Below are positions 1 to 40,682 of a stretch of DNA of 40,682 nucleotides, piece by piece; within the stretch, counting starts at the first letter, position 1, and each line of letters opens with the position of its first letter. A program made the translations under genes and the position numbers. The stretch spans positions 1 through 40,682 of the IMG/VR virus record IMGVR_UViG_3300042380_000181; one strand, written 5' to 3'. The notes under the pieces are model-generated. The model saw nothing but the letters and a program-made list of their open reading frames with translations. It made no database searches and was not told the DNA's origin. This DNA is from a virus.

Positions 1-134
1 CGATCGCTTTCAGGGTTTTGATCGATTGGAGGTCGCCACTATCGAAAAAACGGAAGAAACCGCTTTTCTCTGTGTCGCGAATCTTGGCAATCATAGCAGG
101 AACCCAGTCCGGCGATTCCATTAGGGCTAAGCGT
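1..134. repeat. Terminal overlap of a circular contig (left copy)
   Basis: These 134 bases recur at the right end of the window. The first 126 are identical, then one base differs (C at 127, T at 40675), and the last seven match again. A minus-strand gene reads in frame across the join, which is what a circular or circularly permuted phage genome gives. A true terminal repeat is possible, but nothing here distinguishes it from an assembly overlap. Confidence 0.9.
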
Positions 135-307
135 GCCTGTAGCGTGCGTTGGACGTTAGGCATGCGGTAGAATCCTTTAAGCGCGTAACAGCCATGGCAG
201 ACGGAGCCTTCTACTTGAGCTAGTTTCGATCCGGTCTTACATGCGAGAGCGGGAACGGACCAGCCTTGGCAAGGCATTTTCGATGGTTGCGATAATGTGA
301 TTTGCAT
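1..307 (-). CDS. GP88-like phage protein, N-terminal part (continues at 40682)
   Basis: ATG at 305-307 opens a frame of 102 codons that runs off the left edge and continues through the circular join to the stop at 40250, giving 201 aa in all. This part reads MQITLSQPSKMPCQGWSVPA and carries a Cys-rich motif (CHGCYALKG) near residues 38-46. With the C-terminal half (FDSGDLQS, FWLPT, then CPA and CGDCRACW), it matches the pattern I know for the phage GP88 family, whose function is unknown. The clustered cysteines suggest a metal site (inference). No SD sequence is visible; the start lies behind a CACTACAAAA leader shared with two neighbouring genes. Confidence 0.75.
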   Translation of the reverse strand, partial: MQITLSQPSKMPCQGWSVPALACKTGSKLAQVEGSVCHGCYALKGFYRMPNVQRTLQARLALMESPDWVPAMIAKIRDTEKSGFFRFFDSGDLQSIKTLKAI

Positions 308-312
308 ATGTT

Positions 313-326
313 TTTTGTAGTGTGTT
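313..326 (-). promoter_or_regulatory. CACTACAA leader motif, copy 1
   Basis: On the minus strand this reads AACACACTACAAAA, seven bases from its core to the GP88-like start codon. The core ACACTACAA is repeated before the next two minus-strand genes. It could be a promoter element or an SD-independent translation leader; the sequence alone does not decide. Confidence 0.4.
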
Positions 327-382
327 TAACGGAGCGTCTTTGCTCCCCTCTGGCCACCCCGTAGGATGACCAGCTCGGGAAC

Positions 383-562
383 CTAGTCGCAAAAAGAAGC
401 ATCCACCCAATGGGTAAACGGCTTGTTTACGTCGCGCTCCGTGACTGTAAACGTCTCACAGTGCGGATAATCTGCGTTTAACTGCGCTGCAAGGGAATCG
501 GCTTGTGGCTTGCCAAGCACGACGGCGATTAAGTCTGCTCCGGAATAGATGTCGTATAACAT
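383..562 (-). CDS. Small hypothetical protein (59 aa)
   Basis: ATG at 560-562 on the minus strand opens a 59-codon frame with a TAG stop at 383-385. The protein begins MLYDIYSGADLIAVVLGKPQ and reads as an ordinary soluble mixed alpha/beta protein. I do not recognise a family. Support comes from the position in a leftward run of small genes and from the CACTACAA leader motif 11 bases upstream. The protein is mildly acidic, with two Cys far apart and no membrane segment. Confidence 0.65.
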   Translation of the reverse strand: MLYDIYSGADLIAVVLGKPQADSLAAQLNADYPHCETFTVTERDVNKPFTHWVDASFCD

Positions 563-571
563 AAGTGTGTG

Positions 572-583
572 TTTTGTAGTGTA
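572..583 (-). promoter_or_regulatory. CACTACAA leader motif, copy 2
   Basis: Minus strand TACACTACAAAA, 11 bases from its core to the ATG of the 59-aa gene. The core is shared with the motifs before the GP88-like gene and the 47-aa membrane protein gene. No SD sequence lies between motif and start. Confidence 0.4.
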
Positions 584-596
584 TTAGGTTGCTAGT

Positions 597-740
597 TTAC
601 TTGCGGTTTGCTTTGCGATAGTCGAAATATACTGACAGCCAGAGACTTGCGGTGATGATTGCGCAGCCTCCCATAAGGAGGAACAGCGCAAGGCGCACAT
701 ACGCAGCGTATTCGAGTGAGTTCATAGATTCGGTGGTCAT
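597..740 (-). CDS. Small single-pass membrane protein (47 aa)
   Basis: I chose the ATG at 738-740 because it directly follows the third copy of the CACTACAA leader; an upstream start would give 69 aa with a poorly protein-like N-terminus. Residues about 16-38 form one hydrophobic segment (VRLALFLLMGGCAIITASLW) followed by a basic tail (DYRKANRK), so a cytoplasmic C-terminus is likely. The family is unknown. It could be a minor inner-membrane factor; a holin role is less likely because a lysis cassette lies elsewhere. Confidence 0.6.
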   Translation of the reverse strand: MTTESMNSLEYAAYVRLALFLLMGGCAIITASLWLSVYFDYRKANRK

Positions 741-741
741 G

Positions 742-754
742 TTGTAGTGTGTTT
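742..754 (-). promoter_or_regulatory. CACTACAA leader motif, copy 3
   Basis: Minus strand AAACACACTACAA, one base from the ATG of the 47-aa membrane protein gene. The spacing to the start varies among copies (7, 11 and 1 bases). That argues against a strict ribosome-binding site and leaves a promoter or A-rich initiation leader as options. Confidence 0.4.
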
Positions 755-762
755 GAGGTTGG

Positions 763-933
763 TTATTTAGTGGCCTTCTGTGCTGCGTTAAGCGCTTCAA
801 GCGCAAGGATTACACGTTTGCATGCTGCAAGCCGTGCTTTGCCAAAGATACCAGCGGAGCGGATTGCAAGTACTTCGGCGTGCGCGGATTGGAGTTCTGC
901 GTTCAGGGATTCGATCAGTGGTTGGTTGTTCAT
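763..933 (-). CDS. Small helical hypothetical protein (56 aa)
   Basis: From the ATG at 931-933 the frame gives 56 aa starting MNNQPLIESLNAELQSAHAE, largely helical and possibly coiled-coil, ending in a Lys-rich tail. The frame stays open upstream to 1071, and an upstream start would add a hydrophobic segment (AFLFFFVASLCGLTYFY). The longer form would be a membrane-anchored coiled-coil protein. The upstream DNA is compositionally odd and lacks the CACTACAA leader, so the start is uncertain. No family recognised. Confidence 0.5.
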   Translation of the reverse strand: MNNQPLIESLNAELQSAHAEVLAIRSAGIFGKARLAACKRVILALEALNAAQKATK

Positions 934-1071
934 ACGGGTGTAAAAGTACGTTAGTCCGCATAAGGACGCAACAAAAAAGAAAAGAAAAGCGTAGTCCTGG
1001 TGAGTGTGTGCAGTTCGGAGGATGCGCGGGAGACGAGCCGATCGGAGCATGACGCGGAGTGCGTGCGGCAT

Positions 1072-1830
1072 ATATGCGGAGCGGTGCGCAAATGTGCGGA
1101 GTGCGTGCGGTGCGAAAGCGGAGCGAGGGTGAAAGCGAGAGCGGAGTGCGGAGGAATACCCTAGTGAAGTGGTAGGGTATGAAATGCGTTACCGCCCCCG
1201 CGTCACATAGCACGACCGCGCCACCCGCGACTGTGATCGCCGTACTCGCCAGCTCGTGCCCGCTCAGCTCGTGCCCGCTACGCCTCGTTCCGGCGCCCTA
1301 GCAAGCCACAAACTGCGCGTCTTTGGTGCTGTCGGCCAAGCTCGTTCGGGCCACCCTTGCAAGCGGCTGCGGCTGAGCGGGTTGCCAATAACGATGCACG
1401 GTGTACGTCATATGGAATGGGGTTTTTACTCTGAGAAACCGGCGACAGGGGGGGCGGGGGTCCGACCTGGTTATACGACGGCGACGGCGACGCATAGCCC
1501 CCCTCAGATTTTTTTTCGCCAACTGGCCCCCTTCGCAGTTGACGCCACCCGTCGCCATGCTACATTCCCCTACGTCCGGCAAGACATCTCCCAGCCGTGC
1601 GCAGCGGCTGGCCTAGCCCGTTACGTTGTCGTAAGCGTAGCGGGCTTTCTTCTTGCCCTACGTTTGTAGCTTGGCCTACCGTGCTCGTGGCAGCGTGTGT
1701 ACATGCTGTGCCGCTGGGGGCAATAGACGTGTTTCTGTGGGGGTACACGTCGAGCGGGCGCCCGGCTAGCTGGCCCGTGTTGGGCGTAAGCTTGCGCTGC
1801 CGCTTCTTTTCCTGTACCGTCGCTTGTACT
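1072..1830. other. Gene-poor, hairpin-rich divergent intergenic region
   Basis: No convincing gene is present; open frames such as 1256-1669 have low-complexity, non-protein-like translations. The region separates leftward and rightward genes, so it should hold divergent promoters. It contains GCGGAGTGCG-type direct repeats (about 1054-1150), a tandem AGCTCGTGCCCGCT at 1251-1264 and 1266-1279, and a run of inverted repeats: 1591-1597/1605-1611, 1615-1625/1630-1646, and 1726-1732/1745-1751. It is more GC-rich than its surroundings. It may encode a structured RNA or act as a transcription control zone. Confidence 0.55.
1615..1655 (+). terminator. Terminator-like hairpin
   Basis: AGCCCGTTACG pairs with CGTAA and CGGGCT around a TTGT loop, with a six-base bulge, and is followed by the T-rich tract TTTCTTCTT. 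A shorter perfect hairpin lies just before it at 1591-1611. Because it sits in a non-coding region ahead of the first rightward gene, it could terminate transcription or attenuate a leader transcript. It could also be one helix of a larger RNA. Confidence 0.4.
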
Positions 1831-2235
1831 ATGACCAAGTACACACTAAGCGAAAAGACTGTTAAGGCGCATCTAGGGAGCGCATATCGACCATTGTCGT
1901 ACAAGCTCGACGAGGACTACATTGAGCGTAAAGCCTTCAAGGGCATTCGCCGTATCTACAGGAGCGACCTGCTTGATGGCACGCTGCCGGGTGAAGTGGC
2001 CGAGCAGGAGCAGCCGGTGGACGAGCATATCGGTGAAGTTACCGAGATGGTTACGGAACCTCGCTACATCCCGATACATAACGAGTCTATGGAGCAGAGG
2101 ATCGTGTACTTGTATCCGAATAAGCGTTGGGTACGCACAGACGTCGAGGATATGGTGTTTGTCGGTATGAAGGGAGTCAACTTTCGTCAGGGTCAACGTA
2201 TTTGGGTTAAGAACAAGACGCTATGCATAAGATGA
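1831..2235 (+). CDS. Hypothetical protein (134 aa)
   Basis: The frame is open from 1597, but only the part from ATG 1831 reads as protein (MTKYTLSEKTVKAHLGSAYR), so I place the start there. It is a soluble charged protein with a Glu-rich centre (about residues 55-75) and a basic C-terminal end (RWVRTDVEDMVFVG, then RIWVKNKTL). It is the first rightward gene after the divergent region and overlaps the next gene by 13 bases. I recognise no family; its place ahead of the terminase may suggest an early or packaging-related role, which is a guess. Confidence 0.6.
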   Translation: MTKYTLSEKTVKAHLGSAYRPLSYKLDEDYIERKAFKGIRRIYRSDLLDGTLPGEVAEQEQPVDEHIGEVTEMVTEPRYIPIHNESMEQRIVYLYPNKRWVRTDVEDMVFVGMKGVNFRQGQRIWVKNKTLCIR

Positions 2236-2426
2236 CGCTTAAGGACAAGTTAGCGGTATATGACAAGCTTGAGCAGCTTAAGAGTAAGCTTAAGTCGCTT
2301 ATGTTCGCGTTAAGTGCAGGTTATGTTCTGCATATCGCGCTTAAGTGGTGCTTAAGCCTGGTGAACGCGCAAGAGATGCAGCTTAACACGTTTGAGTTGG
2401 CTATACTCTGGATTATCTGTTCTTAA
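2223..2426 (+). CDS. Small hypothetical protein, possibly membrane-associated (67 aa)
   Basis: It begins inside the end of the previous gene and codes for a Lys/Leu-rich amphipathic N-terminal half (TLKDKLAVYDKLEQLKSKLK) followed by two modest hydrophobic stretches (SAGYVLHIALKWCLSLV and TFELAILWIICS). The Leu-Lys pairs are nearly all encoded CTT AAG, which produces five GCTTAAG heptamers in 120 bp. No family recognised. The coupling to the upstream gene and the coherent translation support it. Confidence 0.5.
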   Translation: MHKMTLKDKLAVYDKLEQLKSKLKSLMFALSAGYVLHIALKWCLSLVNAQEMQLNTFELAILWIICS

Positions 2427-2439
2427 GCTGAGGAGAAGT

Positions 2440-2890
2440 TCTTACTCTCTAGTGATATTCCCCTTCACTAGTGATCTTGCTTCGTGTTGCCGTTCGCACT
2501 GTCGAAGCGCCAGCTGCTCACTCTCGCAGCTAACGCTGCTCACCGGAGGAGATAAACAATCCGGCAAGGAGAGTTGCGAGTGAGCATAGTACCCCCAAGA
2601 CTCAGCATTACTGCCTATCTTGGGGGAATACTATACAAAAATGAGATCAACGATCCGTATAAGTGTCGTCGTTTCGTTTCGCAATTACAGTCATGAGTGA
2701 TGGCTACCCGTTCGGGAAACTCTTGCCCTTCTCGTAGGCGTGACTGCTAGTACTCTGCAACTTTGAAGCCGAAGCAGATGTTTAATCCAGCCCAAGAGGG
2801 ATGGCTGGAACCATTTAGTCGCTCGTGCGTCCGATGTTTCAGGTGGCGCAGAAGGTACACGGTCGTTATTTGACGACAGAGCGAATATAG
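2440..2890 (+). ncRNA. Candidate structured RNA upstream of the terminase
   Basis: About 450 bases without a credible gene carry many perfect or nearly perfect helices. These are 2449-2455/2465-2471 (7 bp), 2479-2484/2503-2508 (6 bp), 2512-2517/2526-2531 (6 bp, with loop bases 2518-2523 complementary to 2578-2583), 2543-2547/2560-2564, 2587-2600/2618-2633 (14 bp with an AA bulge), 2754-2758/2774-2778, 2786-2792/2803-2809 (7 bp), and a junction closed by 2820-2824/2879-2883. The density is far above that of other spacers here. I cannot name an RNA family. Alternatives are a pac/cos site or a replication origin. Confidence 0.4.
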
Positions 2891-2917
2891 AGCATCGTAG
2901 TGAAAACGTCAACGTGT

Positions 2918-5578
2918 ATGGATGAAAAAAATCAAGAAATTATCGAAAAAGTCTTAGCCTATAAGCTGGAGGAACATCCAACGCTTCCGTCGCCGAATAA
3001 GCGGCAGCGCCTGGAGATGATCGAGAACATTGGCCCCGAGAAGGTACTCGACCTGTTCTTGATGCGGGAGAACAAGATTAAGGCGGAACTCAACGACCCC
3101 ATGCGCTATGGCCACGAGCTGCCGCACTGGCCGGATGCCGATAAGCTCTTGGGGCGCTTTAACGAGATTGTCGTCCTTGGTGGGAACAGATGCCTGGCTG
3201 GTGAAACGGAGATATACGATCCTGTGGCAAAAGTTTACAGGCGCATAGATCAGATTACGGAGCCGTTTTACGTTGAGTCCTGGGACTTTAATCTTAAGAA
3301 GAAAGTACAGGGACGCGCATCAAAGCCCTTTCAGAAGCCTGTTGATAACTTATACCGCGCTGTTCTAAGCAATGGAGAACAAATTCTTTGTTCGGCAGAG
3401 CATCGAGTTTCAACTCCCTTCGGATGGAGTTCCCTAAAAGACATCGGACTCGGAGGGCTTGTCGCTTCTCATCTGACAAGCAAAAGTTGGTTCTCTTCTT
3501 TCCTTGGTGCGCTGCCCTTATTTTTGCTAAACCTTCTTCCGTCCAGCGTGGGCACTTACCTTTCAAGGTTGCGCGAAGATGTTCTGCATTGGAGCGAAAC
3601 AGTTCAAGATTTTCTATCCGATTGTCCGTCGTCACTTCGTTTTTATGATGGACGACTTCTTTTGGGTCTAAAAACCGTCCTAGGTGGGCTTCCATCACAA
3701 GTCGATGCTCAAGAATGTAAGGAGTATGTTTTTTACGATGAGGATGGTCGGGCGCGTAAATCTCAATGTACCCGTCCTTATTTTGTATTCGGCCTCCACG
3801 CCATCCTTTGTGCAGGTTCCCGCTTCTTGGCCCGCTTCTCGGACATTGGATGTTATATTCACGGCACACCTTCGACAGATACGCTGTTGAGTATTTGTGA
3901 CCATGTAAGCGCTGAATTTCATCCAAAATGCTCTGTAAGGTGTCTCCACGCGCGATTGCGGCGGCTAGTTCAGTCTGCGATATCATTGATTTTAAGGGTG
4001 GTCTCATGGGCTTTAACTAAACACAACGAACTTAGACTCGTCAAGGTTTATCATAAACGAAAAGATACAGTATGGGATATCTCCGTTGATGGGTATGTTA
4101 ACTACTTTATTGGAGGCATTTTACATAAAAATTCAGGCAAAACTGAGTACGCCGCCAAGCGTATGGCCCAAGCTTTCATCGGCACTGACCTCAATGGACA
4201 GGCGCCTGACTGGGTAAAGGAACGCCACGGTAAGCGTAACATCCGCATCTGGTGCTTGCACACTACCCACATGACCAGCGTCTCTGCCCAGCAGAACGTC
4301 TTCTATAAGTACCTGCCGCCTGAGATACGCAACATTAAGCGAACTAATCATACGCAGATTAGTTTTAGCCAGAAGAACGGGTTCAGCGACAATACGGCGG
4401 TGTACATGGGTAACCAGATCTGGTTCCTTAACTACGCCCAGGACATTAAAGTCGTCGAAGGTGGCGAGGTGGACTACGTCTGGTGCGATGAACTTGTCCC
4501 GCAGAACTGGCTGGAGACTCTTCGCTACCGTTTGGTTACCCGGTCCGGCAAGCTGATTGTCACCTTTACGCCGGTGCAAGGCTACACCCAGGTCGTGAAG
4601 GAGTACATCAACAGTGCCAAGGTTACCGTTAGCCGTAAGTCGCCCCTGTTGCCAAATAACAACGTCCTAACCGTACCCAAGGGTGAGATGCCGTATCAAG
4701 CCGAGAACCTTTACGGACGACACGCCTGCATCTGGTATCATACCGAGCTCAACCCGTACAACAACTGGGAGCGCATGAAACAGGAGCTTTCGGGGCGCTC
4801 CAGCCACGACATCAAGATCCGCGCTTATGGTTGGGCAGATCAGACGGCTGGCTCCGAGTTTCCGATGTTCGGTGACCACAACTTGTGGAAGGGTGACGCT
4901 GAAGAGGTTATCCCTGAAGGTAGCAACTACATGGCTATCGACCCAGCCGGTGCGCGTAACTGGTTTATGCTTTGGGCTAGAGTAGATAAGTACGGTATAC
5001 TATGGGTCTACCGTGAATGGCCCGATCAAAGCTACGGTGAATGGGCTTTGCCTAGTGACAAGCCCGACGGTCGAGCTGGCCCGGCACAGAAGGCGGGTGC
5101 TGGCCGTGGGGTGAACGAGTACACCGAGCTTATCTGGAGCCTTGAGACTGCCGGGGACAAGCGTGAGATGATCGTGGACCGCTGGATTGACCCAAGAACC
5201 GCTGGCACAGAGACGATCACTAAGGACGGCGGTGTAACCGTGCTTGATCTGCTTAGTCAGGCTGATAATCCGCTCATCTTTACGCCTGCCGCAGCCCTGC
5301 CAATTGAGGAGCGCGTGCTCTTAATCAATGATCTTTTGTCATGGGATAGAGAAAAACCAATGGAAAAAGGAGTAAACCATCCAAAACTAATGATACATGA
5401 GTCTTGCCAGAACTTAATTTATAGTTTAAAGGAATGGACTGGACAAGATGGACAAAAAGGTGCTAGTAAAGATCCTATCGACGCTTTAGGCTATATGGTT
5501 GTCATGCAGCCAGCCTATTTTGGCGGCTTAGATTGGGAAAAACAATCTAAACGAATGTCTATGACAGGAAGTTATTAA
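2918..5578 (+). CDS. terL: Large terminase subunit interrupted by an intein
   Basis: This is the packaging motor: an ATPase followed by a nuclease that cuts concatemers at the portal. The ATG at 2918 gives 886 aa; a GTG at 2900 would add six residues. Residues 92-405 are an intein (3191-4132). Removing it joins GGNR to SGKT and restores a perfect Walker A motif, leaving about 572 aa, a normal TerL size. A Walker B-like acidic motif (VDYVWCDELVP) lies near 4471-4500, and the nuclease core begins with AIDPAGARNWF near 4932. The portal gene follows after one base. The small subunit may be the 194-aa gene at 38901, which precedes this gene on the circle. Confidence 0.93.
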   Translation: MDEKNQEIIEKVLAYKLEEHPTLPSPNKRQRLEMIENIGPEKVLDLFLMRENKIKAELNDPMRYGHELPHWPDADKLLGRFNEIVVLGGNRCLAGETEIYDPVAKVYRRIDQITEPFYVESWDFNLKKKVQGRASKPFQKPVDNLYRAVLSNGEQILCSAEHRVSTPFGWSSLKDIGLGGLVASHLTSKSWFSSFLGALPLFLLNLLPSSVGTYLSRLREDVLHWSETVQDFLSDCPSSLRFYDGRLLLGLKTVLGGLPSQVDAQECKEYVFYDEDGRARKSQCTRPYFVFGLHAILCAGSRFLARFSDIGCYIHGTPSTDTLLSICDHVSAEFHPKCSVRCLHARLRRLVQSAISLILRVVSWALTKHNELRLVKVYHKRKDTVWDISVDGYVNYFIGGILHKNSGKTEYAAKRMAQAFIGTDLNGQAPDWVKERHGKRNIRIWCLHTTHMTSVSAQQNVFYKYLPPEIRNIKRTNHTQISFSQKNGFSDNTAVYMGNQIWFLNYAQDIKVVEGGEVDYVWCDELVPQNWLETLRYRLVTRSGKLIVTFTPVQGYTQVVKEYINSAKVTVSRKSPLLPNNNVLTVPKGEMPYQAENLYGRHACIWYHTELNPYNNWERMKQELSGRSSHDIKIRAYGWADQTAGSEFPMFGDHNLWKGDAEEVIPEGSNYMAIDPAGARNWFMLWARVDKYGILWVYREWPDQSYGEWALPSDKPDGRAGPAQKAGAGRGVNEYTELIWSLETAGDKREMIVDRWIDPRTAGTETITKDGGVTVLDLLSQADNPLIFTPAAALPIEERVLLINDLLSWDREKPMEKGVNHPKLMIHESCQNLIYSLKEWTGQDGQKGASKDPIDALGYMVVMQPAYFGGLDWEKQSKRMSMTGSY
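3191..4132 (+). other. Intein (314 aa) in the terminase Walker A motif
   Basis: The coding frame enters an intein at Cys1 (codon 3191-3193, CLAGETEIYDPVAKVY, block A) and leaves at Asn314 with Ser as the +1 extein residue. Block B is GEQILCSAEHRVST, with its His at residue 71. Blocks F and G are VWDISVDGYVNYFIGGILHKN. The penultimate residue is Lys, with His one place earlier, unlike the usual His-Asn ending. Between blocks B and F the sense frame shows no LAGLIDADG or HNH motif; that segment is the reverse complement of a separate HNH gene. Insertion exactly at the P-loop codons is typical for inteins. Confidence 0.93.
3294..4007 (-). CDS. HNH homing endonuclease encoded antisense inside the intein
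   Basis: This 237-aa frame runs opposite to the terminase and lies wholly inside the intein. Residues about 8-55 look like a DNA-binding helix-turn-helix (SQTELAAAIARGDTLQSILD, then YLSKVCREYNI). Residues 98-143 form an HNH core: ILEHRLVMEAHLG, then EVVHHKNEVTTDNRIENLEL with the HH pair at 120-121, and a final His at 143. Catalytic-type His and Asn are all present. The start may be Met1 or Met8 (3984-3986). The last ~60 residues lie opposite intein block B and may be dispensable. It is probably the mobility enzyme of the intein, although endonuclease domains are normally fused in sense. Confidence 0.85.
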   Translation of the reverse strand: MRPPLKSMISQTELAAAIARGDTLQSILDEIQRLHGHKYSTAYLSKVCREYNIQCPRSGPRSGNLHKGWRGGRIQNKDGYIEIYAPDHPHRKKHTPYILEHRLVMEAHLGRFLDPKEVVHHKNEVTTDNRIENLELFRSNAEHLRATLKGKCPRWTEEGLAKIRAAHQGKKRTNFCLSDEKRQALRVRCLLGNSIRRELKLDALPNKEFVLHCLEQRGISYQQASERALMRVPVLSS

Positions 5579-5579
5579 C

Positions 5580-7685
5580 ATGATCTCACCAGTTGACCCT
5601 TTAGCTATTGCTTCTGATACGCCTGACATCGGCGAGTTATTGAGCGAGTACAACCGCTCGATGATTAACTCGTCGCAGGGTAACTTGGTGACGAAGTTTG
5701 ATAACATCCGTTTTGCTCGTTGGGCTGGACAGACTGACGACGGAAAGAAACACAGCACTGCGCGTCCCGAGGGTAGCCCGGCTTGGCCGTTTGAGGGTGC
5801 GAGCGACGTTCGGAACCGGCTTATCGACTCGTCTTGCAACGAACTGTCCGCACTGCTTGTTACAGCCTTCCAGCGTGCAACCATCCGGGCGTCTGGCGTA
5901 ACCCTCGACGATGCGCCGGTAAGCGGCATTGCGACGAACCTTTTGCACTGGATTCGCGACTCTAAGATGCCGCAGGAGCTTCGTAAGGAGGCCGAGCTTG
6001 GGGCGCAGTACGCTTTGCAGTACGGCTGGAGCGCGTTCTTTGTAGGCTGGCAGCAGAACATCAGCAAGCGTACACAGGAGATTACCGCTGAAGAACTTTT
6101 TCAGATGGCTGCGCAGGCACAGGGATCTGTGTTGGCCGAGTTGCCACAGATGATCTTGGACGCTCCAGATCAAGCTGCTGCGATCATTCAAGCTGCAATC
6201 CCAGATCTGGATGCGGCGAATGCGAAGCGCATGGTTAACGAGATGGCTACGACCGGCCGTGCGACGTATGACCAAGAGTATGTCAGCCGCAATCTTCCTG
6301 AGATCGTTGCGCTCAAGCCCTGGGACGAAATCATCGTTCCGCCAGAGACGGCTGATTTGCAGCGATCACGGGTCATCTATCGTAGGACATGGATGTCTGA
6401 GGTTGAGTTGCGCGAGAAGATCACGACTGAAGGCTGGGATCCAGATTGGGTTGAACGTGCGCTTCAGCAGATTGGTAAAAGCAGCACCTTCTACAACATC
6501 AACCTGCTCCCAACAACGACCATGTTGGTTTACAACGGCGTAAACTACATGAACATGGTGGAGGTTGTTTATGCTTACACGAAAAGCCTCGACGGAAAAG
6601 CTCCCGCCATCTACTTCACCGTTTTTTGTCCGCAAGCTGCGTCCAATCGAAAAGAAGATGCAGCCTCGTGGGCTATCCATCAGCGACTTGATTACGCTCA
6701 CGGCGAATACCCGTTTGTTGAATTCCGTCGTGAACAGTTGCGCCGCGCTATTACTGATACTCGTGGTATACCCGAACTTGCGAGCACAGATCAAGATGAG
6801 GTCAAAGCCCAGCACGATTCCATCCGGGATCATACTGCCTTCTCGACTTTACCTCCCATCAAAGTCGTCAAACGAATTGGTGCCATCAACAAGGTGGGCC
6901 CAGGAGTACAGTTGCCTGTCGTAAGCCCTACGGACTACAGCTTCATGGAGCCGCCTGCGCGTGAGCCCACGGTGGCGTTTAACTTGATCAACCGAGTTGA
7001 AGCTAACCATGCAGCTTACTTTGGCACGATTAACCCAGTAGTGCCACCGGCTAAGACGCAGATGTTGCAGCAGTTGCTGGTCAATAGCTGGCTACTTAGC
7101 TGGCGTAACATCTACCGGCAGATGTTTGCGCTGTGCTGCCAGTACATGAGCCCGGAAGAGATCTTGCGTGTCACTGGCGGTCAGTTGCCGCAGAGCTTGT
7201 CTGAGATACACAACGAGTTCGACCTTAACGTCCGCTTTGACGTGATGGACATGGACAAGGAGTACATCGCGCAAAAGATCGACTTCTTAACCAAGGTCGC
7301 GCAGCTCGACACAGGTGGCGTGCTTAACAGGACGCGCCTTACCGAGATGATGATCCAAGCTATCGCGCCCGAGATGGCAAGTGAATTGATCGTAAACCAA
7401 CAGCAGGCCAGCGTGCAGATGTTCAAGGACGTGCAGAGTGACATCGGCATGATGCTCCTTGGCAACGAGGCGCTGTACCAAGAGAACGACCCGGCTGCAC
7501 AGACCAAGCTGCAATACGCGCAGCAGGTGTTGCAGTCTAACCCGAAAGCGCAGGCTGCGTTGCAGCAGGATGAGAATTTCAAGGCGCTGTTTGAGAACTA
7601 CGTTAAGAGCCTGCAAATGTCAGTTATGCAGCAGCAAAACGCGCAGATTGGCCGGATTGGCGTAACTCCAGTATCTCAACAATGA
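5580..7685 (+). CDS. Portal protein
   Basis: At 701 aa, directly after the terminase and before the scaffold and capsid genes, this is the dodecameric portal through which DNA enters and leaves the head. The N-terminal third (IRFARWAGQTDDGKKHSTAR, EGSPAWPFEGASDVRNRLID) and the centre (VALKPWDEIIVPPETADL, then RVIYRRTWMSE) are typical of large podovirus-type portals. The C-terminal ~120 residues are Gln-rich and helical (QQVLQSNPKAQAALQQ), like a portal barrel or crown. It overlaps the next gene by four bases. Confidence 0.85.
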   Translation: MISPVDPLAIASDTPDIGELLSEYNRSMINSSQGNLVTKFDNIRFARWAGQTDDGKKHSTARPEGSPAWPFEGASDVRNRLIDSSCNELSALLVTAFQRATIRASGVTLDDAPVSGIATNLLHWIRDSKMPQELRKEAELGAQYALQYGWSAFFVGWQQNISKRTQEITAEELFQMAAQAQGSVLAELPQMILDAPDQAAAIIQAAIPDLDAANAKRMVNEMATTGRATYDQEYVSRNLPEIVALKPWDEIIVPPETADLQRSRVIYRRTWMSEVELREKITTEGWDPDWVERALQQIGKSSTFYNINLLPTTTMLVYNGVNYMNMVEVVYAYTKSLDGKAPAIYFTVFCPQAASNRKEDAASWAIHQRLDYAHGEYPFVEFRREQLRRAITDTRGIPELASTDQDEVKAQHDSIRDHTAFSTLPPIKVVKRIGAINKVGPGVQLPVVSPTDYSFMEPPAREPTVAFNLINRVEANHAAYFGTINPVVPPAKTQMLQQLLVNSWLLSWRNIYRQMFALCCQYMSPEEILRVTGGQLPQSLSEIHNEFDLNVRFDVMDMDKEYIAQKIDFLTKVAQLDTGGVLNRTRLTEMMIQAIAPEMASELIVNQQQASVQMFKDVQSDIGMMLLGNEALYQENDPAAQTKLQYAQQVLQSNPKAQAALQQDENFKALFENYVKSLQMSVMQQQNAQIGRIGVTPVSQQ

Positions 7686-7933
7686 CGGAAAATCAAAAGG
7701 ACGCCTTTGGCTTTTCAGGGAAAAACAATACCTGGAGCGAAGTGCTTAAAGTTATCGAGCAGTTGCAAGAACAGCACTGGATGATGGCTATAAGTAAAGA
7801 TTGCAAAGGAGAAGATAGAATACATTCCGCAGGCCAAGCTGATGGCATCAATCTTACTTTGAGCACGCTCATTGAATTAAGAAAGCAAGCAAGAGAATTA
7901 AATGGCTTGACTAATAACGAAGATTTGGCATAA
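7682..7933 (+). CDS. Hypothetical protein between portal and scaffold (83 aa)
   Basis: The ATG overlaps the portal stop (ATGA), so translation is probably coupled. The 83-aa soluble protein (MTENQKDAFGFSGKNNTWSE) has two predicted helices, one with the motif SAGQADGINLTLSTLIELRK. No family recognised. Its position suggests a minor head-assembly factor, which is inference from context only. Confidence 0.7.
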   Translation: MTENQKDAFGFSGKNNTWSEVLKVIEQLQEQHWMMAISKDCKGEDRIHSAGQADGINLTLSTLIELRKQARELNGLTNNEDLA

Positions 7934-7948
7934 CGCCACTAGCGGGCT

Positions 7949-7965
7949 AACCAGCGTTACTGGTT
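7949..7965 (+). promoter_or_regulatory. Small stem-loop before the scaffold gene
   Basis: AACCAG pairs with CTGGTT around a CGTTA loop, followed by the A/T-rich TGATTATATAAGGAC. It lies in the 62-base spacer between the 83-aa gene and the scaffold gene. It could be a weak terminator, an mRNA processing or stability element, or part of a promoter. Confidence 0.3.
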
Positions 7966-7995
7966 TGATTATATAAGGACTTGCTACCTATTAGC

Positions 7996-8994
7996 ATGAA
8001 CGAAGCACAAACACAGCCTGACGCCGGGAGTCAGGAGGCAGGAACGACACCCGTTGCACAAAAACTCGGTTTGCTGGATCAGCAAAGTCTTAGTGACTTG
8101 CTTAAATCTGGTTTCCTTGACGAGAAGGAGGCGACTCCCGCCAAAGAGGAGCAGGCTGAACCTGAAGTTGAAGCTGAGGAGCCAATTGTGGACTCGGAAG
8201 CTGAAGCTGAGGCGCCAGCCGATCAGCCCATTGAAGAAGAAGCTGAAGCTGAAGAAAGTGCGTTAAGCAAGGGCGTACAGAAGCGTATCAACAAGTTAGT
8301 TGCTGCGAAGAAGGCCGCTCAAGCTGAACTGGAAGCGCAAAAGGCCCGTCTGTCTGAGTTGCAGAGGGAGCTAGAGACTGCAAAGTCTTCGGCCCCGGCA
8401 AAGCAGGTGGACGTATCCGATGCAGTCGAACGCTTATCCACCATCGAACAGGTGAAGGAAGAGCGCCAGAGAGCGTTGGATGTCATTTTGTGGTGCGAAG
8501 AGAACCCAGACGGAGGAGTAATTACCCTGCCGGATGGAACTGAGAAGGATTTAACCGATCAGGAAGTTCGCAGCATGAAACGATTGGCGATTCGGCGCAA
8601 GGAAATCGAGCTGCCAGCCCGAGAAGAGTACCTGCAACAGCAGACATACGTCGAGGGTGAAGTAGTGAAAGACTTTCCTTGGTGGAGCAAGCCAGAGACT
8701 GAGGAGTATCAAACTGCTCAACAGATTCTGCGTGAGTTCCCGGAGCTAAAGAAGCGCAGAGCAGACTGGAAACATGTTGCTGGACTGCTTGTTATGGGCA
8801 TCAAAGCCTATGGCGAGAAAAAGGCACAAAAGAAGCCGGTTGCACCCATTAAACGCGCCCCTGCTCAACCGTCGATTAAGGCGGCACCGGCAAGGACGAC
8901 CCAGACGGATCTTCAGAAAGCCAAGCAATCGTTCGTTAGGAACAATTCAAGAGATGGGATGACTGACGTGATTAAAGCAATGGGACTTGTGTAA
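7996..8994 (+). CDS. Putative scaffolding protein
   Basis: I start at the ATG at 7996, since the TTG at 7981 upstream has no support. The 332-aa protein has a very acidic N-terminal third (many Glu/Ala repeats, about residues 40-90), a long coiled coil (about 100-150, AQAELEAQKARLSELQRELE) and a basic Pro/Ala-rich end (about 280-310). This is the classic make-up of a scaffolding protein that templates capsid assembly and then exits. Its place between portal and major capsid genes agrees. Confidence 0.8.
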   Translation: MNEAQTQPDAGSQEAGTTPVAQKLGLLDQQSLSDLLKSGFLDEKEATPAKEEQAEPEVEAEEPIVDSEAEAEAPADQPIEEEAEAEESALSKGVQKRINKLVAAKKAAQAELEAQKARLSELQRELETAKSSAPAKQVDVSDAVERLSTIEQVKEERQRALDVILWCEENPDGGVITLPDGTEKDLTDQEVRSMKRLAIRRKEIELPAREEYLQQQTYVEGEVVKDFPWWSKPETEEYQTAQQILREFPELKKRRADWKHVAGLLVMGIKAYGEKKAQKKPVAPIKRAPAQPSIKAAPARTTQTDLQKAKQSFVRNNSRDGMTDVIKAMGLV

Positions 8995-9029
8995 GTCCTT
9001 AACAATCAAACTTAGTTTTACTCTTATTT

Positions 9030-10085
9030 ATGGCACTTCTTACTGAACCCCAACTTAGCGGTCGCGGTCTACGCGAAGACTTGATGGACATGATTGCGCT
9101 CGTTGACGCAAAGGACACTCCTTTTACGTCGATGGCTCGCAAAGGCAGCAAGCCCGGAAATATGTACTTCCGTTGGCAGTCTGACTCGCTTCCTACCCCT
9201 CAGGTAGGTGGTGTGGTGGACGGCACGGACGTTTCCACCTACGACAACTACGTCGTTGGTTACCGCGCTGAACTCGCGAACTACGCACAGGTGTTCCGCC
9301 GTGCAGTGCGCGTGTCCCGCCTCACTCAGGACATCGCTGATGTCGCAGGTGTGCGTGACGAACTGGCTGACAACGTCAGCAAGGGCATCACTGGCATCAA
9401 GCGTGACATGGAAGCGACCTTCACGTCGAACCAGCTCTCGCAGCAGGACAACGGCACGACTCAGGCCTATCGCACCGCTGGTGTGCAGACCTGGATCAGC
9501 ACCGCTGGTACTGGCACGCCAACTCCCGGAGACATCCCTTTGATCTTCCGTACTCCTTCGACCTCGATCCTCACTGGTGCATCCAGCGGGTTGACGGACG
9601 CAGGTGTGCAGGGGCTTCTGAAGTCGATCTTCGACCAGACTGGCCACTACACCAGCTTCGATGCCATCGTCGGAACTGACCTGAAGCGTGCCTTCACCGG
9701 CTTGCTCGGAACGACGGCTCTGACCACGGTCAGCAACTCCAGCAACACGCTTGCTGCTGGTGCTACCAAGGTGCAGACCTTCCAGCGTGACGCTGCGGCT
9801 GACACCTTCATCCAGAGCTTGGACGTGTTCCAGGGTGACTTCGGAACGGTGCGTCTGCATCCTTCCACGTTCATCGGAACCGTGTCCGGCACAAGCTGGA
9901 CGCCAACTCCTTACAAAGGTCTTGTGCTTGACATGAACCTCATCGAGGTTCGCTACGGCGGAAACGTCGCTAACGTCACTGCACTGCCAGATTACGGTGG
10001 TGGCCCTGCTCGCTTGATCGAAGCAGTTGCTGGCTTGGTTGTCGGCAACCCGCTCGGCCTCGGGAAATTCGACTACTCCTCCTAG
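9030..10085 (+). CDS. Major capsid protein (SU10-like, DUF5309-type)
   Basis: The 351-aa sequence (start MALLTEPQLSGRGLREDLMD) carries the hallmarks of the SU10-type major capsid family. These include DAKDTPFTSMARKGSKPGNM, an FRWQSDSLPTPQ strand, the EGTD-like segment VDGTDVSTYDNY, the long helix VSKGITGIKRDMEATFTSNQ, and a C-terminal beta region (LVLDMNLIEVRYGGN, then LPDYGGGPARLIEAVAGLVV). The fold is expected to be HK97-like. It follows the scaffold gene behind a short A/T-rich leader without SD and is followed by the tandem RNA elements. Codon use is biased to C-ending codons, as expected for a highly expressed gene. Confidence 0.88.
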   Translation: MALLTEPQLSGRGLREDLMDMIALVDAKDTPFTSMARKGSKPGNMYFRWQSDSLPTPQVGGVVDGTDVSTYDNYVVGYRAELANYAQVFRRAVRVSRLTQDIADVAGVRDELADNVSKGITGIKRDMEATFTSNQLSQQDNGTTQAYRTAGVQTWISTAGTGTPTPGDIPLIFRTPSTSILTGASSGLTDAGVQGLLKSIFDQTGHYTSFDAIVGTDLKRAFTGLLGTTALTTVSNSSNTLAAGATKVQTFQRDAAADTFIQSLDVFQGDFGTVRLHPSTFIGTVSGTSWTPTPYKGLVLDMNLIEVRYGGNVANVTALPDYGGGPARLIEAVAGLVVGNPLGLGKFDYSS

Positions 10086-10332
10086 TAGTTGTTGATTGGT
10101 GACACCTACCCCGACGCGAAAGCGTTTCTTGAAGTGGTGTGACACTCTGGAGAGACAGAGACAATTTTGCGACACCTGCCCTGCTGGCTGGCAATGGCAC
10201 GGACCGGGATTTCTCGGTCTCCGCAGTGGTGTGACTAGCTGGAGAGACAGCTGTCGGCAACGGCCATGAATCGTTGTGGGGAACGCACCTCTTAGTGGCG
10301 TGACACCTCGGAGAGACGGGGACAATTTTACT
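10086..10332 (+). ncRNA. Three tandem covarying stem-loop elements after the capsid gene
   Basis: The spacer holds three related units. Each has a GTGGYGTGAC box followed by a 5-bp hairpin closing an invariant GAGAGA loop: CTCTG/CAGAG (10145-10160), AGCTG/CAGCT (10237-10252) and CCTCG/CGGGG (10306-10321). All stem sequences differ but pairing is kept. The GTGGYGTGAC box is complementary to an upstream ACACC or ACGC segment, enclosing an inner variable hairpin in two units (ACGC-GAAA-GCGT in unit 1, GACCG/CGGTC in unit 2). Units 1 and 3 end in GACAATTTT, which could act as weak terminators. No known RNA class is recognised; the covariation supports a real RNA structure. Confidence 0.65.
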
Positions 10333-10677
10333 ATGATTACAATCCCTACTGACCTAGTGCCGCAGCTTGAGCAAGAATTGCGTAAAGGCTGGCAGAAGAA
10401 CCGTATTGAAGCGCAGGTTCAGGCCAAGCAAAACGAAAAGATCAATAAGCAGAAGCACAGGTCAATAGAAGGATTGGGTCAGCTTACCGCAAGGATTCCT
10501 CCCACGGCGTATCATTTCTGGGGACAGAAGCTCGGATATGAGTGCTGGAACGATAAAGCGTTCATGGATGAGTTTTTGCGTGACAATCCCGAGTGTCGAG
10601 TCAATAGTGGAGGGACTAAAGAAATCCACGTTGGCTGGACACCAACCAATGTTCGTTCCCGTACCGTTTATCAATGA
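10333..10677 (+). CDS. Hypothetical head/neck-region protein (114 aa)
   Basis: The frame is open from 10276, but the upstream part lies in the third RNA element, so I take the ATG at 10333, four bases after its GACAATTTT tail. The protein has a Gln/Lys-rich helical N-terminus (about residues 10-45) and a C-terminal region with HFWGQKLGYECWNDKAFMDE. Its last codons overlap the next gene by four bases. No family is recognised; it is probably a virion or assembly protein by position. Confidence 0.7.
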   Translation: MITIPTDLVPQLEQELRKGWQKNRIEAQVQAKQNEKINKQKHRSIEGLGQLTARIPPTAYHFWGQKLGYECWNDKAFMDEFLRDNPECRVNSGGTKEIHVGWTPTNVRSRTVYQ

Positions 10678-11882
10678 AGACCGTTCCGTTTAGCGACATC
10701 CTTGCTTCTGTCTGCCAACTTGTTGGGTTAGATCGTGCTACGCTAAACGACAAGTCTTTCGGCGCAATACGCGACTTTACAGGACGCAGGTTGTCTGTAA
10801 TTTGGGATCGCGAAGAGTGGCCTGATGTGCAGCGGTACATGTACACTTGGCCGGGCATGCCCGTGCAGTCAATTGAGTCAGGATTAAATATCATTGCTAC
10901 AGAAAGCAATGTTCCGCTTTCAACTGAAGAAGATGAAGATCTGTTTACCGAAAACGACCTTAACACGAACACAACTCGGATTAACTTTGACACCAACTTC
11001 AAGCGTATCTACCTGCAAGACTTTTTACACGACAGGTACAAGCTTGGTACAGTCGGCGAGTCGTATGTAAAGTTCTTGAACCCGTTCTACGGTTCTGTGA
11101 ATGACGGGCCACTGACGTCTGTTGGCGAGAACCAGTACAATTTCACCTACTCAACAGCTACTGACAGCATTGGCGAATACATTACAAATGTTGTGATTGA
11201 GGTTGAGTTTACTAGCACCAATTACTTCACCTATAACGGCCCGAACTCGCCGCTTACGACCAAGGTGTTGTTTATGGACAACCAGCAGTTGTTGATCCAG
11301 ATTCCGCAGGGCTCGCTGCAAGGCTTGGCGATCTACACGAACGACCCACGGCAGACGACTAAGGCCATTCCGCTGCCGTTCATTGCCGAGGACTTTGCCG
11401 ATCAGACTCCGCAGGACTTTGGTGACGACGTTAACTACCTTCGAACCTTCAACACGTCGAAGCAGTTTGTGCAGTACCGGCTGACGCCGCCGCGCATGTT
11501 TGGTGTGAAGTACGACAGCACATCAGTGTACTCCACGGGGTCACAGATTTACTTTGACCTTGGCCAAAACAGTGGCAGCTATAGCATTAACGACAAGACG
11601 AAAGCAAGCAGTGGAAATTTCTTTTTTGCCGCGACAAACGTAATTGCTGGTGTTACACCGGCCAACCAAACCACGGACGTTTGGCAGCAGGTTGAGATTC
11701 CAGCCAGGTTCAGGGATTACTTGGCCAACTCTGTGTCATCTGACTTTCTTAAGTCTGAAGGTCGCGCTGAAGAAGCTGTGGTGCTTGAGCAGTTGGCCGA
11801 GTCTGCAATTCAGCAGCAAATTGACGTTCTTATCCGCCAGCAGGCGCAGAATCAGCGTTTAAACATGGCATACACCTACTAA
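10674..11882 (+). CDS. Putative head-tail adaptor / neck protein
   Basis: This 402-aa protein starts at an ATGA overlap. Its N-terminal ~60 residues (FSDILASVCQLVGLDRATLN, then RRLSVIWDREEWPDV) look like the helical adaptor domain seen in phage neck and tail-tubular proteins. The middle is beta-rich, with many Tyr, Thr and Asn, and the C-terminal 45 residues are helical and Gln-rich (EEAVVLEQLAESAIQQQIDV). The location between the capsid gene and the fibres supports a connector role. Family assignment is tentative. Confidence 0.6.
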   Translation: MKTVPFSDILASVCQLVGLDRATLNDKSFGAIRDFTGRRLSVIWDREEWPDVQRYMYTWPGMPVQSIESGLNIIATESNVPLSTEEDEDLFTENDLNTNTTRINFDTNFKRIYLQDFLHDRYKLGTVGESYVKFLNPFYGSVNDGPLTSVGENQYNFTYSTATDSIGEYITNVVIEVEFTSTNYFTYNGPNSPLTTKVLFMDNQQLLIQIPQGSLQGLAIYTNDPRQTTKAIPLPFIAEDFADQTPQDFGDDVNYLRTFNTSKQFVQYRLTPPRMFGVKYDSTSVYSTGSQIYFDLGQNSGSYSINDKTKASSGNFFFAATNVIAGVTPANQTTDVWQQVEIPARFRDYLANSVSSDFLKSEGRAEEAVVLEQLAESAIQQQIDVLIRQQAQNQRLNMAYTY

Positions 11883-11883
11883 A

Positions 11884-12081
11884 ATGATTACGAGATTTCT
11901 AAGAAAGCGGAATCCAAATGTGGCGCTTGATGTAAACAAAAACTTTGCCCGCATTCAAGTCAGAGGCAATTCTCAGACATTTCAGTATAAAAAGACGGAC
12001 ATTCCAATTTCTGCTAGAATATTGACACAGGCAGATGATTTTCTTAATACTGAAGCCAACCAGCGCCTTAACATTGGATAA
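11884..12081 (+). CDS. Small basic hypothetical protein (65 aa)
   Basis: The gene starts one base after the neck protein gene and ends three bases before the first fibre gene, a normal spacing here. The protein is basic at its N-terminus (MITRFLRKRNPNVALDVNKN) and has no membrane segment. Family unknown. It is probably a small virion or assembly protein, given its position in the structural operon. Confidence 0.6.
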   Translation: MITRFLRKRNPNVALDVNKNFARIQVRGNSQTFQYKKTDIPISARILTQADDFLNTEANQRLNIG

Positions 12082-12084
12082 TCC

Positions 12085-12969
12085 ATGAGCATCAAAATTT
12101 CTAACCTACCACCAGCAGAAGCTGTAAACAATGAGGATATTGTTCCGATTGTCCAGAATGGTACTACCAAGAAAGCAACCGCAGTATTGATTCGTCCAAC
12201 ATTTGGAACTGCTGCTGGCACAGTCTGTGAAGGCAACGATGTTCGTTTGATCGATCCACGCACGCCAAAAGGGCCAGCAAGCGGTGACTTGACTGCCGAG
12301 TATCCCGGACCTGCACTTACGACGACTGGCGTTGTTGCTTTGACTTACGGTGGAGCTGCTCAAGTTGGTCAGTTCACGGTAGACGCCAAGGGGCGCATTA
12401 CCTCCGCTGCTTCTGTTGCTATCACGCCTGCGGCTATCGGGGCCTTGTCGATTTCTTCACTTGGGCCAAACGTCTCGGCGTTTTTGACTACGCCATCGAG
12501 CGCGAACTTGGCTGCTGCGCTTACAGATGAAGTAGGAAGCGGATCGGTTGTGTTTGCAAGTGGAGTTAACGGATCCGGCTCGGCTGTGCTTGATACAAGC
12601 CCAACGATTGCGACTCCTACTATCAACGGGTACATTGAAGGAAACACTAATCTTGGTACTGTAACAACAACTGCAACCCTTAATATTACAAGCAGCACGG
12701 TTTTAACAGCTACTCTTACAGCCTCAACGGCATGTACATTCACACTGCCTCCAGTGGGTGCCGGAAAGTCATTTGTGCTTTACTTAAAACAAGCGCCATC
12801 TACAGGGAACGGCACTGCTACGTTTGTAACTTCTCCTGCTGGAAATATTTCTTGGCCCGGTGGCGTTGCGCCAACAATGACTGCCACAGCCGGAAGACTT
12901 GATATATTTTCTTTTGTTTCCGATGGGGCAAGGTGGTATGCAAGTTATATTAAAAATTACACATACTAA
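12085..12969 (+). CDS. Tail fibre / adaptor protein A
   Basis: The 294-aa sequence opens with a virion-attachment motif common in phage fibres (MSIKISNLPPAEAVNNEDIV, then PIVQNGTTKKATAV), followed by GTAAGTVCEGNDVRL and a GDLTAEYPGPALTTTG segment. The rest is Thr/Ser/Ala-rich and beta-structured (TTTATLNITSSTVLTATLTA). The N-terminus is related to that of the large fibre at 13858. The stop overlaps the start of the Gly-rich protein gene (TAATG), so the two probably form one fibre with a separate tip. Confidence 0.75.
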   Translation: MSIKISNLPPAEAVNNEDIVPIVQNGTTKKATAVLIRPTFGTAAGTVCEGNDVRLIDPRTPKGPASGDLTAEYPGPALTTTGVVALTYGGAAQVGQFTVDAKGRITSAASVAITPAAIGALSISSLGPNVSAFLTTPSSANLAAALTDEVGSGSVVFASGVNGSGSAVLDTSPTIATPTINGYIEGNTNLGTVTTTATLNITSSTVLTATLTASTACTFTLPPVGAGKSFVLYLKQAPSTGNGTATFVTSPAGNISWPGGVAPTMTATAGRLDIFSFVSDGARWYASYIKNYTY

Positions 12970-13817
12970 TGTTTGCTAAATCATTAATTACTTTAGGCCA
13001 GATTCAAACCGCCTCAATAAACGCAATGGTTATTGCGGGTGGAGGTGGAGGTGGGTTTGATGGCGGAGGAGGTGGCGCAGGAGGTGTGTTCACGGAAAGT
13101 AATTTCACTGTTCCAGCTAATATTCCAATAGAGGTAACTGTTGGCGCTGGAGGCGGGCCTTGTGGTTTTGGTCAAGGCTCAGGAGTTAGCGGTTCATCTT
13201 CTTCTTTTTTTCAAATTTCAACAAGCGGCGGTGGTGGCGGTGGGTCAAATAACTGGGGAGTTGCACTATCTGGAGGCAGTGGTGGTGGTGGGCCGGGCAA
13301 CATTGATTATCCTAATGGCGGCCTTGGAAATGTTCCTGCATTAACTCCAGTACAAGGATATAATGGCGGAACTGGATTTGTTGGAGGTGGCACAGCAGGT
13401 GGAGGAGGTGCGGGAGCGGTGGGAGTAAATGGAGCATCAACGGCAGCAGGCGCAGGCGGCGCAGGCCGATCTGTGACAGTTGCAGGCACTCCAACAACCT
13501 ATGCTGGAGGAGGAGGAGGAGCGATGATTGGTTCAAGTGCAGGTGGAGCAGGTGGAACTGGAGGCGGTGGAGCCGGGGCAAGAAGCACAAATAAAATTGC
13601 AGGAAACGGCACAATTAACACAGGCAGTGGTGGCGGTGGAGGTTATAATGATGTTGCTGATGTTTCAGGCTCAGGGGGATCAGGAATTGTTAAAATTTGG
13701 TACGCAGGCACAACATCGCGTGCAACCATTACTGGAACTGGCAATACCACTACAACTGTTTCATCAAATACAGTGCACACATTTATCACCTCTGGCACAA
13801 TCGCATTTACTTCGTAG
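12969..13817 (+). CDS. Glycine-rich tail-tip / receptor-binding protein A
   Basis: A 282-aa protein dominated by poly-Gly segments (AGGGGGGFDGGGGGAGG and many more) between short variable stretches, ending in a beta C-terminus (GIVKIWYAGTTS, then VHTFITSGTIAFTS). Such Gly-rich sandwiches occur in phage adhesins that bind host surface molecules. It is translationally coupled to the preceding fibre gene. A second protein of the same design lies at 18213, with a matching C-terminal pattern. Host-range variation would be expected in the loops between Gly tracts. Confidence 0.7.
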   Translation: MFAKSLITLGQIQTASINAMVIAGGGGGGFDGGGGGAGGVFTESNFTVPANIPIEVTVGAGGGPCGFGQGSGVSGSSSSFFQISTSGGGGGGSNNWGVALSGGSGGGGPGNIDYPNGGLGNVPALTPVQGYNGGTGFVGGGTAGGGGAGAVGVNGASTAAGAGGAGRSVTVAGTPTTYAGGGGGAMIGSSAGGAGGTGGGGAGARSTNKIAGNGTINTGSGGGGGYNDVADVSGSGGSGIVKIWYAGTTSRATITGTGNTTTTVSSNTVHTFITSGTIAFTS

Positions 13818-13857
13818 CTAGTATTGTTAAGCTTATTTTTGCAGCTCAAATAAAGTT

Positions 13858-16800
13858 ATGGCAGACATCAAGATCTCACAACTTCCTGTAGCAAGCATTG
13901 TTAATGACAATGACATTGTTGTCTTAAACCAAGGGGGCGACACAAAGACCGCTGCAAAGAGCCTTATTGTTGCTGGACTGGCTACAACGGATCAAATATC
14001 CGGGCTTACAGATAGCGCACAAGTCGAAGCCCTCGCTTCCGCGCAAATCGCTGCTATTACGCCTGCGTCTATTGGAGCTGTAGCAACCAGTGATGTCATT
14101 GCTATCAGCAAAGGTGGAACTGGAGCGACAGACGCTGTTAGTGCGCTGACCAACCTTGGCGGCATTACTTCCGCACAGGTTCCTGCGATTGATACGCAAC
14201 AGCTAAACGCTTATGTGCTCAAGTCTGGCTCGACAATGGAAGGTCGCCTCATCATGGCGGCAACCACAGATCAACCAAAAGCCAACATTGGCAGTGCTTT
14301 GCCTAGTGATACAGTAAACTCGACTATTGGCGGCGACCTTTGGATTAGCAATCAAAGCAAACTTACATTTTCTCCAACCACAGGAACTGCTGTGGCTGTT
14401 GCTGGGCTTACTCAATCCAACCAATTTAATCAGCAGCAAACTATTGGCGTTGGTACAGCGGTAACCTCGCTTGTGGTTAATCCAAGCAGCACAGGTCGGG
14501 CAGCTACATTTGCAGCAAACAGTACTGTTCCTGCTGTTGCAATTACACAAAGCGGCACAGGCGCGGCGTTGTCTGTGGATAGCAAGGGAATCTTGTTCTA
14601 CGACGGTTCGCTGCAATCTACTGCGACCGGGCACTATCAAGCAAGATGTGCGTCCACCGTAAACCATTCGGGAACATCCAACACCGGCGTAACTCCAAAC
14701 ACGTTTACCTACGAGACATTTGGTCTCCCACAGTGCGACACCAGAAACATCGCGTTAAACGATCTTCTTGTTTTTACAAGTCAAGCAGACCCGAAACAAA
14801 ACGGGCCGTGGATTGTAACCACGATGAACGTAAGCGGCGTTTCTGGTGCTGTGCTGACTCGCCCAACTTGGTTTAGTGGGAATGCGATTAAACAGGGAAT
14901 CACTCTTAATATTGGTGATGGGCAAACTCGTTCTGGACAAATCCTAAGTGTAACTAAGGCCACGAACGGACTGATTGCAGTTGGCGGCGACAACCTCACT
15001 GTTATTGTTGTTAACTACAACCAAAACACAGTTCAACAATCGCAGATCTCTGGTCTTGCAACTACGGCGCAACTAAGCGGCTACGCGACCACTTCACAGC
15101 TTTCCGGCATTGCCACAACAGCACAACTTTCAGGGTTTGCGACAACGACGCAACTTGGAGGCTACGCAACCACAACGCAGATTAGCACGCTTCAGCCTGC
15201 GCTGACATCCGCCGCGCCCCTTGCGCTTTCACAAGGCGGAACCGGGGCAACGACCGCTGTCGCTGCGTTGTCTAATCTCGGAGCACTGTCTGCCACGGCT
15301 GCTGCTGGCGGAGATCTGTCTGGCAATTATCCCAACCCAACGGTCGCAAAGCTGCAAGGTATTTCTGTCACCAACGTAACTCCGCTCGATGGGCAGGTGC
15401 TACAGTACGACACGGCAACGTCAACTTGGATAGCGGGAGCAGTGCCAAATGGTGGATCTGGTGGTGGAGGACAGATGTTCTTCTTCAACTACAATACGGC
15501 AGCAGACGCGCCAACGACCGGGCTTCCCACAACGCCAACGCTTGTTAAAGAACTTGGACGTGTATCAGACACGACTGGAACTAGTTATACATCTGGTAAT
15601 TTGTCTACAACTGGATACGATCTAGTAGTCCACTTTGTCACTGACGTTCTTGACCCGAACATCACAGCCATTCCAGCCGGGCTGTTTGACTTCAACTTCT
15701 GGGCGTCATCAACTGGAACTACGTCAAATCAGACAATCGTCCAGCTTAAGGTGTTCAAGTATGACGGCACGACTGCAACACTACTTGCCACATCAGACGA
15801 CATCTCGATTTACGATCCAACGGTAACTGCACAGTACATCGCTTCGGTGGTATTGCCGCAGACAACTGTTGCGCTCAATGATCGTTTGTACATCCAGTTC
15901 TTAGGGAAAGCCACACAGAACAATAAGACGATCACGTTTAACTTTGGCGCAACACAGCCTTCGCACGTTCACACAACCATCCCATCTGTGGGCGGCAGTG
16001 GCCTCGTAAAAATCATCAATGGCGTGTTCCAGTCTCCGGCATCGAAGCTGCTTAACGAAGATGTAGCTACCAACGCGGCTATCTCGCTGAGTAAGCTGGC
16101 CATGTCTGAAGTAAGTGTTCTTGCAGGGAACGGCTTGACTGGTGGGGGCGATCTTTCGACGAGTCGCACGCTTGCACTAGCTACTACTGGGATTTCTGCC
16201 ATCACCGCAGGGTCATCTTCGGTAGTGCCTGTTATTACGACCAACATCTACGGTCAAATCACCGCGCTTACAACTGAGGCCATTGCTGTTGGAGGATCTG
16301 GCACGGTAACGTCCATTACGGCTGGCACGGGCCTTACAGGTGGCACGATTACTGGAACTGGAACGATTGCGCTACAGACGGCTGGTCCGGGAGTGCTGTC
16401 GAACGTAGGATCGAGTACAGCGGTGCCAGTAATTAGCGTGGATGCTTACGGGCGTATCAGTGCGCTTCAGACGGCTTCCTTGTCGCAGCTTGGCGCTGGC
16501 ACAGTTACGAGCATTGCTATGACTAGCCAGGTGTCCGGCTTGTCGTTCACGCCAACTACGGCGATCACCGACAATGGCACGTTCAACCTGACTGGCGTGC
16601 TTGGAATCGACGGTGGCGGCACAGGGGCCACAACGGCAGTAGCAGCACTAACAAATCTTGGCGCCTTAAGCGCAACAGCAGCGGCTGGAGGAGATTTGTC
16701 TGGGAATTATCCGAGTCCAACAGTGGCAAAGATTCAAGGCAATACAGTATCTTCCACAACTCCATTAAGCGGACAGGCATTGGTCTACAATGGAACACAA

Positions 16801-18216
16801 TGGGAACCTGCCACTACTCCGGGAACAGGAACCGTAACCAGCGTAACCGCAGGCAACGGGTTGACTGGTGGCACTATTACTTCTAGCGGAACCATTGCAC
16901 TATCAACCACAGGGCCGGGGGCAATTACAGCAGGATCTAGTTCGGCAGTGCCAGTTATTACCCTTGATGAATATGGGCGTGTTAGCTCGCTTACTACTGC
17001 TCCAATTTCAGGTGGCGGTGGAACTGGCGAAGGAATGCAGTTTGCAGTTGTTCGTCACAACACGCAGGTTATTCCAGCAAGCGCAGGAACTGTAAATTTA
17101 AACACATGGGCGCTTGGGGCTGGGCTGACCACAGCCAGCATGATTACTCTTTCCTCAGCTCCGGTAGGGTTTACAATAGTTCCGGGAATGGTGTTTAATG
17201 TTGCTGGGTTAAATACTATTGCGATTAAAACTGTTGTTAGTCCAACGCAATTTTTGTTGGCAAGCGGAGCTACAGCGGGAGGATCTGCCCAAAATAATGT
17301 TAATGTTCAAAACACAACCACAACTACATTTACAGTTACTGCTGGAGCACTTCCAACTTACGACGGAAGAACATTGCAGCTTAATGATGTAGTTTTTCTT
17401 ACTGGCCAAGGGTTAGCTGCTGGAACAACTCCAACAGCGCAAAATGGCCCATGGATTGTAACTACGCTTGGAGCAGCTGGAGTTTCAGCGGTATTTACTC
17501 GTCCTTCTTGGTTTACCGGGACGTTATCTGGGCCAAGACAAGTTGGCATTCAAGGTGGAACAAGTAGTTTTGGGTTTACTTTCAGTATTGCAGGAAATAT
17601 AGCATCAAACACTTCATATCTTGTTGGCGTTGATCCACTGCTTGCACTTGCTGTTGCGCAAAGAGCCAGCTTTGCTCTTACAAACGCAGCTAACACATTT
17701 ACACAAAAGCAAACATTTGCTGCAAACTCAACAACGGTTAACCCGTTTAGCTTTTCGACTACAGCCAGTCAGGCGCTATTGACTGCTGCCACACTTGGCG
17801 CTGTTGAGTGGGACAACCAGCAGATGTATGTGACCAGCTCGACGCCTGCTGCTGGGTTGACGCGAAACCCGATTGCGACGTCAATGGTGCTGATTAACAA
17901 TCGGACTGGCACAACTGTAAGCTATACACTTACACACATTAATAGCGGATCAGATGCTGGAAAATTAATTGTTGTAAATAGCACGGATCCAGCCACAATT
18001 ACAATTCCGCTTCAGGCTACGACAAACTCAAACTTTCCAATAGGAACGCAAATTCTTGTAATGCAAACCAATACTGGAAATGTAACTATTACTCCAACAT
18101 CAGGTATTGCGCTTTATGGAAAAAATGGATTCAAAACATCTGGATTTTATGCAGTAATTTCATTGATTAAAATTGCCTCAGATTCTTGGGTAGTTGCAGG
18201 AGACGCTACTGTATGA
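13858..18216 (+). CDS. Large repetitive tail fibre protein B (1452 aa)
   Basis: The N-terminus (MADIKISQLPVASIVNDNDI) matches that of the smaller fibre at 12085. The shaft holds GGTGATTAVAAL-type modules (residues about 82, 460 and 920), repeated GTVTSITAGTGLTGGTIT segments, three PVI-x(4)-YG(R/Q)I-type turns, and two copies of a QNGPWIVTT-containing domain (about 320 and 1200). These patterns are typical of trimeric phage fibres. Codon use shifts along the gene, with more A/T-ending codons after about 17050, which suggests mosaic assembly. The ATGA stop/start overlap couples it to the Gly-rich protein gene. Confidence 0.85.
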   Translation: MADIKISQLPVASIVNDNDIVVLNQGGDTKTAAKSLIVAGLATTDQISGLTDSAQVEALASAQIAAITPASIGAVATSDVIAISKGGTGATDAVSALTNLGGITSAQVPAIDTQQLNAYVLKSGSTMEGRLIMAATTDQPKANIGSALPSDTVNSTIGGDLWISNQSKLTFSPTTGTAVAVAGLTQSNQFNQQQTIGVGTAVTSLVVNPSSTGRAATFAANSTVPAVAITQSGTGAALSVDSKGILFYDGSLQSTATGHYQARCASTVNHSGTSNTGVTPNTFTYETFGLPQCDTRNIALNDLLVFTSQADPKQNGPWIVTTMNVSGVSGAVLTRPTWFSGNAIKQGITLNIGDGQTRSGQILSVTKATNGLIAVGGDNLTVIVVNYNQNTVQQSQISGLATTAQLSGYATTSQLSGIATTAQLSGFATTTQLGGYATTTQISTLQPALTSAAPLALSQGGTGATTAVAALSNLGALSATAAAGGDLSGNYPNPTVAKLQGISVTNVTPLDGQVLQYDTATSTWIAGAVPNGGSGGGGQMFFFNYNTAADAPTTGLPTTPTLVKELGRVSDTTGTSYTSGNLSTTGYDLVVHFVTDVLDPNITAIPAGLFDFNFWASSTGTTSNQTIVQLKVFKYDGTTATLLATSDDISIYDPTVTAQYIASVVLPQTTVALNDRLYIQFLGKATQNNKTITFNFGATQPSHVHTTIPSVGGSGLVKIINGVFQSPASKLLNEDVATNAAISLSKLAMSEVSVLAGNGLTGGGDLSTSRTLALATTGISAITAGSSSVVPVITTNIYGQITALTTEAIAVGGSGTVTSITAGTGLTGGTITGTGTIALQTAGPGVLSNVGSSTAVPVISVDAYGRISALQTASLSQLGAGTVTSIAMTSQVSGLSFTPTTAITDNGTFNLTGVLGIDGGGTGATTAVAALTNLGALSATAAAGGDLSGNYPSPTVAKIQGNTVSSTTPLSGQALVYNGTQWEPATTPGTGTVTSVTAGNGLTGGTITSSGTIALSTTGPGAITAGSSSAVPVITLDEYGRVSSLTTAPISGGGGTGEGMQFAVVRHNTQVIPASAGTVNLNTWALGAGLTTASMITLSSAPVGFTIVPGMVFNVAGLNTIAIKTVVSPTQFLLASGATAGGSAQNNVNVQNTTTTTFTVTAGALPTYDGRTLQLNDVVFLTGQGLAAGTTPTAQNGPWIVTTLGAAGVSAVFTRPSWFTGTLSGPRQVGIQGGTSSFGFTFSIAGNIASNTSYLVGVDPLLALAVAQRASFALTNAANTFTQKQTFAANSTTVNPFSFSTTASQALLTAATLGAVEWDNQQMYVTSSTPAAGLTRNPIATSMVLINNRTGTTVSYTLTHINSGSDAGKLIVVNSTDPATITIPLQATTNSNFPIGTQILVMQTNTGNVTITPTSGIALYGKNGFKTSGFYAVISLIKIASDSWVVAGDATV
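15235..15360 (+). repeat. Fibre shaft module, copy 1 (42 codons)
   Basis: This encodes GGTGATTAVAALSNLGALSA and the following GGDLSGNYPNPTVAKLQG region. The second copy at 16615-16740 differs at only 3 of 42 amino acids but at 36 of 126 bases by my count, nearly all synonymous. The repeat therefore exists at protein level and is well diverged at DNA level. Confidence 0.85.
16615..16740 (+). repeat. Fibre shaft module, copy 2 (42 codons)
   Basis: Partner of the module at 15235-15360, with amino acid changes only at Ser/Thr, Asn/Ser and Leu/Ile positions. Most codons carry a different synonymous third base. Confidence 0.85.
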
Positions 18217-19079
18217 TTGCATATTTAGGATCATTAAAGCCGCCATCTATAACTCCACCTCCTGTAACGCCATATAATTTGGATTACGTTGCAGTTGCTG
18301 GCGGCGGTGGTGGAGCTGGTGCTGATGGGGCTCTTGATTTTGCTAATGGCGGCGGAGGTGCCGGAGGATACTTATCTGGAACACTTACAGCGCAAACTGT
18401 AGCAGTTTATGACATTTATATTGGCGCTGGAGGAGTTGGTAACGATGCAGCTGGCGGCAGATTTAGCACTGGAGGATCTAATACATTTTTCCAATCAAAC
18501 AACTCATTTATATTTGCTATTGGAGGAGGATCCAGTATTCCTAGAAATGGAGGGTCTGGAGCTGGAGCACATCGCAACAATGCTGTTGGACTTGGAACTG
18601 CTGGACAAGGAAATAACGGAGGATCCGGGCAGAATGTTTTTGGTTATGTCGGTGGAGGAGGTGGCGCAGGCGAAGCTGGAGCGACTGGAGGCACAACAGC
18701 AAAAGGCGGGGATGGATTAACTTGGGTTGATAGCATTACCAGAGCAGGCGGTGGAGGAGGAAATAGAACCGCACCTGAAGGAGGTGGTCCTTACCTAAGT
18801 GGCTCCGGTGGTGCAGGAGGAGGCGGAAGGGGGGCAAATTCTGTTTTAAGTATTTTTGCTGAAGCTGGAACTGTCAACACGGGCGGTGGTGGTGGAGCTG
18901 GTTGGCCAAATGGTGGTGGCGCTGACTTTCAATATACAGTTGGAGGAAATGGCGGCTCTGGCGTTGTAAAGGTCCGTTACCTTGGTACTCCACGCGCAAC
19001 TGGAGGCACCATCACGCAAGACGGCGGCTACACATATCACGAATTTACTTCTTCTGGCAGATTGACATTTACTTCTTAA
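18213..19079 (+). CDS. Glycine-rich tail-tip / receptor-binding protein B
   Basis: I start at the ATG at 18213, which overlaps the stop of the large fibre gene; the ORF extends upstream only inside that gene. The 288-aa protein begins MIAYLGSLKPPSITPPPVTP, then carries many Gly tracts (VAGGGGGAGADGALDFANGG) and ends GVVKVRYLGT plus a beta C-terminus (TSSGRLTFTS). It parallels the protein at 12969 in layout and C-terminal pattern. Coupled to a fibre gene, it is the likely adhesin tip of that fibre. Confidence 0.72.
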   Translation: MIAYLGSLKPPSITPPPVTPYNLDYVAVAGGGGGAGADGALDFANGGGGAGGYLSGTLTAQTVAVYDIYIGAGGVGNDAAGGRFSTGGSNTFFQSNNSFIFAIGGGSSIPRNGGSGAGAHRNNAVGLGTAGQGNNGGSGQNVFGYVGGGGGAGEAGATGGTTAKGGDGLTWVDSITRAGGGGGNRTAPEGGGPYLSGSGGAGGGGRGANSVLSIFAEAGTVNTGGGGGAGWPNGGGADFQYTVGGNGGSGVVKVRYLGTPRATGGTITQDGGYTYHEFTSSGRLTFTS

Positions 19080-19082
19080 AAT

Positions 19083-19415
19083 ATGGCACACTTTGCTGAA
19101 ATCATCGACGGTGTAGTGCAACGAGTTATCGTTGCGGAACAAGACTTTATTGACTCTATTCCCGGTCAATGGGTTCAGACCAGCTACAACACACACGCTG
19201 GGCAACATCCAGAAGGACGTCCTTTACGAAAGAACTACGCTGGAATTGGAGATATTTATGATAGCGTCAGGGATGCTTTTTATTCTCCGCAACCGTATCC
19301 ATCATGGGTGCTAGACGAGGAAACATGTCACTGGCAACCTCCTGTGCCTTATCCAACTGATGGCGCTAGATATACTTGGAGTGAGGAGTCTTTGTCTTGG
19401 GTTGTTATCCCTTAA
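19083..19415 (+). CDS. Conserved phage protein of the MAHFAEI type (110 aa)
   Basis: The N-terminus (MAHFAEIIDGVVQRVIVAEQ) with YNTHAGQH, RKNYAGIGDIYDSVRDAF and the Trp-rich end (CHWQPPVPYPTDG) match a small protein type that I know from many aquatic phages, including cyanophages. Its role is unproven and a tail or fibre-associated structural function is usually assumed. It follows the fibre block three bases after the previous stop, in the same transcription direction. Confidence 0.7.
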   Translation: MAHFAEIIDGVVQRVIVAEQDFIDSIPGQWVQTSYNTHAGQHPEGRPLRKNYAGIGDIYDSVRDAFYSPQPYPSWVLDEETCHWQPPVPYPTDGARYTWSEESLSWVVIP

Positions 19416-19418
19416 TTT

Positions 19419-19679
19419 ATGCCAAGAAAATCCGTATCCCTAGCAGTTGGCCGAGGTGAAAAGCTTCCCGTGTCTAAAGGCGCAGGACTTACAGCCAAAG
19501 GTCGAGCCAAATACAACAGGGCCACAGGCAGCAACCTAAAGGCTCCCGCTCCCAACCCAAAGACAAAAGCTGAAGCTGGCCGCAAGAAGAGCTTCTGTGC
19601 TAGAATGGCTGGTGTCGTAGCCAAGGCTAAAGGCCCAGCAGAACGGGCTAAGGCAAGTATGAAACGCTGGAAGTGCTAA
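19419..19679 (+). CDS. Small basic Lys/Ala-rich protein, possibly DUF6321-like (86 aa)
   Basis: A strongly basic protein (MPRKSVSLAVGRGEKLPVSK) with the pattern GAGLTAKGRAKYNRATGSNL and KKSFCARMAGVVAKAKGPAE. I associate this pattern with a small family found in phage structural regions (DUF6321 or similar, from memory). A nucleic-acid-binding or virion role is plausible because of the charge. The gene lies between fibre and lysis genes. Confidence 0.65.
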   Translation: MPRKSVSLAVGRGEKLPVSKGAGLTAKGRAKYNRATGSNLKAPAPNPKTKAEAGRKKSFCARMAGVVAKAKGPAERAKASMKRWKC

Positions 19680-19683
19680 TCCT

Positions 19684-19899
19684 ATGAAATACCTACTAGA
19701 ACGGCTCAAAGAGCCATCCACATGGCGCGGTTTGTTTGCTGTACTCACAGCAGTTGGCCTAAAGTTGCACCCAGAGATGCAGGAGGCCATCTTGACAACT
19801 GGGTTGGCATTAATCGGCATGATCAACGTCTTCCGAAAGGAATCAAATGATACCAAGCCTGCTGCAAATAGTACGCCTGTGGTTGGAGATCAAGGCTAA
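19684..19899 (+). CDS. Small membrane protein, holin-like (71 aa)
   Basis: Residues about 15-50 form two hydrophobic stretches (WRGLFAVLTAVGLKL and EAILTTGLALIGMINVF) separated by a short polar turn, with a charged C-terminus, as in small holins. It opens a cluster containing a lipoprotein, a second membrane protein and a peptidase, so a lysis role is likely but not proven. Its end overlaps the next gene by 53 bases. Confidence 0.6.
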   Translation: MKYLLERLKEPSTWRGLFAVLTAVGLKLHPEMQEAILTTGLALIGMINVFRKESNDTKPAANSTPVVGDQG

Positions 19900-20068
19900 A
19901 CGGGCTTCATGGGAGTTGGAACGTGACATAGCTAAGTACTGCGATGATATCGAAACTCAGATCATTGAAGCTAGGGCCAGTGGCCGTGATGCTTTGGCTG
20001 ACAGGTTGCGCTACCAGTTCACACGTTCCAGCAAGATACTTGTATCCACCCAGCAAGGAGATACTTGA
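19847..20068 (+). CDS. Small coiled-coil protein, possible inner-membrane spanin partner (73 aa)
   Basis: The sequence (MIPSLLQIVRLWLEIKAKRA) begins with a short amphipathic or hydrophobic helix followed by an acidic/basic coiled coil (ELERDIAKYCDDIETQIIEA) and a variable end. The lipoprotein gene starts inside it in another frame, the arrangement typical of Rz/Rz1 spanin pairs. Its N-terminal hydrophobic part is short for a membrane anchor, so the spanin assignment is tentative. Confidence 0.55.
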   Translation: MIPSLLQIVRLWLEIKAKRASWELERDIAKYCDDIETQIIEARASGRDALADRLRYQFTRSSKILVSTQQGDT

Positions 20069-20195
20069 GCTTCGGGCCGGTCAGACGTACACTGCTAAGG
20101 TGGCGCAGAAATGGCATTCAGACTCCCGATACCAGAAACTTGAACTGGAGTTACTCGATGCCGCCTCTGTCGCCAAACAATCTCAACACAGGTAA
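19944..20195 (+). CDS. Lipoprotein, putative o-spanin (83 aa)
   Basis: A classical lipoprotein signal is visible: MISKLRSLKL, then a hydrophobic core ending in the lipobox LTGC at residues 19-22. The mature part (ARYLYPPSKEILELRAGQTY) is a short periplasmic chain. The gene overlaps the coiled-coil gene in a different frame for 125 bases. In Gram-negative hosts such proteins join the outer membrane to the inner-membrane spanin in the last lysis step. The presence of a lipoprotein argues for a diderm host. Confidence 0.65.
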   Translation: MISKLRSLKLGPVAVMLWLTGCATSSHVPARYLYPPSKEILELRAGQTYTAKVAQKWHSDSRYQKLELELLDAASVAKQSQHR

Positions 20196-20199
20196 TGCA

Positions 20200-20376
20200 A
20201 TGGAAAGCCCCGGTGAAATGTTAGACGATCTTAAAGAAATTGGCTCTGTTTTGGGCATAAACGTAGCCGCAATTGCATTGTCTTTAAGCGAGATCGAGCA
20301 GACAGTTCGCATTTTGGGTGGCATTGCCGCAATCTTTTATACGCTGGCTAAGATATACAAACTGCTCCGCAAATGA
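20200..20376 (+). CDS. Small membrane protein, second holin candidate (58 aa)
   Basis: The frame is open from 20065 but earlier residues lie in the overlapped genes; I take the ATG at 20200, five bases after the lipoprotein stop (an alternative is 20158). The protein has a charged N-terminus (MESPGEMLDDLKEIGSVLGI), a hydrophobic segment (INVAAIALSLSEI) and a stronger one (VRILGGIAAIFYTLAKIYKL) with a basic end. It overlaps the peptidase gene by four bases. Holin or antiholin function is likely from context. Confidence 0.6.
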   Translation: MESPGEMLDDLKEIGSVLGINVAAIALSLSEIEQTVRILGGIAAIFYTLAKIYKLLRK

Positions 20377-20849
20377 TTGACGAACGGTCAGCCAAGTTCA
20401 TAGCGACGCTGTCACCTGAAGTCAGGGACGCTTTTATCGCGTTCATCGTGGACGCTAAAGAACTGGTTGCTCAAAATGGACTGGACTACAAGGTTATCTG
20501 CGGAACTAGGACGTTCGAGGAACAAGCGGCGCTGTACGCCAAAGGGCGCACGGCTCCGGGGCCAAAGGTGACTAATGCCAAGCCAGGATCGTCCATGCAC
20601 AACTTCGGACTCGCCATCGACTGCGGCGTATTCAAGGGTAAAGTGTACATGGATGGCAGCACACCCGCTGACGCAAAGCTCGCTGACCTTATGCATAAAC
20701 ACGCTTCAACCTTGTGTACAAAGCACAAGCTGCGCTGGGGTGGCAACTTTAAATCGCTATACGATGCGCCTCATTTTGAGTACGATACTCCTTATTCTCT
20801 TGCTGAGCTCCGCACTCGCAAGGAAGCCAACAAATCTTTAATCGCCTAA
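20373..20849 (+). CDS. Endolysin, M15-type peptidase
   Basis: A 158-aa zinc peptidase of the VanY/L-Ala-D-Glu type that cuts the peptide stem of peptidoglycan. Metal-site motifs are present: SSMHNFGLAIDCGVF (SxHxxGxAxD, about residues 73-84) and DAPHFEY near residue 131. The N-terminal part contains the family-typical GTRTFEEQAALYAKGRT. There is no signal peptide, so it should need a holin, consistent with the two small membrane proteins immediately upstream. Confidence 0.88.
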   Translation: MIDERSAKFIATLSPEVRDAFIAFIVDAKELVAQNGLDYKVICGTRTFEEQAALYAKGRTAPGPKVTNAKPGSSMHNFGLAIDCGVFKGKVYMDGSTPADAKLADLMHKHASTLCTKHKLRWGGNFKSLYDAPHFEYDTPYSLAELRTRKEANKSLIA

Positions 20850-20852
20850 CCT

Positions 20853-21182
20853 ATGCCTAAGTCAATGAAATCAATGATGGACATTCTTTACGGCCCAAAC
20901 GGCAAAAAAGGCCGTAGCTGTCCAGACTGTGAGTCCCCAATGGAGTCAGATGGAACATGCTCTGAATGCGGCTGCGGTGAAGGTTACGAGGAAAAAGAGG
21001 AGGATGACTCCGAGAGGGAAGACATGCACAGGGAACGTATGCTTGAGATTCGCGATGATCTACAGAGGCTTGCTGATAAGCTTGGTAAACTGGCCGGAGA
21101 AGGCGAAGAATCGGAAACAGAGTCCGAGAATTACATGCTTCCTACAGTGTTTGCTGTAAGAAAGATGATTGCACCTAAGTAA
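20853..21182 (+). CDS. Acidic protein with a zinc ribbon (109 aa)
   Basis: Residues 23-42 contain CPDCESPMESDGTCSECGCG, four cysteines spaced as in a zinc ribbon, followed by a very acidic stretch (about residues 45-60) and a helical segment (LEIRDDLQRLADKLGKLAGE). Family not recognised. It lies between the endolysin and tail-nozzle genes and ends two bases before the latter. Confidence 0.6.
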   Translation: MPKSMKSMMDILYGPNGKKGRSCPDCESPMESDGTCSECGCGEGYEEKEEDDSEREDMHRERMLEIRDDLQRLADKLGKLAGEGEESETESENYMLPTVFAVRKMIAPK

Positions 21183-21184
21183 CA

Positions 21185-23128
21185 ATGGCACAAGAAGCAC
21201 AGGCAGAAGGTGATGACATGTTTCTGGGTTTTGCCAGTAGGCTTGACCCTGCAAACTTGCGGCCCGGCATCTTGCAAGCGTGCTTCAACACTCGACTTCA
21301 GCGCGGCATTGCCCAGCCTCGGAAGGGCACCAAACGTCTTACTGACAACGACCTTATCAACCTGATAATGGTTGGCTCGGGTTTGTACGTTGACGCTGAC
21401 GGGCGCGACAACATTGTATTGGTATTTACGGACAGGATGTACCTGTACAAGCCTGCTCAAGGGCAAGATATTAAGGTGTTGTATGGGCCTTATGACTTTC
21501 CTCCAGATCGTGTAATTCAAGAAGGTGGCATTTGTGACGTTGTTACGGCCTTAAACAAGATATTTATCTTTCGCGGCAAGTACGACAAGAAGACGTTTGC
21601 GGCTACCGAATCAAATGCCAGTATATTAGATGACGAAACGGGTATAATTACAATCACGACTGAAACGCCACACGGTTATTCGACCAATGATGAAGTTACG
21701 GTTGGCTTAACGGACGGCAGCGATGGCCCCGGACAAGCGGTTACTGGCAGTTATGTTATCACAGTAACTAGTCCAACTACGTTTACTTTTGAGTGGGAAA
21801 ACAACACTGGTTCGACATTTGCGGCACGGCCAAGTGATTCAGGGTGGACAGCTCGACGGGGATTGCCGCCGCTTGTATGGCAAGATGGACTTGCGGATCT
21901 AGTTTACGCAGAGCAAAAGTTTACCGTAGATGGTGGAACGGTTACAGGCATCACGCAATCTGTGCCTTGTGCGGACTTTGGCTTGTACTTTCAGAACCGT
22001 TTGATTCTCAAGTATGGCGACTATCAGATGCTTGTTAGTGACATCTTAAGTGAGCAATGCGATACGACGCTGAACAACTTTGTCATCAATACCGGCGGGA
22101 ACGACTCGATTGTAGGGGTGCTGCCGTGGGTGCAGGACCAGTTCTTGGTCTTTATGACCAACAGCATATACGTTGTTTTCGTAGAGACTGACAACTTTGA
22201 CATTAACTCACCTCCCGGTGCCAACAGCAGCACAACGGTGGTTACGACTGAAATCGGCTGCTTGGCTAGGCGCTCGATTGTAGCTGCCGGCCAGTTCGTG
22301 TTCTTCCTGTCTGCCAACGGCGTTCACATGCTGACGCCCCAGCTTGACTTAAAGTTGTTAGGCAACACGCTGCCGCTCAGTGAGCCAATTGCAGACTTCT
22401 TTGACACTGTTAACTACGACTCTGTTCAAAACTCGGTAGCTGCTTACTATAATAACCGCTTCTATATTGCGATGCCTACTATTACGGGGACAACTCCGTC
22501 AGTAAGGAACGACAAGATCCTTGTATACAATACGCTGAACCAGAACTGGGAGTCGATTGACTATTATCCTACTGGGTTATTCTCAGATAACTTGATCTTG
22601 TCTGCGTATATTAATCAACGGCGGCTGATGATCATCACCAACTTTGCTGGCTCTGGCCAGTACGGTGGCGTGTTCCTGTCAGAGGAGCAGGTCGAGGGTG
22701 ACGAGTTCAACACATCCAACGCGCTGCCAGTGCTACCGTTCAATCTGTTTCCGCAGTCGTCTCAGATTACACCATCGACGTTGATAGCCAGCACACAGAA
22801 CTTCGTCCACATTCCTGCGTCTGTGAAGACTAGGGAGTACGCTTTTGGGGGGACTTCCGAGAAGCGGTTTAGCCGAGGCGAGTTTACCTTTAACAACGTC
22901 GCAAACGACTTTGTGCGGATTGACTCGACTACTTACGACCCGGATGCCACCGAGACTGTGCTTGAGTACAGCTTTAGCGGCACTTCAGACGGGACTTTGC
23001 GCCCTCGCATCGCTGCTCGTGGAACGTCGATAGCTTGCACGGTTAATTTTGTAGTTGGAAGACCAGCCTTGAAGAGTGTTGCTGTTTATGCTATAGCAAC
23101 CAATAGACCAATGATTTCACAGGAGTAG
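21185..23128 (+). CDS. Tail nozzle / tail tubular protein B-like
   Basis: A 647-aa beta-rich protein of the size and position of podovirus nozzle proteins. It starts with GFASRLDPANLRPGILQACF and GIAQPRKGTKRL. A beta insert around residues 145-205 (TETPHGYSTNDEVTV) follows, then propeller-like repeats such as YYNNRFYIAMP and ILVYNTLNQNWESIDYY. It would form the end of the short tail beneath the adaptor. Sequence similarity in this class is low, so the name rests on pattern and context. Confidence 0.6.
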   Translation: MAQEAQAEGDDMFLGFASRLDPANLRPGILQACFNTRLQRGIAQPRKGTKRLTDNDLINLIMVGSGLYVDADGRDNIVLVFTDRMYLYKPAQGQDIKVLYGPYDFPPDRVIQEGGICDVVTALNKIFIFRGKYDKKTFAATESNASILDDETGIITITTETPHGYSTNDEVTVGLTDGSDGPGQAVTGSYVITVTSPTTFTFEWENNTGSTFAARPSDSGWTARRGLPPLVWQDGLADLVYAEQKFTVDGGTVTGITQSVPCADFGLYFQNRLILKYGDYQMLVSDILSEQCDTTLNNFVINTGGNDSIVGVLPWVQDQFLVFMTNSIYVVFVETDNFDINSPPGANSSTTVVTTEIGCLARRSIVAAGQFVFFLSANGVHMLTPQLDLKLLGNTLPLSEPIADFFDTVNYDSVQNSVAAYYNNRFYIAMPTITGTTPSVRNDKILVYNTLNQNWESIDYYPTGLFSDNLILSAYINQRRLMIITNFAGSGQYGGVFLSEEQVEGDEFNTSNALPVLPFNLFPQSSQITPSTLIASTQNFVHIPASVKTREYAFGGTSEKRFSRGEFTFNNVANDFVRIDSTTYDPDATETVLEYSFSGTSDGTLRPRIAARGTSIACTVNFVVGRPALKSVAVYAIATNRPMISQE

Positions 23129-23131
23129 ATT

Positions 23132-23887
23132 ATGCCCGGATTACAGATCAAAAAAGGTACAACTTACGTCGATTACCCAGCTCCGGGTACTAATCAAGTG
23201 ACTGCCGCAAACTTGAATGCTCATGTTGATAATGCGGAACTACTTCCCGGTGCTATCTCTGCACAGCCCACAAGCACTCCTGAAGAGAATGATTATGTTA
23301 TAGTCGAAAGAACTGGCGACTTATTTAAATATACTATTAATAGCATTAAACAGCTATTTGCATCTATTGTTAATGGTTTCTTGCCAACTTCTGGCGGAAC
23401 GATGACTGGGCCGCTGATACTAGTAAACAGCACGCCATCCACGGCGGCTACAGCGGCAAGCAGGGGATATGTAGATGCTATAGCATCGGCTACCGTGCTG
23501 TCTGGTTCAATTGTAATGTGGGGTACAGACACGGTTCCGGCGGGGTGGCTAGAATGCAATGGACAGTCTACGTCTGGCTATCCTAACCTTATCGCGTTAT
23601 TTGGGACTAACCTTCCCGATTTGCGAGGTGAATTTATCCGTGGATGGGATAATGGCCGCGACATTGACGTTAATCGTGCGCTTTTGTCTGCTCAAGCGCA
23701 GTCCATGCAGGCTCACACTCATACTTACGAAAAAGCATCTTTGTCATTTGTTTCATCAATAGGCGGAGTGTCCTCGTATTCGGACTCAAGGCCAAATATC
23801 GTATATAGTGTTACAGCAACAAGCTCAACTGGCACTGCCGAGACGCGCCCACGCAACGTAGCCTTGATGTTTATCGTCAAAACCTAA
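23132..23887 (+). CDS. Tail collar-domain fibre protein
   Basis: The 251-aa protein has an attachment-type N-terminus (MPGLQIKKGTTYVDYPAPGT), a GGTMTGPL motif around residues 88-95, and a phage tail collar domain beginning GSIVMWGTDTVPAGWLECNG and continuing PDLRGEFIRGWDNGRDID, with His-rich QAHTHTYE. The end (RPRNVALMFIVKT) is the usual close of this domain. It is probably a short tail fibre or receptor-binding protein. The TAATG overlap couples it to the next gene. Confidence 0.85.
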   Translation: MPGLQIKKGTTYVDYPAPGTNQVTAANLNAHVDNAELLPGAISAQPTSTPEENDYVIVERTGDLFKYTINSIKQLFASIVNGFLPTSGGTMTGPLILVNSTPSTAATAASRGYVDAIASATVLSGSIVMWGTDTVPAGWLECNGQSTSGYPNLIALFGTNLPDLRGEFIRGWDNGRDIDVNRALLSAQAQSMQAHTHTYEKASLSFVSSIGGVSSYSDSRPNIVYSVTATSSTGTAETRPRNVALMFIVKT

Positions 23888-24285
23888 TGACAGTCCAAGA
23901 CTGGGAACAACTTGTAGACACGCTTTATGAACAATGCCGCAACCATATTCAGCTTCTGGGACAGGTATCCCGAGACGATGTGGATGGTTATCTTAGTTTC
24001 TATGGTGTCCATGACAGCATTTACGTTGCTCGGCGGGACGGCAAGATCACAGGCGTCTCAACCACCCATCCCGGCGTTAGCGACTTCAACTGGAAGTGGC
24101 GCAAGCAGGATGGCGTCTGGACGATCCACATGGCATGGGCAAGCGAGCCTGAGGCAGTTGGTGAAATGTTTGGGCAGTTTTTTCAACGTAAAGTACCTAT
24201 CAATCAAGTTTGGGCATGGAGACATGATCATGCCACACAGATCACTCCTCAAAAGCTAGAAAGACTTTTATATGGGCGGAAGTAA
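23887..24285 (+). CDS. Possible GNAT-like internal virion protein (132 aa)
   Basis: The protein (MTVQDWEQLVDTLYEQCRNH) contains a strand-turn-strand (VARRDGKITGVSTTH), a Trp-rich strand (FNWKWRKQDGVWTIHMAW) and a helix with EAVGEMFGQFF. This resembles an acetyltransferase-like fold, which I recall for small proteins encoded before podovirus internal virion proteins. No clear acetyl-CoA loop is visible, so enzymatic activity is doubtful. The gene overlaps the next one by 14 bases. Confidence 0.5.
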   Translation: MTVQDWEQLVDTLYEQCRNHIQLLGQVSRDDVDGYLSFYGVHDSIYVARRDGKITGVSTTHPGVSDFNWKWRKQDGVWTIHMAWASEPEAVGEMFGQFFQRKVPINQVWAWRHDHATQITPQKLERLLYGRK

Positions 24286-25342
24286 GACTCAAGTTGTATC
24301 GGCACCAGCGGCTCCTAACTATCAGGAGTCCATGCGATCTATCCTGCAAGCGCAGATTGATCTTGCTCCGAGGGTGTACGAGAGCGAAAAGATCTATCAG
24401 CCCAAGTATCAGACTCTACAGGATCAAATTGCCAAGCAGGCCGCTACCAGTCAGATTGAACTGTACAAACAGCTTCAGCCGTCTTACTCCGCGCTAGAGG
24501 AAGACTACATGAAGTCACAGCAGGCAGCGCAGTTGCGCGGCTTGCAGGAGCGTGCCCCAGAGTACATTCAGGCCTTTCAAGAGGCGCAAGGTGTTGGCGG
24601 CATCAATCAAGCTCTTCAGCGATATACAGAACAAAAACTAGCTGGCTTACAGGCTAACGGGGCAGCATTGTCACCAGAAGAGCAGCGCATGCTCGACCAG
24701 CAGGCTAGGGCAGGCTACGCAGCTCGGGGAACGTCACTAAGCGGACAGAGCAACCTTGCCGAGGTGATGAACCGCTACAACGCACGTCAGGCCCGGGAGC
24801 AGCAGCTTGTGGCCCTTGGCACAGGATTGGGTGGCTACTTCCAGCAACAGGCCGCTCCTGCGCTGACCTCGTTCTACCAACAGCCGATGTACGCCGGTTC
24901 GTTTAGTGGCCAGGCCGCACAGAACGCGATGATGGCACAGCAGCAGGCTGGCCCACAGTACTTCAACCCTGAGTCGCAGACTGGCATGGGAAGCATTTAC
25001 GGTGCGTACAACGCACAGATGCAGTATGCCGCCGGAATGGCTCAGGCTGAAGCAGCAAAGAGTGCTGGGAAGTCTGGTATGTTTGGGGCGCTTGGCGGTG
25101 GAGCGTTAACAGCAGGCGGGTTGCTTGGCGGTGCTGCAATCTTGTGCTGGGTAGCCCGCGAGGTTTATGGACGCACCAATCCAGACTGGCTGACCTTCCG
25201 CGAGTGGATGGTCAACGAAGCGCCAGAATGGCTTAGAGCAACGTACATTAAGTACGGTGAATGGTTTGCAGGCTTTATTAAAGACAAGCCTCGCGTAAAG
25301 TGGTTTATCAAGTTGTGGATGGACTCAAAGATTAAACGGTAA
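24272..25342 (+). CDS. Internal virion / DNA-ejection protein with a WVAREVYG C-terminal domain
   Basis: A 356-aa protein with a long Gln/Ala-rich helical body (residues about 30-250, including a Gly-rich GMFGALGGGALTAGGLLGGA hydrophobic stretch). It ends in a domain starting CWVAREVYGRTNPDWLTFRE, followed by WLRATYIKYGEWFAGFIKDK. I know this C-terminal pattern from many phage ejection or internal virion proteins. The membrane-active middle would suit passage of DNA through the envelope. It begins a run of four Ala/Gln-rich virion genes. Confidence 0.68.
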   Translation: MGGSKTQVVSAPAAPNYQESMRSILQAQIDLAPRVYESEKIYQPKYQTLQDQIAKQAATSQIELYKQLQPSYSALEEDYMKSQQAAQLRGLQERAPEYIQAFQEAQGVGGINQALQRYTEQKLAGLQANGAALSPEEQRMLDQQARAGYAARGTSLSGQSNLAEVMNRYNARQAREQQLVALGTGLGGYFQQQAAPALTSFYQQPMYAGSFSGQAAQNAMMAQQQAGPQYFNPESQTGMGSIYGAYNAQMQYAAGMAQAEAAKSAGKSGMFGALGGGALTAGGLLGGAAILCWVAREVYGRTNPDWLTFREWMVNEAPEWLRATYIKYGEWFAGFIKDKPRVKWFIKLWMDSKIKR

Positions 25343-25347
25343 TTTTT

Positions 25348-26031
25348 ATGGCAAGACCTCGTGAACTTTTTAATACGCCAGCTCCTCAGGCGATGAGCAT
25401 GATGGGGCAGGGAATCGCAGACGCTTACGCTAGAGCCGGGGAGATCGAGGGGAAGGGCATGCTGGCAATGGGCCAGGGCATTGCGCAGGGGCTTACGAGT
25501 GCGGCGTCGTCGATTGCCGGAGCGTATGGCGACTACAAGAAGATGCAGTCGCAGATTAAGACCTCAGAGGGATTTTACAACACGATGAAGGAAGGTGGTT
25601 ATCTTCCTCCAGAAATGACGGCTGGCATCGACAATACAGTCAATAGTGACGTGTACAAGAACATGGGCACAAGAGAGAAGGCTCAGTTTTGGGGTGATGT
25701 GAAAGGCTATACCGGCAGTGCTCTAGGGCAGTACTACAAGATGCAGCAGATTGAGGCTGAGCAGAAGGGTTTATTTGACCGCACGATAGCTGGAAGGAAG
25801 CCAGTTCCAAACATGGTGGATGTTGCTTCAGGATTAGACGCAGCAGTTAGCGATCAATCAAGTGCCGGAACTGCTCCTAAAGCACCCGCTCCAATGCCCG
25901 GATCTGAGTTTAATTTGCAAGATGCTGTTGGAACGCTTGAACGTCGTATGATTCAAAAATACGGTGCAGATTATAAGGCAAGAAGAATAAGTCCAACAGA
26001 GCAAGACATGAAAGAGTTTGGATTCAGATAA
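25348..26031 (+). CDS. Internal virion protein-like (227 aa)
   Basis: A helical, Met/Gly/Ala/Gln-rich protein (MARPRELFNTPAPQAMSMMG, then AMGQGIAQGLTSAASSIAGA and a YGDYKKMQSQ coil). Composition and place after the WVAREVYG protein suggest an internal core or ejection component. The C-terminal third contains a Pro/Ala linker (about 170-185). No named family recognised. Codons become more A/T-rich toward the 3' end, as in the next gene. Confidence 0.6.
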   Translation: MARPRELFNTPAPQAMSMMGQGIADAYARAGEIEGKGMLAMGQGIAQGLTSAASSIAGAYGDYKKMQSQIKTSEGFYNTMKEGGYLPPEMTAGIDNTVNSDVYKNMGTREKAQFWGDVKGYTGSALGQYYKMQQIEAEQKGLFDRTIAGRKPVPNMVDVASGLDAAVSDQSSAGTAPKAPAPMPGSEFNLQDAVGTLERRMIQKYGADYKARRISPTEQDMKEFGFR

Positions 26032-26038
26032 TTTTGCT

Positions 26039-26998
26039 ATGCCGTATACACCTGAACAGATTGATCAAATTTTACAGGCGTTTAATGCCACTACGCCTGA
26101 AGCTGCACCAAGCACAAGCATTCGCGAGTTGCGTGCGCCTGTTGAGCCTTCTGCACAGGTTGGCACGGAAACTCCACAGTTATCTGCTTACGATGAATAT
26201 CAAAAGGCATATGCAGACTCGCAACGCAAAAGACAGCGCGGCATGGAGTATATTGCAAACAAAATGTTTCAATATCAAGATCAAGCTGAAATAATCAACA
26301 AAGCCTTAACTAACAAGCTGGATGCTGATGTTCCCAAAATGCCAAGGTTTGAAGAAACGGAACCAGCAAAGAAAATAATGGAGTCTATTCCAGCGTTTGG
26401 GAAAAGAGATTTTGTTATTGAAAATATTAAAACAGAGCTTGATGCGGCATCTAAGATTAAAGATCCACAGGAAAAGATGCAGCGCATTTTTACGATCTTA
26501 CCAAAGATGATTCAGTCCGCTGGAACAGGCGGAACAGACGCCTTGCAACCTGCTGAAATTATTCTTGGATTGCCTGAAGCTCAAACTATTTTTACATGGG
26601 CATCTGCAAACAAGAAGAATTTGTATGATCCATTGACATGGGCTGAAATTAAAACTGACCCAGTTTTAAAAAATTCATTCATGGCAGATCCAGATGCTTA
26701 TATTAAAAAAGCAAAAGGAGCCTATAACACTATATCATCAAGTCGCAATAAAGAGTTGAGCCGTTTTGAGCGCATGTCTTCGAGGGATTGGGTTCGCAAA
26801 AACACAGGGCTACAGCCGCTTGATCAGTTTTCCGACGAGGACTTGCAGAGCATTCCTGCTAGGTCAGACACGGCGGCAACCTTCTCTATTGGCCCTGGAG
26901 GTGCTCCAGTTAGAACTGAAGCTGCACCACCTACCCAAGGTGCTGGATCACTCAAAAAGGCATACTACAATGCCGCTGGTAAACTCGTAATTCCTTAG
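26039..26998 (+). CDS. Hypothetical virion protein (319 aa)
   Basis: I take the ATG at 26039, eight bases after the previous stop, over an upstream start at 26018 that would overlap it. The protein begins MPYTPEQIDQILQAFNATTP, has a helical, charged middle (AYADSQRKRQRGMEYIANKM; DKDPQEK-like coil near 150) and ends AYYNAAGKLVIP, a short motif I associate with internal or structural phage proteins. Role inferred from location only. Confidence 0.6.
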   Translation: MPYTPEQIDQILQAFNATTPEAAPSTSIRELRAPVEPSAQVGTETPQLSAYDEYQKAYADSQRKRQRGMEYIANKMFQYQDQAEIINKALTNKLDADVPKMPRFEETEPAKKIMESIPAFGKRDFVIENIKTELDAASKIKDPQEKMQRIFTILPKMIQSAGTGGTDALQPAEIILGLPEAQTIFTWASANKKNLYDPLTWAEIKTDPVLKNSFMADPDAYIKKAKGAYNTISSSRNKELSRFERMSSRDWVRKNTGLQPLDQFSDEDLQSIPARSDTAATFSIGPGGAPVRTEAAPPTQGAGSLKKAYYNAAGKLVIP

Positions 26999-27004
26999 CA
27001 CTTT

Positions 27005-29398
27005 ATGGCGCAACAAGTACAGCTTCCAGATGGCAGTATCGTTGAGTTTCCAGACAACGCAACAAACGAGGATATTACTTCTGCGCTGAATGAATACAAG
27101 CCCGGCCAGCAAGAAGGCGTGCCGTCACTCTCACAGCGTGCGCTAGAGGCTGCTGCGCCGTACATTCGTGGAGCTGGCCCAACTGCATCTGCCGCACTTG
27201 CAGGAGCTGCTATTGGAACTGCGCTTCCATTTATTACGCCTCCAGTAGGAGCGGGATTAATGGCAATTGCGGCAGAGGCAACACAAGTGCTTGGAGATCC
27301 AGCAGTGCTTGTCATCAACAAATACCTTGGCACTGACTATACACCGCCAAGTCAAACGATTCAGTCGTTTCTGTCATCCATTGGATTGCCTGAAAGTAAA
27401 ACGCAAGAGGCTAAATTAACAGAAGCAATGGCGCGCGGCACGGCTGGAGCTTTAGCAACTAGGGGAATTGGAAGTGCAATTACAAAATTGACGCAAGCTG
27501 CTACAGGCGAGCGCAGTGTAGCCGCAGAGGTTGGTAAGATGCTTGCAGATCAACCAGGCAGACAAGCTGTTGCTGGAGCAACCGGCGGAGCAGCATCAGA
27601 GGCAACAAGGCAGGCGCTTGAAGGCGTGCAAGCTCCTGAGTGGATGCGCGAATACATTTTCCCTGTTATAGAAATGGGAGCAGGTATGGCTGGCGGAGCA
27701 GGTGGGTCTTACCTTACTGGAAAGACTATGGCTGCGCCCTCTATGCGAAGTGGCACATACCCCGGAGCGCCCGGACTAACGCCTGAAGAGATGGCGCTTG
27801 GAGTGCAAGAACTGGAAGCCAAGGGGCAACAGATTCCCACTTCGTATTTGTTTCCGCCAAAAGGCCCAGTAGGCAAAACGCTTCAGCGGTTAGCCAGAGC
27901 TGGAACAGCAGGAGAACTGGATCAAGAGCTTATTGCCTTTAGGAATCAAGAGATTGAGAAGTTCTTCGCTGACAAGGGAATTACCCCAGGGCAGGCGTCG
28001 CTTGCGGAGGTTACAAAAGACTTAAACGCTACCAGAACAGCAAACGTAAGGCGATTGTCAGGAATCAATGATGGAATTGTTGAGTCAGCGGATAATACAA
28101 TTAAAACAGTTCCTGTTCAAAAATCACTTGCTGCAATTGACGCAGAGATTGAAAGGGTAAAAAAGGACTATCCAACAAGCCATACGGCAATCACTTCCAA
28201 GCTCGAAGAGATCAAAGATGGACTTGCTGGTGCTCCTATTAAGCCTCCGACTTTATTTGATCAGTTTGGAAACGAAATAAACAGGCAACCAATAAGACAG
28301 GGCCAATCTTTTTCTTCTGTTGACGCAAACAGAAATAAAGTTGGAAGCATGACAAGAGATCCATCTTTGGCTGCAATTGATTCTAAAGAGCTTGAAAAAA
28401 TATCAACAAGACTTTATGGCGTCATTAAAGATGACATGCGTAATTTCTTGAAAGATAACAAATTAAAAGCTGATTTGTGGGATTCAACAACAGCAGAATT
28501 GCATGAGTCTGCTGGTCAATTAGACGTTAGCGCGTTACGTCATGCCTTAAACATCGGAGATGTTCAGCCAGAGGCTGCATCAAGGTTATTATTTAGCGCC
28601 AAGCCAAGCGAGGTTAAGTTGGTGTATGACAACCTTAGCCCAGAAGGCAAGCGCAACGCTCAGTATGCAATGCTTGAAAAAGCTTTGAGCGATTCGATCA
28701 ATCAAACCACATTGGAGCCAAGCGCAGCAATTGTTGAGAAAAGACTCAATCAACTCAAGAAGGACTCAAACATCTTTTTTAAGAACACACTTCAAAGAGA
28801 TGAGATTGAAGGGTTGACTCGGATGCTTCGACTTACATCTCCGGCTGTGGAGTTACAGGCAGACCCAAACACGGGACAACGCGCCGTTGCCCCCATGGTG
28901 GCCATGGCAGCAATGGCCGCTCAAGGAGCAGGTAAGACAATTGCAAAAGCAATGCTATTGGATAGAGTTGCTAGTTTTTACGAGTCTCCAGTTGCACGGA
29001 AAATTTTAAAGGCTATCCCCAAAGCGCCAAAGGATTCGCCAGAAGAGTTTGCATTAACTAAGCGGTTTATTAATGCATTTGAAATTCACAATGACCAGAA
29101 GGCTGTTGAAGATCTTGAAAAAAAACGTATTGCAATGGCGTTTTTGCCGTCTAGTACATACAGCGAACAAATGCCGAATGGCGGGTTCGTTAAAGTAGAC
29201 AACAGCCTTGGCTATAAGATGATCAAGCCAGCAGATGGCGGAATTAAGCTGTTTGATAAGACTGGTCGTCAAGTGCCCGGTATTTTTGCGAACGAGAAGA
29301 CTGCCATCAAGAAAGCCACAGACTTAACTTATCGCGAAGTTATACAGCAAATCAGAGCAAAGGAAAAAGCATATGCCGCTGAAGAAATCCGCAAGTGA
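27005..29398 (+). CDS. Large internal virion protein (797 aa)
   Basis: The N-terminal ~35 residues (VQLPDGSIVEFPDNATNEDI, then TSALNEY) form a small domain frequent at the start of giant phage internal proteins. Residues about 50-90 are hydrophobic (GPTASAALAGAAIGTALPFI), with a second hydrophobic Gly/Ala stretch near 225-240. The rest is long helices with Lys/Glu/Gln. There is no lysozyme or peptidase motif that I can see. It is the likely core/ejection protein that spans the envelope during DNA entry. The small gene at 29373 overlaps its 3' end. Confidence 0.65.
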   Translation: MAQQVQLPDGSIVEFPDNATNEDITSALNEYKPGQQEGVPSLSQRALEAAAPYIRGAGPTASAALAGAAIGTALPFITPPVGAGLMAIAAEATQVLGDPAVLVINKYLGTDYTPPSQTIQSFLSSIGLPESKTQEAKLTEAMARGTAGALATRGIGSAITKLTQAATGERSVAAEVGKMLADQPGRQAVAGATGGAASEATRQALEGVQAPEWMREYIFPVIEMGAGMAGGAGGSYLTGKTMAAPSMRSGTYPGAPGLTPEEMALGVQELEAKGQQIPTSYLFPPKGPVGKTLQRLARAGTAGELDQELIAFRNQEIEKFFADKGITPGQASLAEVTKDLNATRTANVRRLSGINDGIVESADNTIKTVPVQKSLAAIDAEIERVKKDYPTSHTAITSKLEEIKDGLAGAPIKPPTLFDQFGNEINRQPIRQGQSFSSVDANRNKVGSMTRDPSLAAIDSKELEKISTRLYGVIKDDMRNFLKDNKLKADLWDSTTAELHESAGQLDVSALRHALNIGDVQPEAASRLLFSAKPSEVKLVYDNLSPEGKRNAQYAMLEKALSDSINQTTLEPSAAIVEKRLNQLKKDSNIFFKNTLQRDEIEGLTRMLRLTSPAVELQADPNTGQRAVAPMVAMAAMAAQGAGKTIAKAMLLDRVASFYESPVARKILKAIPKAPKDSPEEFALTKRFINAFEIHNDQKAVEDLEKKRIAMAFLPSSTYSEQMPNGGFVKVDNSLGYKMIKPADGGIKLFDKTGRQVPGIFANEKTAIKKATDLTYREVIQQIRAKEKAYAAEEIRK

Positions 29399-29510
29399 GA
29401 AGGCGTTCGTACAGAACATCAAGACCGAAATCAAGCATGGCAAGCCGCCTAAGCAGGCTGTAGCTATCGCTTACTCCGTGCAGAAAGCCGCTGCCGCCAA
29501 GCGCAAATAG
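29373..29510 (+). CDS. Small basic conserved phage protein (45 aa)
   Basis: An ATG inside the end of the 797-aa gene opens a 45-codon frame (MPLKKSASEKAFVQNIKTEI, then GKPPKQAVAIAYSVQKAA and a Lys-rich end). The pattern, in which a basic start leads to KPPKQAVAIAY, is one I know from many phages as a tiny protein of unknown function. It stops three bases before the phosphoesterase gene. High Lys content suggests nucleic-acid or protein binding. Confidence 0.72.
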   Translation: MPLKKSASEKAFVQNIKTEIKHGKPPKQAVAIAYSVQKAAAAKRK

Positions 29511-29513
29511 CCT

Positions 29514-30266
29514 ATGGCAAACATAACACGGAAGTGGAAACGCTTCCTTGCAGTTAGTTGCAGCCATGGGTTCATGGCGGACCAAGCTGTACTCAAGGAA
29601 GTCTTACGCTTTCGTGACCGATGGAAGCCGGATACGGTGCTGCATCTCGGTGATGCCATCGATATGACGTGTTTGCGTAGTGGTGCGATCACCAATGACA
29701 GTCACGACGCTACCGTAGATCCCGAGGCCGATCTCAACGATGGTTTAGCATTTATCTCGGCGCTGAGACCACAGCACTACCTGCTTGGCAACCACGAGGC
29801 CCGGCTTGTCACGCTGATGAGCCACCCTAAAGCGATCATCTCGGCTCTAGCGACTCGCGTCTATCACCAGATCCACGACCGAGCCAAGTCCATCAGGTGC
29901 AAGGTCTACGACTACAAGCTCAAGACCGGCTTCGTTGGCTTGGGTGACGCTCTCTTCCAGCACGGATACTTGCACAGCGAGAACGCCTTGCGTGATTCCG
30001 CCGAGCGTATGTGTCACGGCAAGTACACCAAGCTTGTCATGGGGCACATCCATCGCGTACAAATCGCTGAAGGTCGGCGCATTAAAGGTGTCACTGGCTA
30101 CTCTGTTGGGTGGCTGGGAGATCCCGAAATGGCTGGCTATGCGGAAAATAGAATTGCAACCACCGCTTGGAGCAGAGGCTGGGCGTGGGGCGAATATACT
30201 GACAACGAGACAATTGTATGGCTGACAAAAGAACTAAAGGACGGAAGCTTCAAGCTGCCCCTGTAG
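29514..30266 (+). CDS. Calcineurin-like metallophosphoesterase
   Basis: All metal-site motifs of the superfamily are present in order: SCSHG near residue 15, VLHLGDAID near 42-50, LLGNHEAR near 90, HGYLHS near 142, and VMGHIHRVQ near 167-175. The 250-aa size is usual. The substrate is unknown; phage members may act on DNA ends, nucleotides or phosphoproteins. It opens the rightward DNA-metabolism block and overlaps the next gene by 49 bases. Confidence 0.85.
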   Translation: MANITRKWKRFLAVSCSHGFMADQAVLKEVLRFRDRWKPDTVLHLGDAIDMTCLRSGAITNDSHDATVDPEADLNDGLAFISALRPQHYLLGNHEARLVTLMSHPKAIISALATRVYHQIHDRAKSIRCKVYDYKLKTGFVGLGDALFQHGYLHSENALRDSAERMCHGKYTKLVMGHIHRVQIAEGRRIKGVTGYSVGWLGDPEMAGYAENRIATTAWSRGWAWGEYTDNETIVWLTKELKDGSFKLPL

Positions 30267-30475
30267 AAGGGGACTGGCTCTCGCAACTTGCGGAGAATCT
30301 AGAACTAAAGCCCGCACCTCCGGGGTGGTATACACTCTCACAAATTGCTCAACGGCTTGGAATTGGCAGAACCGCTACACGGAACATCCTTGCTCAAAAG
30401 AAAGCTGTACGACAGAAGTTTTACCACAAAACGACTGACGGAAGAATCGTGCCTACAGTACACTACAAAATATGA
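30218..30475 (+). CDS. Helix-turn-helix DNA-binding protein (85 aa)
   Basis: Residues about 37-58 (WYTLSQIAQRLGIGRTATRN) look like a winged or MerR-like helix-turn-helix, followed by a basic segment (AQKKAVRQKFYHKTTDGR) that could form a beta wing. The protein begins MADKRTKGRKLQAAPVEGDW. It may regulate replication genes or act as a replication accessory factor. It overlaps the phosphoesterase gene upstream and the acidic-tail gene downstream (ATGA). Confidence 0.6.
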   Translation: MADKRTKGRKLQAAPVEGDWLSQLAENLELKPAPPGWYTLSQIAQRLGIGRTATRNILAQKKAVRQKFYHKTTDGRIVPTVHYKI

Positions 30476-30756
30476 GCCCCGAAGAACAAGAACGCCAAGC
30501 CATCATCCAACGTGCAAAGGATATTCTGTCCGAGCACTTTGACTGTGGCGAAATCCTCGTACAAGCGCAGGATGAGAACGATAGCGACAATACGAACCGC
30601 TACGAGGCTGGCTGGGGCAATCGATTCGCTCGGGACATGCACATCAACCTCATGCACAAGGAAAGAGTGCTGGAACACTCTTGGATGGAAGAGTGTGGCG
30701 ATGAGGACGATGACGATGAGGACGATGACGACGACGAAATAAAAGCAAAAAAGTAG
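30472..30756 (+). CDS. Hypothetical protein with an acidic tail (94 aa)
   Basis: The protein (MSPEEQERQAIIQRAKDILS) has a helical N-terminus and ends in a run of about 17 Asp/Glu residues before a Lys-rich tip. Such tails can mimic DNA or bind basic partners such as single-strand-binding proteins (inference). Family unknown. The ATGA overlap couples it to the helix-turn-helix gene. Confidence 0.62.
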   Translation: MSPEEQERQAIIQRAKDILSEHFDCGEILVQAQDENDSDNTNRYEAGWGNRFARDMHINLMHKERVLEHSWMEECGDEDDDDEDDDDDEIKAKK

Positions 30757-30790
30757 TTGCGCGTAGTAGACCAACGTATACTTTGCTAGG

Positions 30791-30815
30791 CATTCGGTGA
30801 ATGGTTCACCGATGA
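30791..30815 (+). promoter_or_regulatory. Perfect inverted repeat before the ssDNA-binding protein gene
   Basis: TCGGTGAA and TTCACCGA (30794-30801 and 30805-30812) form an 8-bp perfect repeat with a TGG spacer, ending 15 bases before the next ATG. No T-tract follows, so it is not a normal terminator. A repressor operator or an mRNA hairpin is more likely. The A/T-rich GTATACTTTG just upstream (30777-30786) could be part of a promoter, weakly. Confidence 0.4.
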
Positions 30816-30827
30816 AACACAACAAAA

Positions 30828-31469
30828 ATGAAAGTAGCACAAATTAGCGACTTAGCGAATCTGGCCGATGGCTCGGTCATTGGCGAGATGCGGGTGACGA
30901 TCAAAGCGACGTTCCCGCCTAAAACTGGCGAGAGTAAGTTTGGCCCTTGGCGGGTACAGAACTGCGTCCTTCAGGACTCCACCGGCGAGTGCCGTGCATC
31001 GTTCTGGTTGCCGGACGAGATGGGTGACCTTAAGGGGCAGATGGTGACCCTTAAGAGCCAAGCAGGCAAGAAGGGCTTGCAGGGCATCTCAGTCAAGCAC
31101 AGCACACACTCCGGCGAAAACGAGCTGAAGATCACCGATCAGTGCGCAATCATCGACGACGCCGGTGCAGCCGTAGTTGCAGCAGGCCCACGCAAGCCAG
31201 TGCAGGCCTCGTCGCCTGTGTCACTCACCGTAGCAGACGCCAAGCGTGCGCTGTTCCAAGCGGCGCAACTGATGGCTGAAGCCATCAAAGCAGCCGAGTG
31301 GGTTGGCGGTCAGGCAAACGTCACGCCCGAGCAGCTCCAGGCTATTGCCACATCACTCTTTATCTCCGCAGATCGTGCGGGATTTGCGAAGGCATTCCCT
31401 TCAGCGCAGACGAAGCCGGTGAAGAAGGACGAACCCGTTGAACTTGAGGAGGACGATCTCAAGTGGTAA
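30828..31469 (+). CDS. Single-stranded DNA-binding protein (OB-fold)
   Basis: The first ~100 residues read as an OB-fold: GEMRVTIKATFPPKTGESKF, WRVQNCVLQDSTGECRASFW and GQMVTLKSQAGKKGLQGISV. The middle is helical, and the chain ends acidic with an aromatic residue (VELEEDDLKW). This mirrors bacterial SSB and T7 gp2.5, whose acidic tails recruit partners, although the terminal residue here is Trp and not Phe. The start follows an ACACAACAAAA leader without SD. Confidence 0.72.
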   Translation: MKVAQISDLANLADGSVIGEMRVTIKATFPPKTGESKFGPWRVQNCVLQDSTGECRASFWLPDEMGDLKGQMVTLKSQAGKKGLQGISVKHSTHSGENELKITDQCAIIDDAGAAVVAAGPRKPVQASSPVSLTVADAKRALFQAAQLMAEAIKAAEWVGGQANVTPEQLQAIATSLFISADRAGFAKAFPSAQTKPVKKDEPVELEEDDLKW

Positions 31470-31642
31470 AAGCTAAAGACATTTCCGTACTGTGCGGTGT
31501 CACGCTTCAGACAATCCTGAAGTGGTGCCGCGAAGGGAAGATCCCTCATCACCGTATCAGTGCACGCTGCCTGCGGTTTGATCTAGGTGAAGTCAACGCT
31601 TGGCTGGAACGTAAACGCGATGCCAATAAACAGCAGGGCTAA
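31463..31642 (+). CDS. HTH_17/excisionase-like DNA-binding protein (59 aa)
   Basis: A GTG at 31463 overlapping the SSB stop opens 59 codons. The sequence (KAKDISVLCGVTLQTILKWC, REGKIPHHRI, then RCLRFDLGEVNAWLERKRD) is a textbook MerR/excisionase-type helix-turn-helix with the usual wing. Functions of such phage proteins include regulation or excision; without an integrase here, regulation is more likely. Its end overlaps the nuclease gene by 23 bases. Confidence 0.68.
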   Translation: MVKAKDISVLCGVTLQTILKWCREGKIPHHRISARCLRFDLGEVNAWLERKRDANKQQG

Positions 31643-31961
31643 GGGGTGCCGGGGCGAACGGCTCTGGCGCGATGAGTTGCGTGCGGCTGGCTTCACGGCA
31701 AGACGTGGTCAGCAGTTCGCCGGAGGGACGGACTCGCCGGACGTGATCTGCGAGGAACTCAAGAACCTGCATCAAGAAGTGAAGTTCGTCGAGAACCTCA
31801 ATCTCATCAAGGCCACAGAGCAGGCCGAGCGTGATGGTGCTGGCAAAGCTTGGATCGTCGCTCACAAGAAGAACCGTACTCCTTGGCTAGTGACGATGAA
31901 CAGCGAACTGTTCTTCAAGCTACTCAGGGATGGCATGGAAGGCCTTAAAGCAAATACATGA
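31620..31961 (+). CDS. Putative nuclease, Holliday-junction-resolvase-like (113 aa)
   Basis: I take the ATG at 31620 (MPINSRAKGCRGERLWRDEL) over the upstream start at 31587. A PD-(D/E)xK-type pattern is visible: Glu in RGERLW, then GGTDSPDV near residues 36-43 and EVKFVENL near 53-60, followed by QAERDGAGKAWIVAHKKN. Small nucleases of this kind resolve branched DNA before packaging. It sits among recombination and replication genes. Catalytic assignment is by motif only. Confidence 0.62.
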   Translation: MPINSRAKGCRGERLWRDELRAAGFTARRGQQFAGGTDSPDVICEELKNLHQEVKFVENLNLIKATEQAERDGAGKAWIVAHKKNRTPWLVTMNSELFFKLLRDGMEGLKANT

Positions 31962-32167
31962 AAACAGAAAAACTTAATCAAGTGATTTACGCCAGAACAA
32001 ACAAAATTTTCAAGCTTTGGAGTGAAGGCAAAATATCTCTTGAAGAGAACATGGAAATGTACATCAGAATGATTGAAGGTTATAAGCGCAAATACCCCAT
32101 TCAAATGGGAGAGATTTTTGCGACACCTACTTCGCCAAATTCTGACGCTCGACAGTCTGTAGATTAA
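31958..32167 (+). CDS. Small hypothetical protein (69 aa)
   Basis: ATGA-coupled to the nuclease gene. It is a helical protein (MKTEKLNQVIYARTNKIFKL) with a SEGKISLEENMEMYIRMIEG segment and a loosely structured end. No family recognised. About 47 bases with no obvious element separate it from the next gene. Confidence 0.6.
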   Translation: MKTEKLNQVIYARTNKIFKLWSEGKISLEENMEMYIRMIEGYKRKYPIQMGEIFATPTSPNSDARQSVD

Positions 32168-32214
32168 ACACTTCTGCACCAGGCAGGGGCGCGACTGCAC
32201 AACGCGCACATTTT

Positions 32215-32853
32215 ATGAACATCAGCATTAATATAACATACACGTCAGGAACCAAGGTCGAGCTTATTGTCCCGCTGGAAGAGCCAGCACAGATCGTCAG
32301 CGAGCCAGAGTCGCAGCCAAAGAAGCCCGGCAATTGGGTTGACGTAATGAAGCATTGTGATTCGTTGAGTGCGAGTCAAGGTAAGGCAACTGTCGCGCCA
32401 GATCCCATACAGCCTGCGCAGGACTTGGCAGATGCCATGGCCGGCATCCCCATGCTTACGGACGAGGAGCGCGAATTGCTTAAGCCATCCGGTAGACGGT
32501 ACACGTCCGTCCAAGAGATGATTGATGAGCTTAAGAAAGACCCTGATGTGGGCCGAACGATGAGCCTGTACGATATTACGTACATCACTCAAGACGGCAA
32601 GGAGTACAAGGTACCACTTGGACTAATGAAAGACTTTATCACGATCTACGGTGAGAAGACCGTTGAGCAAGAGTTATGGAAGGCCCACGCCTGGCTCGAA
32701 GCTGATCCGCAGCGCCGCAAGACTCCACGCGGCATGGGGCGCTTCCTGAACGGCTGGCTCAGTCGTGCATCGTCAATGGTGCGTACACCGATTAAAACTT
32801 TACTGAAGCGCGATAGCTTAATGTCTACCAATGGAACACAAGAAAGCTGGTAG
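32215..32853 (+). CDS. Hypothetical replication-module protein (212 aa)
   Basis: The N-terminus is a short beta segment (MNISINITYTSGTKVELIVP), followed by a Pro/Gln linker and a C-terminal domain containing KHAWLEADP-like ELWKAHAWLEADPQRRKTPR and GMGRFLNGWLSRASSM. The pattern W-L-x-A-x-P-x(2)-R-K-T-x(2)-G-M-x-R-F-L-x(2)-W-L is common at the end of phage replication initiator or helicase-loader proteins. It directly precedes and overlaps the DnaB N-terminal gene, so a loader or accessory role is reasonable. Confidence 0.62.
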   Translation: MNISINITYTSGTKVELIVPLEEPAQIVSEPESQPKKPGNWVDVMKHCDSLSASQGKATVAPDPIQPAQDLADAMAGIPMLTDEERELLKPSGRRYTSVQEMIDELKKDPDVGRTMSLYDITYITQDGKEYKVPLGLMKDFITIYGEKTVEQELWKAHAWLEADPQRRKTPRGMGRFLNGWLSRASSMVRTPIKTLLKRDSLMSTNGTQESW

Positions 32854-33538
32854 ACGCAGGCCGGTGGAGCTACCCCCCGACACGGTGGTGCCAACTGCAC
32901 TGGAGGCCGAGCGCGGCATAGCTTCAATTGCGCTGAACCATCCTGAGGTGTTTCTGCACCACATAAGCGAGAAGAACTTCAAGGTGAGTGACATCTTCGA
33001 CCCGCTCAGTCACCGGGTATGCGAAATCATCCTTCAGCAGCAAGCCCGCAATGCGTCATCCGAGATTCGCGTAATCTTCGAGAAGTGTCGCGAGACGCTG
33101 CCAGCGACCGAGTTCCACCAGTTAAGCGACCTGTACACGCTGATGCCCATCGCCGGCGCCATCGGTGACCTCGTGGATATAGTCAAGAACACGGCTAAAC
33201 GTCGCACCTTGCAGCATGTAGCTTACGAGACGCTCATGGCTATTAGCGATGCCACCGTGCAGACGCCCGAGCTTCTGAGCGACGTTGTAATGAAGGTTGA
33301 GGGGCTGTCTCGTGAGCTTGCTCCTCCGAAGGTCATGGATACTAAGGCGCTCCTGCTCAATGCACTGACACGCTACGAGACAGGTGACGACGAGTCGATG
33401 CGGATAAAGACTGGTTATTCTGCTATCGACAACATCTGTCCGATACGCTTTGGTGACTTTGTAGTCATCGGTGGTGAAACCAAATCTGGCAAAACCATGC
33501 TGGCACTCAACATTATTGCAAATCTAATAAATGAATAA
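32831..33538 (+). CDS. DnaB-type replicative helicase, N-terminal part with Walker A
   Basis: This 235-aa protein has the DnaB N-terminal helical domain (PTALEAERGIASIALNHPEV, then DIFDPLSHRVCEIIL), the linker, and the start of the RecA-like domain (TGYSAIDNICPIRFGDFVVI). It ends just after the Walker A motif GGETKSGKT and its helix (MLALNIIANLINE), followed by two stop codons. The remaining helicase motifs are in a separate gene at 36060, 2.5 kb away. The break lies in the loop before the second beta strand, so the two chains could assemble into an active helicase. Confidence 0.85.
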   Translation: MEHKKAGRRRPVELPPDTVVPTALEAERGIASIALNHPEVFLHHISEKNFKVSDIFDPLSHRVCEIILQQQARNASSEIRVIFEKCRETLPATEFHQLSDLYTLMPIAGAIGDLVDIVKNTAKRRTLQHVAYETLMAISDATVQTPELLSDVVMKVEGLSRELAPPKVMDTKALLLNALTRYETGDDESMRIKTGYSAIDNICPIRFGDFVVIGGETKSGKTMLALNIIANLINE

Positions 33539-33541
33539 TAA

Positions 33542-33856
33542 ATGAATAAACTCGTAAACCTTACACCTCACGACATTACCATCACTGGTTACGGCGTTCT
33601 CGAGCCGAGCGGTTACTCGGTGAAAGTACACTCACACCTGAGCAAGGTGGCAGACGTTGATGGTGTACCCATCATGTGCTGTAAAGATGCCAAGGTCAGC
33701 AACCTGCCTGACCCCGTGAAGGGCATCCTGTACATCGTCCCTGGCTATGTGCGCACGGCACTACCCAACAGGACAGATTTGGCTAGTCCAACCAAACTCA
33801 TCCGTGACGGAGCCGGTAAGATTGTCGGCTGCGGTGCGCTTGAAATTAACCCATAA
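33542..33856 (+). CDS. Conserved hypothetical protein of the LVNLTPHDI type (104 aa)
   Basis: The pattern LVNLTPHDITITGYGVLEPS, then KVSNLPDPVKGILYIVPGYV, RTDLASP and AGKIVGCGALE is one I know from many phages and bacterial islands; its function is unknown. It begins three bases after the helicase N-part stops and is the first gene of the block separating the helicase halves. Its start context TAAATGAATAAA is nearly repeated at the start of the helicase C-part. Confidence 0.7.
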   Translation: MNKLVNLTPHDITITGYGVLEPSGYSVKVHSHLSKVADVDGVPIMCCKDAKVSNLPDPVKGILYIVPGYVRTALPNRTDLASPTKLIRDGAGKIVGCGALEINP

Positions 33857-33860
33857 CAAA

Positions 33861-34640
33861 ATGAAAACAGAACTACTACAAAACCTAGAGATGACAACTT
33901 ACCGTGGAATGCACGGACTGTCGAAGCACAGCCTCGACTCGTTCGCAGTCTGCCCGGCGTACTACAAGTGGAAGGAGCGTCAAGAGTGGAAGCCTAGCCG
34001 CGAGATGGAGCTTGGCACGCTTGTACACAGCCTCGCTCTTGAGGCCCGCTGCGAGTACGCTATTGCTCCAGCGTGCGATCGACGCACCAAGGAAGGCAAG
34101 CTGACATGGGAGAACTTTTGTCAGGAGAACATTGGCAAGGTCATTCTTAACGAGGACGAAGGGGCGCGTGTAGAGGGCGCTTGTGCAGCCGTGGAGCCAC
34201 TGCTCCAGATGGTGACGGCAGCAAAGATTATCGAAGCCTCCATGTTCTGGGAGCGCGACGGTGTGCAATGCAAGGGGCGCCCCGATATGATCACCGAGAT
34301 CAAGGGTAGACCGGCCATCGTTGATCTAAAGACGACCAGCGACTTCTCGAAATTCGACCACAAATTCTTTGGCTTTGGCTACGACAAGCAGGCCGCTTGG
34401 TACACCTACGGTCTTGAGCAAATCACCGGCCAAGAGGACATCGACTTCTACTTTCTCGTCGTCGATATGCAAGCACCTCACTTGTCGCAGTGGGTGAAGG
34501 CATCCACGGAACTCATTGACATCGCGAACGATCAGCTTGATGTGACATTAGCGCAGTACAAGCTGTGCCTAGACCAAGATGTGTGGCCCGGGCCGCCAAC
34601 GATGCGCGTGATGCTGCCAAGAAGATGGGAGGAGGCGTAA
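33861..34640 (+). CDS. RecB/RecE-like PD-(D/E)xK exonuclease
   Basis: I use the ATG at 33861, four bases after the previous stop. The 259-aa protein has GLSKHSLDSFAVCPAYYKWK (an N-terminal segment like Cas4/RecB nucleases), GTLVHSLALE and a nuclease core CKGRPDMI, AIVDLKTTSDF and YDKQAAWYTYG. These give Asp, Asp-x-Lys and Gln positions of the family. Phage relatives (DUF3799/RecE type) trim double-strand ends for single-strand annealing; the OB-fold protein at 30828 could cooperate. No separate annealase is recognised. Confidence 0.78.
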   Translation: MKTELLQNLEMTTYRGMHGLSKHSLDSFAVCPAYYKWKERQEWKPSREMELGTLVHSLALEARCEYAIAPACDRRTKEGKLTWENFCQENIGKVILNEDEGARVEGACAAVEPLLQMVTAAKIIEASMFWERDGVQCKGRPDMITEIKGRPAIVDLKTTSDFSKFDHKFFGFGYDKQAAWYTYGLEQITGQEDIDFYFLVVDMQAPHLSQWVKASTELIDIANDQLDVTLAQYKLCLDQDVWPGPPTMRVMLPRRWEEA

Positions 34641-34642
34641 TT

Positions 34643-34912
34643 ATGACTGACGAGCAAATTAACGAGCGGATCACAGAAGTAACGGGCTTATGGGATCACC
34701 CATACAGCTCTGATACGCGGCGAATGATGGACTTTTGTAACGACCTCAACGCTATGCATGAGGCGGAAGAAACTTTGGACAAAATTCAATTGTGGAGAAT
34801 GGCTCGCGAGATTGGAAAGCAATTTGAAGAACAATGGTACTACAGAGCCACCGCACGCCAACGGGCAGAGGCATTCCTGCGTACACTAGGCAAATGGGAG
34901 GAGGAAGCATGA
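34643..34912 (+). CDS. Hypothetical protein (89 aa)
   Basis: I start at the ATG at 34643, two bases after the nuclease stop; an upstream start would lie in the nuclease gene. It is a helical, charged protein (MTDEQINERITEVTGLWDHP) with a DKIQLWRMAREIGKQFEEQW segment. No family recognised. It is ATGA-coupled to the next gene. Confidence 0.6.
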   Translation: MTDEQINERITEVTGLWDHPYSSDTRRMMDFCNDLNAMHEAEETLDKIQLWRMAREIGKQFEEQWYYRATARQRAEAFLRTLGKWEEEA

Positions 34913-35151
34913 GCGACTGGGTACTCATTCGGCGCACTAACGTGCTTCAGAACGTGGAGCTGCCACGTCCCAAGAAGACGCAGGACATCGTCTGTGTCGG
35001 CCCGAAAGACGCGCTAGGCTCGAAGATGGAGTTGCTTATGCTTCTGCCGGAGAATCAATCGACAGATCTTATCGAGGTGAATTATGTGCTTGAGCCGTAC
35101 ACGGGACAGCACTCACACACGTCTGCAAGACCAGGCAATGGAACACGATAA
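34909..35151 (+). CDS. Hypothetical protein (80 aa)
   Basis: It starts in an ATGA overlap (MSDWVLIRRTNVLQNVELPR), is mixed alpha/beta, and ends in a His/Ser/Gly-rich tail. The stop at 35149-35151 overlaps the ATG of the second methyltransferase-region frame (TAATG), while the methyltransferase ATG lies 13 bases earlier inside it. Family unknown. Confidence 0.55.
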   Translation: MSDWVLIRRTNVLQNVELPRPKKTQDIVCVGPKDALGSKMELLMLLPENQSTDLIEVNYVLEPYTGQHSHTSARPGNGTR

Positions 35152-36091
35152 TGTGGATACTACCGAAACAATTACACACGTTGGCCTCTGTGCAGGATAC
35201 GGGGGCATTGAACTTGGACTTAAACGAGTCCTCCCAGCTTTGCGCTCAGTCGCTCTTTGTGAGATCGAAGCCTTCGCCATTGCGAACTTGGTTGCAAAAA
35301 TGGAAGCGGGACTCATGGACGCAGCACCTGTTTGGACGGATCTTAAGACCTTCCCTTGGGAAAGCTTTCGAGATCGAGTGGACCTCCTTACTGGCGGTTA
35401 CCCCTGTCAGCCTTTTAGCGCAGCAGGAAAGCGACTCGGAGCAGAAGACGAGCGACACTTGTGGCCACACATTGCTAAAGGCATCGCTATTCTCAAGCCA
35501 AGAGTTTGCCTATTTGAGAACGTCGAAGGACATATTACGCTGGGACTCTCCACTGTTATCAGCGATCTGGAAGAAATGGGTTACAAAGTGTCGTGGGGAA
35601 TATTCAGCGCGGCTGAATGCGGTGCGCCTCACCAGCGGAAACGAGTGTTCATCTTGGCCGTCGCCGGTGGCATCGGAGGTACGACAAGGTTTTCAGGACA
35701 GATCACGCGGCATGAAGGGCAGTCAGGAATCACTTACTACTGTGGTGCTCAAGCATGGCCTTCCCGCCCCGGCCAACCACAGCACGCATGGGAGCCGCCC
35801 AGAGTCGTGGGCAACGCCCAGATGTTCAATGGCACAGGACAAGCAGGAGGACAGTGGAAAACACAGGCTACGGGAACAGGCGCAGCACAACACGAACGGC
35901 AAACTCAACCCACGCTGGGTGGAGACGTTGATGGGATTACCGATAGGCTGGACGATGCCGAGTTGTACGTCACCTGTGACAATCGCACAGACGAGTTGCG
36001 CCTCCTCGGAAACGGCGTAGTTCCAGCCACAGCAGCGTTAGCTTTTACCACATTACTAAATGAACAAAGGAATACTCGTCATCTCGCTTGA
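35138..36091 (+). CDS. DNA cytosine-5 methyltransferase (Dcm-type)
   Basis: The ATG at 35138 gives 317 aa. Conserved motifs appear in order: I (VGLCAGYGGIELGL), IV (GGYPCQPFSAAGKR, with the catalytic Cys in PCQ), VI (LFENVEGH), VIII (HQRKRVFILA) and X (LLGNGVVPATAALAF). The region between VIII and X, where target recognition lies, is Gly/Gln/Thr-rich and less protein-like than the rest. In the same stretch the overlapping +1 frame shows a strongly conserved-looking sequence. The enzyme probably protects phage DNA from host restriction. Its 3' end overlaps the helicase C-part. Confidence 0.85.
   Translation: MEHDNVDTTETITHVGLCAGYGGIELGLKRVLPALRSVALCEIEAFAIANLVAKMEAGLMDAAPVWTDLKTFPWESFRDRVDLLTGGYPCQPFSAAGKRLGAEDERHLWPHIAKGIAILKPRVCLFENVEGHITLGLSTVISDLEEMGYKVSWGIFSAAECGAPHQRKRVFILAVAGGIGGTTRFSGQITRHEGQSGITYYCGAQAWPSRPGQPQHAWEPPRVVGNAQMFNGTGQAGGQWKTQATGTGAAQHERQTQPTLGGDVDGITDRLDDAELYVTCDNRTDELRLLGNGVVPATAALAFTTLLNEQRNTRHLA
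35151..36020 (+). CDS. Overlapping +1-frame protein in the methyltransferase gene (289 aa)
   Basis: A second frame is open for 870 bases over the methyltransferase. It starts at a TAATG overlap with the preceding gene (MWILPKQLHTLASVQDTGAL) and ends with a distinctive tail: NECSSWPSPVASEVRQG, GSQESLTTVVLKHG and LNPRWVETLMGLPIGWTMPS. I know this tail and the LPKQLHT start from many phage methyltransferase loci, which argues that the frame is translated. Alternatively it is the true C-terminus reached by frameshifting. Ser/Trp/Leu richness is expected of an overprinted frame. Function unknown. Confidence 0.6.
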   Translation: MWILPKQLHTLASVQDTGALNLDLNESSQLCAQSLFVRSKPSPLRTWLQKWKRDSWTQHLFGRILRPSLGKAFEIEWTSLLAVTPVSLLAQQESDSEQKTSDTCGHTLLKASLFSSQEFAYLRTSKDILRWDSPLLSAIWKKWVTKCRGEYSARLNAVRLTSGNECSSWPSPVASEVRQGFQDRSRGMKGSQESLTTVVLKHGLPAPANHSTHGSRPESWATPRCSMAQDKQEDSGKHRLREQAQHNTNGKLNPRWVETLMGLPIGWTMPSCTSPVTIAQTSCASSETA

Positions 36092-36644
36092 GATGCCAGC
36101 CAACCAGATCATCGACCGTCTCGTAGCTCGGCTAGGCAACGTCAGCCTGCGTGCGCTCGCTGAAGGGGCCAAGCATGAGCGCGACATCAGAGGCGTCCAC
36201 AGTGCCATCCAGAAGCTCAATAACAGCCGCTTGGTGGTGCGCGACGATCTCTACGACATAGCGAACATCTGCGCCACTGCGCGGGCTATGGCGAAGTCGC
36301 CGGACGGCTTGGGCGTCTTGTTCGTGGACTACATCCAGCTTGTGCGGTGCGACCTTGGCAAGGACAGCAGCCGCGAGCGTGAAGTGGCCGAGGTGAGCCG
36401 GAGCCTGCGTTTACTTGGCATCGAATTAGGTTGCTTAGTGATCAGCATTACGCAACTAAATGAACAGGGTAAAGCTCGCGAAAGTCGTGCAATCGGGCAA
36501 GACGCTACAGCCGTGATGGTTGTGAAGTTGTCCGATGACGCAGAGTTCCGTGAGGTTGGCATACCCATCCAACGAAACGGCCCGTGTGGCGTGAGTGCAA
36601 ACTTACGCTTTACAGGCAAGACAGCAACATTCCACAATGAATAA
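36060..36644 (+). CDS. DnaB-type replicative helicase, C-terminal part
   Basis: This 194-aa protein begins inside the methyltransferase end and starts exactly where the other helicase gene stops: GILVISLEMPANQIIDRLVA (motif H1a with catalytic-type Glu), then LFVDYIQLV (Walker B, H2), VISITQLNEQGKARESRAIG (H3) and PIQRNGPCGVSANLRF (H4). It has no Walker A motif; that is in the gene at 32831. Together the two genes supply every DnaB motif once. The start context TAAATGAACAAA resembles the one at 33539. It may act as a two-chain helicase. Confidence 0.85.
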   Translation: MNKGILVISLEMPANQIIDRLVARLGNVSLRALAEGAKHERDIRGVHSAIQKLNNSRLVVRDDLYDIANICATARAMAKSPDGLGVLFVDYIQLVRCDLGKDSSREREVAEVSRSLRLLGIELGCLVISITQLNEQGKARESRAIGQDATAVMVVKLSDDAEFREVGIPIQRNGPCGVSANLRFTGKTATFHNE

Positions 36645-36852
36645 ACACTACCAAAGTTACATGAAACTAGAACCTGACAACTCCAACAAAGCCGTCCCGT
36701 ACCTCTGGGGCTTTGCTACTCTCGCCGTCTTTGACGGACTGGCCATCGCTTACTTCGCTGAAGAGCTATGGGAGGCCATTGTATTGCTCGTCCTGTTTTG
36801 GGCCAGCGCAGCGTTCGCTGTGTCAGCCATGCAAGAATGGAGGGGCAAATGA
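36637..36852 (+). CDS. Small membrane protein with two hydrophobic segments (71 aa)
   Basis: I choose the ATG at 36637, overlapping the helicase end by eight bases; an alternative is 36661. Two hydrophobic segments follow (VPYLWGFATLAVFDGLAIAY and EAIVLLVLFWASAAFAVSAM), with a short charged end. No family is recognised. The downstream zinc-ribbon gene overlaps its stop (ATGA). Confidence 0.6.
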   Translation: MNKHYQSYMKLEPDNSNKAVPYLWGFATLAVFDGLAIAYFAEELWEAIVLLVLFWASAAFAVSAMQEWRGK

Positions 36853-37001
36853 TCAGCACAGGTTACCCCGGCGACAGCGATCCGCTGGCAGAGCTGCCTA
36901 CATGCCCCGAGTGCGGCATCTGGCTTACGCAAGACTTATTCGACGACTGGATTTGCGAAGACTGCGACGCTAAAGAGAACAAGAATGAAGAAAAGCCCTA
37001 A
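36849..37001 (+). CDS. Small zinc-ribbon protein (50 aa)
   Basis: The ATGA start gives MISTGYPGDSDPLAELPTCP. Two CxxC pairs (CPECG and CEDCD) are separated by 15-16 residues, as in rubredoxin-like zinc ribbons, with an acidic/Lys tail. Such small phage proteins may bind nucleic acid or host polymerase; no specific function is evident. Longer upstream frames lie in the preceding gene and are rejected. Confidence 0.62.
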   Translation: MISTGYPGDSDPLAELPTCPECGIWLTQDLFDDWICEDCDAKENKNEEKP

Positions 37002-37071
37002 AATTCAGGTTGCTATTGCTGTGCTGAGCATCATAGCTTTGGCCCTGAGCTTAATACTCGACAGAGAATGA
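36985..37071 (+). CDS. Tiny single-pass membrane protein (28 aa)
   Basis: The ATG at 36985 lies inside the zinc-ribbon gene end, and the TGA overlaps the next ATG (37068). The peptide has a basic N-terminus (MKKSPKIQ), then a hydrophobic stretch (VAIAVLSIIALALSLIL) and a charged end. Length, basic-inside charge and overlaps on both sides support a real small gene. The family is unknown. Confidence 0.55.
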   Translation: MKKSPKIQVAIAVLSIIALALSLILDRE

Positions 37072-37319
37072 GTGCTCAACTAATCGACAATCTCATGGAG
37101 AAGATCCATGTGTTAACACAAGAAAACAAACGACTAAAAGATGAGAATCAGACAAAGACAGAGACAATCGAACGGCTGGGTAGCCAAATTGCGGAAGGTA
37201 GATCCACGGGAGTGGCGCAGCAGAATCATGGAACTTCCAACACGGATGCAGGTGTTTGTGGCGCAGATTGTGTGGTGGGATTACTTCGCGGACAAGACGG
37301 TGCCGGACCGGTGGCCTGA
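37068..37319 (+). CDS. Coiled-coil hypothetical protein (83 aa)
   Basis: It starts in an ATGA overlap with the tiny membrane protein gene. The first ~45 residues form a convincing coiled coil (MEKIHVLTQENKRLKDENQT). After about residue 46 the sequence is Gly/Ala/Val-rich and less protein-like, and the next gene overlaps in another frame for 179 bases. Either both are translated or this gene is read only in part. Confidence 0.45.
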   Translation: MSAQLIDNLMEKIHVLTQENKRLKDENQTKTETIERLGSQIAEGRSTGVAQQNHGTSNTDAGVCGADCVVGLLRGQDGAGPVA

Positions 37320-37482
37320 CCTAGACATGTGGCTCCGCGCACATCCTAGCACTTTTCGTAAGGAAGTGTGTCCTACTGACGAGGAAATGGTTGATGCGCT
37401 CATTGGCATCGGCTACGAGCCCCGAACTGCGCTACGTCGCATGGGCGTGAATCAAAACAACAAGTGGCACAAGTACAACTAA
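37141..37482 (+). CDS. Hypothetical protein (113 aa)
   Basis: The part from about residue 22 reads as a well-formed protein (REWRSRIMELPTRMQVFVAQ, WWDYFADK, then DALIGIGYEPRTALRRMGVN). A later start at 37228 (Met30) would cut the long overlap with the coiled-coil gene. No family recognised. The stop overlaps the next ATG (TAATG). Confidence 0.6.
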   Translation: MRIRQRQRQSNGWVAKLRKVDPREWRSRIMELPTRMQVFVAQIVWWDYFADKTVPDRWPDLDMWLRAHPSTFRKEVCPTDEEMVDALIGIGYEPRTALRRMGVNQNNKWHKYN

Positions 37483-37676
37483 TGGACGCGCAAAACGAAC
37501 TACTCATGTACCGGCACGTCTTGGCCCAGGCTGCATCGGCTATCGAGCAGCTTAAGCACTGCCTGCTCAAGCACTACGATGCTCACTCGGCGTTTGCCAA
37601 CGACCGGGCTGCACTACTCGACGCTGATCTTGTGTTGGCGCAGGCGTATAAGCTGACAACGAAGGAGAAGAAATGA
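37482..37676 (+). CDS. Hypothetical helical protein (64 aa)
   Basis: I use the TAATG-coupled ATG at 37482 instead of the upstream in-frame ATG. The protein (MDAQNELLMYRHVLAQAASA) is helical with a HCLLKHYDAHSAF segment and a Lys-rich end. It is ATGA-coupled to the kinase gene. Family unknown. Confidence 0.58.
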   Translation: MDAQNELLMYRHVLAQAASAIEQLKHCLLKHYDAHSAFANDRAALLDADLVLAQAYKLTTKEKK

Positions 37677-38155
37677 TCCTCCGCACAAAGATCATCGGCT
37701 TCACCGGGCTGTCAGGCTCAGGCAAGAGCTACGCAGCCTCGGTCGTTCAGGGGTGTTATCCTGCCTATCGGCTCTTCTCGTTTGCACACGAGATCAAGCG
37801 GCTCGCTGGCTGCTATATGGGCTGGGACGGCGAGAAGGACGAGCGTGGGCGTAAGCTTCTGCAAGACCTAGGCATGGCGGGCCGAGCGTATAACCCGCAG
37901 TTATGGGTGAGCTTCATGCCGCCGGACAGGCTGCTCGTCATCGACGACGTGCGCTTCCTCAACGAAGCTGCGGTCATCCGTGAGGAAGACGGCATCGTCA
38001 TCCGTGTCAGGCGGTTTGGTGTAGACCCGATGAATCATGTGTCCGAGACAGAACAGGAACAGATTACCCCGGACTTCACGCTGATCAACGACGGCAGCGA
38101 GACGTTCAAGCACATCCTACTACACGAACTTAAGAAATATGGCAGCAATGAATAA
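37673..38155 (+). CDS. Deoxynucleoside monophosphate kinase
   Basis: The 160-aa protein has a P-loop GFTGLSGSGKSYAAS at residues 9-23 and the family pattern FAHEIKRLAG, then RLLVIDDVRFLNEAAVIREE, GIVIRVRR, HVSETEQEQITPDFTLINDG. This matches phage dNMP kinases (T4 gp1-like), which phosphorylate dNMPs for DNA synthesis. The acidic HVSE and NDG motifs are diagnostic in my memory. It belongs to the nucleotide/DNA metabolism block. Confidence 0.8.
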   Translation: MILRTKIIGFTGLSGSGKSYAASVVQGCYPAYRLFSFAHEIKRLAGCYMGWDGEKDERGRKLLQDLGMAGRAYNPQLWVSFMPPDRLLVIDDVRFLNEAAVIREEDGIVIRVRRFGVDPMNHVSETEQEQITPDFTLINDGSETFKHILLHELKKYGSNE

Positions 38156-38441
38156 GCGTCAATTATGGATACGCCGGGTTGAAGCCCGGTGCGGGATTGC
38201 GCCCCTAGACTTTAAGATGGCACGGTACATTGAGTTGCTCAACATCAGCAACATGCATGAGTTGCTCTGGTCGTTCACGATACCTAAAAGCGTGTATGGT
38301 ATTGGTGCTGGTACGATGAACAAGTTGAAGGAGCTTGCCGGTATGACGGTGCCACCCAAACGAGTGACATGGAAACGGGAGGCGCTGCGGTTGTATGCGC
38401 TGCTTGATCAACATGGTATAGAGTACATAAAGAACAAATGA
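38139..38441 (+). CDS. Hypothetical protein (100 aa)
   Basis: It overlaps the kinase gene by 17 bases; Met4 (38148) is an alternative start. The sequence has KMARYIELLNISNMHELLWS, a GIGAGTMNKLKELAG segment resembling a helix-hairpin-helix, and a basic helical C-terminus. DNA binding is possible. Family not recognised. Confidence 0.58.
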   Translation: MAAMNKRQLWIRRVEARCGIAPLDFKMARYIELLNISNMHELLWSFTIPKSVYGIGAGTMNKLKELAGMTVPPKRVTWKREALRLYALLDQHGIEYIKNK

Positions 38442-38662
38442 CACAACACGAAACAAACTGTTGGATCGAAGCCGGTTTGCAATGTGATGGCGTTGAATTA
38501 GGCGAGTTTGAAAGGGAGGCAATTGTTCGTTATGGGCGACTGCTGACAAAAGACTTGGTTGAAGCTGGTAGAAATGCCAGAAGTGAAAGCTTTGATCTGC
38601 GCTTGGAAAATAGCGCCCAGGCTGCAATGATTGAGGCTCTTAAAAACCAAATACAAAAATGA
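38438..38662 (+). CDS. Hypothetical protein (74 aa)
   Basis: ATGA-coupled at both ends. The protein (MTQHETNCWIEAGLQCDGVE) is acidic and helical, with EREAIVRYGRLLTKDLVEAG and a coiled-coil-like end (LRLENSAQAAMIEALKNQIQ). No family recognised; the compact overlaps support translation. Confidence 0.6.
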   Translation: MTQHETNCWIEAGLQCDGVELGEFEREAIVRYGRLLTKDLVEAGRNARSESFDLRLENSAQAAMIEALKNQIQK

Positions 38663-38904
38663 CACCAGAACACGCGATCGCTACGGAGATGCTACTCCTT
38701 CAGGCCGAGGAGGAGATTTCAAGATTGAAATCCGAAATTCAAATTTTGAAAAAGGAACGTGAAATTGAGGCTGACATTCAGCTTAAGATTGCGCTTAAGG
38801 CTGACCACTACTACATGCAGCTTCAGGCTATCAAGGAGAGCGCCTTTGGTGAGATCCACGGTATCACGGCAGAAGATCTATCCTTTATGAGCGAACGAGA
38901 ATGA
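38659..38904 (+). CDS. Coiled-coil hypothetical protein (81 aa)
   Basis: An almost continuous helical coil (EEEISRLKSEIQILKKEREI) with an acidic C-terminus. The coil segment is encoded by an A/T-rich stretch (38718-38760) made of AAATTTC/AAATTC-like words, similar to the repeat at 39536-39600. ATGA-coupled to the terminase-small-like gene. Family unknown. Confidence 0.6.
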   Translation: MTPEHAIATEMLLLQAEEEISRLKSEIQILKKEREIEADIQLKIALKADHYYMQLQAIKESAFGEIHGITAEDLSFMSERE

Positions 38905-39485
38905 GCGACAACCCCAAGCGCAAGAAGCGCAACGCAGTCTATCGTAGTCCAGAGTCCCGTGCTAGGCAGCTAGCCGGGCTTTCTGGCGTGAAAATAGAGA
39001 AGCATGTGCCTAGCGTGATACAAGAGAAGGTGAATGGCCTCGGTGCTTTGGCCGGCATTCCGCCTGAGATACAGAAGAAGGTGCTGGATCTGTTCATCAC
39101 AGGTCAGCACAGCCGAGCTATAGCCATGCAGCTTGGGATCAGTGAGCGAAGTGTGGACGAGATTAAGGTGTCGGCGCTGGACATGGATAGCCAGTTCCGT
39201 AATGCGTACTTCAATACAAACTTGAAGGCCAAACTACAGTCGGTGATCGACGGCGCCGCCCAGCGGGTCATGGAGCTAATGCCCGAGATGAGCGCCAAGG
39301 ACGCTGTGCTGGCCCTGGGGATCACGCTAGACAAGTATGCTAACCTAGAGAAGAACAAGGTGCCGGATCAGCTGCACCAACATGTGCATCTGCACACGAA
39401 CAACGACATCTCTGCCGCTTTCATGGCGGCCCTTAAGCCGCCGAAAGCACAAGACGATCATGTTGGAACGATTGAAAACGAGTGA
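38901..39485 (+). CDS. Putative terminase small subunit
   Basis: The 194-aa protein has a basic N-terminus (MSDNPKRKKRNAVYRSPESR), a helix-turn-helix (VLDLFITGQHSRAIAMQLGI, then SERSVDEIKVSALDMD), a helical central region (AKLQSVIDGAAQRVMELMPE) and a His-rich tail (HQHVHLHTNND). DNA-binding N-terminal helices followed by an oligomerising helical domain are typical of TerS. On the circular map it precedes the large terminase, although leftward genes and non-coding DNA lie between. A transcription factor is the alternative. Confidence 0.55.
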   Translation: MSDNPKRKKRNAVYRSPESRARQLAGLSGVKIEKHVPSVIQEKVNGLGALAGIPPEIQKKVLDLFITGQHSRAIAMQLGISERSVDEIKVSALDMDSQFRNAYFNTNLKAKLQSVIDGAAQRVMELMPEMSAKDAVLALGITLDKYANLEKNKVPDQLHQHVHLHTNNDISAAFMAALKPPKAQDDHVGTIENE

Positions 39486-39489
39486 TGCG

Positions 39490-39747
39490 ATGGCCGGTCT
39501 ACCTTGCAAATCAGACATTCAACTTCTAAATTTCAAGGTGGATTTCAAAAATCAAATTTCAAATTCCAAAATCAAATCTCAAATTCAAAATTCAAATTTA
39601 GTTTTACCGAACGGGATTGACCTAGCCAATGAGGTACACGACCTGCGCGATCTTACCGAGCGGTATTGGCGCATCATTCAGGCGCAGCACGTCAGGATAG
39701 CACGCTTGGAAAGCGAACTAGCATGTGCGAGAACTGCGAAGCCCTAG
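39490..39747 (+). CDS. Hypothetical protein containing a low-complexity insertion (85 aa)
   Basis: I start at the ATG at 39490, five bases after the previous stop. Residues about 14-36 are a Lys/Gln/Ser/Asn-rich low-complexity segment encoded by the AAATTTCAAATTC repeat. The rest (GIDLANEVHDLRDLTERYWR, then RIARLESELACAR) is a normal coiled-coil-like chain. The repeat may have entered the gene in frame. Family unknown. Confidence 0.5.
   Translation: MAGLPCKSDIQLLNFKVDFKNQISNSKIKSQIQNSNLVLPNGIDLANEVHDLRDLTERYWRIIQAQHVRIARLESELACARTAKP
39536..39600 (+). repeat. A/T-rich AAATTTCAAATTC-type low-complexity repeat
   Basis: About 65 bases consist of variants of a 7-9-base word (ATTTCAAA, ATTCCAAA, ATCTCAAATTC), very unlike the roughly 50% GC context. 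A shorter related stretch lies at 38718-38760. I have seen such dispersed words in genomes of PVC-group and candidate-phylum bacteria, so it may be a host-type repeat carried by the phage (inference). Confidence 0.6.
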
Positions 39748-39905
39748 AAGAAGAAGCGGAGTTCTATGCGAGTGAATGCGCGCGCTGGCGCGCTATGTAT
39801 GAGTCAGCGCATAGGCGTGAGGTCAGGTTGGCCAAACAGCTGGCAACGCTGCTGGCAAGTCTGCGCCGGGTTGCGCGTGAGGCGCGAGGTGTGGGGCGGA
39901 ATTAG
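39723..39905 (+). CDS. Small coiled-coil protein (60 aa)
   Basis: I choose the ATG at 39723 (MCENCEALEEEAEFYASECA), where normal protein composition begins; a longer frame from 39666 lies in the preceding gene. The protein has a CxxC pair at the start and a helical charged body (RWRAMYESAHRREVRLAKQL). Its stop overlaps the convergent leftward gene end by four bases. Family unknown. Confidence 0.52.
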   Translation: MCENCEALEEEAEFYASECARWRAMYESAHRREVRLAKQLATLLASLRRVAREARGVGRN

Positions 39906-40177
39906 AACGTGCAGCAACCACAACAGGGTGCATCCTCGCATCGGCCGGATCGATTGCGGATGCCACGCCACCCGGTAGACGTGACAACACCGTAGGATGT
40001 CGCGTTGCCACGGGACCAGGCTAATGCCTCATTAGCGTCGATTGAAGGGCCATCGCCGGACGTGCAATCGGGACAGAGTACGGTCCACTTGCCACGGCGG
40101 CCACGGGACAGCGTGCCAGTTTGAGCGGGTACGAGGGTTGCACACTGGGTGCAGGTTGCGGGGTATTTGTTTTTCAT
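39902..40177 (-). CDS. Zinc-ribbon protein (91 aa)
   Basis: Leftward gene starting MKNKYPATCTQCATLVPAQT behind a CAACCCAACCCAACCC leader without SD. Two CxxC pairs (CTQC and CPDC) with a GRRGKWTVL hairpin between them form a zinc ribbon, a module common in small phage proteins. The C-terminus has a further Cys cluster (CEDAPCCGCCTF). It is the last gene of the leftward block and is convergent with the rightward genes. Confidence 0.65.
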   Translation of the reverse strand: MKNKYPATCTQCATLVPAQTGTLSRGRRGKWTVLCPDCTSGDGPSIDANEALAWSRGNATSYGVVTSTGWRGIRNRSGRCEDAPCCGCCTF

Positions 40178-40200
40178 GGGTTGGGTTGGGTTGAATTAAG

Positions 40201-40241
40201 GCAAAGAAAAGCCCCTAGGCGCGCAACCGTTGGGGCGCTTT
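40201..40241 (-). terminator. Rho-independent terminator after the GP88-like gene
   Basis: On the minus strand AAA-GC-GCCCC pairs with GGGGC-TTT around a 16-base loop (two-base bulge), followed by the T-rich TTTTCTTTGC. It lies nine bases past the stop of the leftward GP88-like gene, the expected place for a terminator. Confidence 0.6.
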
Positions 40242-40249
40242 GGTGCAGC

Positions 40250-40682
40250 TTAGTGCAGGCGGTAAACGACAGTCTGAACATTCTTGGACCAGCATGCACG
40301 GCAATCGCCGCATTTGTTGCCTTGTGTAGGTGCGGGACATGTACCCGCCGTTGACGATACTTCGCTAGTCGTGACGCCGAGGTTTTCGGCTAGGCTGTTC
40401 GGGCCTGCCCGATCGACCATATAAGCGGAGAGACGCACCGTAAGGTTGGGTGGAAAGCTGCCGAACAATTCAACGTATTCGGAAATGATGCCATACTCTT
40501 TAGTGGGCAACCAAAAGCGAATCTCAGGTAATGCAATGGCAATGCGCACGATCGCTTTCAGGGTTTTGATCGATTGGAGGTCGCCACTATCGAAAAAACG
40601 GAAGAAACCGCTTTTCTCTGTGTCGCGAATCTTGGCAATCATAGCAGGAACCCAGTCCGGCGATTCCATTAGGGTTAAGCGT
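40250..40682 (-). CDS. GP88-like phage protein, C-terminal part (begins at 307 across the join)
   Basis: The frame is open from the right edge to the stop at 40250-40252 and matches the N-terminal half at 1-307 in the same frame. The sequence includes FRFFDSGDLQSIKTLKAIVR, IRFWLPTKEYGIISEYVELF, NLTVRLSAYMVD and a closing CPAPTQGNKCGDCRACW with five Cys. These features are the ones I associate with GP88. The right copy codes Thr where the left copy codes Ala (GCC to ACC) at the mismatch base. Function unknown; a metal-bound DNA-binding or nuclease role is only a guess. Confidence 0.75.
   Translation of the reverse strand, partial: RLTLMESPDWVPAMIAKIRDTEKSGFFRFFDSGDLQSIKTLKAIVRIAIALPEIRFWLPTKEYGIISEYVELFGSFPPNLTVRLSAYMVDRAGPNSLAENLGVTTSEVSSTAGTCPAPTQGNKCGDCRACWSKNVQTVVYRLH
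40549..40682. repeat. Terminal overlap of a circular contig (right copy)
   Basis: Right-hand copy of bases 1-134, with one mismatch at 40675 (T for C at 127). The GP88-like gene reads through it without interruption. Confidence 0.9.

Follow-up and report, generated by a model that had tools for sequence, protein, structure and literature searches.

Where is the homing nuclease of an intein encoded if the intein polypeptide itself carries none? This question was raised by the gene for the terminase large subunit (TerL) in a viral DNA of 40,682 nucleotides (IMG/VR record IMGVR_UViG_3300042380_000181, positions 1 to 40,682; hereafter the window). In textbook inteins, the nuclease is part of the same polypeptide. 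A preliminary description of the window, made from the letters alone, had instead placed an HNH endonuclease frame on the strand opposite to the intein. Anatomy, conservation, selection on each strand, the occurrence of empty, occupied and mini alleles as well as the incongruence between intein and exteins, all read from sequence, indicate that the element is very probably a mobile intein with a novel arrangement, its homing nuclease being encoded as an antisense gene. The following features were assigned (AF2, AlphaFold2; a slash marks a splice junction):

2900–5578, plus strand: gene of the terminase large subunit (TerL), into which the intein is inserted; 892 aa when started at GTG, with an alternative start ATG at 2918
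3191–4132, plus strand: intein of 314 aa, C1 to N314, splitting the Walker A motif/P-loop GGNR/SGKT
3191–3469, plus strand: N-terminal splicing region of the intein, blocks A and B (AF2 pLDDT about 95, invariant columns, sense purifying selection)
about 3371–3427, plus strand: intein block B with the invariant His71
3470–4030, plus strand: B-F linker, with no sense domain (Pfam), sense evolution near neutral, stop-free
4031–4132, plus strand: C-terminal splicing region of the intein, blocks F and G (AF2 pLDDT 95–98), ending in HKN and followed by the +1 Ser
3294–4007, minus strand: antisense HNH endonuclease gene with a putative homing function; 237 aa, ATG start, Pfam and PHROG matches
3858–3938, minus strand: helix-turn-helix-like region of the nuclease, residues 24–50 (AF2 helices 24–35 and 41–50; HTH Pfam matches in relatives)
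3576–3710, minus strand: HNH core, residues 100–144 (Pfam HNH_3; invariant columns)
3297–3473, minus strand: C-terminal helices of the nuclease opposite the N-splicing domain of the intein (AF2 pLDDT 94–97 for residues 181–229; sense strand there about 95)

The C-extein of the window TerL matched Terminase_6N (Pfam, E 1.7e-4), and portal and major head genes were located downstream of it. The intein blocks A, B, F and G and the boundaries 3191–4132 given in the preliminary description proved exact, with support from Pfam, NCBIfam and Foldseek. The junctions read VVLGGNR/CLAGETEIYDP...GGILHKN/SGKTEYAA, block F is VWDISV, and the penultimate residue is a lysine (HKN) in place of the usual histidine. 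The Pfam profile Intein_splicing matched the window copy with E 2.9e-5, at a score below the curated Pfam one, and matched 65 of 72 relatives at E<=0.01; NCBIfam intein_Nterm matched the window intein with E 1e-3. Comparison of 72 inteins revealed the invariant residues C1, H71, D296, Y305 and N314; the +1 position of the window intein is a serine. Moreover, the AF2 model matched the DnaB and RecA inteins in the PDB (Foldseek, E 4e-6), and the pLDDT of 94–98 in both splicing halves together with these matches assigns the element to the HINT fold.

No endonuclease was found on the sense strand between blocks B and F, in agreement with the preliminary description: a Pfam search revealed no such domain in any of the 72 inteins, and residues 118–180 of the sense linker were modeled with a pLDDT of about 40, a value that may partly stem from poor alignment in this region. 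With neither a Pfam endonuclease nor a confidently modeled linker, the window intein does not belong to the class with a sense-fused endonuclease. Natural mini-inteins of 132 aa exist without the B-F linker. The linker probably lacks an independent fold and would be translated solely to hold the frame open. An element with an antisense endonuclease gene might also be taken for a group I or another self-splicing intron, since group I introns with such genes have been described (PMC9548176). This reading was rejected, and its probability is negligible: the window gave no Rfam match, the structure matches solved inteins, and the N- and C-terminal splicing domains are joined in one unbroken reading frame in the window and in every member locus read.

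The 237-aa protein encoded on the complement matched Pfam HNH_3 (E 2.5e-11) and phrog_20891 (1.3e-25), and the HNH_3 match was obtained for 52 of 52 antisense proteins tested. The residues H121, N129, N133, N140, and H143 are invariant over 52 divergent relatives. The AF2 model reached a mean pLDDT of 92.3; its best structural match in the PDB was I-HmuI, a weak one (E 0.45), and a PDB sequence search with the HNH protein gave no match. Nuclease residues about 41–170, including the HNH core, are encoded between intein blocks B and F, and the last ~60 codons of the ORF overlap the N-terminal splicing domain (block B). The HNH frame proposed in the preliminary description is thus supported by family similarity, by invariant catalytic residues and by the purifying selection described below; a protein without similarity to the HNH family, which would have spoken against it, was not what was found. 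The helix-turn-helix proposed there was borne out in part, by the AF2 helices and by HTH Pfam matches in several relatives, whereas the window protein itself has no HTH match in Pfam.

Relatives were collected by IMG/VR scans with the HNH, with the intein and then with profiles. Most members were found via the HNH query; the collection is therefore biased towards HNH, and the share among TerL inteins can be estimated only from the TerL-based sample collected with the C-extein. Among 120 deduplicated intein DNAs, the inverted layout with a complete antisense HNH was present in 113, including three inteins scored as partial that fail the strict motif only and have full-length ORFs. One further intein has a truncated HNH (L099) and six are mini-inteins of 132 aa, so that 113 of 114 HNH-bearing inteins keep the full-length antisense frame. 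In the widest scans, the opposite strand was fully open in the same register in 81 of 83 viral matches; the remaining two are L106, which is truncated by the contig end, and L157, also intein-bearing, in which two open frames tie. Besides metagenomic viruses, the members come from cultured or finished genomes, namely eight Ymer-type Pectobacterium/Dickeya phages including Pectobacterium phage Ymer, Pseudoalteromonas phage PHS3 (with a continuous intein frame), and the bacterial carriers Acinetobacter sp., Enterobacter cloacae DSM 26481 and E. coli MEI003 (prophage). The scan of genome contigs gave no matches with the narrow profile A1 and gave matches with the wider profile A4.

The host terminases fall into several Pfam classes (Terminase_6N/6C, Terminase_3), and the P-loop junction occurs, for example, as GGNR/C..HN/SGKT, AGFG/C..HHN/SGKT, GGRG/C..HN/SGKS, or GPAS/C..HHN/SAKS. 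In L171, from a bacterial MAG, the antisense-HNH intein is located three residues further along Walker A (NRVGK/C...HHN/T), which suggests a change of the target site. Identity to the window in L029 is 76% for the HNH, 68% for the sense intein and 53/70% for the exteins; the corresponding values in L013 are 59%, 46%, and 41/34%. The composite of an intein and a separately encoded antisense HNH is thus conserved in very divergent terminases. In an internal control, 64 free-standing HNH relatives from bacterial genomes had no long open opposite frame and their registers were mixed. Two free-standing HNH-like matches 1.3 kb apart, outside any intein, were also seen in L014 and L015 (about 4001–5417). 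In the HNH tree, antisense HNHs cluster apart from free-standing ones, and a single clade is not established. The layout is not a one-off capture, and all members share one register. That it originated, by one capture or by several, from a free HNH that entered a mini-intein, as had been proposed, is plausible.

By itself, an open frame on the antisense strand would carry little weight. In the window genome, the major head gene (9030–10085) is overlain by a 418-aa antisense ORF (9069–10325, minus strand) without PHROG or family match, which probably arose by chance, and four chance cases were seen among the genome matches (L204, L229, L230, L233), all in another register. Such cases would favor an ordinary mini-intein with a neutral linker, in which the antisense HNH similarity is due to chance or to an assembly artefact. 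We consider this next to impossible. An artefact would have to recur in more than 100 different records, including the finished genomes of Ymer, PHS3, E. coli MEI003 and Enterobacter cloacae DSM 26481, and a chance ORF was rejected because of the HNH homology found in every protein tested, the purifying selection on the antisense strand and the avoidance of stops; the real chance cases lack either the HNH or the intein.

In the register shared by the members, antisense codon position 1 is opposite sense position 1, antisense position 2 opposite sense position 3, and antisense position 3 opposite sense position 2 (pos1-pos1). With this pairing, a sense stop is unavoidable wherever Phe precedes I, M, T, N, or K. 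These five residues make up 24% of the protein, yet not one of 81 Phe residues is followed by any of them. Synonymous recoding of the window HNH gave a mean of 7.3 expected sense stops, and recoding of the sense frame gave 7.4 expected antisense stops, whereas none was seen on either strand, so that the stop-free state of both strands over the HNH ORF was upheld. In 22 representatives, 5–9 sense stops per gene were expected by HNH recoding and none was present in 22 of 22.

The constraint on each strand was estimated as dN/dS by a counting method on disjoint pairs, without correction for multiple hits or transition bias. In the linker, the antisense dN/dS of three groups was 0.33 (0.24–0.46), 0.14 (0.11–0.18), and 0.11 (0.08–0.16), against sense values of 0.95, 0.50, and 0.65 in the same order. 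The pattern was reversed in the splicing blocks, with a sense dN/dS of 0.15–0.16 in the N-splicing overlap. The antisense dN/dS in this overlap (3297–3473) was 0.36 (0.19–0.67) in the group with inteins of 310 aa, the window group having too few changes. Moreover, the codon position with the most substitutions is sense position 2 in the linker, which corresponds to the antisense wobble position 3, and sense position 3 outside the linker. Purifying selection acts on the antisense frame of the linker, whose sense frame evolves almost neutrally but stays free of stops. Both strands of 3297–3473 are predicted to be well folded, and therefore this stretch appears to be two-strand coding; in the block B overlap, both strands look constrained.

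No sigma-70-like antisense promoter was predicted, and a Shine-Dalgarno sequence preceded the HNH start in 3 of 22 cases versus 4.4 expected, without any excess. The HNH may therefore be expressed weakly, from a leaderless message or under control from outside. The absence of these signals, together with the loss that mini-inteins and the truncated HNH of L099 prove to happen, would fit an antisense HNH that is the relic of a former mover, no longer expressed or active, whose open frames are leftovers. Such a relic is very unlikely given an antisense dN/dS of 0.1–0.3, the invariance of H121, N129, N133 and H143 and the full-length frame in all but one of the HNH-bearing inteins. Expression of the nuclease would be the weakest link of the proposed mechanism.

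Mobility was assessed in a sample that is unbiased with respect to the intein, collected by a search with the window C-extein. The 78 alleles read belong to one TerL family and one site, with 48 empty, 29 occupied and one cut at the contig end. All 48 empty alleles have a contiguous GGNR/SGKT. The occupied ones comprise 9 window-type inteins, 4 copies of a second antisense-HNH intein (293 aa) and 16 mini-inteins; three of the 29 run into a contig end and were classified by their C-terminal sequence. Close relatives of the window terminase (L272, L276, L323, and others) contain nuclease-free mini-inteins of 132 aa at the same site. In L099 (970–1539), the intein frame is open and the antisense HNH is cut to 94 codons, its N-terminal half being gone. 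Loss of the HNH under an open sense frame, which the preliminary description had named as evidence against its reading, thus does occur, but in the manner that a homing cycle predicts: empty, active, decaying (L099) and mini alleles together may represent the stages of such a cycle.

The nucleotide identity of the intein exceeded that of the C-extein in every pair except window/L020. In the pair window/L024, the intein was 97.0% and the C-extein 85.0% identical. Between L020 and L021, the inteins are identical and 270 nt of the N-extein are shared, with just 89.7% identity in the C-extein, whereas comparison of L020 with the window shows an identical C-extein and differences in intein and N-extein. 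The pattern of these three alleles is consistent with recombination near the site, of the kind expected from gene conversion. In E. coli, the intein was present in one of 777 region-matching genomes (MEI003); the other genomes among the matches listed have the flanks only, and these are contiguous (ET729, 88% identity). The incongruence between intein and extein identities shows that the element moves independently of its flanks. The HNH always lies within a terminase gene, and some HNH proteins encoded beside terminases are known to aid packaging (Kala et al. 2014, as cited in PMC12613952), which might point to a role in phage DNA packaging rather than in intein mobility. We regard this role as very improbable, because the spread of the HNH tracks the intein and not TerL; nearly identical terminases without it (the 48 empty and 16 mini-intein alleles) indicate that the HNH is dispensable.

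Mobile inteins with a sense-fused nuclease, such as those of mycobacteriophage TerL (PMC5050341), share with the window element the blocks A, B, F, and G, the insertion into the TerL ATPase domain, the empty/occupied polymorphism and mini derivatives. Their nuclease, however, is a domain of the intein on the same strand, whereas the window nuclease has a gene of its own on the strand opposite to a nuclease-free linker. Antisense homing-endonuclease genes have been described in nuclear group I introns (I-DsqI and Dir.S956-2; PMC9548176), where the nuclease gene is likewise antisense to the splicing element and the host gene and needs independent expression. Those elements reside in rDNA and are spliced at the RNA level, and their insert does not require an open protein frame on its sense strand, so that no two-strand coding constraint exists there. 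ShiLan-type HNHs are out-of-frame, same-strand insertions in methylases that leave the host frame open (PMC11855218). The ShiLan HNH is a relative of the window HNH (39% identity over residues 42–137) and likewise lies concealed within an insertion, in an alternative frame. In contrast to the window, it lies on the strand of the host gene without intein splicing domains, and that paper makes no mention of an antisense arrangement. I-HmuI and other phage intron-encoded or free-standing HNHs (PHROG 20891, 10730) have an HNH_3 core with DNA-binding flanks like the window nuclease, but are intronic or separate genes whose opposite strand is non-coding. No paper describing an intein with an endonuclease gene on its antisense strand was found in the open-access literature, in line with the earlier remark that the layout is not known as standard.

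For the mobile intein with an antisense nuclease, the following mechanism is proposed. The terminase precursor would be translated through the intein, and the splicing domain, with its N-terminal Cys, C-terminal Asn and the +1 Ser, would remove itself after translation. We infer that the HNH is made from an antisense transcript of its own, which does not depend on the terminase message, and that it cleaves empty sites. Its N-terminal DNA-binding region would probably direct it to the conserved codons of the P-loop in terminase genes without an intein, so that empty alleles in co-infecting or resident phages would be cut. Repair from the intein-bearing copy would then copy the intein and the nuclease gene together, and after fixation the nuclease could be lost, leaving mini-inteins.

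Antisense-HNH inteins put splicing and mobility on separate strands. They also indicate that ~0.7 kb of antisense coding can stay open across great divergence, which offers a natural, many-times-replicated test bed for the evolution of overlapping genes. More tentatively, and with rather less than even confidence, they may be widespread two-strand mobile elements of phage terminases, with the splicing domain on one strand, the homing nuclease on the other and a folded, selected and doubly coding stretch at 3297–3473; antisense expression would free the timing and dose of the nuclease from the late terminase message and could permit homing early in infection. Since cultured phages carry such inteins, splicing, homing and antisense expression are directly testable.

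Gene callers choose one strand, and terminase and HNH are therefore misannotated in MEI003, PHS3, and Ymer. In E. coli MEI003 (L346, NZ_CP071263.1), the terminase is given in RefSeq as a pseudogene without its N-terminus and the antisense HNH WP_077828224.1 is annotated instead, whereas the 802-codon intein-containing frame is intact. The PHS3 annotation contains a truncated terminase and a separate HNH. In Ymer, the terminase is annotated as hypothetical and the HNH was missed; the Ymer paper mentions neither intein nor HNH. Finally, another case of overlapping frames was seen in the window, where two nested ORFs on the plus strand in different frames, 35084–36091 and 35151–36020, are both DNA methyltransferase-like (phrog_363, 1e-58; phrog_1008, 1.7e-17). 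Different parts of both nested frames matched phrog_1008, which would correspond to dual coding or to a frameshift.

Follow-up and report, generated by a model that had tools for sequence, protein, structure and literature searches.

What are the three repeated, hairpin-forming units that follow the major capsid gene in the IMG/VR virus record IMGVR_UViG_3300042380_000181, and what do they do? The stretch of this record that we analysed, called the window below, is 40,682 nt long. A reading made from the sequence alone, without database searches, had described three tandem RNA elements, each with a conserved box in front of a hairpin, and the positions that it gave for boxes and hairpins hold: the pattern GTGAC-N5-GGAGAGAC, scanned over the whole window, has exact matches at 10139, 10231 and 10300, all inside 180 nt, and no further mismatch-free copy elsewhere in the window, where base counts lead one to expect about 0.001 exact matches per window. 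Pairing holds in all three stems (CTCTG/CAGAG, AGCTG/CAGCT and CCTCG/CGGGG), and the loop that they enclose is GAGAGA each time. Ordinary folding of the 250-nt region alone is weakly remarkable (z = -1.72); single-sequence folding would therefore miss the element, and the case rests on homologues.

For the comparison with homologues we used a covariance model, R1, built from an alignment (A2) of 31 sequences from other loci, from which the window sequence was absent. Its scores for the three units are given in Table 1 together with the parts of each unit and the neighbouring genes.

Table 1. The three units and their surroundings, in window positions; R1 E-values are rough because the calibration was short.
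Feature	Position	Strand	Sequence or pairing	Evidence or remark
Upstream gene, major capsid protein	9030..10085	+		Pfam SU10_MCP 4.5e-44; phrog_1328 2.7e-41
Unit 1	10098..10163	+		R1 54.7 bits, E 6e-13; covariation
Unit 1, 5' hairpin	10098-10100, 10101-10107, 10108-10110		GGU, loop GACACCU, ACC	
Unit 1, insert hairpin	10114-10125		ACGC-GAAA-GCGU	
Unit 1, box	10134-10143		GUGGUGUGAC	
Unit 1, AGAG-loop hairpin	10145-10160		CUCUG-GAGAGA-CAGAG	
Unit 1, pseudoknot pairs			10103-10139, 10105-10137, 10106-10136	
Unit 2	10168..10255	+		R1 49.7 bits, E 1.4e-11
Unit 2, 5' hairpin	10169-10179		GC-GACACCU-GC	long insert after it
Unit 2, box	10226-10235		GUGGUGUGAC	
Unit 2, hairpin	10237-10252		AGCUG-GAGAGA-CAGCU	
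Linker hairpin, units 2/3	10258..10276	+	CAACG-N9-CGUUG	sequence comparison
Unit 3, variant	10278..10324	+		R1 26.0 bits, E 2.6e-5
Unit 3, 5' hairpin	10278-10281, loop, 10288-10291		GGGG, loop AACGCA, CCUC	
Unit 3, box	10295-10304		GUGGCGUGAC	its GCGU pairs with loop ACGC
Unit 3, hairpin	10306-10321		CCUCG-GAGAGA-CGGGG	
Downstream gene, 114 aa	10333..10677	+		without family match

Each unit consists of an H-type pseudoknot and, 3' of it, a hairpin. In the pseudoknot, part of the GACACCU loop of a small 5' hairpin is paired to the GGUGU of the GUGGYGUGAC box; the hairpin that comes next has the loop (R)AGAG(W). The insert between the two halves is variable (2-60 nt) and can usually be folded into hairpins. 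The sequence-only reading was right that the box pairs upstream. Its plain nested hairpin had to be dropped, since the 5' box folds into a small hairpin of its own, whose loop pairs with the GUGGUGUGAC box. This pairing makes a pseudoknot and not a plain stem, so that pseudoknot-plus-hairpin modules take the place of simple hairpins. Units 2 and 3 frequently co-occur among related phages, where the counterpart of unit 3 is GGUG-AACGCA-CACC. Sequence comparison further showed that the linker hairpin is retained with an altered stem in related phages (e.g. CAACGC/GCGUUG) and is similar to CAACG..CGUUGUGG, found 3' of the cdtI element.

Is the downstream hairpin conserved as a structure? We retrieved copies independently of it by two IMG/VR scans with the 5' box and the GUGGUGUGAC box only, the AGAG hairpin being outside the selection. 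Among the 109 distinct copies from these loci 81 have a downstream hairpin (score of at least 4), compared with 17.8 in shuffles (largest 27), and in most of the remaining copies an AGAG loop is present on a stem that is shorter or shifted. The loops are mostly GAGAGA, with the variants GAGAGT, GAGAGTA and CAGAGA, and the stems vary freely. The 31-copy alignment has compensatory changes at each of the five pairs of this hairpin; as it was picked for pairing, the hairpin-independent count of 81/109 is the fair test. The 5' hairpin varies as well: of 113 distinct copies selected by the 3' half only, 98 close it with C-G and 8 with U-A, a count into which related copies enter separately. Other stems around the GACACCU loop are CAC/GUG, GUCU/AGAU and CUCCC/GGGAG, and units of the third type have GGUG/CACC or GGGG/CCUC around AACGCA. 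The claim of a structured RNA with covarying stems is thus borne out by many homologues that keep both the loop and the pairing; the homologue scans did not reveal a family that lacks covariation, or that keeps the loop and loses the pairing.

The pseudoknot was examined by scanning IMG/VR for boxes altered at one position, with the partner position left free. Pair 6/45 is compensated in all 11 hairpin-retaining variants (7 U-A, 4 A-U) and pair 9/42 in all three; more double changes at 9/42, with loop GACACAU and box GUUGUGUGAC, occur at four loci (L078, L206, L282 and L289). For pair 8/43 this directed scan of IMG/VR found no hairpin-retaining variant. At position 7/44 none of the 14 hairpin-retaining variants is Watson-Crick; this position is therefore non-canonical, and a five-pair ACACC/GGUGU helix is ruled out there. 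In phage cdtI, CACC/GGUG is replaced by AACC/GGUU.

The family is large, with hundreds of phages and mobile DNAs, coliphage P1 included. With a loose pattern for the 3' half we recovered at least 120 stretches of IMG/VR DNA, often with two or three copies each, and R1 gave at least one copy in 57 of the 58 phage or virus records searched whole (HK022 is the exception), a count that is not a frequency, as the records were mostly picked for holding the element. Typically, a genome has one cluster of one to six units and sometimes a second site. By BLAST and R1 we see the element in P1, P7, mEp390 (two copies), cdtI, mEp460, phiV10, SPN1S, Tyrion, PAT1, D6, Cronobacter CS01, Pseudomonas Medea1, Acinetobacter Alexa, Marinobacter PS3, Phaeobacter MD18, cyanophage MinM2, Stenotrophomonas BUCT708 and Klebsiella SopranoGao. 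On the other hand, only two of 369 species genomes in a class-wide sample of Gammaproteobacteria have it, one of them the chosen centre, and this near-absence means that the family is not a housekeeping RNA.

We were not able to match the units to a named RNA class, and neither was the sequence-only reading. Rfam 15 has no model that reaches its gathering threshold in the window (none up to E = 5 at 9950-10500), and in 10 related phage loci no hit falls on the element; Rfam has no family for it. Our literature search found no description of the element, the further put RNAs of King 2011 being outside the comparison. The window units fit the definition of a new RNA family, namely pairing of a loop with GGUGU and a covarying AGAG hairpin.

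The enterobacterial copies form a subfamily with an added conserved upstream domain, about 170 nt in total; those of P1 and P7 sit upstream of ban. The extra domain, CGGCGTATGGCACATGCGTCG..GGTAGCCGGAATGTGCAAGCC, lies 5' of the pseudoknot and is conserved and unannotated in P1, cdtI, mEp390/460, phiV10 and relatives (L296, L297, L305-L312, L377). Modest R1 scores (18-32 bits) and the shared architecture suggest, with modest confidence, that the enterobacterial leader elements are homologous to those of the window. As a prophage element, the cdtI form is present in 1534 of 5426 complete E. coli genomes (~28%), and no annotated feature lies under its copies at any of 40 listed E. coli places.

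Next, we asked where the copies lie with respect to genes. On the locally dominant coding strand we find 250 of 273 distinct phage copies; chromosomal copies are less one-sided (17 versus 9 by strand, with crude ORF calls). A tRNA lies within 300 nt at 39 loci, versus 12.3 expected at random positions; all 79 tRNA-element pairs within this distance are co-directional, and in 19 cases the tRNA begins 3-15 nt after the element. Phage neighbours also include genes for primases, DnaB-like helicases, an HNH endonuclease and the major head protein, and an operon-internal position 3' of the capsid gene is found in two unrelated phages, the window phage and L112. In the temperate phages cdtI, mEp390, mEp460, BUCT708 and Medea1 the element lies 3' of the repressor gene, mostly in the untranslated early-operon leader, which is where nutL and putL sit; the window copies are internal to a structural operon, outside any early-operon leader. 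In Marinobacter PS3 and Acinetobacter Alexa it comes after the integrase gene and faces convergent genes. Chromosomal copies, several in some chromosomes, precede or fall inside mobile or long operons, next to HlyD/MacB/ABC transporter clusters, CRISPR-Cas, DNA methylases, a conjugal CagX gene and phage integrases.

Two chromosomal loci may be mentioned separately. At L359 10745-10788 (OY282447.1, minus strand) an element stands upstream of a seven-gene co-directional run with Cas3 and Cas_GSU0054 (type I CRISPR-Cas), and a Chloroflexota copy (L363 12449-12500, Bellilinea caldifistulae), the same copy as that of L140, has a ParB-like gene on its contig stretch.

The sequence-only reading had assigned the units to the control of genes next to the capsid gene. 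This is too narrow, given that relatives adjoin tRNAs, primase/helicase genes, repressor genes, CRISPR-Cas and transporter operons. The varied neighbours make a ligand-sensing switch tied to capsid genes unlikely, and the association with genes of one pathway that marks a riboswitch was not found among them. A resemblance to the glycine riboswitch (CUCUGGAGAG) is due to chance, the Rfam search being empty.

Strong terminator-like hairpins lie 3' of the element at +197 in cdtI, +218 in mEp460, +135 in BUCT708, +222 in Medea1, +188 in phiV10 and +420 nt in Tyrion. The identical filter gave no downstream terminator in mEp390, SPN1S, PAT1 and D6, with a long-looped candidate seen by eye in mEp390, and no strong intrinsic terminator within 3.5 kb 3' of the window units. 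The early leader of BUCT708 (L312 3320-3910) has, besides the full element, several additional TGAC-hairpins with GGAAAGAC loops, and similar single TGAC-hairpins occur in mEp390 and Medea1.

A published RNA originates in the intergenic leader in which the element of the mEp460 prophage lies. In E. coli RS218 (K1), the 193-nt sRNA-17 was found by RACE and Northern blot and was described by its authors as a trans-acting sRNA (PMC7719688). The published intergenic interval is 1152 nt (PMC7719688), compared with 1151 nt for the cI-DUF2303 gap of mEp460. By coordinate arithmetic, with the orientation assumed and not by sequence, its RACE 3' end falls on the U-run of the mEp460 terminator, so that it apparently ends at the terminator 3' of the element. 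By the same arithmetic its 5' end lies about 70 nt 3' of the element; sRNA-17 thus does not contain the element, and differs from it also in being trans-acting according to its authors.

The best fit, which we favour tentatively and with somewhat less than even confidence, is a cis-acting, put-like antitermination element. Each unit would be a cis-acting RNA module (pseudoknot and AGAG-loop hairpin) that works in the nascent transcript and makes the transcribing host RNA polymerase resist downstream termination or polarity, like the HK022 put RNA. The module may contact RNA polymerase or a conserved elongation factor and may suppress termination; three copies after the capsid gene would then keep the polymerase moving into the subsequent genes. 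The observations in support are the structure, the conservation, the orientation with transcription, and the placement upstream of terminators and tRNA stretches in relatives. Taken together, they are what a processive antiterminator RNA would be expected to show: it would be oriented in cis, lie in leaders and near tRNAs with terminators behind it, serve long or mobile operons and be conserved from host to host. That the sequence is kept in phages whose hosts differ greatly suggests a host partner that is itself conserved. Because the window copies have no strong terminator behind them and lie in a structural operon, we infer the role in the window phage from its relatives only. The placement in PS3 and Alexa, the operon-internal window position without terminator, the lack of a sequence match to put and the modest R1 scores that link the enterobacterial leader elements to those of the window count against antitermination.

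How does the element compare with known antitermination signals? HK022 put is an RNA-only antiterminator made of two stem-loops with a triplex (PMC9378689). Put and the element are both cis-acting phage RNAs of similar size (about 70 nt against about 45-90 nt) with two structural lobes. In cdtI, mEp390, mEp460 and BUCT708 the element shares with put the location in early-operon leaders of temperate phages, whereas the window copies lie elsewhere. Instead of two stem-loops with a triplex, the element has a loop-strand pseudoknot and an AGAG hairpin. R1 has no match in the whole HK022 genome, and candidate putL/putR stretches (two mutually similar stretches, picked by inverted similarity and not by annotation) are unrelated to the element in sequence; homology to put was therefore dropped. 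With lambda nut (boxA/boxB, N protein) the element shares an early-leader phage hairpin with a conserved loop and a freely varying stem. Lambda boxB is a GNRA-like pentaloop, whereas the loop here is an AGAG hexaloop in a pseudoknot module, conserved across unrelated hosts and not matched to one phage protein.

The main rival to antitermination is transcript processing or self-cleavage: a self-cleaving ribozyme, or a structure targeted by an RNase, would cut polycistronic phage RNA between genes or before tRNAs and set mRNA ends and stability. We consider this less probable than antitermination; a transcript that is cut or stabilised 3' of the capsid gene has to be taken seriously as an alternative. 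The tandem copies, the two operon-internal sites after capsid genes, the sites between genes and just 5' of tRNA 5' ends, and some 22 conserved loop nucleotides resembling a catalytic core would all suit it, as would the start of sRNA-17 downstream of the element. Small phage self-cleaving ribozymes (hammerhead, pistol, twister) are likewise small structured RNAs between phage genes; however, no Rfam ribozyme model matches the element and the consensus letters differ. Moreover, the AGAG loop and position 44 accept changes, and the repeated placement ahead of leader terminators is left unexplained.

A still less likely role is in RNA stability, the pseudoknot blocking exonucleases and protecting upstream or downstream RNA with the polymerase unaffected. 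Phage capsid genes are normally highly expressed, and a compact pseudoknot and hairpin on the 3' side of such a gene would suit this, as would the independence of the element from gene type, but neither the leader and pre-terminator placement nor the invariant loop letters, superfluous for a mere roadblock, are accounted for. Control of translation, in which a 5'UTR structure with a GGAG-like loop sets ribosome access to the next gene, appears improbable: the ATG of the downstream gene follows unit 3 by about 9 nt, and in the window and close relatives the distance from the end of the last hairpin to an ATG is about 10 nt, yet about 19 elements are directly 5' of untranslated tRNA genes, and loops such as CAGAGA or GAAAGA are poor Shine-Dalgarno sequences. 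Most improbable is a repeat acting in DNA through its palindromes (REP-like, recombination linker or attachment site), for although units are reshuffled like cassettes among related phages, some chromosomes hold several copies and integrase genes adjoin, the strong strand bias with transcription, the non-adjacent loop pairing and the G-U pairs within stems suit single-stranded RNA. CRISPR/TIGR-type guide arrays are excluded by conserved unit sequence and irregular spacing; promoters for an RNA polymerase of the phage were rejected too, as none of the large ORFs tested encodes such a polymerase and covarying stems would be needless.

Two further observations concern other parts of the window. 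A DnaB-like helicase is divided between two ORFs at 32831-33538 (profile residues 154-377) and 36060-36644 (381-580), with the break just behind the Walker A motif; the ~2.5 kb between the halves encodes a PD-(D/E)XK nuclease (DUF3799) and a C5 DNA methylase, and an Rfam search of the region found no intron. The large terminase subunit (2900-5578) has a weak intein-splicing match (residues 128-409) between two terminase-like stretches.

In summary, a structured RNA in hundreds of phages, in P1 and in more than a quarter of complete E. coli genomes is without an Rfam family, or annotation at the places inspected. It is possible, though we hold it with less confidence than antitermination itself, that it represents a second class of RNA antiterminators, far larger than the first and made up of portable modules that help foreign DNA to escape host termination; with the same reserve, the users of this class would be phages, prophages, conjugative and biosynthetic islands and one CRISPR-Cas operon, in several bacterial phyla. 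Were the element an antiterminator, it would account for the way in which some temperate phages run their early operons and would offer a compact, portable part for terminator read-through; if it is a ribozyme or a processing site, it would likewise be a new class. Since the element is present in P1 and in cdtI-type prophages, the question can be tested in laboratory E. coli.
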